A stretch of DNA of 42,836 nt. Origin: Desulfocapsaceae bacterium. GTDB taxonomy: Bacteria; Desulfobacterota; Desulfobulbia; Desulfobulbales; Desulfocapsaceae. Positions 1 to 42,836 of this stretch are shown here, piece by piece. Below the pieces are notes generated by a model that was not told where the DNA came from, ran no database searches, and saw nothing but the letters and a program-made list of their open reading frames with translations. The stretch is taken from NCBI GenBank assembly GCA_028697885.1, contig JAQVER010000026.1:1-42836 (forward strand), in the 5' to 3' direction. Position 1 is the first letter of the stretch. Each line of letters starts with the position of its first letter. A program made the translations under genes and the position numbers.

Positions 1-671
1 ACAGCTGGGGTCTGGATACGGAGCAAAAGAGGTTCGGAGTTGCCCCCCTTGGCACCGCTCGAAGTAGCAGCATCGAAACCTGTCAAAAGGCTCGCCTCCA
101 TGAAGGAAGGAGGGAGATAGACCGTCCTCCCTTTTTTTTTACCGTCATCTTGGGGAAGAGTAGCGGTCTGGTTTGAAATTACCGAAATCTTGCCCACGAT
201 CTTTTTTTCCTTCTGCTGGCCACGACCACCACCTTGAGGTTGCGGCCCCAGGTTACGGTCACCTGCTGCTGGTTGACTATTGTGAAATACGGGCATTCCA
301 TGTTCATCAAGAACAGGTTTCCCTTGAGATAATTGTTCAGGGGTGGGGATAACTATTTTTTTACTTGCTGCGTCTTTGTTTTTCCTCTCTTCAGTAGCCA
401 AGAAATCGGTCTGGCTTTTTGTCAGATCGCTCAGACCTTTTTTCAGCGCATCAATCTGTCGACCCTGTTCCTTGAGCATGGTCTTTTCAATCATGTCAGG
501 GTCAAGGTGAATGGTCTTGTTTCTTTCTGTCCCCGCAACCTCTACCTTTTTTTTGGTGCGGGAGTTGTAACCAGTAACAGCGATTCCCAGGATAATGAGA
601 CCGACGACCGACCAGACTAAAACCTTTTTGTTTTGGGGTGTCAGGTTGTTGAACCTCTCTTTCATGGTCAT
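1..671 (-). CDS. traB: TraB, F-type T4SS outer-membrane-core scaffold (VirB10-like), C-terminus off the left edge
   Basis: About 223 codons of the N-terminal part are present and the rest lies beyond position 1. The start ATG at 671 overlaps the traK stop (ATGA), which indicates translational coupling. Residues about 14 to 32 form one membrane helix, followed by a Lys-rich, Gln/Pro-rich periplasmic linker. Near the window edge is the TraB/VirB10-type stretch LPPSFMEASLLTGFDA, then LLLRIQTPA, which opens the beta-barrel domain. TraB spans the periplasm and links the inner-membrane part of the conjugation channel to the TraK/TraV outer-membrane ring. The order traA-L-E-K-B is the F-plasmid order, which makes the assignment strong despite the truncation. 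Confidence 0.85.
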   Translation of the reverse strand, partial: MTMKERFNNLTPQNKKVLVWSVVGLIILGIAVTGYNSRTKKKVEVAGTERNKTIHLDPDMIEKTMLKEQGRQIDALKKGLSDLTKSQTDFLATEERKNKDAASKKIVIPTPEQLSQGKPVLDEHGMPVFHNSQPAAGDRNLGPQPQGGGRGQQKEKKIVGKISVISNQTATLPQDDGKKKGRTVYLPPSFMEASLLTGFDAATSSGAKGGNSEPLLLRIQTPA

Positions 672-1621
672 TGCGATTGCTCCCGTTTTTCAACCACAAA
701 CACTCTGGTCGCCTCGCCGGTTTTCAGAACATGATCTTCTATTGCCACGGCCAGGATGGATTCACTGATGCCAAGTGACAGAAAGGTTTTCTCCTGCAAT
801 TCGATTTGTTCACCCTTGGTAGAGGCCACCTTGAATTGCTTCAATCGTAATCCTACCCCTTCCACATCTACGGTCTGCAATAGGTTGACCCTGAGATCAC
901 CACACAGGGGAATCAGAGTGTCAGCATTTGAAACCTTGTAGCTGGATGGATAGCCGCCTTCATAACCTTCCTTGATGATTTGTAAGACCTGCTTTTCCAA
1001 AGGCATGTTCTTGTAATGGTCGATATTCTTTTTGAAAACATCCTTTGCTGGTGCGGCTAGATGCAGGGTCACAGATGGTATTTCGTGAGGTTCCGCAATC
1101 AGAGTATAAACTGCCCCATTGCAGACAATAAACAACTCGCTGGGAGTCTCAGCATAGCTTAGCTGGCCGTTGAACTCCTCGGCCTTGAATTTGATAAAGG
1201 CACTATTGCCGGAGAAATGACCCGTAACGCCTTTTTCTTCAGAATAAATCAGATCGCTCATCGGGCCGGAACAGACAATCCGGTTGATGTCACGATTGGA
1301 CAACTGGACAATTGTTGGCATCTCAGGGGCAATGAAGTTGACTGGTACTGGTTCATCAAAAGCTGCGGATGAATCTTTTGAAGGCGTTATTGGTTTTGGC
1401 TCTCTTACTACCGGAGACTGTTGGGCTGGTGGTGAGAGAATAGAGGTCTGGTCTTTCAAGTCATGTGCTTGTTCTTCTTGTTTTGCTTGCACCACCAAAT
1501 CCGCCACATGAGTTGTGGCGGGTGGAGCTGTAGCGAGTGGGGGTGGAACAGCTGTTTCTTCAGCTTGCACCGAGGAGGCAGCCAAAAGCAGGCACAGGCT
1601 TATCTGTACGATTTTCTTCAT
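668..1621 (-). CDS. traK: TraK, F-type conjugation secretin-like protein
   Basis: This 317-residue exported protein has a clear Sec signal peptide (MKKIVQISLCLLLAASSVQA). A Pro/Ala/Thr-rich linker runs to about residue 95. The folded part then contains a segment near residue 107 with IVQLSNRDINRIVC, typical of the TraK N-domain, which resembles secretin/VirB9 N-domains. It ends with beta-rich sequence that includes VFVVEKR. TraK forms the outer-membrane-associated ring of F-type secretion channels with TraV and TraB. The start ATG overlaps the traE stop and its own stop overlaps the traB start, so the three are translationally coupled. At 317 residues it is longer than F TraK (about 240), mainly because of the linker. 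Confidence 0.85.
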   Translation of the reverse strand: MKKIVQISLCLLLAASSVQAEETAVPPPLATAPPATTHVADLVVQAKQEEQAHDLKDQTSILSPPAQQSPVVREPKPITPSKDSSAAFDEPVPVNFIAPEMPTIVQLSNRDINRIVCSGPMSDLIYSEEKGVTGHFSGNSAFIKFKAEEFNGQLSYAETPSELFIVCNGAVYTLIAEPHEIPSVTLHLAAPAKDVFKKNIDHYKNMPLEKQVLQIIKEGYEGGYPSSYKVSNADTLIPLCGDLRVNLLQTVDVEGVGLRLKQFKVASTKGEQIELQEKTFLSLGISESILAVAIEDHVLKTGEATRVFVVEKREQSQ

Positions 1622-2277
1622 TTCGTTTCCATCTCCGCTTGCTTGTCAATCTTCATCTTTGCATCTGCATTTTTCTTGAGCTGCGCTTCTGTTTCTGCTT
1701 CGGCTTTAAGTTTGTCTGCGTCCGCCCTGAGATTCTTCTCCTTGAACTCGCTAATCTCAAAACGACCATCACGGATCCGATAAGCGACCACAAAAGTTTT
1801 GGCTGCAGTTTCGAGTTTTGTATCTCCGGCAAACTGGACTAAATTCCCAAACATCTCGATAGTGCCTTCCCTTAAAGTGATTGTCTCCATGTAAAATGTC
1901 GAACTTACCTGCGATTCTTCAATACGACCCGCCAAGGAGTACCAGCTTTTTGAGGCTTCGGGATAGGCTTCGGATGTGTAGAGAGACAGCAGATCATCAA
2001 ACTGCCCTCTGGCCGTGGGTGGGGAGTAGGTAGTTGCCAGGTTGACAATCTTTCTGCTCATATCTTTGATGTAGCCCTCGGTAGGCTTGCCCTGGACGAA
2101 CTCAACCGTGCCGGTCATAGCGGGTGGAATCAGGACAACACGTTGATATTTAACAGCCCGATACACCATAAAAGAGTTGAAGCAGACGGCTACAGCCATA
2201 GCCCCGATAGCAAATTTAAGCAGTCGGTTTTCAAGATATAGATTGCTGGTTTTTTGTACGAAAATATCTGCTTTCAC
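1618..2277 (-). CDS. traE: TraE, F-type T4SS inner-membrane protein (VirB8-like)
   Basis: TraE is a bitopic inner-membrane component of the conjugation channel. I chose the GTG at 2277 (reading VKADIFVQKTSNLYLENRL) because it overlaps the traL stop (GTGA) and has AGGAG eight bases upstream. An ATG at 2421 would overlap half of traL and add unrelated sequence. From this start the protein is 219 residues. It has one helix (FAIGAMAVAVCFNSFMVYRA, about residues 23 to 42), then the periplasmic VirB8-like domain with FYMETITLREGTIEMFG, and a Lys/Glu/Ala-rich charged tail of about 30 residues that F TraE lacks. The tail is probably flexible or coiled-coil. Position in the A-L-E-K-B order supports the call. 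Confidence 0.85.
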   Translation of the reverse strand: MKADIFVQKTSNLYLENRLLKFAIGAMAVAVCFNSFMVYRAVKYQRVVLIPPAMTGTVEFVQGKPTEGYIKDMSRKIVNLATTYSPPTARGQFDDLLSLYTSEAYPEASKSWYSLAGRIEESQVSSTFYMETITLREGTIEMFGNLVQFAGDTKLETAAKTFVVAYRIRDGRFEISEFKEKNLRADADKLKAEAETEAQLKKNADAKMKIDKQAEMETK

Positions 2278-2543
2278 TCGTGAAACTCCTGCTGGAAATA
2301 GTCGGGATAGTTGTTCATCTTGACCAGGCCAAAGACATAAAGGACATGCTTCAAGAATCCTCGTGCTTGAGAGCGTTTGGTTTTGGTGTAGGAATACTGA
2401 GACACCAGGAAGATCAGCCACATTAACTTGCCGTAGAGCAATGACAGGGTAAGGAAGAAGAGGAACAAGACCAACTCATCCACCTCAAACCACAGTACTT
2501 GAAACGGTTTAGATAGGTATTGTGGAAACTTTCTGGAAATCAT
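2274..2543 (-). CDS. traL: TraL, F-type T4SS pilus assembly protein (VirB3-like)
   Basis: This 89-residue protein has the TraL layout: a short N-terminus (MISRKFPQYLSKPFQ), a hydrophobic block (LVLFLFFLTLSLLYG and MWLIFLVSQY, about residues 26 to 50) that spans the inner membrane once or twice, then a basic segment KTKRSQARGFLKHVLY and a short cytoplasmic end. TraL/VirB3 proteins are needed for pilus assembly and usually sit immediately after the pilin gene, as here (21 bases after traA). The stop overlaps the proposed GTG start of traE. Length matches the family (about 90 residues). Confidence 0.85.
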   Translation of the reverse strand: MISRKFPQYLSKPFQVLWFEVDELVLFLFFLTLSLLYGKLMWLIFLVSQYSYTKTKRSQARGFLKHVLYVFGLVKMNNYPDYFQQEFHE

Positions 2544-2564
2544 TGCTTAACCTCTATGGTCTCA

Positions 2565-2858
2565 TTACATGATTAAAGCGCCGATAGACTGCACAACGGT
2601 ATCAGCGGAAAGCAGAAATGCACCCCCAAGGATAACGCCTGCCGCAGGGAGAATCATTTGCCGGATAGCAAGGATGGCCGCAAAAACCATAGAAGCGACA
2701 CCAGCGACAAATCCAATAGGGCCAAGCAAAATCTGAGTGACCGCAATATCGTATAGGTCATAGGCAAAGGAACCAGCCGCCGGAGTTGTCATAGCGAAAA
2801 CATTGACTGTCTGGAGCAGTAGAACGGTTAACAGTGCGAAAAAAGTATTTTTTTTCAT
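2565..2858 (-). CDS. traA: TraA-like conjugative pilin precursor
   Basis: This small 97-residue protein is very hydrophobic. It has a signal peptide (MKKNTFFALLTVLLLQTVNVFA), then a mature part with two helices (about residues 38 to 62 and 68 to 90) separated by a short IRQM turn. This is the two-helix hairpin of F-like pilins. A strong ribosome-binding site (AAGGAG) lies seven bases before the ATG. In F-type systems traA is the first structural gene, directly before traL, as here. Pilins diverge quickly, so the assignment rests on architecture and position more than on sequence identity. Confidence 0.75.
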   Translation of the reverse strand: MKKNTFFALLTVLLLQTVNVFAMTTPAAGSFAYDLYDIAVTQILLGPIGFVAGVASMVFAAILAIRQMILPAAGVILGGAFLLSADTVVQSIGALIM

Positions 2859-3010
2859 GATTGCTTCTCCTTTTGTTGCAGTTGTTGCACGGGGTTGTGC
2901 GATTTTTCATGTTGGCAGAAACAGTTGAGTTGTCCTTTAGCTGTAAAAGTTTACGCAAGCGATCTAAGAGGTGTTCCAGGTGGTGATCGTTGCAGCTTGC
3001 CCAAGAAGAA

Positions 3011-3574
3011 TTATTTTTTTGTTAATCTTATCTCCACCTTCCGGTTGCTTTCAGGGTTGCTTCCGTAAATCATTCCTTTTCCTTCCACCGAAGCCACCTT
3101 GTAACCAATTCTCCGAAGCAGGGTGGCAACAGCCTCGGCTCGATACCTGGAAAGTTTCAGATTCTGGTTTTCGATTCCAATCGAACAGGTATAGCCAGTG
3201 AGGTTGAGAGGGCAGGATGCGCAACACTCTTGCAAGTCCATCAGAAGTTTATTGCTGGCATCCGGTGATAACCATGCGCTACCCAGGTCAAAATAAACCA
3301 CAGGGAACGGACGGCTTTCTGGTCGAGCGTTAAAAGATGGTAGGCTTGCAATGATGAAAGTTTGATGGATTGGAATTTGTACAGGTGTGTTTATGACAGA
3401 CGAATAGCTGTATAAATCCTGCCGGATTTCAAACCCAAAAACTGGACTGGTGAGCATAAAAAATGCTCCGATAATCAGGATGATTTTTTGAGCTTGTTTT
3501 TTGGCTTGAGTCATCATCTCTGTCGCATTAAAGAAACTACTGTTTCTTTTTATTAGTTCATGTTTTTGTCGCAT
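3011..3574 (-). CDS. OmpA-like C-terminal domain exported protein in the conjugation operon
   Basis: This 187-residue protein has a hydrophobic export segment (KIILIIGAFFMLTSPVFGF, about residues 29 to 47) and a C-terminal OmpA/MotB-like peptidoglycan-binding domain. Visible hallmarks are VYFDLGSAWLSPDA near residue 94, LTGYTCSIG near 124, LSRYRAEAVATLLRRIGY near 139 and NRKVEIRL at the end. A pair of Met codons at residues 20 and 21 (position 3517) gives an alternative start much nearer the signal segment. Neither start has a strong ribosome-binding site. Lying just upstream of traA, it may anchor the secretion apparatus to peptidoglycan. That role is an inference from the domain. Confidence 0.65.
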   Translation of the reverse strand: MRQKHELIKRNSSFFNATEMMTQAKKQAQKIILIIGAFFMLTSPVFGFEIRQDLYSYSSVINTPVQIPIHQTFIIASLPSFNARPESRPFPVVYFDLGSAWLSPDASNKLLMDLQECCASCPLNLTGYTCSIGIENQNLKLSRYRAEAVATLLRRIGYKVASVEGKGMIYGSNPESNRKVEIRLTKK

Positions 3575-3584
3575 CTTTTCATGG

Positions 3585-4058
3585 TCATTTTGTAGCTACA
3601 ATTTCACTTTTTCCAGGGTCAATATTCGACTTTTCCATGATCTCATGTTGAAGATTTTGAGCCTGCCTTTCTTTGGCTCTATGGACTCTTTTTCGTACCC
3701 GATAAAGTTTTTTAATCTCAAAAATTGACAACTTGAAGCGAAAGGTTAATTCAATTTCTGGTATCAGGTATCTCATAAAAATTCTTTGGTCTGGTTCCAG
3801 GTTCATGAACCTGGTGTACACATAGCGCTCCCATTTTGTTTCCAGATCACAGGTGTCCATGAGTGCTTTTCTGTCTTTTATGTTTTTTCTATGAAGCTGA
3901 GGTCTTAAAAATTCATGCAGCCCCCAAAGAGTTTCCAGCAATTTTAAGCCGATTAAATCGTTATTTGTGAGCGGATCGCTGATAAATTCATTTCTTGCAA
4001 TCCATCTGAGCGTTTTAAAGGGAATTTTAGAGGTTTTCGCATATTCTTTGATGTCCAT
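3585..4058 (-). CDS. Hypothetical basic protein, element regulatory operon
   Basis: I do not recognise this 157-residue protein. Its first 20 residues (MDIKEYAKTSKIPFKTLRWI) look like the opening helix-turn of a MerR- or excisionase-type DNA-binding motif, in which a short KxxxISxKTLRW-like segment selects the recognition helix. The rest is helical, strongly basic (KKLYRVRKRVHRAKERQAQ near residues 116 to 134) and without a signal peptide. The first 32 bases overlap the end of the upstream sigma-like gene, so it is co-translated with it. A DNA-binding accessory or mobilisation regulator is possible but not shown. Confidence 0.6.
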   Translation of the reverse strand: MDIKEYAKTSKIPFKTLRWIARNEFISDPLTNNDLIGLKLLETLWGLHEFLRPQLHRKNIKDRKALMDTCDLETKWERYVYTRFMNLEPDQRIFMRYLIPEIELTFRFKLSIFEIKKLYRVRKRVHRAKERQAQNLQHEIMEKSNIDPGKSEIVATK

Positions 4059-4602
4059 AACCCTCTATTCTCCTGATAGAATTTGATAAAATCCTTCTGA
4101 CCGATTGGATATGAATCCCAAAATGATCGGCAATTGTATTAAAGCTGACGGGTTTTGGTTGTGAAAGAATCCACAGGGAAACCAGCCTTTGTCGATTAGT
4201 CAGTGCAGACAATGCCTCGGCAATAACTGATTCATCCAGATCAGAAGGCTTATCCAAATATGGATATTGCTCTTTATGCATTGACATGGTTGCCATTGGT
4301 TCGTTTGCTAATGCAACACCGGCAGCCATTTGGATGCATCTGGTGCGAAAGACAATACGGAAATACTTACTCGTAAAAGACAAATCCTTGTTTTGATCGA
4401 TTAAGACTGAAATTACCTGGTACGCAACGAGTTGGGCCTCTCCTGCCAAGTCATAAGAATCACATGACATATACCGATAATATGGTGCGGCTATGCACCA
4501 TATCAACACCCTGTTGGAGTGCACCCAGGATTGAGCCAGTTGCCAGATATATTGTTTATCTGGGTTCACAGATATGCTTTTCAGGGGGGATGTCATGTTC
4601 AT
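4027..4602 (-). CDS. Sigma-70-like (region 4) transcription regulator of the conjugative element
   Basis: The C-terminal third of this 191-residue protein reads like sigma-70 region 4. After ALSALTNRQRLVSLWI (about residues 130 to 145) comes a helix-turn-helix, NTIADHFGIHIQSVRRIL, and a final basic helix. This pattern binds -35 promoter elements. The middle part (SYDLAGEAQLVAYQVISVLI, about 50 to 69) resembles the DLxQEA helix of region 2, but the match is weak. It is encoded in a tightly packed operon: the ATG overlaps the stop of the small gene upstream, and its end overlaps the next gene. It may therefore switch on transfer genes of the element. The sigma-factor role is inferred from sequence pattern only. 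Confidence 0.55.
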   Translation of the reverse strand: MNMTSPLKSISVNPDKQYIWQLAQSWVHSNRVLIWCIAAPYYRYMSCDSYDLAGEAQLVAYQVISVLIDQNKDLSFTSKYFRIVFRTRCIQMAAGVALANEPMATMSMHKEQYPYLDKPSDLDESVIAEALSALTNRQRLVSLWILSQPKPVSFNTIADHFGIHIQSVRRILSNSIRRIEGYGHQRICENL

Positions 4603-4844
4603 GACCTGCTATGGAGGCTGGTATCAGTTGAAACTTTTTTCTCCTTCTTCAACTTTTGTTTTATTAAGGTATCTTGACGTGATGCTGATTTTGCAGATGC
4701 TATTGCCGCATCTCTATCAATGCGAGCTAGCCTGATTAAGCGATCAGCTTGGTTGTTAACATCTGGAAGTGACATTTTGGCCAAGTTAGTCAGGGCTTGC
4801 TCAATGCGATCCAAGCGAATCAGTATCTCATGTTCGCTATTCAT
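4599..4844 (-). CDS. Small coiled-coil hypothetical protein
   Basis: This 81-residue, highly charged protein has no recognisable family. Residues 1 to 30 (EILIRLDRIEQALTNLAKM) carry a heptad-like pattern of hydrophobic positions suggesting a short coiled coil. The second half is rich in Lys, Ala and Ser. Both ends overlap their neighbours by four bases (ATGA), so it is translationally coupled between the XRE regulator and the sigma-like gene. That placement suggests a partner or modulator of one of them, but nothing in the sequence proves it. Confidence 0.55.
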   Translation of the reverse strand: MNSEHEILIRLDRIEQALTNLAKMSLPDVNNQADRLIRLARIDRDAAIASAKSASRQDTLIKQKLKKEKKVSTDTSLHSRS

Positions 4845-5401
4845 CTGTCGTTGCTAAGTCGGTGGTAGTCATTGGCGGCACATTGTTCTTGTTGCCTGCT
4901 ATGTTGTGCATTTTGTAAGTCGGTTGGAGTGAAAATTCCTGATAGAATCAGCTCAAACACTAGAATATCTATGCGTCGTTTGGTCTCGACAACCAACTCC
5001 ATGTTTGTCAGAACTTCTATTTTATGATTTCGTAGGGCTTTAAAGTTTGTTTCTGGAAACAGTTCAGAAAGGTGATCAATGGTACTAATGGTCTCGACCA
5101 TTTCCTCGCGTAAGCGAGCTGCAATAAAAGATAAATTATGCTGGGGATTTTTCTGGTCAGGGAATTGTTTTGAAATGATATTCTTCCTGACAGGGCAGGA
5201 GCAACAAAGGTCGGTAAGAATAGTGAAGTCATTTAAGTGTTCGGCGATCTTGCAAAGGTCATTAATGTAAGGGATATATTTAGCCCGACTGTTCTCGTAT
5301 TTCGATAATGTACTGGCCCCTACACCTGTAGCCGAACTCAGATTGCCAAGTGTTATTCCTTGATTCTTTCTGGTCGTTTTTATTCTTTTACCTAACTCCA
5401 T
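4841..5401 (-). CDS. XRE-family transcriptional regulator, leftward operon
   Basis: Residues 1 to 55 are a Cro/C1-type helix-turn-helix: MELGKRIKTTRKNQGITLGN, then LSSATGVGASTLSKYENSRA with the recognition helix at about 28 to 40. The remaining 130 residues are not a known ligand domain. They contain a CCSCPVRKN cysteine cluster near residue 66 (three Cys) that could bind metal or be redox-sensitive. It is the first gene of the leftward regulatory/transfer operon and is divergent from a second XRE gene across 193 AT-rich bases. That is the layout of a genetic switch controlling an integrative element. Probable autoregulator. Confidence 0.75.
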   Translation of the reverse strand: MELGKRIKTTRKNQGITLGNLSSATGVGASTLSKYENSRAKYIPYINDLCKIAEHLNDFTILTDLCCSCPVRKNIISKQFPDQKNPQHNLSFIAARLREEMVETISTIDHLSELFPETNFKALRNHKIEVLTNMELVVETKRRIDILVFELILSGIFTPTDLQNAQHSRQQEQCAANDYHRLSNDR

Positions 5402-5594
5402 ACCATTCTCCTTATGTGTTTCTACTTTTGCAAAATTATTTATTAAAATTTCATAATTTGCAACATTTATTTTGATAAAATTAATAATAATGAAATTAAT
5501 TTTATACTTTGAATAAGTCGTGATATTAAAAACAAATAGTTACGCATTTTGCGAAATTATTTGCAAATTACGAAAAAATACATAAAATGGAGGT
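5402..5594. promoter_or_regulatory. Divergent promoter/operator region between two XRE regulators
   Basis: This 193-base, very AT-rich spacer separates two divergent HTH genes. It contains an inverted pair at 5428-5463 (TTGCAAAATTAT and, 13 bases on, ATAATTTGCAA). A second cluster at 5547-5572 has the related half-sites TTTTGCGAAATTAT and TTGCAAATTACG. Four copies of a TTGCRAATTAT-like half-site placed near both start codons are what one expects for cooperative repressor operators. Promoters must lie here, but I could not pick out convincing -35/-10 pairs because nearly any hexamer fits in such AT-rich sequence. Confidence 0.55.
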
Positions 5595-6233
5595 ATGGAT
5601 AAATTTAATGATATAGAAATGGGCAAGAGGATAAAGCAAATTAGGGACAGTCTTGGTTTAAACCAAACTGAGTTCGGTGAATTGTTGGGTGGTCTTGCCG
5701 CCAGCACAATCTCTGGCTATGAGACAGGAGATAGGGAACCAAAGATCAAAATTCTCATGGAAATTGCTAGGCTTGGGGAAATGTCTATTAGCTCTTTTGT
5801 GAGTTGCTTGGAGGATGAAGCTACTGGAGATAATATTCTGCAAGAAAAAGAGCCAACGCAAAAAAGACAAGTCTCTACCGTTACTGATTCCTGCTTTCCA
5901 TGCGTTCAGGCACATATGACACAGCAGATTGATCAGATTCCAGATAAAATAACAAAAACAATAAAACAGGAACTTGACGACGACTATGAGGTCATCAGCA
6001 TCAAAGACATGGTGAGCATGACCATTGAGGTGCTGGAGTCTAAAACAGTTTTTAGGTCAGCTCTGGCTTCAAGCATTAGAGCATTTCATGATGCAGTGAT
6101 AAAGGAGGAAGAAATGAATTCAGTAAGACAGGAAATGAAAGCGATGGGTGAGCGCATGGAAAGAATGGAAGAAATGCTGCTTTCTCTCGGGGCCTCTCTG
6201 CCAGAAAAAAGAGACAAACCGGCCGTTGCTTAG
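5595..6233 (+). CDS. XRE-family transcriptional regulator, rightward
   Basis: This 212-residue protein has an N-terminal Cro/C1-type helix-turn-helix (about residues 9 to 65): MGKRIKQIRDSLGLNQTEFG, then AASTISGYETGDREPKI. The C-terminal part ends in a Met/Glu/Arg-rich coiled coil (MKAMGERMERMEEMLLSLGA, about 180 to 200), likely for oligomerisation. The middle is unassigned. A GGAGG box lies only one base before the ATG at 5595, which is unusually close. An in-frame ATG at 5619 (MGKRIKQ) matches the usual start of such domains and is an alternative. It likely opposes the divergent XRE gene in a switch. Confidence 0.75.
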   Translation: MDKFNDIEMGKRIKQIRDSLGLNQTEFGELLGGLAASTISGYETGDREPKIKILMEIARLGEMSISSFVSCLEDEATGDNILQEKEPTQKRQVSTVTDSCFPCVQAHMTQQIDQIPDKITKTIKQELDDDYEVISIKDMVSMTIEVLESKTVFRSALASSIRAFHDAVIKEEEMNSVRQEMKAMGERMERMEEMLLSLGASLPEKRDKPAVA

Positions 6234-6523
6234 GTTGGTTTCTGCAAGGATATCATCTGCAACTCCTCATAATAAAGATATGCAAAAAACTATTCAAGTA
6301 ACTAAAGAAAATAATAAAGATTTGTTGTGAAAAAATAGAGAAGAATTGAGAAGGATTTTTAAGAGTAATACAAGCGACAAGAGATACTGGGAGAGATTAA
6401 TTTGGGCCGTGTGGTAAATGGACAATGAGTGCTTTTTGCTGAGGGTTTTGTTCGTTAACTTGCCGACCATGTTTTTTTCATTGCGATACCTTTTTTAATA
6501 TTTAAATTGGTTTTTTTATTACT

Positions 6524-7564
6524 ATGTCCGTCTATAAACATCCTTGCAAGCTTGGGTGGCAGATGATTAAAATCTTCCATGGTAGGGCAGGAAAGCCGGA
6601 GTATATTCCGTTTTGCGGGAATAGAGAGGAAGCACTTAAATTTGAGGCAGAACTGCGTGGGACAATCAATCACGCTGACCCTGGATGGAACGATCTACTA
6701 CCTGATTTTCTTCTGACCTTTCAGAATAGGGCAAGTGTCAATGGAGTGAAATCCATGGGATACTCTATGAAACATCTGGGCAGTTTTTTCGGTGACTTTA
6801 AGATTCGCCATCTGACGCCGCTACTCATTGAGCAGTACAAAGCCAACCGGCTCAAAGAAGGAGTGAAGAAAAAGACGATCAATATCGAGCTTTCGGCCCT
6901 GTCGTCCTATCTAAATTGGATAAATGAGACCACTGGTAGTCTGTATAAACTGCCGAAACGATTCACCAGGAGGGAGACCAGACCACCATTGCCGCAGGTG
7001 ATGACAATCCAGGAGCTTGGCGATATCATCAGCCAGATGTCTGGAGACATGCAGATTATTGTCAGTCTTATGGGGTTGTGTGGGCTAAGAAGGAATGAAG
7101 CATTGACTTTGACTGCACAGCAGGTTGATTGTGCAGGCCGTATCTTGCGTATTTACGGAAAGGGGGGGAAATGGAGAATGGCACCAGTTGAGGCAACAGG
7201 GATCATGGTCAGGTTGGAACAACTATGCAAAGAGAGGCCAACAGGCCCCTTGTTTATTTCACCAAGAACAGGCCGTGCGTGGGTTGATATTCGCAAACAA
7301 ATTGGTAGTGCTGCAATAAAAGCAGGGATTACCAAACACGTCACTCCACATCTATTTCGTCACTCATTCGCCACTGCATTACTTAACGGTGGATCTGATA
7401 TTCGGGTCATTCAGGAACTGCTCGGACATTCTGAGCTGGCCACCACCCAAGGCTATACACAGGTGGCAGATACGATCAAACGAGCTGAAACGTCAAAACT
7501 TGTCGCTAATGTCGCTAACATGCAAAGCCTTAGTGGCAAAGGGTTTCCTCTTGAAAACAAATAG
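6524..7564 (+). CDS. int: Tyrosine recombinase / integrase of the conjugative element
   Basis: This 346-residue site-specific recombinase integrates and helps excise the element. The N-terminal core-binding (SAM-like) domain spans about residues 52 to 140. The catalytic domain shows Arg189 ([11 protein letters not shown]), Lys216 ([11 protein letters not shown]), His276xxArg279 ([11 protein letters not shown]), His302 ([10 protein letters not shown]) and the nucleophile Tyr311 (QGYTQVA), so all key residues are present. The stop codon TAG ends exactly where the tRNA-Pro fragment begins, which places the gene at the tip of the element. No ribosome-binding site is visible before the ATG (a run of T), so expression may be low or the true start may differ. 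The 290 bases upstream (6234-6523) hold no recognisable feature. Confidence 0.93.
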
Positions 7565-7609
7565 CTGGGGGCCAAGTGGTCGGAGGTTCAAATCCTCTCA
7601 CCCCGACCA
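7565..7609 (+). other. Attachment site: 3' fragment of tRNA-Pro(GGG)
   Basis: These 45 bases match the 3' part of a tRNA-Pro. They comprise the anticodon loop CUGGGGG (anticodon GGG), the 3' strand of the anticodon stem CCAAG, the variable loop UGGUC, the T stem-loop GGAGG-UUCAAAU-CCUCU, the acceptor strand CACCCCG and ACCA. The GGTCGGAGGTTC core is characteristic of bacterial proline tRNAs. The bases before it (AATAG) do not complete the anticodon stem, so no tRNA is formed here and identity starts at the anticodon loop. This is the duplicated end left by integrase-mediated insertion into a tRNA gene. The intact tRNA should flank the other end of the element, outside the window. Confidence 0.85.
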
Positions 7610-7618
7610 GTACAATTC

Positions 7619-7652
7619 AAGGGACTACGATTATTTCGTAGTCCCTTTTTTT
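7619..7652 (+). terminator. Rho-independent terminator of the tRNA-Pro locus
   Basis: A perfect 12-bp stem (AAGGGACTACGA / TCGTAGTCCCTT) with a 5-base loop is followed by a T run. It lies ten bases after the tRNA fragment, so it is the original terminator of the proline tRNA gene and belongs to the chromosome, not the element. It now also ends transcription from int. Confidence 0.85.
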
Positions 7653-8014
7653 ATGTTAAATTTGCGGTTGGCTAAAATCAATCGCTTGGCAGTATTGAGA
7701 ACGCTTTCTTTAAACGGAAAGTGGTTGTAAATATCATCAACGAATTCAGTGAGTTAATCGCATCTTTGATTCTTGTCATTTGTGTTCCTGCCTTTTCTTC
7801 CTGCTGCCCACTCGCGATACTCTAAGGTCTTGAATTTGCATGAACTTAATTGCTGCTCAGGAGAGAAAAACAGGGCCAGTCTTGCTCTCTTGACAACCTT
7901 GTGAAAGCTGCATCATTAAGAGTACAATAGTATGGAACATCAGATATAATAAGGAGGGGAAATCGTAAGTGCCCCTCATATCCTATGCCCAACTATTAAT
8001 TCAGGAGGATTGCC
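7653..8014. other. Intergenic region upstream of nemA, with a leader hairpin
   Basis: There is no gene in these 362 bases. A TATAAT box at 7945-7950 could be a -10 element, and TTGACA at 7890-7895 is too far upstream to pair with it. An inverted repeat GAGGGG/CCCCTC (7954-7977) with a 12-base spacer would fall in the leader of the following gene and could be a repressor site. These are weak calls made by eye. Confidence 0.3.
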
Positions 8015-9115
8015 ATGAGTACGTTATTCGATTCGTTACAGCTGGGAGGAGATCTTACTCTAAAGAACCGTATTGTTATGGCGCCGTTAACGCGCATGCG
8101 CAGTAAGCAGCCGGGTAATATCCCCCATGCCCTGAACGCTGAGTATTATGCCCAGCGCAGTTCGGCAGGGCTGATTATTTCTGAAGCGAGCCAGATTACG
8201 CCGCATGGCCAAGGATATCCGGCGACTCCTGGTATCTATTCCACCGAGCAGATCGCTGGCTGGAAGCTTGTCACTGACGCTGTTCATGAAAAGGGCGGGG
8301 TGATTTTTCTGCAATTGTGGCATGTCGGGCGTATCTCCCACTCTTCATTTCATCCCGCTGAAGGCTTGCCAGTGGCACCGTCGGCAGTTCCGCCCACGGG
8401 CATGACCATGACTGCTGATTGGCAGCAGGTGCCTTTTGAAACGCCCCGGGAGCTGCAATTAAATGAGATCCCCGGACTTATTGCCGATTACAAAAAAGCT
8501 GCGGAGAATGCCAAGGCCGCCGGTTTCGACGGTGTGGAGGTGCATGGTGCCAACGGCTATCTGCTGGATCAGTTTCTTCAGGACGGCTCGAATAAACGCA
8601 AAGATGCTTATGGCGGCATCATCGAGAACCGCGCCCGGCTACTTCTGGAAGTGGTGGATGCCGTCACGCAGGTGTGGAAGAAGAACCGGGTTGGCGTACG
8701 CTTGTCCCCTTACGGGACATTTAACGATATGAACGATTCTGATCCGGTTAAACTTTTTACGTATGTACTTGAACAACTAAGCCTCCGAGGAATTGGCTAT
8801 GCACATTTGATCGAACCGCGTGCGACTGGCGCTGGCGGAGGAGATACTGTTTATGAAGATGCTCCGAGTACGTCGCAGCTTTTTCGTAAACTCTTTAAAG
8901 GCGTTTTCATCTCTGCCGGGGGATACAATCGTGAGGATGCTATCCGTGTCGTTGCAAGCGGGTTGGTTGATGCGGTCGCCTTTGGGCGTAACTTTATTGC
9001 CAATCCCGACTTGCCGGAACGCCTGAAGCTCAACGCACCGTTGAATAAATACAACCGTGCCACTTTTTACGGTGGAGATGCAGTTGGATACACTGATTAT
9101 TTGGCGTTACAATAA
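8015..9115 (+). CDS. nemA: NemA-type alkene reductase (old yellow enzyme family)
   Basis: This is an FMN-dependent NAD(P)H oxidoreductase that reduces activated C=C bonds (maleimides, enones) and nitrate esters. At 366 residues it is full length for N-ethylmaleimide reductase. Visible motifs are the N-terminal strand NRIVMAPLTRMRS, QLWHVGRISH near 102, the substrate-binding pair in VHGANGYLLDQFLQDGSN (HxxN, near 181), YGGIIENRARLLLEVVDAV, and the phosphate-binding end ISAGGY and VAFGRNFIANPDLP. AGGAGG lies seven bases before the ATG. It is monocistronic, with a terminator-like hairpin downstream. In E. coli nemA is controlled by the electrophile sensor NemR, but no such regulator gene is adjacent here. 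Confidence 0.93.
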   Translation: MSTLFDSLQLGGDLTLKNRIVMAPLTRMRSKQPGNIPHALNAEYYAQRSSAGLIISEASQITPHGQGYPATPGIYSTEQIAGWKLVTDAVHEKGGVIFLQLWHVGRISHSSFHPAEGLPVAPSAVPPTGMTMTADWQQVPFETPRELQLNEIPGLIADYKKAAENAKAAGFDGVEVHGANGYLLDQFLQDGSNKRKDAYGGIIENRARLLLEVVDAVTQVWKKNRVGVRLSPYGTFNDMNDSDPVKLFTYVLEQLSLRGIGYAHLIEPRATGAGGGDTVYEDAPSTSQLFRKLFKGVFISAGGYNREDAIRVVASGLVDAVAFGRNFIANPDLPERLKLNAPLNKYNRATFYGGDAVGYTDYLALQ

Positions 9116-9236
9116 AACACAAATTGTATTTTCAGATGCAATGGTTTAGTTATCCATAAACTTTCCACTTCCGGTGCAGGACCCGGATATATTCATCGAC
9201 CCTGGCGAAATTAGTGGATTTATGTTCATGGTAAAC

Positions 9237-9255
9237 AGCCCCTGCGGGGGCTTTT
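9237..9255 (+). terminator. Terminator-like hairpin downstream of nemA
   Basis: A GC-rich 6-bp stem AGCCCC/GGGGCT with a 4-base loop is followed by TTT. It lies about 120 bases after nemA, in a 247-base spacer that otherwise has only further GC-rich inverted sequence (about 9264-9312) and no gene. Confidence 0.55.
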
Positions 9256-9362
9256 GTATGTGTTGGCCCCGCTTTTAGGGGGCGTCTTGAGACCTCCTGC
9301 CCAGCGGGAGGAGTATCGCTGAAGATTAATGTTATTTCTAAAGATGTAGAATAAGGAGTGTC

Positions 9363-9761
9363 ATGTTACGAGATCTTGCTTTGGCGGCCAAATCCGCCTG
9401 CAGTCAGGAGGACCAGGAATCATTGGTCCCTATTGTCAGAACCCTGAAGGATCTGGGTGACAAGGCTAAAAAAAGAGGCATTCTGTCATTGGAAGAAGAA
9501 CAAGCAACTATTGAGGATCGTTTTTTTCGGATCGGTCTGCAGTTGATTATTGATCAGAGTGAACCTGAGATTATCAGAGATATACTGGATTCGGACATCT
9601 ATTACAACGAGTCGAATGGTAGGGAATTGTTGAAAAAAATTATTATCAGGGAAGGCTTGTTGCGTATCCAGGCTGGTGATACTTCCCGTAACATCCTGCT
9701 CTGTACCAGGATTTTTCTGGGCAAGGTGGATGTTGGCACCTTTGACAGACTGTATGCATGA
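9363..9761 (+). CDS. Stand-alone MotA cytoplasmic-loop-like protein
   Basis: This 132-residue soluble protein has no membrane segment. Residues about 22 to 78 resemble the cytoplasmic region of flagellar stator MotA. The match covers an L..LG.KAKK.GIL.LEEE helix followed by D.FF.IGLQLIIDQ...PEIIRDILDSDI, which mirrors the MotA pattern (A.+.GLLALE...D.FL+.GLQL..DG.DPE.VR.ILE). None of the four MotA helices and no proton-channel residues are present, so it cannot be a stator. The C-terminal half (GRELLKKIIIREGLLRIQAG) is helical and unassigned. AAGGAG lies four bases before the ATG. A PilZ gene faces it from the right. No flagellar genes are in the window. The resemblance is by eye and needs a profile search. 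Confidence 0.6.
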   Translation: MLRDLALAAKSACSQEDQESLVPIVRTLKDLGDKAKKRGILSLEEEQATIEDRFFRIGLQLIIDQSEPEIIRDILDSDIYYNESNGRELLKKIIIREGLLRIQAGDTSRNILLCTRIFLGKVDVGTFDRLYA

Positions 9762-10024
9762 ATCCGGTATGGGAGGTTCGTCTGCTGGATGAGACGATCA
9801 GGCAAGAGAGCGTTTCCAATACCTGCAGATGCGCAGTGGGGACTTCAAGGTAGAATCTGAGGAAAGAAAAATTGGGGACTGTGGACAGGGTGTTGGTGAT
9901 AAAAGATTAACAGGAGGATTTTGTCATTGCCATGATCTGATCAATTTTGAAACTGAATAGGGCTGATAAGGTCTTGATGTAATCTGAAAGCCACAACTGC
10001 AAAAACGGCATGTCTCAGATCTCG

Positions 10025-10066
10025 TCTAAACTGCTACATCTAAACTACTACATTTAAACTGCTACA
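10025..10066. repeat. Three tandem 14-bp repeats (TYTAAACTRCTACA)
   Basis: Three head-to-tail 14-mers differ at only two positions: TCTAAACTGCTACA, TCTAAACTACTACA and TTTAAACTGCTACA. They sit between the convergent ends of the MotA-like and PilZ genes, in a 340-base gap (9762-10101) that otherwise shows no gene or RNA I can recognise. Confidence 0.8.
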
Positions 10067-10101
10067 CATCATCCTGTTGTTTTAGTACGGTTATCCGCTT
10101 C

Positions 10102-10506
10102 TTATTCACCGTTGAAATCTTGCTCAAAGGTGATCTCAATCTTGTTTCCTTCTTCATCGCGTAGATTGAATTCATCAAGATTATTAATGAAATCAGTGGT
10201 CGTTTCGTATTCAAGAACCAGATCCCTGATGATTTCCTGACTTCTCTGATCTATCTGCAAAGCCCGAAAACCGGCTATGGAATCATCTTTTCGTATAAGC
10301 TTCGCGAAAATTTCAATTTTCTGTCCCGATTCGGTATGAATCTCAATCTGGTATTCAGCGGTAGAAATCTCTTCGGAGATGCTATCGACGGCAACGCCTC
10401 CTTGGCTGATATTGATTGTGTGGGCCTTTATTGTCGGATTGCTGCTGTTTGAAAGAATTGCCTCACCACTCAAGGGTACACGAACGTATATTCTCTTAAA
10501 CTCCAT
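10102..10506 (-). CDS. PilZ-domain protein, c-di-GMP binding
   Basis: This 134-residue cytoplasmic protein consists essentially of one PilZ domain. The N-terminal RxxxR switch is seen as RIYVR (residues 5 to 9), and the second motif (D/N)xSxxG as NISQGG (about 32 to 37). These are the two c-di-GMP contact motifs. A Glu/Asp-rich tail (NNLDEFNLRDEEGNKIEITF) follows the domain. Proteins of this type act as c-di-GMP effectors controlling motility, adhesion or polymer synthesis. It converges on the MotA-like gene, which is suggestive because some PilZ proteins act through MotA. No promoter or strong ribosome-binding site is clear. Confidence 0.85.
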   Translation of the reverse strand: MEFKRIYVRVPLSGEAILSNSSNPTIKAHTINISQGGVAVDSISEEISTAEYQIEIHTESGQKIEIFAKLIRKDDSIAGFRALQIDQRSQEIIRDLVLEYETTTDFINNLDEFNLRDEEGNKIEITFEQDFNGE

Positions 10507-10935
10507 ATCAACACCGGTTTATAATTTATGTAATTATACTTACCCTCACATAAAGATATGGAGGTCGGTACAGTGCCATCCTAGTCTGTTATTGAAACAT
10601 CTACCCTCGTGCTTGTACAACTTTCAACCCAACAGTAGCTTAACCACTAAAAATAAGACTGCTGTAACGAGTGGATATGTTTTCTTAATTCTCTTATCAG
10701 TAAAATATAACAATAAAGAAAAATAAAATGCAAAAGAAATGAATTTGCATATATAAGCAACATACATTATTTCTGGACTAATCAGTATTGTCAGTGTTGA
10801 AGTTGCCTTGTGTCGTGATCAATCAGACCGTTCGGTCAGCATTAGTGGAAACTTCAAGTGCTTGTGCAGCGTTTCATCAACAGAGGTTTTGAAGGTGAGA
10901 TATTATATAAAAATGAAGTGGTGGAGCATTAATAA
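10507..10935. other. AT-rich intergenic region with a TetR-like operator
   Basis: There is no gene in these 429 bases. GACCGTTCGGTC at 10826-10837 is a symmetric site (5-bp arms, 2-base centre) of the kind bound by TetR/AcrR repressors. It lies about 100 bases before the small acidic gene. A second inverted repeat, ATGCAAA/TTTGCAT, spans 10728-10750. No TetR gene is in the window. Confidence 0.35.
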
Positions 10936-11139
10936 ATGATGGAATTAAAGAACAATCAGGCTGCTCTTATTCTGGAAGTTGATGAAGATGGTGGAGTTTC
11001 GGTTAATGTGGCTTCAGGTGATGATAATGGTCCTGCAGGTGCAATATGTCAGGCTATTGCCGTAAAACTTATGCAGGACGAGGCGTTTCAGGCCGAAATT
11101 ATGGATATGCTTGAGGTAGAAGAGAGAGAGGCAGAATAA
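10936..11139 (+). CDS. Small acidic hypothetical protein
   Basis: This 67-residue protein is strongly acidic. It begins with a hydrophobic strand pattern (NQAALILEVDEDGGVSVNVA) and ends in a charged helix (EIMDMLEVEEREAE). No Cys, signal peptide or membrane helix is present and I do not recognise a family. A second ATG directly follows the first. A weak GGTGGAG box lies about 10 bases upstream. Codon use looks natural and the frame is clean, so I think it is a real gene, but function is unknown. Confidence 0.55.
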   Translation: MMELKNNQAALILEVDEDGGVSVNVASGDDNGPAGAICQAIAVKLMQDEAFQAEIMDMLEVEEREAE

Positions 11140-11267
11140 TTCTTTCTCTGTTTTATACTTGGTTATTTTTTTATGGGGCGTAGAGTAGGGGGGCTATATT
11201 CTCTTACGTATTTTGAAAAAAGCCTATGGGCGGGTAATTTAGCAGATGTGGATAAAGCTGGATAAAT

Positions 11268-11301
11268 AAAAAAAGGTTTCCAGTTTAATAACTGAAAACC
11301 T
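11268..11301 (-). terminator. Rho-independent terminator of tRNA-Gln
   Basis: Read on the minus strand, a 12-bp stem (AGGTTTTCAGTT / AACTGGAAACCT, one mismatch) with a 4-base loop is followed by seven T. It starts about 18 bases after the CCA end of the tRNA. Confidence 0.85.
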
Positions 11302-11319
11302 CTATAACTCTATAAGCAA

Positions 11320-11393
11320 TGGCTGGGGGACGAGGGCTCGAACCTCGATAAGCGGAGTCAGAGTCCGCTGTCTTACCATTAGACCATCCCCCA
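11320..11393 (-). tRNA. tRNA-Gln, anticodon CTG
   Basis: This is a complete 74-base cloverleaf. The acceptor is TGGGGGA/TCCCCCA with discriminator G and an encoded CCA. The D arm contains TCTAATGGTAAGA. The anticodon stem GCGGA/TCCGC encloses loop CTCTGAC, with CTG at the anticodon positions. The T arm is CGAGG-TTCGAGC-CCTCG. The U-G start and G discriminator fit glutamine tRNAs. It is not clustered with other RNAs. Confidence 0.97.
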
Positions 11394-11428
11394 GCAGGTT
11401 GATGTGATGATCTCGCAATGAATTTGTT

Positions 11429-11457
11429 TATTTAGAAAATCTCTGCCTTTATGTCAA
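11429..11457 (-). promoter_or_regulatory. Candidate sigma-70 promoter of tRNA-Gln
   Basis: On the minus strand a perfect -35 box TTGACA (11452-11457) is followed by a 17-base spacer and TAAATA (11429-11434). Transcription would start about 30 bases before the tRNA. The -10 box matches the consensus only partly. Confidence 0.5.
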
Positions 11458-11484
11458 GAAAAAAGAGGACGGAAGAAGGAACCG

Positions 11485-12294
11485 TTAGGAAATTATCACT
11501 CCCGCATAGCCCACAACCTGACTGGTGTCGCCGCTTACATCCCCGGAGTCAGTATAGCGTACGAGCTCGGTTTTTGTTGCGCCGAGGGCCATTGCTGCAA
11601 TGAGGGCGATAGTCACCGGCATAATGCCACACATGGATATATTGTAGTCAAGAATTGCGTGGTACAGAATGGAAGGATCCATGTCGGCAAGTTTCTTCAG
11701 GGCATAATGGTCTTTTTTATCAGCTGCTGCCCGCGGCTCGTAATGGGTCATATCGCTGGAGGCCACAATCAGAACTTCTTTGCCAGCTTTGGCGATAACC
11801 TCAGCAAGGGCTGTCCCCACCTCCAGACAGAGGGGGTAGGAGATGTGTGAAACGACCAGAGGGACGATGGAGAGGTTTTTTTGTCTTGCCTGCAGGAAAG
11901 GCACCTGGACTTCCAGAGAGTGCTCAAATCGATGGGCCGTCTCATCTACAGTGATGACGGAACATGTCTTGAGAAGGGCTTTCGCAATGGAAGTGTCAAT
12001 GGGGACCAGGCCCATGGGCATCTGCCATGATGTGGTGGAAAGTGCTATCGGTGCACCCTGGCCGTGATGATTGGGCCCCAGGATGATGACTGTTTCAGGG
12101 ACACGCACGCGGGCAAAGGTCTCGCCGGCCACAGCTCCTGAGTACATATAGCCCGCATGTGGTGAGACAACGGCATGGGCTTTTTGGGCTTGTGTTGCGG
12201 CGTGAGTCAGTTCCTCGACTTCCCGGGAAAGAATCCCCGGATTGCCGGGATAGAAACGGTCTGCCACTGCTGGTGTTCGGATTGTGGTATGCAT
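11485..12294 (-). CDS. amrB: MEMO-family protein (AmmeMemoRadiSam system protein B)
   Basis: This 269-residue protein belongs to the MEMO1 family, which has an extradiol-dioxygenase-like fold. Putative metal ligands or active-site residues are in place: His46 in SPHAGYMYSG, His76/His77 in GPNHHG, His125 in HSLEVQVPFL, Asp181/His184 in SSDMTHYE, and Cys212 in MCGIMP. In bacteria it often occurs with an AMMECR1 domain protein and a radical SAM enzyme (AmrA, AmrS), but neither is seen in this window. The biochemical role of the bacterial system is not settled. Human MEMO1 binds iron or copper. A purine-rich ribosome-binding site (GGAGGTGA) lies just before the ATG. Confidence 0.88.
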   Translation of the reverse strand: MHTTIRTPAVADRFYPGNPGILSREVEELTHAATQAQKAHAVVSPHAGYMYSGAVAGETFARVRVPETVIILGPNHHGQGAPIALSTTSWQMPMGLVPIDTSIAKALLKTCSVITVDETAHRFEHSLEVQVPFLQARQKNLSIVPLVVSHISYPLCLEVGTALAEVIAKAGKEVLIVASSDMTHYEPRAAADKKDHYALKKLADMDPSILYHAILDYNISMCGIMPVTIALIAAMALGATKTELVRYTDSGDVSGDTSQVVGYAGVIIS

Positions 12295-12437
12295 GGTGAT
12301 ATCACCTCCGTTTAGGAGCCGTAAAGGGAAATAATTATTGAGTTATAACTACTTCGTTACGATCTTTATATCGTTTTAGCCCTCAAGATGACACCGTTCT
12401 TTCGGAATCTCGGCTTTGTTTGCCTCGTGTACCTGTT

Positions 12438-13907
12438 TTAACGGCGTATTTCCCAAGTTGTGCCGCTTGAACTATCTTTCAGCTCAATTCCCATGGCCAG
12501 TAACTGGTCACGGATGCTGTCGCTGCGGGCCCAGTCTTTTGCCACTCGTGCATCCTTCCGTTCTTGGATCAATTGTAGAATTTCCTGCTCACTAATGTCA
12601 AGACCATTTAGCATGGTCGCTTTCTTCTGCTGGAGATACTTTCTGGCATCTTCCTGAAGCAACCCCATGATAGCTGCCAATTTCTTAATGAGAATAGCTG
12701 AGTCTTTCAGCAGGGTGATATCTGCTTGGCTTGGACTTACTGGGAGTTGTTGACAGATCTTATTGATGACCTTAACTGCATCAAAGAGGATGCCCATACC
12801 CATAGCCGTGTTAAAATCATCGTCCATGGCCTTCTGGAAGCGTTCTTCAATGGTGTGAAGTTTCTTGCTGTCTTTTGGGGAGGCAATGGCTGTTTTTTCT
12901 TCGCTTATCCCGGCGTTACTTAGATCGTCGATGGTGGCCATGCATTCATAGAGTCTGTCAAGACCGGCTGTGGCGTCTGCCATGGCAGTTTCGGAAAAAT
13001 CGAGAGGGTTGCGATAGTGGGTGGAGAAAATGAAAAAACGCAAGACCTCTGGATGGTAATGTTTCAGCACATCCCGGATAGTGAGGAAGTTGCCCAGCGA
13101 TTTTGACATCTTCTCATCGCTGATGGTGACAAATCCGTGATGGATCCAGGTGTTGACAGATTTTTTGCCGCTGGCCCCTTCACTTTGCGCTACTTCATTC
13201 TCGTGATGGGGGAAGATGAGATCTTTGCCGCCGCCATGAATGTCAAAGGTGTCGCCCAGATATTTCCGGCTCATGGCCGAACATTCTATGTGCCAGCCCG
13301 GACGTCCTGGTCCCCAAGGGCTGTCCCAAGTTGGTTCGCCGGGTTTTGACCCTTTCCACAGGACAAAGTCCATGGGGTTGGTCTTGTTCTCATTGATGGC
13401 AATACGGGCGCCTGCCTGCATGTCATCCAGGTTGCGGCCCGAGAGCTTGCCGTACTCTGGAAAACCATTTACCGAATAGTAGACATCGGTTCCTGACTGA
13501 TAGGCAAGTCCTTTGTCTATCAGTTCTGTAATCAGATCAATCATTTCCTGAATATGTTCAGTAGCACGGGGCTCAAGGGTCGGGCGGTCGACACCCAGTT
13601 TGTCCATATCTACATAAAACTCATCGATAAAACGTTGGGCCAGGGCGCTGGCACTGGTACCCTGTTCTGCTGCCCGGTTGATAATCTTGTCGTCAATGTC
13701 AGTAAAATTACGGATATACGTGACGGTATACCCTCTGTATCGCAGATAGCGGACGATCATGTCAAAGGCAAGCGCTGATCTGGCGTGTCCTATATGGCAG
13801 AGGTCGTAGGAAGTGATTCCGCAGACGTAGAGCTTGACATGACCATCTTCCAGAGTCTTGAGAGGTTCTTTCCTGCGGCTTAAGGTATTGTATGTTTGTA
13901 TGGACAT
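12438..13907 (-). CDS. cysS: Cysteinyl-tRNA synthetase
   Basis: This class I aminoacyl-tRNA synthetase charges tRNA-Cys. At 489 residues it is full length. The HIGH signature is [13 protein letters not shown] (about residues 37 to 49). Zn ligands are Cys29 in YVCGIT, the Cys in IECSAM, and the His residues in [15 protein letters not shown]. The KMSKS loop appears as [11 protein letters not shown] near 270. The C-terminal helical and tRNA-binding parts end normally in GTTWEIRR. It appears monocistronic, with 143 bases to the MEMO gene downstream and no obvious feature in that gap. Confidence 0.97.
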
Positions 13908-14033
13908 TGGAGTCGAATAGTGTTTATCGCTTGATCTGCGGCAATGATTTCAGTAGAAAAAGAAACGTATTTGTTTCCTTGAAGATTATAAATAGATATT
14001 TTACAAAAATTATAAGTAGCATAACCATATTGA

Positions 14034-15713
14034 ATGGAAAAGACAAGAATGAGCAAGAAAAATGAGCTTACACCGGCTACGCATTCGTCAGTTGCTCATC
14101 CTCCATCCTCAAAGAGTACTTCCGTTGGAGCATCAACGTTGCCAGTGACACCAGAAACCTCATGTCCTGCTGTCCGTGACAGAATATTTAAGGCCTGGCT
14201 GCATCCCAAGGTTCTGGCCATGTTTTTTCTCGGGTTTTCCGCAGGTATTCCCATCCTGCTTATTTTTTCCACCCTTTCTGTCTGGCTCCGTGAGGCTGGG
14301 ATTAACCGGGAAGCGGTTACCTTTTTCAGTTGGGCTGCCCTTGGTTATTCCTTCAAATTTGTCTGGGCACCGCTTGTTGACAAGATGCCACTGCCCCTAC
14401 TCACCAGCATCTTGGGCCGACGGCGTGGCTGGCTGCTTATGGCCCAGTTGTCAGTTATGACTGCCATTGCGTGGATGGCCTGTATCAATCCTGTCCTCGG
14501 TGAGCGGAGTATGGTTGCCATGGCCTTTGCTGCAGTTCTGCTGGGATTTTCTTCCGCCACTCAGGATATTGTCATTGATGCCTATCGCATCGAATGTATT
14601 GATATCTCCATGCAGGCGCTTTTGGCATCCAGTTATGTTGCCGGCTATAGAGTCGGAATGCTGGTTGCCGGGGCCGGATCGCTGTATCTGGCAACCTTTT
14701 TTGGAACCACCCGGGAACTGTATCATTTTGAGGCCTGGCAGATGACCTATCTGATCATGGCCGGGATCATGTCTGTCGGGGTGATGACTACCCTGTGTAT
14801 TGATGAACCCGAAATAAACGATGGTGATAGCAGGCACCGTTACTCAATGCGCCACTATCTGCGATTTCTGATCCTCTTTTTGCTGGTTGCTGTTTCTTTC
14901 GGTGGCAGCTTTTTTGCAAGTGACTCGTTGTTTTCTTCTCTAAAAGAGACCTTTGTTCAGGGTGCTGACGTCCATGCTCAACTGGTCGGATTTTTGGTGG
15001 AATCCTCTCATCTCTTCCTGGCCTTGGGTTTTATGGTACTGGTCGCCAGAGTTGCTGTACTGCTTGGTATTGTTGATCAGGAGGTGGTGCGTGAGACGTA
15101 TGTCGATCCCTTGCGGGATTTTTTTGTCAGGTATGGTTCTAAGGCCGCAATCCTGCTTCTGATCCTGGTCGGTTTTTACCGGGTTTCTGATATTGTCCTC
15201 GGGGTGGTGTCCAATGTTTTTTATATCGATATGGGCTTCAGCAAAAATGTGATTGCCACGGTCACTAAGACCTTTGGTCTGGGAATGACCCTGCTTGGCG
15301 GTTTTATGGGTGGTGTGTTGACCGTACGTTTCGGGGTCTATGCCATTCTTTTTTCAGGGGCGCTGCTCGCTGCCGGAACCAATCTCCTGTTTATGCTTCT
15401 AGCCCAGAGTGGCGCTGACCTGACCATGTTGACTGTGGTCATCGGCGCGGACAGTTTTTGTGCCGGATTGGCCAGCACCGCCTTTATTGCCTTTCTCTCC
15501 AGTCTGACCAACATCTCTTTTACCGCAGTTCAGTATGCCTTGTTCAGTTCACTTATGACTCTGTTCCCTAAGCTCATCGGCGGCTATTCCGGGACTGTTG
15601 TGGCCTCGTGGGGGTATGAGTCATTCTTCTTAATGACGGCGTTGATGGGGCTTCCTGTGCTGCTGCTGGTATGGCTGGCCCGTGGAGTCATTCAGCTGAA
15701 AGGAGATGGTTGA
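14034..15713 (+). CDS. ampG: AmpG-like muropeptide permease (MFS)
   Basis: This inner-membrane transporter imports anhydro-muropeptides released during peptidoglycan turnover. It is recognised by AmpG signatures: GFSAGIPILLIFSTLSVWLR near residue 69, FFSWAALGYSFKFVWAPLVD near 98, the LGRRRGWLL loop near 127, and FSSATQDIVIDAYRIE near 172. About 12 to 14 hydrophobic helices are present. An unusual N-terminal extension of about 45 residues is rich in Ser, Thr and Pro and probably unstructured. A second ATG at 14049 is an equally plausible start, as neither has a strong ribosome-binding site. It converges on mutY. Confidence 0.9.
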   Translation: MEKTRMSKKNELTPATHSSVAHPPSSKSTSVGASTLPVTPETSCPAVRDRIFKAWLHPKVLAMFFLGFSAGIPILLIFSTLSVWLREAGINREAVTFFSWAALGYSFKFVWAPLVDKMPLPLLTSILGRRRGWLLMAQLSVMTAIAWMACINPVLGERSMVAMAFAAVLLGFSSATQDIVIDAYRIECIDISMQALLASSYVAGYRVGMLVAGAGSLYLATFFGTTRELYHFEAWQMTYLIMAGIMSVGVMTTLCIDEPEINDGDSRHRYSMRHYLRFLILFLLVAVSFGGSFFASDSLFSSLKETFVQGADVHAQLVGFLVESSHLFLALGFMVLVARVAVLLGIVDQEVVRETYVDPLRDFFVRYGSKAAILLLILVGFYRVSDIVLGVVSNVFYIDMGFSKNVIATVTKTFGLGMTLLGGFMGGVLTVRFGVYAILFSGALLAAGTNLLFMLLAQSGADLTMLTVVIGADSFCAGLASTAFIAFLSSLTNISFTAVQYALFSSLMTLFPKLIGGYSGTVVASWGYESFFLMTALMGLPVLLLVWLARGVIQLKGDG

Positions 15714-15726
15714 AGGTGATTGGGTC

Positions 15727-16830
15727 TTAAGGTGAATCTGCAACTCCTGTCATGAACTCGATAAGTTTTCTGTGGCCTGCCGGGAAGGCAAAGTCGGCCA
15801 GTTCCGGAAAGAATACCCAACGAAATTCCTGGGCCGCGTAGAGAATTGGATCCGGGGATTCATCTAACTCAACAAGGTCAAGGGAACAGAGAAAACAGTG
15901 GAGAATGACCTTGTAGCGAGTGTAATGATGGATGGTGGTTGTTATTTTTTTGTCGACCCGTACGGTGAACCCGGTTTCTTCGAAAAACTCACGGATAACG
16001 GCCTGTTCGGGACTTTCCTCTGGTTTGAGTCTACCGCCTGGAAATTCCCAGAGACTGCCCCAGACATCATCGGGCAGCCGTTGCTGGATGAATAATCGGC
16101 CCTTGTTTTGGGGATGGCTCAAAACTCCGGTTGCCATTTCTATAGTGGTTATTGTTTTGCCTTTTTGCGGGATTGGACGGACCTGGATCAGATCGTCCCT
16201 GTAAGCGATACAGAAGGGGTTCAAAGGACATTCCGGGCAGATCGGATTTTTCGGGGTGCAGATCAGTGCTCCCAGTTCCATCAATCCCTGGTTAAAAGAG
16301 CGGGCCTGGTCTTGGGGTACCAGTTCTTCCGCTTTTTGCCAGAGCAATTTCTGGGCCTGTGACAAGGGGATGTCGATATTGAAGAGCCGGGCAAAGAGTC
16401 GGCCGATATTGGCGTCTACCAGAGGGGCTGGGAGGTTGTAGGCGATGGAGGCGATGGCCCCTGCCGTATAGGGGCCAATACCCGGCAGGGTCAGCAGCAA
16501 CTTCGGGTCGCTGGGAATGATCCCGTCATGATCACGGACAATAGTCCGGGCACATTTGAGGATGTTTCTCGCCCGGCTGTAATAGCCAAGTCCTTCCCAC
16601 TGTTTGAGTACGTTATCTTCTGAGGCCAGAGCCAAAGAATGGATGTCTGGGAACTCCTGCAGCCAGCGGTTAAAGAAGAGGGTGACTCGCTCCATCTGGG
16701 TCTGTTGCAGCATGATCTCAGAGATCCATATCTGGTAAGGGATATACTCTTTGCGCCAGGGAAGTGCCCGTTGTTCTGTACTAAACCAGGTGATCAGTGC
16801 CTGTTGAAGTGGAGTGAGAGGAAAAGACAT
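15727..16830 (-). CDS. mutY: A/G-specific adenine glycosylase MutY with C-terminal Nudix domain
   Basis: This base-excision repair enzyme removes adenine mispaired with 8-oxoguanine. Catalytic Glu38 lies in SEIMLQQTQ, the helix-hairpin-helix at 115-126 (LPGIGPYTAGAI), and catalytic Asp139 in VDANIGR. The 4Fe-4S cluster ligands are Cys191, Cys198, Cys201 and Cys207 (C-x6-C-x2-C-x5-C). The C-terminal 8-oxoG recognition domain carries a complete Nudix box (Gly266-x5-Glu272-x7-Arg280-Glu281-FF-Glu284-Glu285-T-Gly287-Phe288). In E. coli MutY the equivalent region is degenerate. The domain here could therefore retain hydrolase activity, although this is not shown. Confidence 0.95.
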   Translation of the reverse strand: MSFPLTPLQQALITWFSTEQRALPWRKEYIPYQIWISEIMLQQTQMERVTLFFNRWLQEFPDIHSLALASEDNVLKQWEGLGYYSRARNILKCARTIVRDHDGIIPSDPKLLLTLPGIGPYTAGAIASIAYNLPAPLVDANIGRLFARLFNIDIPLSQAQKLLWQKAEELVPQDQARSFNQGLMELGALICTPKNPICPECPLNPFCIAYRDDLIQVRPIPQKGKTITTIEMATGVLSHPQNKGRLFIQQRLPDDVWGSLWEFPGGRLKPEESPEQAVIREFFEETGFTVRVDKKITTTIHHYTRYKVILHCFLCSLDLVELDESPDPILYAAQEFRWVFFPELADFAFPAGHRKLIEFMTGVADSP

Positions 16831-16881
16831 GGTTGGCGTCGACTGTGAAAGCAGGATGGATGTTTTTCCGGCCTTCTTCCT

Positions 16882-17304
16882 TTAGTTTGAGGGGAAATTA
16901 AAGGGCGGGTGACCTGTTTTCTGGCGAATCCAGTTCAGCGCGTGTTGAAGGGCCGGTCGGTGGATCAGTGCGTTGATGACTTTTTGTCTTCCCGGGACGT
17001 CAAGGAGAGAAGCTCCAATCAGGATGGTGAGCACGCCTTGGCCTGGAAGAAAAAGCATCATGAATCCGGCAAGACAGAGGAAAGAGCCAAGACTGTTTCT
17101 GATGATCTTGATCAAAAGGGCGATGGCGGGATGGCGCTTATGTCTCTGTTCCACAATGGTCGCATGGATGAGAAAATAATCACTGGAGGCCTTGGAGATA
17201 AGAAAAGGGATGAGCAGCAAACTGATCAGAAAGGTCACTGCTGAAAGAAGTCCCAGTCCTTCAAAAAGGGTTGTGTATGACATTTCAAAAGGCAGAGGTC
17301 TCAT
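16882..17304 (-). CDS. Small PGPGW-like membrane protein
   Basis: This 140-residue protein has two hydrophobic regions (about residues 13 to 37 and 70 to 98) and a cytoplasmic basic C-terminus. The second contains LPGQGVLTILIGASLLDVPG, close to the PGPGxxxIxxGLxLL pattern of small putative membrane proteins of unknown function. Its ATG overlaps the stop of the large DUF748 gene (ATGA), so the two are coupled and probably act in the same envelope process. An ATG seven codons in (MSYTTLF) is an alternative start. Confidence 0.7.
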   Translation of the reverse strand: MRPLPFEMSYTTLFEGLGLLSAVTFLISLLLIPFLISKASSDYFLIHATIVEQRHKRHPAIALLIKIIRNSLGSFLCLAGFMMLFLPGQGVLTILIGASLLDVPGRQKVINALIHRPALQHALNWIRQKTGHPPFNFPSN

Positions 17305-20300
17305 TGTCCTGCCGGTTCAACATACTTGAACCCAATCTGTACCTGATGGCTGGGCATTTCTGGAGCTTGCATCAGAGCCTGTTTTTGGAGAGTAATCCGC
17401 TTCGAGGCGATGCCAAGATCGGTGGTGCAGAAATCATAGACCTGCAGAGCCCGCTCCTGGGCAAGGTCCTGAAGAACGGTATCTGAGACTGTGATCGGTT
17501 CAGGTGCAAGAGGAGTTGGTGCTGGTTCCTCTTTGGGTATATCCTGTTCGATGATTTTTCCCTGAACCGGGATAGGGGGAGCTGGTTGCGGCCTTTGTTT
17601 CTGCCTGTTACGCCATTCCTGTAACCGTTGCTCGTTTATCAGCGACACCCGTTTTTCTTCTTTTGCTTCCAGTTTCCTCAGAATCGCATTCCGGTCATGT
17701 ATCGGGTCTGCCATGCCCGTGAGCGTCAGGCCAAGCCGGGGGTGGGCGGCCAGCAGGGCGCCAAAACCCTGTAAAGTTTTCTGTGCGCTCACGCCATATC
17801 TGGCTCCCGTGTCATTCTGCCATCCTTGGGCTTCACTGGTGCTGTTGATATCGAGTTCGCTCTGGCCTGGGGAAAAAAGAATATGCTGCTTCTCCTGAAG
17901 ATCTGTAAATTCGGCACCTGCTAGCAGCAATGGCGCTACCTCGGCCTTGACCATCAGGGTCTTGAACGTGGCTATGGTTTGGTTGAATAGAGCTTGGGCG
18001 CTGTTCCTGGCCAGGGGAATTACAAGTTTCACTTGATCTTGGCTGTCGGTAAGCAAGGCCAGAGGCAAAGCAGTATCAGACTGTGCTGAATCAGGACGGA
18101 GCTTGGAGAAGAGAAGGGTGGCCTCTCCCTGTTCTTCCCCGTTTTGTCGCTTGAAGTTGAGAGCGAGGTCAAAACTGCCGGATTGAGGGTTGAGATCAAG
18201 AAGGGGGGTGATTTGAGCCGACAGCAGGAGGAGTGGGAACCCTTTGAGTTCAAGCTCAGTTGTGCAGTGATCCTGGCTGTCGAGGAAATCGGCGGAACCG
18301 GACAGGGTGAAAGGAATCGAATTGATCAGGCCTGAAAGATGAAAGTCTGCACCAGAACCAGCGTTTTCTTGCAGATTGTTGATCTGACCTTTGATCACAT
18401 TGATCTCCGATGACCAGGGCGGGTTGAGGCGCTGGTCCACATGATTGATCGCTCCGTTTATAAAGCTGATTTTCTGGATAGCAAGCTGGGTGGAAATGTT
18501 GCTCTCTTGTTGCTGCCCGTTCTTGTCTTGGGGTTGGAAAAAGAGATTTTGGAGAAAGGAGCCGACCTGAGCATAGGGCTCGGCGCTGCCTGGATCTTGC
18601 TGCCAGGTAAGCTTGGGGCCATGGAGAATCAGTTCGTTCAAACCGATGTGCAGCGGCCTAACCTTGATAGTAAGATCATTCAGTTCGGCATTGTCCACAG
18701 CGAGACCGGAGCTCTTCTCGCTGTCGCGGATTAAAGCGGAGTCAAGTTGCACTTTGCCGCTAAAACTGGATTCAGGATAGCGGTATGTCCCTTGGCCATT
18801 TATTGTTGCCCTGCTTTGTTGAAACAGGGGGGTATCAGGAAGCCAGGGCGCAACTTGTTCTGAGTTGATGGCGGAGAAGACCAGGGAAAGTGAGGTGCGC
18901 AGAGGGGATAAAGTAGCCAGCCCCTGGGCCTTGAGCATTCCTGTTTGGTTGATCCTGGTGGTAAACTCGAAGTTGTTCTGACTGTTGCTTCTTGCCGTAA
19001 GGTTGCTGGCTTTTATCGTCAGCTCCGTTAGTTGCAGGGCCGGAGCCTTCTCTTTCTGTGGATGTAGGATGGCGTTCCCTGAAAACGCAAGGCCCTGAAT
19101 CAGGATTGCTTTGTTTTTGTCGTCCAGATCCTGCAGAAATTGAGGAAGTTTGTTCTGGTGAAGTGTGAGATTGCCGTCTTTGATCGTGATGGTGCCAAGA
19201 TCAAGGTCTTCTCCTTTGAACTTTGTATCTTTGATTTGGGCTGTTTTGGCCGAGAGCCAGACTTTATTTCGGTCAAGCAGTTTTAAATCATGGAATTCGG
19301 TGCTGGCATCGATCAAGCTAGCCATAGCTGAATTCCGTGCTGTCGGGTCAAAGCTGAAGTGGCCACTCAGATTAGCAGACCCGGAGGCCTCTGCGGCTTG
19401 TCCTGAGGCAATGAAGGAGAGGAGGGTCGCGGCCTTGATATTGTTTAGTTGCAGGGTGCCACCTGGTATCCCCCTACTGTTAAAAGATCCTTGCCAGGTC
19501 ATGGAAGCGTTGGTCTTTTCCTGTGTGGAGCTGAGTGTAAACGTGCCCTTGTCTCTGGTCTGGTCCGGGACGAGCTGAAAATTCTTCACATTAAGCTCAA
19601 TGGATTTCCAGGGTGGCGGGACGGAATCCTTTTGCATTTTATCATCGAGTTGCAGAACACCATCTTCCACGATAAGTGAATCAATATCCAGGTGATTTCC
19701 TTGTCCCGTCTCCTTCTGACTGTCGGCTGGGGTGGGAAAAAGCCGGGATACATTTTGTGCAAAGTGGGCTTGATTTGCTGAAAGGTGGGGTTGTAGAATG
19801 TGCATATTCCGGATGTGCAGACCGCCTGCAAGTGGCTGTAGGTTTCCCTCAATTTCCATTGTGGGCGCAGTCAGAGACAGGGTCTGTTCTGTGTTTCCCA
19901 GCACGATGTCCGTTGTCGTAAGCCGAAAAGAAAGGCTGAGATGGCCTCCTTTTTTGCCTTCGGGGATAAAGGCGATCTGAATCTTGCCATTCCCTTTCCC
20001 TTGACTGAGAATCAGGGGGAGAGATTTCGGCAGGTAAGCAAAATAGAGGGGAAGGTCGAGATCCTGGACATTGCAGGCTAGATTCGTCTTCAGTCCATTC
20101 TGGCCGTTTTCTCCGGGAAGTGCGGCCTCTCCGGAGAGTTCGAGAGGGCTGCCATTGATGACTGCCGAAAAATGGGGACGGATATATTCCTTGGCGGCAA
20201 AGGAATAGTTTGAGAGGGTCGGAAGATCGAGTTTGATCTGTTCTACGCTGTGTTTTTTGCCGGTGAGACGGTCATCAAAGAGAATAGTGCTGTCGCTGAT

Positions 20301-20888
20301 GGTGATGTTGTTCAGAGAAAAGAGGACTGGCAGACGGGACAGAGAAAGGTGCCCTTCTTCGGTCTCCAAATTATGTTCAGAAACAAGATTGGGCAGGTTG
20401 TATGATTTGTCCGGGTAGCGGATGATGGACAGGGTCAGTCCCTGAATTTCCAGACGGTTGCAGGCCAGTCCGTTGCGCAGCAGAGCCATCAGGTTCAAGT
20501 CGATAAGGAGGTGGTTGATCTTCAGAAGCGTGGTCTCCGGGGCCAGACCTTGAGAGTTGTCTGTTGTGGCAACTTTGTCCAGTTGAAGTTGCAGGGTAAA
20601 GGGATTAAAGCGTGCTTCGCCGGTAGTCAGGCCAAGGTTGGTGCTTTGTCGGAGAGAATCCGAAAGATAGCCCGTGAGCAGGGAAGGACCGAAGAAAAAA
20701 CCGACGGCGCCATAGGCAGTCATCAGAAAAGCCGGGATAATGAACAGAAGTAGCCAGCGTCTTGATTGTGTCTGGTTCGGTGTTGATTTCTTTGGTTTTG
20801 ACCGTCTGCCAGTTTTTTGTCTCCTGGGCCGCGGAGTCGGAGCGTCAGGCTCAGGATTGATGGAGATAGTGCCAAAATGATTGGACAT
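17301..20888 (-). CDS. DUF748/AsmA-like giant envelope protein
   Basis: This 1195-residue protein has a short basic cytoplasmic N-terminus (RRQKTGRRSKPKK), one membrane helix at about residues 45 to 65 (LLLFIIPAFLMTAYGAVGFF), and a very long periplasmic part. That part contains repeated beta-strand segments of AsmA/DUF748 type, with blocks such as LEIQGLTLSIIRYPD near 150, LSRLPVLFSLNNITISDSTI near 190 and LDINSTSEAQGW near 1040. A charged linker then leads to a Pro-rich C-terminus. AsmA-like proteins form long hydrophobic grooves thought to move phospholipids to the outer membrane, and that role is inferred here. It is followed by the coupled PGPGW-like gene. Confidence 0.8.
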   Translation of the reverse strand: MSNHFGTISINPEPDAPTPRPRRQKTGRRSKPKKSTPNQTQSRRWLLLFIIPAFLMTAYGAVGFFFGPSLLTGYLSDSLRQSTNLGLTTGEARFNPFTLQLQLDKVATTDNSQGLAPETTLLKINHLLIDLNLMALLRNGLACNRLEIQGLTLSIIRYPDKSYNLPNLVSEHNLETEEGHLSLSRLPVLFSLNNITISDSTILFDDRLTGKKHSVEQIKLDLPTLSNYSFAAKEYIRPHFSAVINGSPLELSGEAALPGENGQNGLKTNLACNVQDLDLPLYFAYLPKSLPLILSQGKGNGKIQIAFIPEGKKGGHLSLSFRLTTTDIVLGNTEQTLSLTAPTMEIEGNLQPLAGGLHIRNMHILQPHLSANQAHFAQNVSRLFPTPADSQKETGQGNHLDIDSLIVEDGVLQLDDKMQKDSVPPPWKSIELNVKNFQLVPDQTRDKGTFTLSSTQEKTNASMTWQGSFNSRGIPGGTLQLNNIKAATLLSFIASGQAAEASGSANLSGHFSFDPTARNSAMASLIDASTEFHDLKLLDRNKVWLSAKTAQIKDTKFKGEDLDLGTITIKDGNLTLHQNKLPQFLQDLDDKNKAILIQGLAFSGNAILHPQKEKAPALQLTELTIKASNLTARSNSQNNFEFTTRINQTGMLKAQGLATLSPLRTSLSLVFSAINSEQVAPWLPDTPLFQQSRATINGQGTYRYPESSFSGKVQLDSALIRDSEKSSGLAVDNAELNDLTIKVRPLHIGLNELILHGPKLTWQQDPGSAEPYAQVGSFLQNLFFQPQDKNGQQQESNISTQLAIQKISFINGAINHVDQRLNPPWSSEINVIKGQINNLQENAGSGADFHLSGLINSIPFTLSGSADFLDSQDHCTTELELKGFPLLLLSAQITPLLDLNPQSGSFDLALNFKRQNGEEQGEATLLFSKLRPDSAQSDTALPLALLTDSQDQVKLVIPLARNSAQALFNQTIATFKTLMVKAEVAPLLLAGAEFTDLQEKQHILFSPGQSELDINSTSEAQGWQNDTGARYGVSAQKTLQGFGALLAAHPRLGLTLTGMADPIHDRNAILRKLEAKEEKRVSLINEQRLQEWRNRQKQRPQPAPPIPVQGKIIEQDIPKEEPAPTPLAPEPITVSDTVLQDLAQERALQVYDFCTTDLGIASKRITLQKQALMQAPEMPSHQVQIGFKYVEPAGQ

Positions 20889-21011
20889 GATGAATCAGTG
20901 TTCTGAGGAAAGGGTAACAAAAGGTTGTTCGGTAAAAAATAAACATTACGGAAGCAATCTAACATCTTTAACTTTCAACTTTCAACTTTTTACTTTCTTG
21001 TTAAGTATGTA

Positions 21012-21041
21012 TTGAAAGAAGCAGAGAAAATGCTGTACACT
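21012..21041 (+). promoter_or_regulatory. Candidate promoter of the cdaA-ybbR-glmM operon
   Basis: TTGAAA (21012-21017), an 18-base spacer and TACACT (21036-21041) form a reasonable sigma-70 promoter 135 bases before cdaA. Just upstream, a CTTTCAA 7-mer is repeated in tandem (about 20968-20990). No other promoter-like pair stands out in the 287-base gap. Confidence 0.4.
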
Positions 21042-21175
21042 GAAAATTAGAATGCGCCGGTTCCGTGACGGCTTAAGATGCTGGAGGTGTAGGGATTGTC
21101 AGCCATCTGATGTATGGATGACGAATCGTGCTTGTTTCCTCTTTTCCGTCCCCTGTTTTCTGTTTCCCTTTTATT

Positions 21176-21967
21176 ATGCTTGAGATACTCAAATTTCTTC
21201 GCTGGCAGGATATTCTGGATATCCTGGTGGTGTCCTTTATCATTTATCAGCTTATCCTGATTATCAAAGGCACGCGTTCTGTGCAGATGATCCTTGGACT
21301 TTTGGTGCTCAGTGCTGTCTATTTCATGTCCATAGCTCTTGATATGGCAGCCCTGCAATGGTTGCTTAAGACCTTTCTCAGCTCCTTGTTGTTGATTGTG
21401 GTCATTGTTTTTCAGCATGATATCCGCATGGCCCTGACCCAGGTGGGAAAATCTCCTTTTCAGAAGAATTTGGATATGGCCGAGAAGGAACTGGATGAAA
21501 TCGTCCGGGCAGTCTTTTATCTGTCCAAACGGCGTATCGGCGCCTTGATTGTACTGGAGCGGGAGATTGGCTTGCGTGATTTTGTGGAATCCGGCTCTGA
21601 TCTTGATGCCAGTTTGAGCAAGGAACTGTTGATCTCTATCTTTATGCCTGTCTCTCCTTTGCATGATGGTGGAGTTATTATCCATAAAGGACGCATTCAA
21701 ACGGCAGGATGTATTTTGCCTTTGACTAAAAATCCGTATATTAATAAACGATTTGGTACCAGGCACCGGGCGGCAATCGGTCTCTCAGAGGAAACTGACG
21801 CGGTGGTAATTGTGGTGTCTGAGGAGACTCAGGAGGTCTCGTTGGTGCAACATGGAGCGCTGACGCTCATGAGTGATGAAATGACCCTGACCAAAGGACT
21901 CCATGCCATTTTTGTGGCGAAAGAAACACAGGCGCAGGCCTGGAAAAATTGGGTGGGCAGATCATGA
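21176..21967 (+). CDS. cdaA: Diadenylate cyclase CdaA (c-di-AMP synthase)
   Basis: This membrane-bound enzyme makes c-di-AMP from two ATP. From the ATG at 21176 it has 263 residues, with three N-terminal membrane helices (about 12 to 30, 36 to 55, 62 to 80) and a DAC/DisA_N catalytic domain. The RHR motif is intact (FGTRHRAAIG, Arg196-His197-Arg198). The DGA motif reads Asp164-Gly165-Gly166 (PLHDGGVII), which keeps the metal-binding Asp. A GTG at 21128 would add 16 hydrophobic residues, and neither start has a good ribosome-binding site. I prefer the ATG since CdaA proteins usually begin close to the first helix. It is coupled to ybbR by ATGA overlap. Confidence 0.92.
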   Translation: MLEILKFLRWQDILDILVVSFIIYQLILIIKGTRSVQMILGLLVLSAVYFMSIALDMAALQWLLKTFLSSLLLIVVIVFQHDIRMALTQVGKSPFQKNLDMAEKELDEIVRAVFYLSKRRIGALIVLEREIGLRDFVESGSDLDASLSKELLISIFMPVSPLHDGGVIIHKGRIQTAGCILPLTKNPYINKRFGTRHRAAIGLSEETDAVVIVVSEETQEVSLVQHGALTLMSDEMTLTKGLHAIFVAKETQAQAWKNWVGRS

Positions 21968-22977
21968 AACTCTTTACTAACCCATTGAATGTTAATGATT
22001 TCAGGCGGTGGCAGGAGATGTGGCCGCAGGATTGGACTCTCCGTTTCATCTCTTTGGTCCTGGCTGTGGTCCTCTGGTATTTTGTCGGTGGGGATGACAC
22101 CGTAGATAAGAATGTGATGGTTCCCATTGAGGTTATTAATCTGCCTAGAGATCTGGTTATATCCAATCAGTTCAAGCGGGAGATTGAGGTTACGGTCAGT
22201 GGACCGCGCAGTCTGGTCTTGAAGATTGAGAAAGGAGACATAACCAGGCAGGTGGATCTCGGTCATGCCGTGGCGGGGACCATGGTGATCAAAAACGAGA
22301 ATCAGTCAATTCCTGTGCCGCGTGGGATGAAAGTCCTGCGGGTGCAGCCTGACTCTATTATCTTCTCACTCGATAAACTGATCCAGAAACAGCTTGAGGT
22401 GAAGCCGGAAACCAAGGGCAATCTGGCGCCTCATTATATTCTGCAGGATATTGTGATGAAACCGGAGACAATATCTATTACCGGACCACAGGCAGTATTG
22501 GCGCAACTGAGCTTCTTGCAGACGCAGGTGATTGATATAAGTGGCATGAATAAACCCATCCAGTTGCAAGTACCCTTGGATCTCAGTCCGGCTCTTCTCG
22601 ATTTGATCGGTGAAACTTCGGTGACCGCCGATTTGGTAATTGTTGAAGAAACGGTAGAGAAGAAGATCTCCGGGGTACCCATTGAAATGAATATCCAGGG
22701 AAGTTCGCGGGAAATTACCCCCTCCTCGGTTACCGTGACCGCAATCTTGCCCAGAAGTCTGGCCCGGGAGAATAAGGACCTGCAATCTTTGTTCAAGGCG
22801 ACCATCGTTGATGGAGGTGACGAAGGAAAGATGACGGTCATGGTTGTCCCCCGAGAAATTACCTCGACTCCTATCCAGATTGTCAAGGTGGATCCCCCGG
22901 TGGTGACTTTTATTGAAGAAAAATCGGAAAAGTTACCGCTTTTGCCAAAGCTGGACGAGATTTCCCCGAAAAAATAG
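21964..22977 (+). CDS. cdaR: YbbR-domain protein (CdaR-like regulator of CdaA)
   Basis: This 337-residue protein has one N-terminal membrane helix (LRFISLVLAVVLWYFVGG, about residues 26 to 43), followed by four repeated YbbR-like beta domains outside the cytoplasmic membrane. A repeated element such as VTVSGPRSLVLKI near 80 or ISITGPQAVLAQL near 175 marks successive copies. In Firmicutes, CdaR binds CdaA and tunes c-di-AMP synthesis. The same gene order here (cdaA-ybbR-glmM) supports that role. The start ATG at 21964 overlaps the cdaA stop, and a GTG at 21949 is less likely. Confidence 0.88.
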   Translation: MKLFTNPLNVNDFRRWQEMWPQDWTLRFISLVLAVVLWYFVGGDDTVDKNVMVPIEVINLPRDLVISNQFKREIEVTVSGPRSLVLKIEKGDITRQVDLGHAVAGTMVIKNENQSIPVPRGMKVLRVQPDSIIFSLDKLIQKQLEVKPETKGNLAPHYILQDIVMKPETISITGPQAVLAQLSFLQTQVIDISGMNKPIQLQVPLDLSPALLDLIGETSVTADLVIVEETVEKKISGVPIEMNIQGSSREITPSSVTVTAILPRSLARENKDLQSLFKATIVDGGDEGKMTVMVVPREITSTPIQIVKVDPPVVTFIEEKSEKLPLLPKLDEISPKK

Positions 22978-22997
22978 ATTGGTTCTCATGACGGTTT

Positions 22998-23090
22998 ATC
23001 GTCCGATCCTGCTCGGGTGGGAGGGGTGTAGATTGGTTTCGGTGTGTTGTTTTATCAGCATTCTTGATAAATAGAGTAATATCGGACGAT
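22998..23090 (+). promoter_or_regulatory. Inverted-repeat leader upstream of glmM
   Basis: ATCGTCCGAT at 22998-23007 and its exact reverse complement ATCGGACGAT at 23081-23090 bracket the ybbR-glmM spacer. A smaller inverted repeat (TTATCA/TGATAA, about 23053-23070) lies inside. The folded arms would end 25 bases before the glmM start and could affect its translation. This is a visual call. Confidence 0.35.
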
Positions 23091-23115
23091 TATGGAAACG
23101 AAAGAGAAGGTAAGC

Positions 23116-24468
23116 ATGAAGAAATTATTTGGAACGGATGGAATACGGGGGGTGGCGAACATCTACCCTATGACCACCGAGATAGCCATGCAAGTTGGCA
23201 GGGCCATTGCCTTTCAAGTCAAAGACCGGGCCCACGGTCATCGGATTGTTATTGGCAAGGACACCCGACTCTCAGGATATATGCTTGAAAATGCCCTGGC
23301 CGCCGGAATCTGTTCTATGGGTGTGGATGTACTTCTTGTCGGTCCTTTGCCCACCCCGGGTATCGCCTTTATCACCACCTCAATGCGGGCCGACGCCGGA
23401 GTCGTCATCTCCGCCTCCCACAATCCTTTCCAGGACAACGGGATCAAGATCTTTTCCAGTAATGGCTTTAAGTTGTCAGATGAGTATGAGGCGGATATCG
23501 AAGAGTTGATCTTCTCGCAGAAGATGGCGGCTCTCAGACCAGTGGCTGATGAAGTGGGCCGGGCTCGTCGTATCGACGATGCCAAAGGGCGATATATCGT
23601 TTTTCTAAAAAACACCTTTCCCCAGAAATTTACCCTCGTTGACTTCCATATTGTCCTCGATTGTGCCCACGGTGCAACGTACGGCGTGGCCCCTCATGTT
23701 TTTGAGGAGCTGGGGGCAAAAGTCACCACCTTTGGGGTGAATCCGGATGGAAAGAATATTAACAAGGATTGCGGGGCATTACACCCGCAACACATGGCGG
23801 AGGTGGTGCGGCAAACCGGTGCCGATATCGGTATTGCCCTCGACGGCGATGGTGATCGGCTCATTGTTGCCGATGAAAATGGACGGATCATTGATGGCGA
23901 TCATGTCATGGCCATCTGTGCCGCCGAGCTGATGCGGCAACGGAAGCTGAAGAAGAAGACCCTGGTGGCGACCGTCATGTCAAACATGGGGCTGGAAGTG
24001 GCCATGCAACAGATGGGCGGACGGATGGTCCGCACCAAGGTCGGTGATCGGTACGTGGTTGAGGAGATGCGGAAGAATGGCTATTCCTTTGGCGGAGAGC
24101 AGTCCGGGCATCTGGTCTTCCTTGACCAGATCACCACCGGGGACGGCAATCTTGCGGCTTTGCAACTGCTCGCCATCATGAAAAAACAGCGCAAACCCCT
24201 GTCTGAATTGGCCACCATCATGGAGAGTTTTCCGCAGGTATTGAAGAATGTCCGCACCTCCTCGCAGATAGATGTGAGTCATATCCCTGATTTTACGGCT
24301 ACGGTCCAGAAAATGGAGCAGAAACTAGGGGCTAGCGGCCGTATTCTGGTGCGTCCTTCCGGTACTGAATCATTGATCAGGGTGATGATTGAAGGACAGG
24401 ATGAGAAGGTGATTCAGGCCATGGCCGATGAGCTGTGTGCCATGGTAAGCAATGCGGACCAGGGATGA
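23116..24468 (+). CDS. glmM: Phosphoglucosamine mutase GlmM
   Basis: GlmM converts glucosamine-6-phosphate to glucosamine-1-phosphate for UDP-GlcNAc, peptidoglycan and LPS synthesis. From the ATG at 23116 it has 450 residues, opening with the diagnostic [11 protein letters not shown]. The catalytic phosphoserine is Ser101 in VVISASHNP, the Mg loop is LDGDGDRL, the sugar loop GGEQSGH, and the phosphate loop [12 protein letters not shown]. An ATG at 23092 would add eight residues. The internal start has a GAAGG box at the right distance. In other bacteria CdaA/CdaR can restrain GlmM directly, so the operon likely couples c-di-AMP to wall synthesis. Confidence 0.96.
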
Positions 24469-24521
24469 GCGGTGTTTAGTTACCTGTTAAGGAAGTTACG
24501 AAATTAATCAGCAGCCATTGC

Positions 24522-25367
24522 CTAGCGGCACAAGGCAATAGCGCTGAGAAGGGTGTAGATACCAAGCCATCCAACGATAAAGGTGATGATTTGCGGATAA
24601 TATCTGTTGTGTCGTTGCAGGAAGAACAGGGCGAAAAGCAGGGTGCTGGGGAAGATAACACCGGCGAGTAGAGGGGGGACAGATCTGAGCAGTTCCTGGA
24701 GCCCGAGGAAAAACCAGGGGCCATTGATGTGAAAAACCCCAAGCCTTTCCGGGTCAAAGGGGGCGGTGGCCAGTAGGCAGCAAAGAAGGATGATGGCTGT
24801 CAGCAAAGGATGATCCCGGAAAGAGGTCCTGTATTTTCGCAGATGTTCCCAGGCAAGAACCCCCCATACAATTCCGAACCCGATGACATGGTTGACATAG
24901 ACCCGCTTCATGCCGTCATCGGTGATGGAAAAGAGGAGATCATTCAGGGTGGTGCCCACTCCGGGAATGGCCGTGATGATATTCTCGGCGATCAGACCGG
25001 CAGAGGCGCCGGTGCTGTCTGCTCGCAGGACATAGCCGGTAAAGAGAAGAAGCAGGGCTACGGGCAGTGTCGCGGTCAATCTGATCCATTGGGTCCGGCT
25101 ATAGGTAGCAGCGGGTTCAAAGATGGCCCAGAGGTGGATAAGGGTGAGCAGAAAAAACAGTTGGCTGGAATAAAAATGCAAGGAACGGAAATAGTCGCCA
25201 AAGGGAACCAGTAGATCGAGAGATCCGACAGAATAGAACGGCGTTGCCGGATCGTACTGGAATGCCACCAGGATGCCGGAAAGCACGGAGATAAAAAGGG
25301 TCACGAGACTCCATTCTCCCCATCTTACGGTGCGTATCAAGGCGCTCTTTTTTAATATGCCATTCAT
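24522..25367 (-). CDS. Cytochrome b/b6-type membrane subunit of a Rieske quinol oxidase complex
   Basis: This 281-residue integral membrane protein has two haem-ligating His pairs: LHFYSSQLFFLLTLIHLW (13 residues between the His) and NHVIGFGIVW to WEHLR (14 between). The 13/14 spacing is like cytochrome b6. A segment NGPWFFLGLQELLRSVP near the C-terminus resembles the quinol-site PEWYFLP region of subunit IV, so one chain seems to cover b6 and part of subunit IV. I chose ATG 25367 because it follows the Rieske stop by 20 bases. Longer upstream starts overlap the Rieske gene. It probably takes part in menaquinol oxidation. No cytochrome c gene is adjacent. Confidence 0.85.
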   Translation of the reverse strand: MNGILKKSALIRTVRWGEWSLVTLFISVLSGILVAFQYDPATPFYSVGSLDLLVPFGDYFRSLHFYSSQLFFLLTLIHLWAIFEPAATYSRTQWIRLTATLPVALLLLFTGYVLRADSTGASAGLIAENIITAIPGVGTTLNDLLFSITDDGMKRVYVNHVIGFGIVWGVLAWEHLRKYRTSFRDHPLLTAIILLCCLLATAPFDPERLGVFHINGPWFFLGLQELLRSVPPLLAGVIFPSTLLFALFFLQRHNRYYPQIITFIVGWLGIYTLLSAIALCR

Positions 25368-25386
25368 AGGGAGTTCGCAGTGATCG

Positions 25387-25800
25387 TCAGATGGTGACGA
25401 TGTAGCCACCGCTTCCATTGTCGATCTTCTCAACCTTGAAACGGGGAAGTGCTTTTTTTGCCGGACCGTGGATGACATCGCCCTGCGGGGTGAAACGGGA
25501 TTGGTGGCAGGGACATTCCATAAACCCTTCTTTCTCCCGATAATTGATCTTGCAGCCGAGATGGGTACATGTTCGTGATACGGCCCAGGGGCCTTGTTTG
25601 CTCTCAAAGAGAATGAAGTCAGGTCCAAGAAAAAACGCGCCGGGGGCAAGGGTGCTCTTGACTTCAATCAGGCGTGGTTGCCTTGGGATCTTGTATCCCA
25701 GAAAACGCAGGATCGGATAGCAGAGGGCAAACAGGCCCAGCCAAAGAATAAAGCGGCGTGGGGAACGGGGCAGCGAATGAAGTTTTTTTGCAGGCGGCAT
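25387..25800 (-). CDS. Rieske [2Fe-2S] protein
   Basis: This 137-residue protein has an N-terminal membrane anchor (RFILWLGLFALCYPILRFLG, about residues 16 to 35) and a Rieske domain. Cluster ligands are CTHLGC (Cys/His near residues 83 to 88) and CPCHQSRF (Cys/His near 101 to 106), followed by the Pro loop GPAKKALP. It transfers electrons from quinol to a downstream acceptor with the cytochrome b encoded 20 bases later. The linker before the domain is short. The operon continues upstream with coaD and rsmD, probably only by proximity. Confidence 0.92.
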   Translation of the reverse strand: MPPAKKLHSLPRSPRRFILWLGLFALCYPILRFLGYKIPRQPRLIEVKSTLAPGAFFLGPDFILFESKQGPWAVSRTCTHLGCKINYREKEGFMECPCHQSRFTPQGDVIHGPAKKALPRFKVEKIDNGSGGYIVTI

Positions 25801-25820
25801 GACAGTGGTACGTTCGGAAT

Positions 25821-26327
25821 TCAGGCTGAAGAAGAAAATACATCTATCAAAAGCTGATTCACGTGCGCTGGGACAAGTTCACTCACGTCGCCGCCGTGTC
25901 TTGCCGCATCTTTGATAATTGAAGAGCTGATATAGATCCAGCGGAAAGCAGGCATTAGAAAGATGGTATCCACTTCACGCTCCAGTTTGCGATTCATCAG
26001 TGCCAGTTGCAGTTCGTAATCAAAGTCCGACACCGCTCTCAACCCGCGAATAATGGCCTTGGCACCACGCTGTACAGCGTAGTTGACAAGAAGACCGGAA
26101 ACTGCGGCGATTTCGATTCGCGGGTGTTCTTCAGGGAAACATTTTTGGATCATCTCTATCCTTTGATCCAAGGTGAACAGCGGTGTCTTTCCTGGGTTGA
26201 TGGCAATGGCGATAATAATCCGGTCAAAGAGATTCAGGGCCCGGCCGATAATGTCCATATGGCCCATGGTGATGGGGTCAAAGGTGCCGGGATAAATTGC
26301 GAGGGTTGGTGATTGGAGGGGCATCAT
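25821..26327 (-). CDS. coaD: Phosphopantetheine adenylyltransferase
   Basis: CoaD catalyses the penultimate step of coenzyme A synthesis, 4'-phosphopantetheine plus ATP to dephospho-CoA. The 168-residue protein shows the nucleotidyltransferase motif YPGTFDPITMGHMDII (HxGH variant MGH), the conserved RGLRAVSDFDYELQLALMN, and the C-terminal ISSSIIKDAARHGGDVSELVP loop. Its ATG overlaps the rsmD stop (ATGA), giving the common rsmD-coaD pair. Confidence 0.96.
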   Translation of the reverse strand: MMPLQSPTLAIYPGTFDPITMGHMDIIGRALNLFDRIIIAIAINPGKTPLFTLDQRIEMIQKCFPEEHPRIEIAAVSGLLVNYAVQRGAKAIIRGLRAVSDFDYELQLALMNRKLEREVDTIFLMPAFRWIYISSSIIKDAARHGGDVSELVPAHVNQLLIDVFSSSA

Positions 26328-26965
26328 GGGGTCCCTTGCTGCATCGGTTGATAAAACCAGAAACCGGCCTCACCATATTTACGCTGATCCACCAGAGTTA
26401 GTCTCGTCAGATGTGTCGGCAGAGATTCTTTGGCACGATCTTCAACGATGAGCAGGGTGTGCTCACGGAGAAGGGAACTGCTATCAAGGGCACTCAGTAA
26501 CTGCAGGGACAGGCCCTGAGAATAAGGAGGATCAAGGAAAATTAGATCAAAACCCGGTCTGGTCTGCAGATTTTTTGAAAAATAAGGCAAGCCTTTTCGC
26601 AGGTCATGTTTGAGTACTGAGACAGGTCTGGACTCTTCGGGATTGATGCTGATTGCGCTCTTATTATAACCTTGCTGTTGCTTGTTGAAGGCGTCCATGC
26701 AGATCTGAATATTCCTGCTTATAAGATCCAGCGCCTGGGGGTGATAATCAACAAAACAAACATATTTGGCCCCACGGCTCAGCGCCTCGATTCCCAAAGC
26801 CCCTGTCCCGGCAAAGAGATCAAGAACAGAGGCCCCCTGAACCTGAGCAGCTATAATATTGAAGAGCGCTTCACGTGCCCGGTCAGAGGTCGGACGAATG
26901 ATATTCTCACGGGCCGGTGGTGGAATAAGTTTTCTGCCCTTGGCATACCCGCTAATAATTCTCAC
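26324..26965 (-). CDS. rsmD: 16S rRNA (guanine-966-N2) methyltransferase RsmD
   Basis: This SAM-dependent methyltransferase modifies G966 of 16S rRNA. The 213-residue protein begins with the RsmD signature MRIISGYAKGRKL. It continues with IRPTSDRAREALFNII near 25, the SAM-binding motif VLDLFAGTGALGIEALSRGA near 45, and the catalytic LIFLDPPYSQGL near 137. Length matches the family. It is coupled to coaD. A dispersed repeat lies upstream (26990-27110), so the promoter is not obvious. Confidence 0.94.
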   Translation of the reverse strand: MRIISGYAKGRKLIPPPARENIIRPTSDRAREALFNIIAAQVQGASVLDLFAGTGALGIEALSRGAKYVCFVDYHPQALDLISRNIQICMDAFNKQQQGYNKSAISINPEESRPVSVLKHDLRKGLPYFSKNLQTRPGFDLIFLDPPYSQGLSLQLLSALDSSSLLREHTLLIVEDRAKESLPTHLTRLTLVDQRKYGEAGFWFYQPMQQGTP

Positions 26966-26989
26966 TTATTTATGGTGTCATCCAAAAAC

Positions 26990-27110
26990 CCTAAAAACTT
27001 CGTTGCGCTGTATCCCTCGTCACTGCGGCGTACCAAAAAAGTACGATTCGCTTCTTAGACTTCGCACCTCTCGTCATTGGACTTTGTGGTGTGGCCATCC
27101 TCTTTTTAAA
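26990..27110. repeat. Dispersed intergenic repeat, degenerate copy
   Basis: The segment shares CTCGTCACTGCGGCGTAC (27016-27033) exactly with another intergenic copy at 34522-34539. Both copies end about 75 to 80 bases later with GCCATCC. In this copy the palindromic centre is eroded (GTAC, seven bases, GTAC). It fills the rsmD-asd gap and codes for nothing I recognise. Confidence 0.65.
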
Positions 27111-27128
27111 TTTTCATGAAACAAATAG

Positions 27129-28163
27129 TTATTTGTAGTTGGCGATAAAATATTCAGCGATCTGGACGGCGTTGAGGGCTGCTCCCTTGAGGATATTGTC
27201 AGAGACTACCCACATGTTGATGCCATTTGTGATGGATTCATCTTCTCGTATTCTTCCCACCAGAGTCTCGAACTTTCCTTCACAGTCGACGGCCAGTGGG
27301 TAGCGGGACAGGGTTGGCTCATCTACAAGCTGGACGCCAGGGGCATGGGCTAAAAGCTCTTTGACTTCGGCAGCACTGATCTTCTGTTTGGTCTCAATGT
27401 TTACCGCCTCGGAGTGTCCGTAAATGACGGGTACCCGCACTGCAGTAGCAGTGACACCGATAGTGTCGTCTTCAAATATTTTCCTGGTCTCGTTGACCAT
27501 CTTCATCTCTTCCTTGGTGTAGCCGTTGTCGAGAAAGCTGTCAATTTGGGGGAGGCAGTTAAAGGCAATCTGGTGGGGGTATACCTTGTGTTCCATGGGT
27601 TTGCCTGCAGCATAGGCAAGGACCTGAGCTTTGAGCTCGTCAATGGCCTTGGCGCCGGTGCCCGAGACTGCCTGATAGGTTGAGATCACTAGGCGCTTGA
27701 TGCCGACTTTGTCATAGATAGGTTTCAGAGCAACCAGCATCTGAATAGTGGAGCAGTTGGGGTTGGCAATTATGCCCCGCTTGGTGTATTGCGCTATAGC
27801 ATGAGGGTTTACCTCAGGGACTACCAAGGGGATTTCCGGATCCATGCGGAAGGCACTGGAATTATCGATGACCACCGCGCCTGCAGCAGCGGCAGCTGGT
27901 GCAAATTCAAGGGAACGCGCCGCGCCGGCTGAAAAAAGGGCAATGTCTATTCCGGTAAAGGAGTCTTTGGAGAGGAGCTGAACGGACAGTTCTTTTCCTC
28001 CAAACGAGATCTTTTTGCCAACAGAGCGTTCGGAGGCAAGGAGTCGCAACTCGCCTACAGGGAAATTCTTCCGGCGTAATACGTCAAGCATGGCACCACC
28101 AACGGCCCCAGTGGCGCCGGCGATGGCAACATTATATTTTTTTGGTTCACTGCTCATGTTCAA
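27129..28163 (-). CDS. asd: Aspartate-semialdehyde dehydrogenase
   Basis: This enzyme reduces aspartyl phosphate to aspartate semialdehyde, the branch point to lysine/diaminopimelate, threonine and methionine. The 344-residue protein has the NADP-binding GATGAVGGAML near residue 16, the active-site Cys in NPNCSTIQML near 135, the substrate loop VSGTGAKAIDEL near 167, and a HSEAVNIET segment near 250 typical of the bacterial family. A second ATG two codons in is a possible start. It is the last gene of the ilvB-ilvN-psd-pssA-asd run (gap 60 bases). Confidence 0.96.
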   Translation of the reverse strand: MNMSSEPKKYNVAIAGATGAVGGAMLDVLRRKNFPVGELRLLASERSVGKKISFGGKELSVQLLSKDSFTGIDIALFSAGAARSLEFAPAAAAAGAVVIDNSSAFRMDPEIPLVVPEVNPHAIAQYTKRGIIANPNCSTIQMLVALKPIYDKVGIKRLVISTYQAVSGTGAKAIDELKAQVLAYAAGKPMEHKVYPHQIAFNCLPQIDSFLDNGYTKEEMKMVNETRKIFEDDTIGVTATAVRVPVIYGHSEAVNIETKQKISAAEVKELLAHAPGVQLVDEPTLSRYPLAVDCEGKFETLVGRIREDESITNGINMWVVSDNILKGAALNAVQIAEYFIANYK

Positions 28164-28223
28164 TTTTCCTTATAAAGATGCTGATATTTTTCGCGTTCCT
28201 TGTTTTCAAGGTACTGTTGTGTG

Positions 28224-28982
28224 TTAAGACGAGTGATGGTGAGAAGAAACGGGTTCTTTTTTCAGTCCTCGAATCCTGCTGTAGACTGCCATTCCGGGAC
28301 CGGAGGCGATATAGAGCAGGCAGATCAGAAAAAGCATGATCTCGGGTTCAGCTGCAACAAGGACGAAGAGGAGAATCATCCCGACCAGGATCTGGAATGT
28401 CTTGAATCTCCCCGCGCTTGGTTTCTTAAAACTAAGGTACCGATGGGTAGAGACCATCAGGTAGGAGAGCAGATAGACAAGCAGTAGCAGGGAGATGTGC
28501 TTTACTTCCCCGGTGATGCCAATATAATGACAAAAAAGAACACTGGTGACGATCATGGCAGCTGCGGCAGGACATGGCAGGCCGACAAAATCCTTACTCT
28601 CCGACTTGGTGTCCTGGGAGTTGAAACGGGCCAGACGTAAGGAGGTCATGGCCACATAGAGAAATGCAGCAAGCCAGCCATACCGTCCATAGGGATTCAG
28701 AGCCCAGAGATAGGCCAGGAGTCCCGGGGCGACACCGAAAGAGACCATGTCACAGAGGGAGTCAAGTTCCACACCGAATTGACTTGTGGTTCTGGTCATC
28801 CGGGCGACCCGGCCATCAAGACCATCAAAAATTGCCGCCACCAGGATGGCAATGGCCGCGGTCTTAAAATCTTTATTGACCGAGGCGATCATAGAGTAAA
28901 ATCCACAAAAGAGACTGGCCAGGGTAAACATGCACGGGAGTGGATAAAACTTTGAACTCATTTCTGCTGGAGTTTCTGACAT
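28224..28982 (-). CDS. pssA: CDP-diacylglycerol-serine O-phosphatidyltransferase
   Basis: PssA makes phosphatidylserine from CDP-diacylglycerol and serine, the first step to phosphatidylethanolamine. The 252-residue membrane protein has the CDP-alcohol phosphotransferase signature DGx2ARx8Gx3Dx3D, seen in FDGLDGRVARMTRTTSQFG and ELDSLCDMVSF (about residues 53 to 83). Six or seven further hydrophobic helices follow. CAGGAGG lies nine bases before the ATG. It sits directly after psd, so both steps of PE synthesis are co-transcribed. Confidence 0.94.
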   Translation of the reverse strand: MSETPAEMSSKFYPLPCMFTLASLFCGFYSMIASVNKDFKTAAIAILVAAIFDGLDGRVARMTRTTSQFGVELDSLCDMVSFGVAPGLLAYLWALNPYGRYGWLAAFLYVAMTSLRLARFNSQDTKSESKDFVGLPCPAAAAMIVTSVLFCHYIGITGEVKHISLLLLVYLLSYLMVSTHRYLSFKKPSAGRFKTFQILVGMILLFVLVAAEPEIMLFLICLLYIASGPGMAVYSRIRGLKKEPVSSHHHSS

Positions 28983-29072
28983 GATAGATTTCCTCCTGTG
29001 AGGATGGCTGCAAGGATATACCGGAAAAAGATGTTTCGGGGCTGGGTGTGCAGCTTTCCTGACGCCCCTCTT

Positions 29073-29717
29073 TTAGGGAAGATAGCCAATTACTGATTCA
29101 CCGGCCCTGACTTTCTGACCGATTGTAACCTCGAGCTGAGTCTGGGTAGGAAGATAGAGATCAACACGGGACCCAAAACGAATCAGGCCGAAGCGCTCGC
29201 CGCGGCGAACTTGATCATCTGCTTCCAGCCAGCAGACAATTCTTCTGGCAATAAGGCCTGCTACCTGGACAAAAGCAAGTCGATGTCCACTTGCGCTTTG
29301 CACAATGGTCGCGCAATGTTCATTGTGCATGGCACCGCGGTTGGAGTCTGCCGAATAAAATTCGCCGGGAGTATAAATGATCTTATCAACAGTGCCGCTT
29401 ACGGGGGAACGATTGACATGGACGTTAAAAACGTTCATGAAGATTGAAACCTTGTACACCTGGCCGAGTAGATATTGGTCATCAATGATTTTTTCAATCA
29501 GAATAACCTTCCCGTCGGCAGGTGAGATCAACGCATCTTCGCTGATTGGGCCGATGCGCTCCGGATCCCGGAAGAAACAAAGTACAAAAGTGGTAATCGC
29601 CAACGCCGCGAGAGCGAAAATATCATAGCCTAAAACAGCAATGATCAAGGTGACAAAGGCGCTGAAGGCAATAAAAGGATATCCTTCCTTGGCTATGGGG
29701 ATCTGGGGAGATTTCAT
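29073..29717 (-). CDS. psd: Phosphatidylserine decarboxylase, short form
   Basis: This pyruvoyl enzyme turns phosphatidylserine into phosphatidylethanolamine. The 214-residue protein is of the short type (proteobacterial long forms are about 300). Two N-terminal helices anchor it. Further motifs are DPERIGPISEDALISPADGK near 52, FMNVFNVHVNRSPVSG near 93 and, near 181, the self-cleavage site in RFGSRVDLYLP (Gly-Ser, where Ser becomes the pyruvoyl group). The start overlaps the ilvN stop (ATGA), linking lipid and amino-acid genes in one transcript. Confidence 0.94.
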   Translation of the reverse strand: MKSPQIPIAKEGYPFIAFSAFVTLIIAVLGYDIFALAALAITTFVLCFFRDPERIGPISEDALISPADGKVILIEKIIDDQYLLGQVYKVSIFMNVFNVHVNRSPVSGTVDKIIYTPGEFYSADSNRGAMHNEHCATIVQSASGHRLAFVQVAGLIARRIVCWLEADDQVRRGERFGLIRFGSRVDLYLPTQTQLEVTIGQKVRAGESVIGYLP

Positions 29718-30196
29718 TTTTTACTGGCTCTAGCCATGGCAATGGTGCCGGTACGCACGATTTCCTGGATGCCTATTGGTTTTAGGATATCAATGATGGC
29801 CTGAACCTTTGATGCGGAGCCGGTAACCTCAACCGCATAGGATTTTGGACTGACATCCACCACCTTTCCCCGGAAGATGTCAATGACCCGCAGGACTTCA
29901 GCCCTGGTTTGAGCCTCAGCCTTGACCCGGATCAGAACCATCTCCCGCTCAACATATTCGCTGTCACTGATGTCGGTAACCTTGATGACATCGATGAGTT
30001 TGTGCAATTGTTTGGTGATCTGTTCTATAATAGCCTCGTCGCCACGGGTGACTAAGGTCAGGCAGGAGATACTGGGTTCAAGGGTCTCGGCAACACTGAG
30101 GCTTTCGATATTAAAGCCGCGGCCGCTGAAGAGACCGGTAACCCGTGAAAGAACTCCCGGCTTATTTTGAAGAAGTACGGAAATTGTATGTTTCAT
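29714..30196 (-). CDS. ilvN: Acetolactate synthase small (regulatory) subunit
   Basis: This 160-residue regulatory subunit of acetohydroxyacid synthase gives valine feedback inhibition. The N-terminal ACT domain (MKHTISVLLQNKPGVLSRVT, then GLFSGRGFNIESLSV) is intact. A C-terminal domain contains VVDVSPKSYAVEVTGSASKV near 110 and GIQEIVRTGTIAMAR at the end. It lies 100 bases after ilvB and is coupled to psd. Length and order are normal. Confidence 0.96.
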   Translation of the reverse strand: MKHTISVLLQNKPGVLSRVTGLFSGRGFNIESLSVAETLEPSISCLTLVTRGDEAIIEQITKQLHKLIDVIKVTDISDSEYVEREMVLIRVKAEAQTRAEVLRVIDIFRGKVVDVSPKSYAVEVTGSASKVQAIIDILKPIGIQEIVRTGTIAMARASKK

Positions 30197-30296
30197 CTGT
30201 TTGTCCTGTGCAAAATATAGTTAGCAGGGAGCGGATAAAAAACTGACCCTTCCCTGATTCTTTCAAGGCACCTTCAACAAGGCACCAGACCGACAG

Positions 30297-31997
30297 CTAG
30301 ACCAGAAGCATCTCGGTGGTGGCCTTACCTGCCGGTACCATTGGGAATACACATTCCTCTCTGGCAATAACAAAGTCCATGATAACGGTATTGTCCGTGG
30401 CCAGGGCCTCTTTGATTACTGCTTCTACCTCACTTTTCTTGGTGGCTCGTAAGCCGACTGCACCGTATGCCTGAGCCAGCATCACAAAGTCAGGGGTCAC
30501 CTCCATGACGGTTCCGGCGTAGCGTTTGTTGTAGAAAAGTTCCTGCCACTGACGTACCATTCCCAGGTAGTTATTGTTAAGGATGGCAATCTTGACCGGG
30601 CACTTATACTGTTTTGCCGTTGCCAGTTCCTGGATGTTCATCTGGATGGAACCATCGCCGGCCACATCGATAACTGTCTTTTCGGGAAAAGCCATCTTGG
30701 CGCCGATGGCGGCAGGAAGCCCATAACCCATGGTGCCAAGGCCACCTGATGTTGCCCACTGTCGTGGCTTGTTGAATTTGTAAAACTGGGCGGCCCACAT
30801 CTGATTCTGGCCGACCTCTGTGGTGATGATGGCATCACCATGGGTGAGTTCGTCCAACTTCTGAATGACATATTGGGGTTTAATGATATCCCCTTCATCA
30901 AGGTAGCCCATTGGATGCTTTTTGGTCCACTCACCGATGGTTGCCAGCCATGGTTCATGGCTGGCCGCGACCTGCTCACGGTTAAAATCGCTGGAGTTGT
31001 TGAACCAGGCGTTCATGGCCGTGAGGGCATGTTTGCAGTCGGCGACAATGGGGATGTCAACCTTGACATTTTTACTGATGGAAGTGGGGTCAATGTCAAT
31101 ATGGATGATGGTTGCATGGGGGGCAAAGGCGTCGAGACGGCCGGTGACCCGGTCATCAAAACGGGCTCCGACTGCGATCAGGAGATCACTGTTGGCAACG
31201 GCCATGTTGGCGGTATAACTGCCATGCATGCCGAGCATACCCATGGAGAGCGGGTCGCTTCCGGGAAAACCGCCAAGGCCCATCAGGGTCATGGTGACAG
31301 GCATGTTGAGTTTTCTGGCCAGCTCAGTCAGCTCTTCGTTGGCATTGGAAAGAATGACACCGCCGCCGACATAGAGCACTGGATTTTTGGCCTTCAGGAT
31401 CTTTTTACATGCTTTCTCTATCTGCCCTGGATGCGGTTCATAGGTAGGCTGATAGTTTTGCATCCTGATTGGCTTTTTCTCAGGGAAGTCAACCATCTTG
31501 GCCACAACATCTTTAGGCAGATCTACAAGTACCGGGCCTGGGCGACCGGTGCGGGCGATATGGAATGCCTCGCGCAGGGTAGACACCAGATCTTTGGCGT
31601 CTTTCACCAGATAGTTATGTTTGGTGCAGGGACGGGTGATTCCGACGATATCGACCTCCTGGAAGGCATCATTGCCGATCAGGGGGGTGGGCACCTGGCC
31701 GGTGAGGATGACAAGGGGGATGGAATCCATATAGGCAGTGGCAATAGCGGTTACGCCATTGGTAGCGCCCGGGCCGGAGGTGAGCAGGGCGACACCGACT
31801 TCGCCGGTAACTCTGGCCAGTCCGTCAGCTGCATGGACAGCGCCTTGTTCGTGTCGGACAAGAACGTTCGTAATGTCAGAATCCATCAGGGCGTCAAAGA
31901 GATCAATGACAGCGCCACCGGGGAAACCAAAAATAGTTTTTATTCCTTCTTCCTGAAGGCATCGTATGATGGCCTGTGAACCGCTAATTTTTTCCAT
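30297..31997 (-). CDS. ilvB: Acetolactate synthase large (catalytic) subunit
   Basis: This thiamine-diphosphate enzyme makes acetolactate or acetohydroxybutyrate for valine, leucine and isoleucine. I chose ATG 31997 (MEKISGSQAII) as AAGGAAGAGG lies just upstream. A start six codons earlier is possible. The 566-residue protein has the catalytic Glu in VRHEQGAVHAADG, the FAD/regulatory middle domain, and the ThDP motif GDGSIQMNIQELATAKQYK with NNNYLGMVRQWQ. It is the first gene of the leftward ilvB-ilvN-psd-pssA-asd operon. I saw no clear attenuator in the 195-base region upstream. Confidence 0.97.
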   Translation of the reverse strand: MEKISGSQAIIRCLQEEGIKTIFGFPGGAVIDLFDALMDSDITNVLVRHEQGAVHAADGLARVTGEVGVALLTSGPGATNGVTAIATAYMDSIPLVILTGQVPTPLIGNDAFQEVDIVGITRPCTKHNYLVKDAKDLVSTLREAFHIARTGRPGPVLVDLPKDVVAKMVDFPEKKPIRMQNYQPTYEPHPGQIEKACKKILKAKNPVLYVGGGVILSNANEELTELARKLNMPVTMTLMGLGGFPGSDPLSMGMLGMHGSYTANMAVANSDLLIAVGARFDDRVTGRLDAFAPHATIIHIDIDPTSISKNVKVDIPIVADCKHALTAMNAWFNNSSDFNREQVAASHEPWLATIGEWTKKHPMGYLDEGDIIKPQYVIQKLDELTHGDAIITTEVGQNQMWAAQFYKFNKPRQWATSGGLGTMGYGLPAAIGAKMAFPEKTVIDVAGDGSIQMNIQELATAKQYKCPVKIAILNNNYLGMVRQWQELFYNKRYAGTVMEVTPDFVMLAQAYGAVGLRATKKSEVEAVIKEALATDNTVIMDFVIAREECVFPMVPAGKATTEMLLV

Positions 31998-32192
31998 GAA
32001 GCCTCTTCCTTTCATTTATTGAGGTTTTTCAGAAAAGTTGACAATCCTAAAAAAAAGTCTCTGAACAAACCTGTCCTGATTTAAATAAAATACACTAAGT
32101 GAGTACCAAGTCTGGTTCCAATCAAATGGGGTAAACATTGTTTTATTATTCCTTGAAGTTAACTGCAAAACTGAATTCTTCAAGGTGTCTAT

Positions 32193-32540
32193 ATGTTAAA
32201 AAATATACTAAAACAAAGAATATATATCGATAAGAGGACTTATGTCAAGAATGAAGGTTGCATCTGGGAAAGATTCCTGGAATGCTATTTCTCTTTTGAA
32301 TGGCATAAAGCATGGGACTGCCTGATGGGCTGGAGAGATGCTGAGGCAGGAAAAGATATGAAAAAGCTCCTTGACAAGGATCGAGAATCGAGTTTACTCT
32401 ATTCTTATTCTTTCAATAAATTTTTCTTTGCGGACTTTAGAGCTTATGCAAACTTATTTCTCTCTCTTACTGTTGCTACCAGGCATTTATCCAATTTGGA
32501 CTGTGGCGGGGATGGCGAAATTTTGATTGTGCGCAAATAA
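32193..32540 (+). CDS. Hypothetical protein, orphan
   Basis: This 115-residue reading frame has no recognised family. It is rich in aromatic residues (ECYFSFEWHKAWDCLMGW near residues 30 to 47), with charged helices and no signal peptide. AAGGTG lies eight bases before the ATG, and a strong terminator starts 14 bases after the stop, which argues that it is a transcribed unit. Composition is more AT-rich than its neighbours, so it may be acquired or fast-evolving. Confidence 0.45.
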   Translation: MLKNILKQRIYIDKRTYVKNEGCIWERFLECYFSFEWHKAWDCLMGWRDAEAGKDMKKLLDKDRESSLLYSYSFNKFFFADFRAYANLFLSLTVATRHLSNLDCGGDGEILIVRK

Positions 32541-32553
32541 ATAGTAAAATCCA

Positions 32554-32585
32554 AAGGCCGCGGTTCAAAACCCCGGCCTTTTTTT
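32554..32585 (+). terminator. Rho-independent terminator before leuA
   Basis: The GC-rich stem AAGGCCG/CGGCCTT is extended by GG/CC across one mismatch, has a loop of about 7 bases and is followed by seven T. It closes the orphan gene and insulates leuA. An attenuator role for leuA cannot be excluded, but no Leu-rich leader peptide is visible. Confidence 0.8.
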
Positions 32586-32747
32586 ATTTAGGAGCCGTTT
32601 GGAAATGATCAATGTTTTTTTGCCTGTTTCTCAACAGTTCTTTATCCCGTCTCTCATATAGTCAGATAACGATTTTATTTTATTACAACGGCTTGTCTGT
32701 GGTTTTTACAGGTCTAAAAACCATCTCAAAAAAGGAGTTTGAAGGTC

Positions 32748-34436
32748 ATGAATCCTGATGCAGTGAAAAAGTATCGCCCTTATCCCCGGTTTGATCTGCC
32801 AACCCGTACCTGGCCAGAAAAAACAATCACCAAGGCCCCTGACTGGTGCAGTGTTGATCTGCGTGATGGCAATCAGGCCCTGGTTCAGCCTATGAATCTT
32901 GAGGAGAAACTGGAGCTTTTTCAACTGTTGGTGGATATCGGATTCAAGGAGATTGAGATTGGTTTTCCCTCGGCTTCGCAGGTGGAATTTGATTTTTCCC
33001 GGATACTTATTGAACGGGAGCTGATACCCGAAGATGTGACCATTCAGATCCTGACCCCGGCCCGGGAACATCTTATCAAGAGGAGTTTTGAGGCCCTGAA
33101 AGGTGCAAAAAAGGCGGTGGTTCATCTCTACAACTCCACCTCCACCCTCCAGCGGCGTATTGTCTTTCAGAAAAACAGGGCGGAGATTATCGCCCTGGCC
33201 ATTGAAGGGGCACAGATCATTCGGCAGGAGGCGGCGCTCTATCCTGAGACATCTTTCCGCTATGAATATTCTCCTGAAAGTTTCACCGGCACTGAGCTGG
33301 ACTTTGCCCTCGAGATCTGCGAAGCGGTCATGGGGGTATGGGGGCCGACTCCCGAGAATCAGGTGATTATTAACCTGCCCGCTACGGTTGAGATGGCGAC
33401 GCCCAATGTCTATGCCGACCAGATTGAATGGTTCTGTGGAAATATGAAGCACCGCGATTGTGCCATTATCAGTCTCCATGCCCATAATGACCGTGGATGC
33501 GCGGTCGCGGCCACTGAGCTGGCGTTGATGGCCGGTGGTGATCGGGTGGAGGGAACCCTGTTTGGCAACGGGGAGCGTACCGGCAACGTCGATCTTATCA
33601 CGCTGGCGCTGAATATGTTTACCCAGGGTATCGATCCGGGGCTGAATCTCCATGATATCAACAACGTGATAAACGTTTCCGAACGGGTGACTCGGATTCC
33701 GGTCCATGTTCGTCATCCCTATGCCGGTGAGCTGGTGTATACCGCCTTTTCCGGTTCCCATCAGGATGCCATCAACAAGGGAATGAACGCCTGTGATGCC
33801 TCGGCTGACGGTATATGGGCTGTTCCTTATCTTCCCATTGATCCCAGGGATGTCGGGCGGAGCTATGAGTCCATTATCCGGATCAACAGTCAGTCGGGTA
33901 AGGGCGGGGTTGCCTGGATCATGGACCGGGAATTTGGCTTCAAGATGCCGAAAGAGATGCATCCTGAATTTGGAGGGGTAATTCAGAAACTCACTGATCG
34001 CGAGGGTCGGGAATTGCAGCTGAACGAAGTCTGGGATGCCTTTAAAAATGAATATCTTACTGTTGTCCGCCCCTATAGCCTGACGAGCTTCAATGTCCTG
34101 AAACGGCACGTGGATGCCGACGAAGAGCGCTCCTCGGCCGATGTTGAGGCCGTTATCAGTGTCAATGGTGAATCTCGCACTGTGTCGGCTGTTGGCAACG
34201 GTCCGTTGGACGCCTTTTGCGAGGCTCTCAAACAGGGACTTGGCTGTGAATTTACCCTTTGCGGTTATCATGAACATGCCCTGACCAAGGGATCGAGCTC
34301 CAAGGCCGTTGCCTATATTGAAACGGAATATCCTGACGGCAGGAAATTCTGGGGGGCGGGGGTAGATACGGATATCATTATTGCCTCGATCAAGGCGACG
34401 CTCTGCAGCCTGAACCGGGCTGCTCATGTTTCCTGA
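32748..34436 (+). CDS. leuA: 2-isopropylmalate synthase (LeuA type 2)
   Basis: LeuA condenses acetyl-CoA and 2-ketoisovalerate, committing carbon to leucine. I chose ATG 32748 (MNPDAVKKYRPYPRFDLP) with AAGGAG 12 bases upstream, rather than a TTG nine bases earlier. The 562-residue protein is the longer type 2 form. It has the metal-binding CSVDLRDGNQAL near 37, EIEIGFPSASQVEFDFSR, the catalytic HAHNDRGCAVAATELAL near 244, and GTLFGNGERTGNVDL near 271. The C-terminal allosteric domain gives leucine feedback control. It stands opposite the ilv operon across 750 bases, so both belong to one branched-chain locus. Confidence 0.95.
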   Translation: MNPDAVKKYRPYPRFDLPTRTWPEKTITKAPDWCSVDLRDGNQALVQPMNLEEKLELFQLLVDIGFKEIEIGFPSASQVEFDFSRILIERELIPEDVTIQILTPAREHLIKRSFEALKGAKKAVVHLYNSTSTLQRRIVFQKNRAEIIALAIEGAQIIRQEAALYPETSFRYEYSPESFTGTELDFALEICEAVMGVWGPTPENQVIINLPATVEMATPNVYADQIEWFCGNMKHRDCAIISLHAHNDRGCAVAATELALMAGGDRVEGTLFGNGERTGNVDLITLALNMFTQGIDPGLNLHDINNVINVSERVTRIPVHVRHPYAGELVYTAFSGSHQDAINKGMNACDASADGIWAVPYLPIDPRDVGRSYESIIRINSQSGKGGVAWIMDREFGFKMPKEMHPEFGGVIQKLTDREGRELQLNEVWDAFKNEYLTVVRPYSLTSFNVLKRHVDADEERSSADVEAVISVNGESRTVSAVGNGPLDAFCEALKQGLGCEFTLCGYHEHALTKGSSSKAVAYIETEYPDGRKFWGAGVDTDIIIASIKATLCSLNRAAHVS

Positions 34437-34454
34437 GGAGCTGTTTGGTATACC

Positions 34455-34605
34455 CAAAATTTTTAGAAGATGTTGATGGCGTTGCAAAAAATTTGCCAAC
34501 TGCCGCCTTGCCGCACATTGTCTCGTCACTGCGGCGTACTTGATCAGTACGCCGCAGTCCTTGGGATGTGTGTGCCTTGCCGTTGACGATTTTTTCTTAG
34601 CCATC
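34455..34605. repeat. Dispersed intergenic repeat with a perfect palindrome
   Basis: A 13-bp stem at 34528-34540 and 34546-34558 (ACTGCGGCGTACT / AGTACGCCGCAGT) encloses a 5-base loop TGATC. The flanking sequence matches the copy at 26990-27110 (18 identical bases and a shared GCCATCC end). It lies just after leuA and could end transcription or serve as a mobile repeat. Confidence 0.7.
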
Positions 34606-34652
34606 CCCCCAATGACTCTTTACGAGACTGTCAAAGTCTAAAAGGAATACAT

Positions 34653-34970
34653 ATGAAGATGATCCATCTGGCCGAGTCCCGGATCTTTGAAGAGAAAGGA
34701 TTGAAGCGGTTTCTGCTCCACGATTCACCTTATTTCAGGATATTGAATTTCAACCTGCAGGCGGGGCAGATCTTTCCGGTGCACCGTCATCCGGCGGATG
34801 GTCAGGTAAGTATTCAGGTTATTGAAGGCAGCGGTCAGTTTTTGGGAGAAAATGAGACAGCTCTGCCCGCCGTGGCCGGTGATATCCTGGTCAGTGATAT
34901 TAACGAGCCGCATGGGGTCAAGGCCGACACTGATATGCGCATCCTGGTCACCATTGCCCCACCATTTTGA
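34653..34970 (+). CDS. Small cupin-domain protein
   Basis: This 105-residue single-domain cupin has motif 1 as PVHRHPADGQVSIQVIEGSG (about residues 44 to 63), with His residues for metal and the conserved Glu replaced or shifted. Motif 2 is PAVAGDILVSDINEPHGV (about 75 to 92), with the second His. Such proteins bind a metal or small molecule, and many have no known substrate. The ATG at 34653 has a weak AAGGA box. The next gene on the right is on the opposite strand, so it is likely monocistronic. Confidence 0.8.
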   Translation: MKMIHLAESRIFEEKGLKRFLLHDSPYFRILNFNLQAGQIFPVHRHPADGQVSIQVIEGSGQFLGENETALPAVAGDILVSDINEPHGVKADTDMRILVTIAPPF

Positions 34971-35018
34971 AAGGAAAATCAAAGACAGGGATGGCTTGTT
35001 CGTTGAAACAGGATTCCT

Positions 35019-35276
35019 TTACAGTTGCAGGCCTGCCTCTTTTAAAAAGTTTTGAATTTCCGTGCGGCTGAGAAAAATGCCGCTCAGGGTCTTATCGCCG
35101 TTCTTCAGGGTGGGAATAAAGCGAATGCCATCCTTTAATGCCCGCAGGGGGTTGGTGATAATATCCACTTCTTCAATGTGTATTTCAGGCTTGTTGTCGA
35201 TTAACTCATACAGAGTTTTACGGGCCATATGGCACCGTGGTCAAAGGGCTGAACGGTAGAGAGTGATATCGATCAT
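35019..35276 (-). CDS. Thioredoxin/glutaredoxin-fold selenoprotein with UxxC motif (in-frame UGA)
   Basis: Read from ATG 35276, the frame gives MIDITLYRSAL, then UGA (35241-35243), then PRCHMARKTLYELIDNK, and continues to the stop at 35019: 85 codons in total. UGA sits exactly where a thioredoxin-fold CxxC motif would have its first Cys, giving U-P-R-C. After it come the expected betaalpha elements, VDIITNPLRALKDGIRFIPTL, with the cis-Pro loop IPTL, and a final helix. Decoding UGA as selenocysteine is therefore likely. A gene caller would start at the Met at 35228 and lose the redox motif. GGAG lies 10 bases before the ATG. The alternative is a Cys-to-stop mutation in a pseudogene. Confidence 0.75.
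35220..35238 (-). promoter_or_regulatory. Candidate bacterial SECIS hairpin after the UGA
   Basis: Two bases after the UGA the minus strand can fold as ACGG, bulged U, GCC, loop AUAU, GGC, CCGU. This gives a 7-bp stem with a single bulged U on the 5' side, as in the E. coli fdhF element. The loop is close to the UGA (10 bases) and lacks the usual G, so it is not a canonical match. Confidence 0.4.
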
Positions 35277-35416
35277 AAGGAACGTGCTCCTGTCTGCATG
35301 TTGTTGAAGCTACCCGAAGAATGAATCCATTTGACATCGTTTGAACAGCAGGATACACCGAAAGAAAGGAATTATTCAACATCCGTTTGTTTCATGACCT
35401 TTCCTCTCAGGTAATT

Positions 35417-36373
35417 ATGCCTCTCCCTTCATTGCTCACACTCATCACCGATTCCCGTTTTCTGGATCACGATACGGGTGGAGATCACCCCGAGATCCCG
35501 GCCAGGCTTCAGTCCATTCTGGCGACCCTTGAACAGAGTGATTGCTTTGCCCTCCTTGAACAGTTTCAGAGTCGGCCGGCCGAGAGACAATGGCTGATGG
35601 CAGCCCATGATGAGGGGTGGCTCTTTCGTCTTGAAGAGGCGGTCCTCTCGGGCAAGACCTTTATTGATCATCCTGATAACCAGATCGGTTATGACTCCTA
35701 TGATGTGGCAGTCCTTTCTGCCGGTGCCGGACTCACCGCCATTGATCTGCTCGAACAGCGGCAGGCGCAGCAGTGTTTTGCTCTGGTCCGTCCGCCAGGG
35801 CATCATGCCGAACGGACCAGACCTTTTGGCTTCTGTTTCTTCAATAACTGTGTGGTGGCGGCTCGTTACTGGCAGCAGCACTATGGTCGCAAGCGCATAA
35901 TGGTCTTTGATTTTGATGCCCATCATGGCAACGGGATTCAGTCGGCCTTTGAGCGGGAGGAGGATTCCTTGTATGTCAGCATCCATGAGCATCCCAGCTT
36001 CAGCTATCCAGGAACAGGCTATGCGGATGAAAAAGGGTTTGCTGCTGGTCGCGGTTCCATTCTTAACCTGCCGCTTTCTCCCGGTGCGGGCGATGCCCAG
36101 CTTCTGGCGCTGCTCCCGCTAGTGGAAGAAAAGATTGCGCAGTGGCAGCCTGATGCCATGATTGTAGCGGCCGGATTTGACGGCCATCGAGCCGATGAGA
36201 TGTCGGGTCTGCTCTATTCGACAGGGATGTTTGAAAAAATAGGAGAGAGTGTCCGCAGCTGGAGCAATCTGTACTGTCGTGGCAGATTGCTTTCCATCCT
36301 TGAGGGCGGCTATGAGTTGACAGTGCTGGGAGAGTCGGTTGAGGCGTATGTGCAGGGACTATTGGTCCGGTGA
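35417..36373 (+). CDS. AcuC-like histone deacetylase family protein
   Basis: This is a zinc-dependent lysine deacetylase of the arginase/deacetylase fold. I chose ATG 35417 with a weak AGG box. A TTG at 35387 would extend it by ten residues. The 318-residue protein has the catalytic His pair in RPPGHHAERTRPFGFCFFNN (near 134), Zn ligands in FDFDAHHGNGIQ (Asp and His) and VAAGFDGHRADEMSGL (Asp), and the Tyr in LEGGYEL. Bacillus AcuC removes acetyl groups from acetyl-CoA synthetase. The acetyl-CoA genes and AcuB-like gene downstream make a similar role likely here. Confidence 0.88.
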   Translation: MPLPSLLTLITDSRFLDHDTGGDHPEIPARLQSILATLEQSDCFALLEQFQSRPAERQWLMAAHDEGWLFRLEEAVLSGKTFIDHPDNQIGYDSYDVAVLSAGAGLTAIDLLEQRQAQQCFALVRPPGHHAERTRPFGFCFFNNCVVAARYWQQHYGRKRIMVFDFDAHHGNGIQSAFEREEDSLYVSIHEHPSFSYPGTGYADEKGFAAGRGSILNLPLSPGAGDAQLLALLPLVEEKIAQWQPDAMIVAAGFDGHRADEMSGLLYSTGMFEKIGESVRSWSNLYCRGRLLSILEGGYELTVLGESVEAYVQGLLVR

Positions 36374-36439
36374 TTTTTCATTGAAGCAGATAAAATCCCG
36401 ATGAAATTATTGAACTCTAACTTTTGCTGAATAGATGCC

Positions 36440-37075
36440 ATGTATATTTCCAGATATATGATCCGAGAACCGTTGACGGCAACGCCTGATATGTCGCTTC
36501 CTGAGGCCAGGCGTTTATTGAATGAAAATCATTTCCGTCATCTGCCGGTGGTGGATGGGCAGGGACAACTGGTGGGAATGATTACCGACCGTGATCTGCG
36601 TTCGGCTTATCCTTCCTCGGTGCTTTCTGAAAGTGAACGTCTGCAGGCTTATGAACGGGTGGAGAAAACGACGGTGGTGGATATCATGAGCACCGAGTGT
36701 GTCGGACTGACCCCCGAATCGACCCTTGATGATGCCCTGCTCCTTTTTGATCGCGAGGGTGTGGGGGCATTGCCGGTCCTTGAAGACGGCCAGCTGGTTG
36801 GCATTTTTTCCAGCCGGGATCTGCTTACCGCCTATAAAGAGCTTTTCGGGGTTGGTGAGAAAGGGTCGGTACTGCTTGGCATTGATGACGACGGCCAGAG
36901 CGGTCTTATGACCAGAATCGTCACCTTGCTTGAACTGCATAATATCCCTTTTACCCGTCTGCTGCGTATTCAAGATATGGAACATGGCAACCGGATCTAT
37001 CTTCGCTTAAATACCTACAAGATTGCTTCAGTAGTCGTTTTACTGCGGGAGGCAGGAATCCATCCGGCCTTGTAA
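36440..37075 (+). CDS. AcuB-like protein: two CBS domains plus ACT-like domain
   Basis: This 211-residue cytoplasmic protein starts with two CBS domains. The first is MIREPLTATPDMSLPEARRL with HLPVVDGQGQLVGMITDRDL. The second is IMSTECVGLTPESTLDDALL with ALPVLEDGQLVGIFSSRDLL. CBS pairs bind adenosine nucleotides and sense energy charge. The C-terminal part (LMTRIVTLLELHNIPFTRLL, about 155 to 174) looks like an ACT domain, the AcuB arrangement. It follows the AcuC-like gene by 66 bases and precedes the ADP-forming synthetase, matching the acu locus idea. Exact function of AcuB is not known. Confidence 0.82.
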   Translation: MYISRYMIREPLTATPDMSLPEARRLLNENHFRHLPVVDGQGQLVGMITDRDLRSAYPSSVLSESERLQAYERVEKTTVVDIMSTECVGLTPESTLDDALLLFDREGVGALPVLEDGQLVGIFSSRDLLTAYKELFGVGEKGSVLLGIDDDGQSGLMTRIVTLLELHNIPFTRLLRIQDMEHGNRIYLRLNTYKIASVVVLLREAGIHPAL

Positions 37076-37141
37076 TGGGGTTTGCCGATGGCGGAAATCT
37101 GAACACTTTTTGGTCCTCATTTTTTTAGTACAGGAGTTAGC

Positions 37142-37165
37142 TCGCGCAGAGGCGCTGTGAGAAAA
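37142..37165. repeat. Partial copy of a CGCGCAGAGGCGC repeat
   Basis: TCGCGCAGAGGCGC followed by TGTGAGAAAA matches one arm of the inverted repeats at 41239-41316 and 42382-42450. The second arm is missing. It lies in the 150-base gap before the acetyl-CoA synthetase gene. Confidence 0.55.
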
Positions 37166-37225
37166 CTGCCTTGTGCTGGCTGGTCTTGTTGAATATATGA
37201 ATAATAATTTTCTTTAGGAGCTGAT

Positions 37226-39349
37226 ATGAGTCTTGATGTCCTGTTTCGCCCTGAGTCGGTGGCGGTGATTGGCGCTTCCAGAACCCCGGGCAAGGTTGGT
37301 CATGATATCCTGGCAAATCTGGTGCAGGATGGATTTCCCGGGGTCATTGTCCCGGTGAATCCGGCAGTTGACACCCTGTTTGATCTGCCTTGCTATGCCT
37401 CCCTTGCAGCCTGGGGTAAAGAGATTGATCTGACCGTGATTGTAGTGCCGCGGGCCATGGTTTTGGCAGCGATAGAAGACAGTATCAAGGCTAAAACCAA
37501 GGCGATTATTGTTATTACTGCCGGATTTCGCGAGACCGGACCGGAAGGGCTGGCCGAGGAACAGAAAATCGCTGCACTCTGTCAACGTCACAATGTCCGG
37601 GTGTTGGGGCCAAACTGTCTGGGCCTGATCAACACCGAGGCCAGACTCAATGCCTCTTTTGCCGGCCGGATGCCGGAACCGGGCGGCATCTCCATTTTTT
37701 CCCAATCAGGGGCTCTGTGTACCGCCATGCTGGATCTGGCTGCGGGCAGACATCTTGGTCTGGCCAAACTGATCAGTATCGGCAATAAGGCGGATATCTC
37801 CGAGGTTGACCTGCTTTCATATCTTGCCCATGATGAGCAGACCAAGGTGATTGTCGGTTATCTTGAAGATATTGCTACCGGTAATAATTTTGTCAAGGCG
37901 GCGGAAGAGGCAGCCACCCGGAAACCGGTGATTATCCTGAAATCAGGAACAACGGCTGCCGGTCTGAAGGCGGCTGCGTCGCATACAGGAGTCCTGGCCG
38001 GGGTGGACACCGCCTACGGTGCGGCCTTCAAACGTTCAGGTGTGGTGCGGGCCGATACCTTTGATGCTCTTTTTGATTATGCCACGGCCCTCTCCATGCA
38101 GCCGCTGCCCAAGGGAAACCGGATTCTTATTATCACCAATGCCGGTGGTCCTGGCACCATGGCTGCCGACGCGGTGGAAAAGGCCGGGATGGAGGTGGCG
38201 GAGCTTGACCGCAATACGGCCACTGCCCTTCGGGCGCAACTGCCCCAGGCGGCAAGCGTGGGCAACCCGATTGATGTACTCGGCGATGCCGATCCCGAGC
38301 GCTATGTGGCGGCCATTGAGGCGGCTCAGGACGATCCGTCCGTTGATGCCATTCTGGTAATTCTTACTCCTCAGGCCATGACCAGGCCGGCAGAAACGGC
38401 CATCGCCATTGCCAGGGCCTTGGACGGTTCCAAGCCGGTGGTAGCCTCGTTCATGGGGGGCCGGGACGTGATGCCGGGGCGTAAGGAACTCTCTGCCGCC
38501 GGACTTCCTGATTATGAATCGCCGGAACGGGCGGTCTCTGCCCTGAAGGGCATGGTGGAATATGCGGCCTGGAAGCAGCGACCGCCGCGCCTGGTGACCA
38601 GGTTCCGGGTAAACCGAAGGCGGGTGGAGCGCATTATCAGTCGCCGTCAGCGCACCGGCATGCTCCAGTTGGGTGAGGTGAAAGGAAAAGATATCCTCGG
38701 GGCCTACGGGTTCCGGGTGCAGGATGGGGCTCTGGCCTGCACTACTGAGGAGGCCGTAGAAATTGCCGAACGCATCGGTTATCCCGTGGCCATGAAGATC
38801 GTTTCTCCCAATATCGTCCATAAAAGCGATCTGGGTGGAGTGATGCTCAATATGGCCAATGGTGAGGCAGTCAGCGATGCCTACGACCTGATGATGTTGA
38901 AGATCCGCAAACGGGTGCCGGATGCCTTGATTGAAGGGATCTATGTGGAACAGATGGCCAAGAAGGGCTTGGAGATTATCATCGGCATGACTCGTGATCC
39001 CCAGTTCGGGCCTATGCTCATGTTTGGTCTGGGCGGAATTTTTGTTGAGGTGATGAAGGATGTAACCTTCCATCTGGCTCCGATCACCGAAGAAGAAGCC
39101 ATCCAGATGCTGAAATCGACCCGTTCCTATGCCATGCTTGAAGGTAAGCGGGGACATAAAGGGGTGGATATCACGGCTATTGCGTCCGGTCTGCAGCGGA
39201 TCAGCCAGTTGACCACTGATTTTCCGCAGATTCTGGAGCTTGATATAAATCCGTTTATTGTTGGTGAGTTCGGTACCGAGCCGGTAGTGGCGGACGCGCG
39301 TATGACCCTGGCTCCGTTGCCAGAGGAGGGAGAAAAACATGGAATATGA
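37226..39349 (+). CDS. Acetate-CoA ligase (ADP-forming), fused alpha-beta
   Basis: This enzyme interconverts acetyl-CoA + ADP + Pi and acetate + ATP + CoA. The 707-residue protein fuses the CoA-binding domain (FRPESVAVIGASRTPGKVG, residues 7 to 25), the succinyl-CoA-ligase-like domains (FSQSGALCTAMLDLA near 158), the phosphorylated active-site His253 in AASHTGVLAG, and a C-terminal ATP-grasp domain (GYPVAMKIVSPNIVHKSDLG near 522). There is no GNAT domain, unlike Pat/YfiQ acetyltransferases, and the His is intact, so it should be a real synthetase. TTTAGGAG lies six bases before the ATG. It overlaps the next gene by 11 bases. Confidence 0.92.
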   Translation: MSLDVLFRPESVAVIGASRTPGKVGHDILANLVQDGFPGVIVPVNPAVDTLFDLPCYASLAAWGKEIDLTVIVVPRAMVLAAIEDSIKAKTKAIIVITAGFRETGPEGLAEEQKIAALCQRHNVRVLGPNCLGLINTEARLNASFAGRMPEPGGISIFSQSGALCTAMLDLAAGRHLGLAKLISIGNKADISEVDLLSYLAHDEQTKVIVGYLEDIATGNNFVKAAEEAATRKPVIILKSGTTAAGLKAAASHTGVLAGVDTAYGAAFKRSGVVRADTFDALFDYATALSMQPLPKGNRILIITNAGGPGTMAADAVEKAGMEVAELDRNTATALRAQLPQAASVGNPIDVLGDADPERYVAAIEAAQDDPSVDAILVILTPQAMTRPAETAIAIARALDGSKPVVASFMGGRDVMPGRKELSAAGLPDYESPERAVSALKGMVEYAAWKQRPPRLVTRFRVNRRRVERIISRRQRTGMLQLGEVKGKDILGAYGFRVQDGALACTTEEAVEIAERIGYPVAMKIVSPNIVHKSDLGGVMLNMANGEAVSDAYDLMMLKIRKRVPDALIEGIYVEQMAKKGLEIIIGMTRDPQFGPMLMFGLGGIFVEVMKDVTFHLAPITEEEAIQMLKSTRSYAMLEGKRGHKGVDITAIASGLQRISQLTTDFPQILELDINPFIVGEFGTEPVVADARMTLAPLPEEGEKHGI

Positions 39350-41216
39350 TGTGAACTGGAAAGAGACCTACAAGGATATGATCATGACCCCCAAGAAGGC
39401 CATGGCCAATGTCCGTTCCGGCCAGCGCGTTTTTCTGGGGACGGGTTGCGGTGAACCCACCGTACTGGTGCAGGCTATGACCGAAATGGCAGGCACTCTT
39501 AGCGATGTGGAGATTGTTGAGCTCCTGACCAAGGGCGATGCCCCTTATGCCGACCGGAAATATGCCGACTGCTTCAAGATCAATTCTTTTTTTATTGGTC
39601 ATAATGTCCGGGAAGTGATTCAGGAGGGCAGAGGGGATTATACCCCTATCCTTATGTCGGACATCCCTGGATTGTTGAACTCCGGGCAGTTGCCCCTTGA
39701 TGTGGCCCTGATCCAGGTGACTCCGCCTGATGCCAGAGGCAAGATGAGCCTGGGGGTATCTGTTGATATCGTCAAGGCCGCTGCCGAGAATGCCTCACTG
39801 GTGATTGCTCAGGTCAATCCGCAGATGCCGTGGACCCGCGGCGACAGCCTGATTGATGTGGCCGACCTTGATATCCTGGTACCAGCCGATATGCCCCTGC
39901 TGGAGCGCCTGTCGCAACCGGTGCACGAGGTGAGTGCCCGAATCGCCGAATTGGTGGCGGCCCTGATCCCGAGCGGCGCCACGATTGAGTTTGGACTGGG
40001 CCGGGTTCCCGGGGTCGGCCGGGTTCCCCAGGCCGTGATGCAGGCTTTGTACAACAAGCATGACCTGGGTATCCATACGGAACTGATCACTGATGATATC
40101 ATTGATCTGATTGAGTCGGGAGCGGTCAGTGGAGCCCGTAAATCCACGGATCGGGGCAAGATTGTCACCAGCTTCTGCATGGGAACCAAAAGATTGTATG
40201 ACTATATCAACGATAATCCCTTGTTTTCCTTCCGGCCCACTGAGTATGTTAATGACTCCACGGTGATTGGTAAACAGAACCGGATGGTTGCCATCAACAT
40301 GGCACTCGAGATTGATCTGACCGGCCAGATCTGCTCTGATTCTGAAGAAGGGGTCTTTTACTCCGGCATCGGTGGCCAGGTGGATTTTAACCGCGGGGCG
40401 GCAAGATCAACCGGCGGCAGGGCTATTATTGTCATGCCGGCCACCACCAGAGATGGTAAATCACGTATTGTGGCATCCTTGAGCAGCGGCTCGGGAGTGG
40501 TGGTCACCCGGGGCACAGTTCACTATGTGGTCACGGAATACGGGGTGGCCTATCTGCACGGTAAATCTGTGCAGGATCGTACCCTGGCCCTCGTCTCCAT
40601 TGCCCATCCGGATCATCGTGAGCAGCTTTTGAAACAGGCCATTGAGGCCAGGTTTCTCCGGCGGGAATTTGCCGATGTAGAGGGGAAATTTGTGGTCGCC
40701 TCCCTGGACCTGATGAAGACCAGTTCCCTGCTTGATAATGGAACCCAGGTCAATTTCCGGCCCGTTCATCCCACTGATGAACCGCTGATGCGGGATCTGC
40801 TTTATGATCTTTCCAAGGAAACTCTCTATTATCGGTTTATGAGTCATAATCAGCGCTTCGGCCAGAAACAGATCCAGAATTTTGTTTATGTCGATCATCG
40901 CAAGGATGTGGCCATTGTCGGCACTCTGCCTGAGGCCTATGGTGAAGATATCATTGCCGTTGGCCGTTATTATCTGGATGAGCACACCAACCTGGCCGAG
41001 GTCGCCTTTGTGATCCGGGATGAGTGGCAGAACAAAGGGCTGGGCGGCTTTCTCTTCCGCCATTTGATTACCATTGCCAAGGCCGGCGGTATCAGCGGAT
41101 TTACGGCCGAGGTCCTGCGTGATAACAAACGGATGCAGGCTATCTTCAACCATTCCGGGTACAAGGTCCAGAGCCGGGTGGAAGAAGGTGTGTGCAGTTT
41201 TAAGATTGAATTTTAG
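39339..41216 (+). CDS. Acetyl-CoA hydrolase/CoA-transferase with C-terminal GNAT domain
   Basis: The first 430 residues are a family I CoA-transferase (acetyl-CoA hydrolase/4-hydroxybutyrate CoA-transferase type). Motifs are GTGCGEPTVLVQAM near 29, TIEFGLGRVPG near 211, SDSEEGVFYSGIGGQVDFNR near 332, and VVTRGTVHYVVTEYGVAYL near 387. Residues about 470 to 625 add a GNAT acetyltransferase: FRPVHPTDEPLMRDLLYDLS, VAFVIRDEWQNKGLGGFLF (acetyl-CoA loop) and LRDNKRMQAIFNHSGYKV. CoA-transferase and acetyltransferase thus share one chain. It overlaps the ADP-forming synthetase by 11 bases, so both are co-translated. A GAGGAGGG box lies upstream. Confidence 0.9.
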   Translation: MEYDVNWKETYKDMIMTPKKAMANVRSGQRVFLGTGCGEPTVLVQAMTEMAGTLSDVEIVELLTKGDAPYADRKYADCFKINSFFIGHNVREVIQEGRGDYTPILMSDIPGLLNSGQLPLDVALIQVTPPDARGKMSLGVSVDIVKAAAENASLVIAQVNPQMPWTRGDSLIDVADLDILVPADMPLLERLSQPVHEVSARIAELVAALIPSGATIEFGLGRVPGVGRVPQAVMQALYNKHDLGIHTELITDDIIDLIESGAVSGARKSTDRGKIVTSFCMGTKRLYDYINDNPLFSFRPTEYVNDSTVIGKQNRMVAINMALEIDLTGQICSDSEEGVFYSGIGGQVDFNRGAARSTGGRAIIVMPATTRDGKSRIVASLSSGSGVVVTRGTVHYVVTEYGVAYLHGKSVQDRTLALVSIAHPDHREQLLKQAIEARFLRREFADVEGKFVVASLDLMKTSSLLDNGTQVNFRPVHPTDEPLMRDLLYDLSKETLYYRFMSHNQRFGQKQIQNFVYVDHRKDVAIVGTLPEAYGEDIIAVGRYYLDEHTNLAEVAFVIRDEWQNKGLGGFLFRHLITIAKAGGISGFTAEVLRDNKRMQAIFNHSGYKVQSRVEEGVCSFKIEF

Positions 41217-41238
41217 TAACAGGCCGACGGTCGACGGA

Positions 41239-41316
41239 TTTCGCGCAGAGAGGCGCAAAGACGCTGAGAAAAACTTTTTTTTATTCTTCTCAGCGTCTCC
41301 GCGTCTCTGCGCGAAA
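41239..41316. repeat. GC-rich inverted repeat (CGCAGAG family), copy 1
   Basis: About 30 bases at 41239-41270 (starting TTTCGCGCAGAG, ending ACGCTGAGAA) pair imperfectly with 41287-41316 (TTCTCAGCGT to CTGCGCGAAA) around a T-rich centre. A similar element is at 42382-42450. The rest of this 329-base gap (41217-41545) has one more hairpin, TCTCCC-TGC-GGGAGA at 41437-41451, and no gene. Confidence 0.8.
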
Positions 41317-41545
41317 AAAGTCTTACCAAAAAAATGGTTACTTGATTTTTTATGGTTAATTCCTGGCCTGAATTGAAAGATACTTCCCGATATCTCTCGA
41401 ATGAGAGGACTCGGCAAAAAATCGCGGAAGAGTCCCTCTCCCTGCGGGAGAAGGATTAAACTGAAAATACCTGTTAATCAGGATTTTTTGTAAATATTGA
41501 TGGGTAAACACTCAGAGACCGGGGCAGTCCGGTTGTGCCAATGAT

Positions 41546-42214
41546 ATGAAGAGGGAACAACAATCAACGTGCTTACGCTGCGGCGTCTGCTGCCAGAAAG
41601 GTGGTCCGGCCCTGCATGGTCAGGATTTGGCCTTGGTGCGCGGCGGACACTTACCCATGGCAAACCTGATAACCATCCGGCGCGGGGAGTTGGCCCACAA
41701 TCCTCTTTCCGGTATCATTGAACCGGTTCTCTCGGAGTTGGTAAAGATCCGGGGGACCGGCCAGGAGTGGTGCTGCTGGTATTATGAACCGGCGAGCAAG
41801 GGCTGTTCCATCTACGGAAATCGGCCTATGGCCTGTGGGGTATTGAAGTGCTGGCAGCCGGAGGAGACCCTTGCCATCGTTGGTCAGGATCTGCTCAGCC
41901 GCTTGGATATTCTGGAGGATAAGGACCCCCTCCGCCCCTTAGTAGTGGAGCATGAGCGATTATGCCCCTGTCCTGACATGGGTGATATTGAGAAAGCACT
42001 GAGCGAGCAGGCAGAGAAAATCTTGCCGTCACTTGAGGGTCGGGTCAATACCGATCTTGCCTTTCGGGACAGGGTGGTGAAAGGATTTAACCTGCCTCTG
42101 TCCCTCGAGCTGTTTCTCTTCGGCCGGCCACTTTTTCAACTGCTGCAACCTTTTGGAATAGCTGTTTCTGAATCTCCCCAGGGGCTGAAGTTGATACTTC
42201 GAAAAAAACTTTGA
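41546..42214 (+). CDS. YkgJ-like cysteine-cluster (Zn/Fe-chelating) protein
   Basis: This 222-residue cytoplasmic protein begins with CLRCGVCCQKGG (residues 9 to 20), the CxxCxxCC signature of the YkgJ/UPF0153 family. Further Cys follow in EWCCWYY near 75, KGCSIYGNRPMACGVLKCW near 85, and LCPCPDMG near 140, enough to bind a metal or Fe-S centre. The C-terminal half is unassigned. The start is 22 bases into a weakly marked leader. It sits between two GC-rich inverted repeats with no operon partner. Family function is not established. Confidence 0.82.
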   Translation: MKREQQSTCLRCGVCCQKGGPALHGQDLALVRGGHLPMANLITIRRGELAHNPLSGIIEPVLSELVKIRGTGQEWCCWYYEPASKGCSIYGNRPMACGVLKCWQPEETLAIVGQDLLSRLDILEDKDPLRPLVVEHERLCPCPDMGDIEKALSEQAEKILPSLEGRVNTDLAFRDRVVKGFNLPLSLELFLFGRPLFQLLQPFGIAVSESPQGLKLILRKKL

Positions 42215-42251
42215 GATAACATTGATGATCTTGCAAAAAGTCAAAAAGTTT

Positions 42252-42285
42252 GTCATCTCGAGCGCCAGCGAGATATTTTTCTTTT
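42252..42285 (+). terminator. Terminator-like dispersed hairpin after the YkgJ-like gene
   Basis: ATCTCG (42255-42260) and CGAGAT (42269-42274) flank an 8-base loop and are followed by a T-rich tract. The sequence GTCATCTCGAGCG resembles a repeat I have seen dispersed in many bacterial genomes. It may do both jobs. Confidence 0.5.
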
Positions 42286-42381
42286 TAAGCATCTGGAATT
42301 ATTGATATTTGTCACTGTTGTCGAAGTGGCATTAATCAGACATGAATTCATCCTTCAGAGTTATATGATAACAAAATATTT

Positions 42382-42450
42382 TCGCGCAGAGGCGCAGAGA
42401 CGCAGAGAAAAGATTCTTGTTTTTCTCCGCGTCTCTGCGCCTCTGCGCGA
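42382..42450. repeat. GC-rich inverted repeat (CGCAGAG family), copy 2
   Basis: TCGCGCAGAGGCGCAGAGAC at 42382-42401 pairs with GTCTCTGCGCCTCTGCGCGA at 42431-42450. Inner arms GCAGAGAAAA and TTTTCTCCGC extend the stem. It shows the same direct triplication of a CGCAGAGR unit as copy 1. It ends 57 bases before the CheB/CheR gene. Confidence 0.8.
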
Positions 42451-42507
42451 TGTCAAAGATCATGTTTGATTGAGAAATGGAATGACTGGAATCAGAGTGG
42501 AAAAGAT

Positions 42508-42836
42508 ATGAGCAAACGAAAAAAACAGGATATATCGGCAGAGTCCCCTGTACCCGAAACAGAACAGACGACCGCTTCAACAAAGGCTCTGTCAGGAGAA
42601 TCTTCACACGTCCCTGCCTCTGACAGTTTTCCCGTGGTCGGTATTGGCGCCTCGGCCGGGGGGCTGGAGGCCTTCGAGGCCTTCTTCTCCGCCATGCCTG
42701 ACGACGTAGAGCCCGGTATGGCCTTTGTCCTGGTGCAGCATCTGGCCCCTGAGTATAAGAGTATCCTTGTCGATCTGATCAGGCGCTATACCCAAATGCA
42801 GGTCTTTGAGGTCAAGGATGGGGTCGTGGTTCAACC
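42508..42836 (+). CDS. CheB/CheR-type chemotaxis hybrid protein, N-terminal part only
   Basis: The first 109 codons are present and the gene continues past the right edge. After a 36-residue Ser/Thr/Glu-rich leader comes a CheB methylesterase domain: FPVVGIGASAGGLEAFEAFF (catalytic Ser in GASAGG, about residues 37 to 52) and MAFVLVQHLAPEYKSILVDL (catalytic His in VQHLAP, about 72 to 77). The missing response-regulator domain at the N-terminus and the short spacer fit CheB-CheR-PAS fusions. Such proteins usually act in non-flagellar signalling rather than classic chemotaxis. The start has a weak GGAAAAG box. Confidence 0.8.
   Translation, partial: MSKRKKQDISAESPVPETEQTTASTKALSGESSHVPASDSFPVVGIGASAGGLEAFEAFFSAMPDDVEPGMAFVLVQHLAPEYKSILVDLIRRYTQMQVFEVKDGVVVQ

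Follow-up and report, generated by a model that had tools for sequence, protein, structure and literature searches.

We found that a window of DNA (the whole stretch analysed, 42,836 nucleotides from a Desulfocapsaceae bacterium) carries on its minus strand an 85-codon gene that in all likelihood encodes a small thioredoxin-fold selenoprotein, its in-frame UGA being read as selenocysteine (Sec) by the Sel system together with a hairpin at 28 nt. The occurrence of UGA at this codon is confirmed and lies well beyond chance, because 61 of 110 orthologues have TGA there and every one of the remaining 49 has TGC or TGT. For the window gene we infer Sec insertion itself from its sequence and that of its relatives. 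The best reading of the product is a new family of a known kind, the UxxC thiol/selenol oxidoreductases.

Reading frame and codon 12

An earlier sequence-only reading of this DNA had proposed an 85-codon frame with UGA at the first position of a U-P-R-C motif, naming no strand. Translation of 35276-35019 confirmed this frame on the minus strand, with the product MIDITLYRSALUPRCHMARKTLYELIDNKPEIHIEEVDIITNPLRALKDGIRFIPTLKNGDKTLSGIFLSRTEIQNFLKEAGLQL, and with a single in-frame TGA. The good ATG with GGAG upstream described in that reading was likewise found, the start codon occupying 35276-35274 behind an AGGAG (Table 1). CAGGAG precedes the start in 13 of the 14 genes of the genus, the window gene among them; the exception (L026) has CAGGAA and a GTG start. 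Scans of 34950-35480 for sigma-70-like promoters and for terminators found none, and a search of the window for known RNA families returned a tRNA at 11323-11393 as its only match.

Table 1 Features around the UGA-containing gene, in window positions
Feature	Position	Strand	Remarks
Thioredoxin-like gene, predicted selenoprotein	35019..35276	-	85 codons, TAA stop within the span
In-frame UGA, predicted selenocysteine codon 12	35241..35243	-	position 1 of U-P-R-C
AGGAG, ribosome-binding-site-like	35287..35291	-	kept within the genus
Predicted bacterial SECIS hairpin, AACUC-UGUAU-GAGUU	35203..35217	-	loop 28 nt after UGA, G at loop position 2
Second hairpin, loop AUAU	35220..35238	-	10 nt after UGA, between UGA and SECIS hairpin, no loop G
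Histone-deacetylase-fold protein (PF00850)	35387..36373	+	divergent neighbour
CBS-domain protein	36440..37075	+	neighbour
Small cupin	34653..34970	+	neighbour, convergent with the selenoprotein gene

We searched 93 genomes of the window's family, 257 of its order and 395 drawn from its phylum, and obtained protein matches in 77, 158 and 18 of them, respectively. Close relatives look confined to the order at the search sensitivity used, since 11 of the 18 phylum matches lie outside it and reach only E 3e-5 to 9e-4. Codon 12 was read in 110 of the 158, one orthologue per genome (30 search loci and 80 fetched). These were the best-scoring apart from G040 and G242, whose entries in the match list show no internal stop, and the remaining 48 genomes stand outside the codon-level reading. 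The codon was TGA in 61 orthologues, TGC in 28 and TGT in 21, and nothing else; UGA and Cys forms numbered 32 and 39 in the window's family (f1) and 29 and 10 in all other families. Pro-Arg follows codon 12 in all 110 sequences and C15 is present in 109. The sole case of a replaced resolving Cys is a UGA gene (L064, genome G006) that reads U-P-R-S. C12 (counting U as C), P13, R14, L22 and P55 are invariant in a set of 75 sequences. Cys- and Sec-containing homologues aligned over residues 1-16, which the sequence-only reading had named as the check to make, thus exist. UGA as a Trp codon was ruled out, as the homologues have only Cys at codon 12.

An ordinary gene caller had been expected to give only 69 codons from 35228, and the mechanical list of open reading frames indeed gives 35228-35019 alone for this locus. 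That call is what speaks for the UGA as a true stop, with a 69-residue product starting at Met17, no redox motif, and upstream conservation that is a mere remnant. We compared selection on the two sides of the codon by pairwise pN/pS counts among UGA genes. In the window's genus (g1, n = 12) the ratio was 0.27 before the UGA and 0.24 after it, and in genus g4 (n = 16) it was 0.16 and 0.27; beyond the start codon, by comparison, the ratios were 0.89 and 0.93. These values indicate that the codons upstream and downstream of the UGA form one predicted protein under the same purifying selection, and we rejected the true-stop reading, which has very little probability, because selection upstream equals that downstream. 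It also sits poorly with the 49 of 110 orthologues that have Cys at codon 12 and are open straight through, with the complete lack of TAA or TAG at that codon among the 110, and with the structural model described below, from which a start at residue 17 would remove strand 1 (residues 2-8) as well as the opening turn of helix 1 (13-25).

SECIS hairpins and selenocysteine machinery

The rule given for bacterial SECIS elements (bSECIS) in a 2026 review (PMC13188914) asks for a stem of 4-16 bp, a 3-9 nt loop whose first two positions include G, a distance of 16-37 nt after the UGA and a minimum free energy no higher than -7.5 kcal/mol. The window hairpin agrees with the shape rule, having 5 bp and the 5-nt loop UGUAU at 28 nt. 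Its folding energy was -14.8 kcal/mol for the 48 nt after the UGA and -3.5 kcal/mol for the 5-bp hairpin alone. Applied to the 48 nt folded whole, where the published folding length may differ, the -7.5 limit was passed by 57 of 61 UGA genes and 31 of 49 Cys genes, and it does not discriminate well between the two. The second hairpin of Table 1 was set aside as a SECIS because its loop has no G and its 10-nt distance lies outside 16-37 nt.

We then scored a stem in fixed register, defined as 4 or more uninterrupted pairs that close a loop of 5 nt whose first two positions include G. At +28 this stem and loop occur in all 32 UGA genes of f1 and in 2 of its 39 Cys genes. In the other families of the order, a stem at +21 occurs in 25 of 29 UGA genes and in none of the 10 Cys genes, and no UGA gene has a stem in the other group's register. 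Of the four +21 exceptions, three retain the stem in imperfect form, with a bulged base in L117 and L138 and a mismatch in L120, and L141 differs. This last UGA gene (genome G214) shows no clear hairpin at either 28 or 21 nt and has a 4-bp stem, loop GGUCU, at 18 nt. The mean hairpin energy of the f1 UGA genes was -5.5 kcal/mol versus -0.7 in synonymous shuffles, and 28 of 32 genes of the +28 group and 10 of 29 of the +21 group beat their own synonymous shuffles at p <= 0.05. The percentage paired, the number of double-change cells and the covariation score were above all 500 shuffles in both groups, although sequence relatedness can inflate all three; counts of pairs and of pair types were unremarkable against the shuffles in both groups. 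With the published shape rule, our own limit of -2 kcal/mol and any register allowed, 59 of 61 UGA genes and 14 of 49 Cys genes qualified; because of the latter, the background of SECIS-like hairpins in Cys genes is not nil.

The genome of the window was said to need selA, selB, selC and selD for the selenoprotein interpretation. It has selA (630 bits), a selC product, namely a tRNA-Sec of 70.6 bits with anticodon TCA by ARAGORN, and selD (376 bits), which carries an in-frame UGA of its own in GUAAK. For selB, a C-terminal part of 421 residues runs off the end of contig C142, and the N-terminal part of SelB was not identified in this genome. A second Rfam match to tRNA-Sec (58.7 bits) came without an ARAGORN call. 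The finding holds, and the selenoprotein interpretation is supported; neither of the two refuting conditions named in the sequence-only reading, a lack of homologues over residues 1-16 or a lack of selenocysteine machinery, speaks against it.

The presence of selA is no discriminating test between UGA and Cys forms, since 214 of the 257 genomes of the order have it and so do 36 of the 49 Cys genomes, next to 54 of the 61 UGA genomes (compared by hand). The seven UGA genomes with no selA match (G023, G024, G080, G088, G151, G153 and G182) gave none in a repeat search with the full SelA protein either. A tRNA-Sec over the cut-off is present in five of them; the other two, G024 and G151, with none over the cut-off, are rated 78% and 74% complete. 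G023, an assembly of 4.0 Mb in 2 contigs with a completeness rating of 100%, carries both the UGA form and a tRNA-Sec of 73.9 bits (G023:C1; L035, L159, L166). Neither TIGR00474 nor the full SelA protein found a selA there, and none lay in the 20 kb around the tRNA-Sec. G036 and G037 also had no selA match with TIGR00474. These misses are as likely to be a fault of search or data as to be true absence. Two Desulfosediminicola genomes are credited with 43 and 40 selenoprotein genes in a published survey (PMC12013277). In at least 31 of the selA matches listed, judged by eye, the gene starts 125-560 nt from the contig start, that of the window's own genome (G000:C84:363) included. An assembly break thus recurs beside Sec genes, and selB too is cut by a contig end in the window's genome. 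Rfam found no RNA in L001.

Fold, class and known relatives

An AlphaFold2 model built with 75 sequences (pLDDT 95.2) has a thioredoxin core with elements E2-8, H13-25, E32-38, H43-48, E56-59, E62-65 and H71-80. This is the beta-alpha-beta-alpha-beta-beta-alpha arrangement in which helix 1 opens with the redox motif and a conserved proline precedes a later strand. Foldseek returned thioredoxins as the best solved folds (E 1e-5, TMq 0.78), and sequence profiles ranked MJ0307-type thioredoxins first (TIGR00411; PDB 1fo5 and 1nho). The thioredoxin-fold UxxC part of the sequence-only reading stood; its label 'glutaredoxin-like' is better refined to 'thioredoxin-like', because glutaredoxins are more distant in sequence than the small thioredoxins of archaeal type (MJ0307, PDB 1fo5).

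The remaining rival within this fold is a glutathione-dependent glutaredoxin or mycoredoxin-type selenoprotein in place of a thioredoxin-type reductase. The protein is small, the Glrx-like, Glutaredoxin and mycoredoxin models match it weakly, and its motif is of the CPxC type, which is also found in glutaredoxins. Nonetheless, TIGR00411 matches 73 of the 75 members at E <= 0.01. An IPAL/IPTL-type proline region is typical of thioredoxins, and TVP with a C-terminal Gly-Gly of glutaredoxins; the family has IPAL/IPTL around the invariant P55, not TVP, and its consensus lacks the Gly-Gly. We judge the glutaredoxin assignment unlikely.

For the thioredoxin-type oxidoreductase, we consider it most likely that the U12/C15 pair would reduce disulfides. 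UGA codon 12 would be decoded as Sec by SelA, SelB, SelC and SelD under the direction of the hairpin loop at 28 nt, and U12-P-R-C15 at the start of helix 1 would serve as the selenol/thiol redox centre. The selenolate would attack a disulfide in a client protein, C15 would resolve it, and the U-C selenenylsulfide would be re-reduced by a donor of the thioredoxin-reductase type. Electron flow in this direction, like the donor and the clients, is inferred, and the protein is probably cytosolic.

The family was compared with the small redox selenoproteins and thioredoxins already described. An ordinary gene call shortens the window's gene, and none of the listed models in a Pfam/NCBIfam scan of the window protein reaches its cut-off; across the 75 members the best E-value was 1.9e-10. 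Sec-thioredoxin (PF00085) and Sec-glutaredoxin (PF00462), entries in Table 1 of the 2026 review (PMC13188914), share with the window protein the thioredoxin fold, an N-terminal UxxC and small size. The window protein, however, scores 20.3 bits against PF00085 (gathering score 23.5) and 18.6 against PF00462 (22.9), and it differs from these selenoproteins in its UPRC motif and in having homologues in 158 of 257 genomes of one order and weakly elsewhere in the phylum. The MJ0307-family thioredoxins (TIGR00411; 1fo5, 1nho) resemble it in their 85 residues, in a CPxC at the same place and in a similar core, but the solved archaeal proteins have Cys (CPHC in 1fo5) and the window protein reaches 32.7 bits where the cut-off is 92.75. 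UXX-star and HUGP/GUXX-star (NF047338, NF041212 and NF045501) are by name small glutaredoxin-like selenoproteins as well; here the scores were 17.5, 13.6 and 12.1 bits against cut-offs of 97, 66 and 325, the first two limits being the curated ones of UXX-star family 3 and Uxx_star.

The hypothetical protein GOS_C (NF045500), compared here by its description, has UxxC and a TRX_GRX-like domain (cd02973 in PMC9312934) in the tables of the reviews, and shares both with the window protein. The 15 NCBIfam matches listed for the window protein up to E = 10 do not include NF045500, and neither do the 20 families to which at least one of the 75 members matched, in a library that may lack this model. 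Table 1 of the 2026 review, as far as its entries go, has none that separately matches the window family, which may nevertheless be included in that table under Trx or Grx, and no paper naming it appeared among the literature listings and passages covered. The entry for Desulfolithobacter dissulfuricans GF1 in PMC12013277 is 22, 22, 0, which we read as 22 predictions, all of known families. A family member may already have been counted in such surveys as a generic Trx or Grx, or may have been missed.

Sec/Cys exchange and gene neighbours

The family is unusual in its repeated Sec/Cys switching and its two SECIS positions. A tree of the 110 proteins, computed with the active-site residue masked, requires at least 12 state changes, 6 of them forced by well-supported branches. 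As the tree is unrooted and its 77 columns leave many forks open, it does not by itself separate gains of Sec from losses. L014 and L018, the two Cys genes of the window's genus, each differ from a UGA relative by one base in 60, with TGC in place of TGA and the other 59 bases identical. Their hairpin is intact (they are the two f1 Cys genes with the +28 stem) and their genomes retain selA. Because they fall within groups of UGA genes on the tree, they are best read as recent Sec-to-Cys changes. L108, a Cys gene of another family, has the loop CGGGC of its UGA sister L110 and has lost the closing pair. SECIS-like remnants behind Cys codons were earlier described in an FdhA and a HesB-like protein (PMC1794560), and the 2026 review (PMC13188914) describes Sec-to-Cys substitutions in bacteria as rare and documented mainly in FdhA and SelD.

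The two close relatives that differ from UGA genes over 60 nt solely by TGA/TGC are also what could point to an error of sequencing, or to a TGC/TGT Cys codon mutated privately, as the source of the UGA. Since UGA recurs in 61 genomes of different species from separate assemblies, and UGA genes have a hairpin that is absent from nearly all Cys orthologues, we give that explanation practically no credence.

The neighbouring cupin and acetyl-CoA genes pointed out in the sequence-only reading are real. The CBS-domain protein of Table 1 is one that we take to be AcuB-like. Further along, 39339-41216 encodes a fusion of an acetyl-CoA hydrolase/transferase with a C-terminal GNAT acetyltransferase and adjoins an ADP-forming acyl-CoA synthetase. 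Neighbours were counted in the 110 genomes within flanks of up to 5 kb, often shorter, so that all counts are lower bounds: the histone-deacetylase-fold protein occurred in at least 48, the CBS protein in at least 51, the ADP-forming acyl-CoA synthetase in at least 39, leuA in at least 25, and the cupin and a class I adenylate cyclase in at least 15 each.

Directly downstream of the thioredoxin gene, at least 38 of the 110 loci have an exchanger-like gene. Its product is a membrane protein of 280 aa related to Na/Ca exchangers, encoded about 218 nt after the UGA (L027-L041, L066 and others), and it just passes PF01699 (25.2 bits against 24.9). When starts are chosen mechanically, 20 of the 38 loci show a 4-nt overlap of this gene with the thioredoxin stop, and four well-conserved cysteines are present in 34, 38, 36 and 35 of the 38 proteins. 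Used as a query, the protein matches 45 of the 93 family genomes, and in 43 of the 45 it adjoins the thioredoxin gene (coordinates compared by eye); G055 and G070 have the exchanger-like gene, and the thioredoxin gene was not found there. In the window's own genus the link was ruled out, because none of 17 genomes matches the same query. Where it is encoded, the exchanger-like protein is a candidate client; this concerns at least 38 of the 110 loci, none of them in the window's genus.

For the family as a whole, we lean slightly towards a history in which one active-site codon would have acquired Sec more than once, a new SECIS hairpin arising at its own distance on each occasion (28 nt for one family, 21 nt for others and perhaps 18 nt for a single genome), and would have lost it repeatedly by a single-base UGA-to-UGC change that left the SECIS behind; in part of the family the protein may be the redox partner of the co-encoded Na/Ca-exchanger-like transporter. 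If this is true, Sec/Cys exchange in bacteria could be followed in this family as in a natural series. The family is a further one with such exchange, in a large order of sulfur-cycle bacteria, beside FdhA and SelD, and its single-base species pairs permit a direct test of what selenium buys in an otherwise nearly identical protein.

The window also encodes a CxxCxxCC protein (PF03692) at 41546-42214, and at 18 loci a protein of similar look stands near a Cys-form thioredoxin gene.
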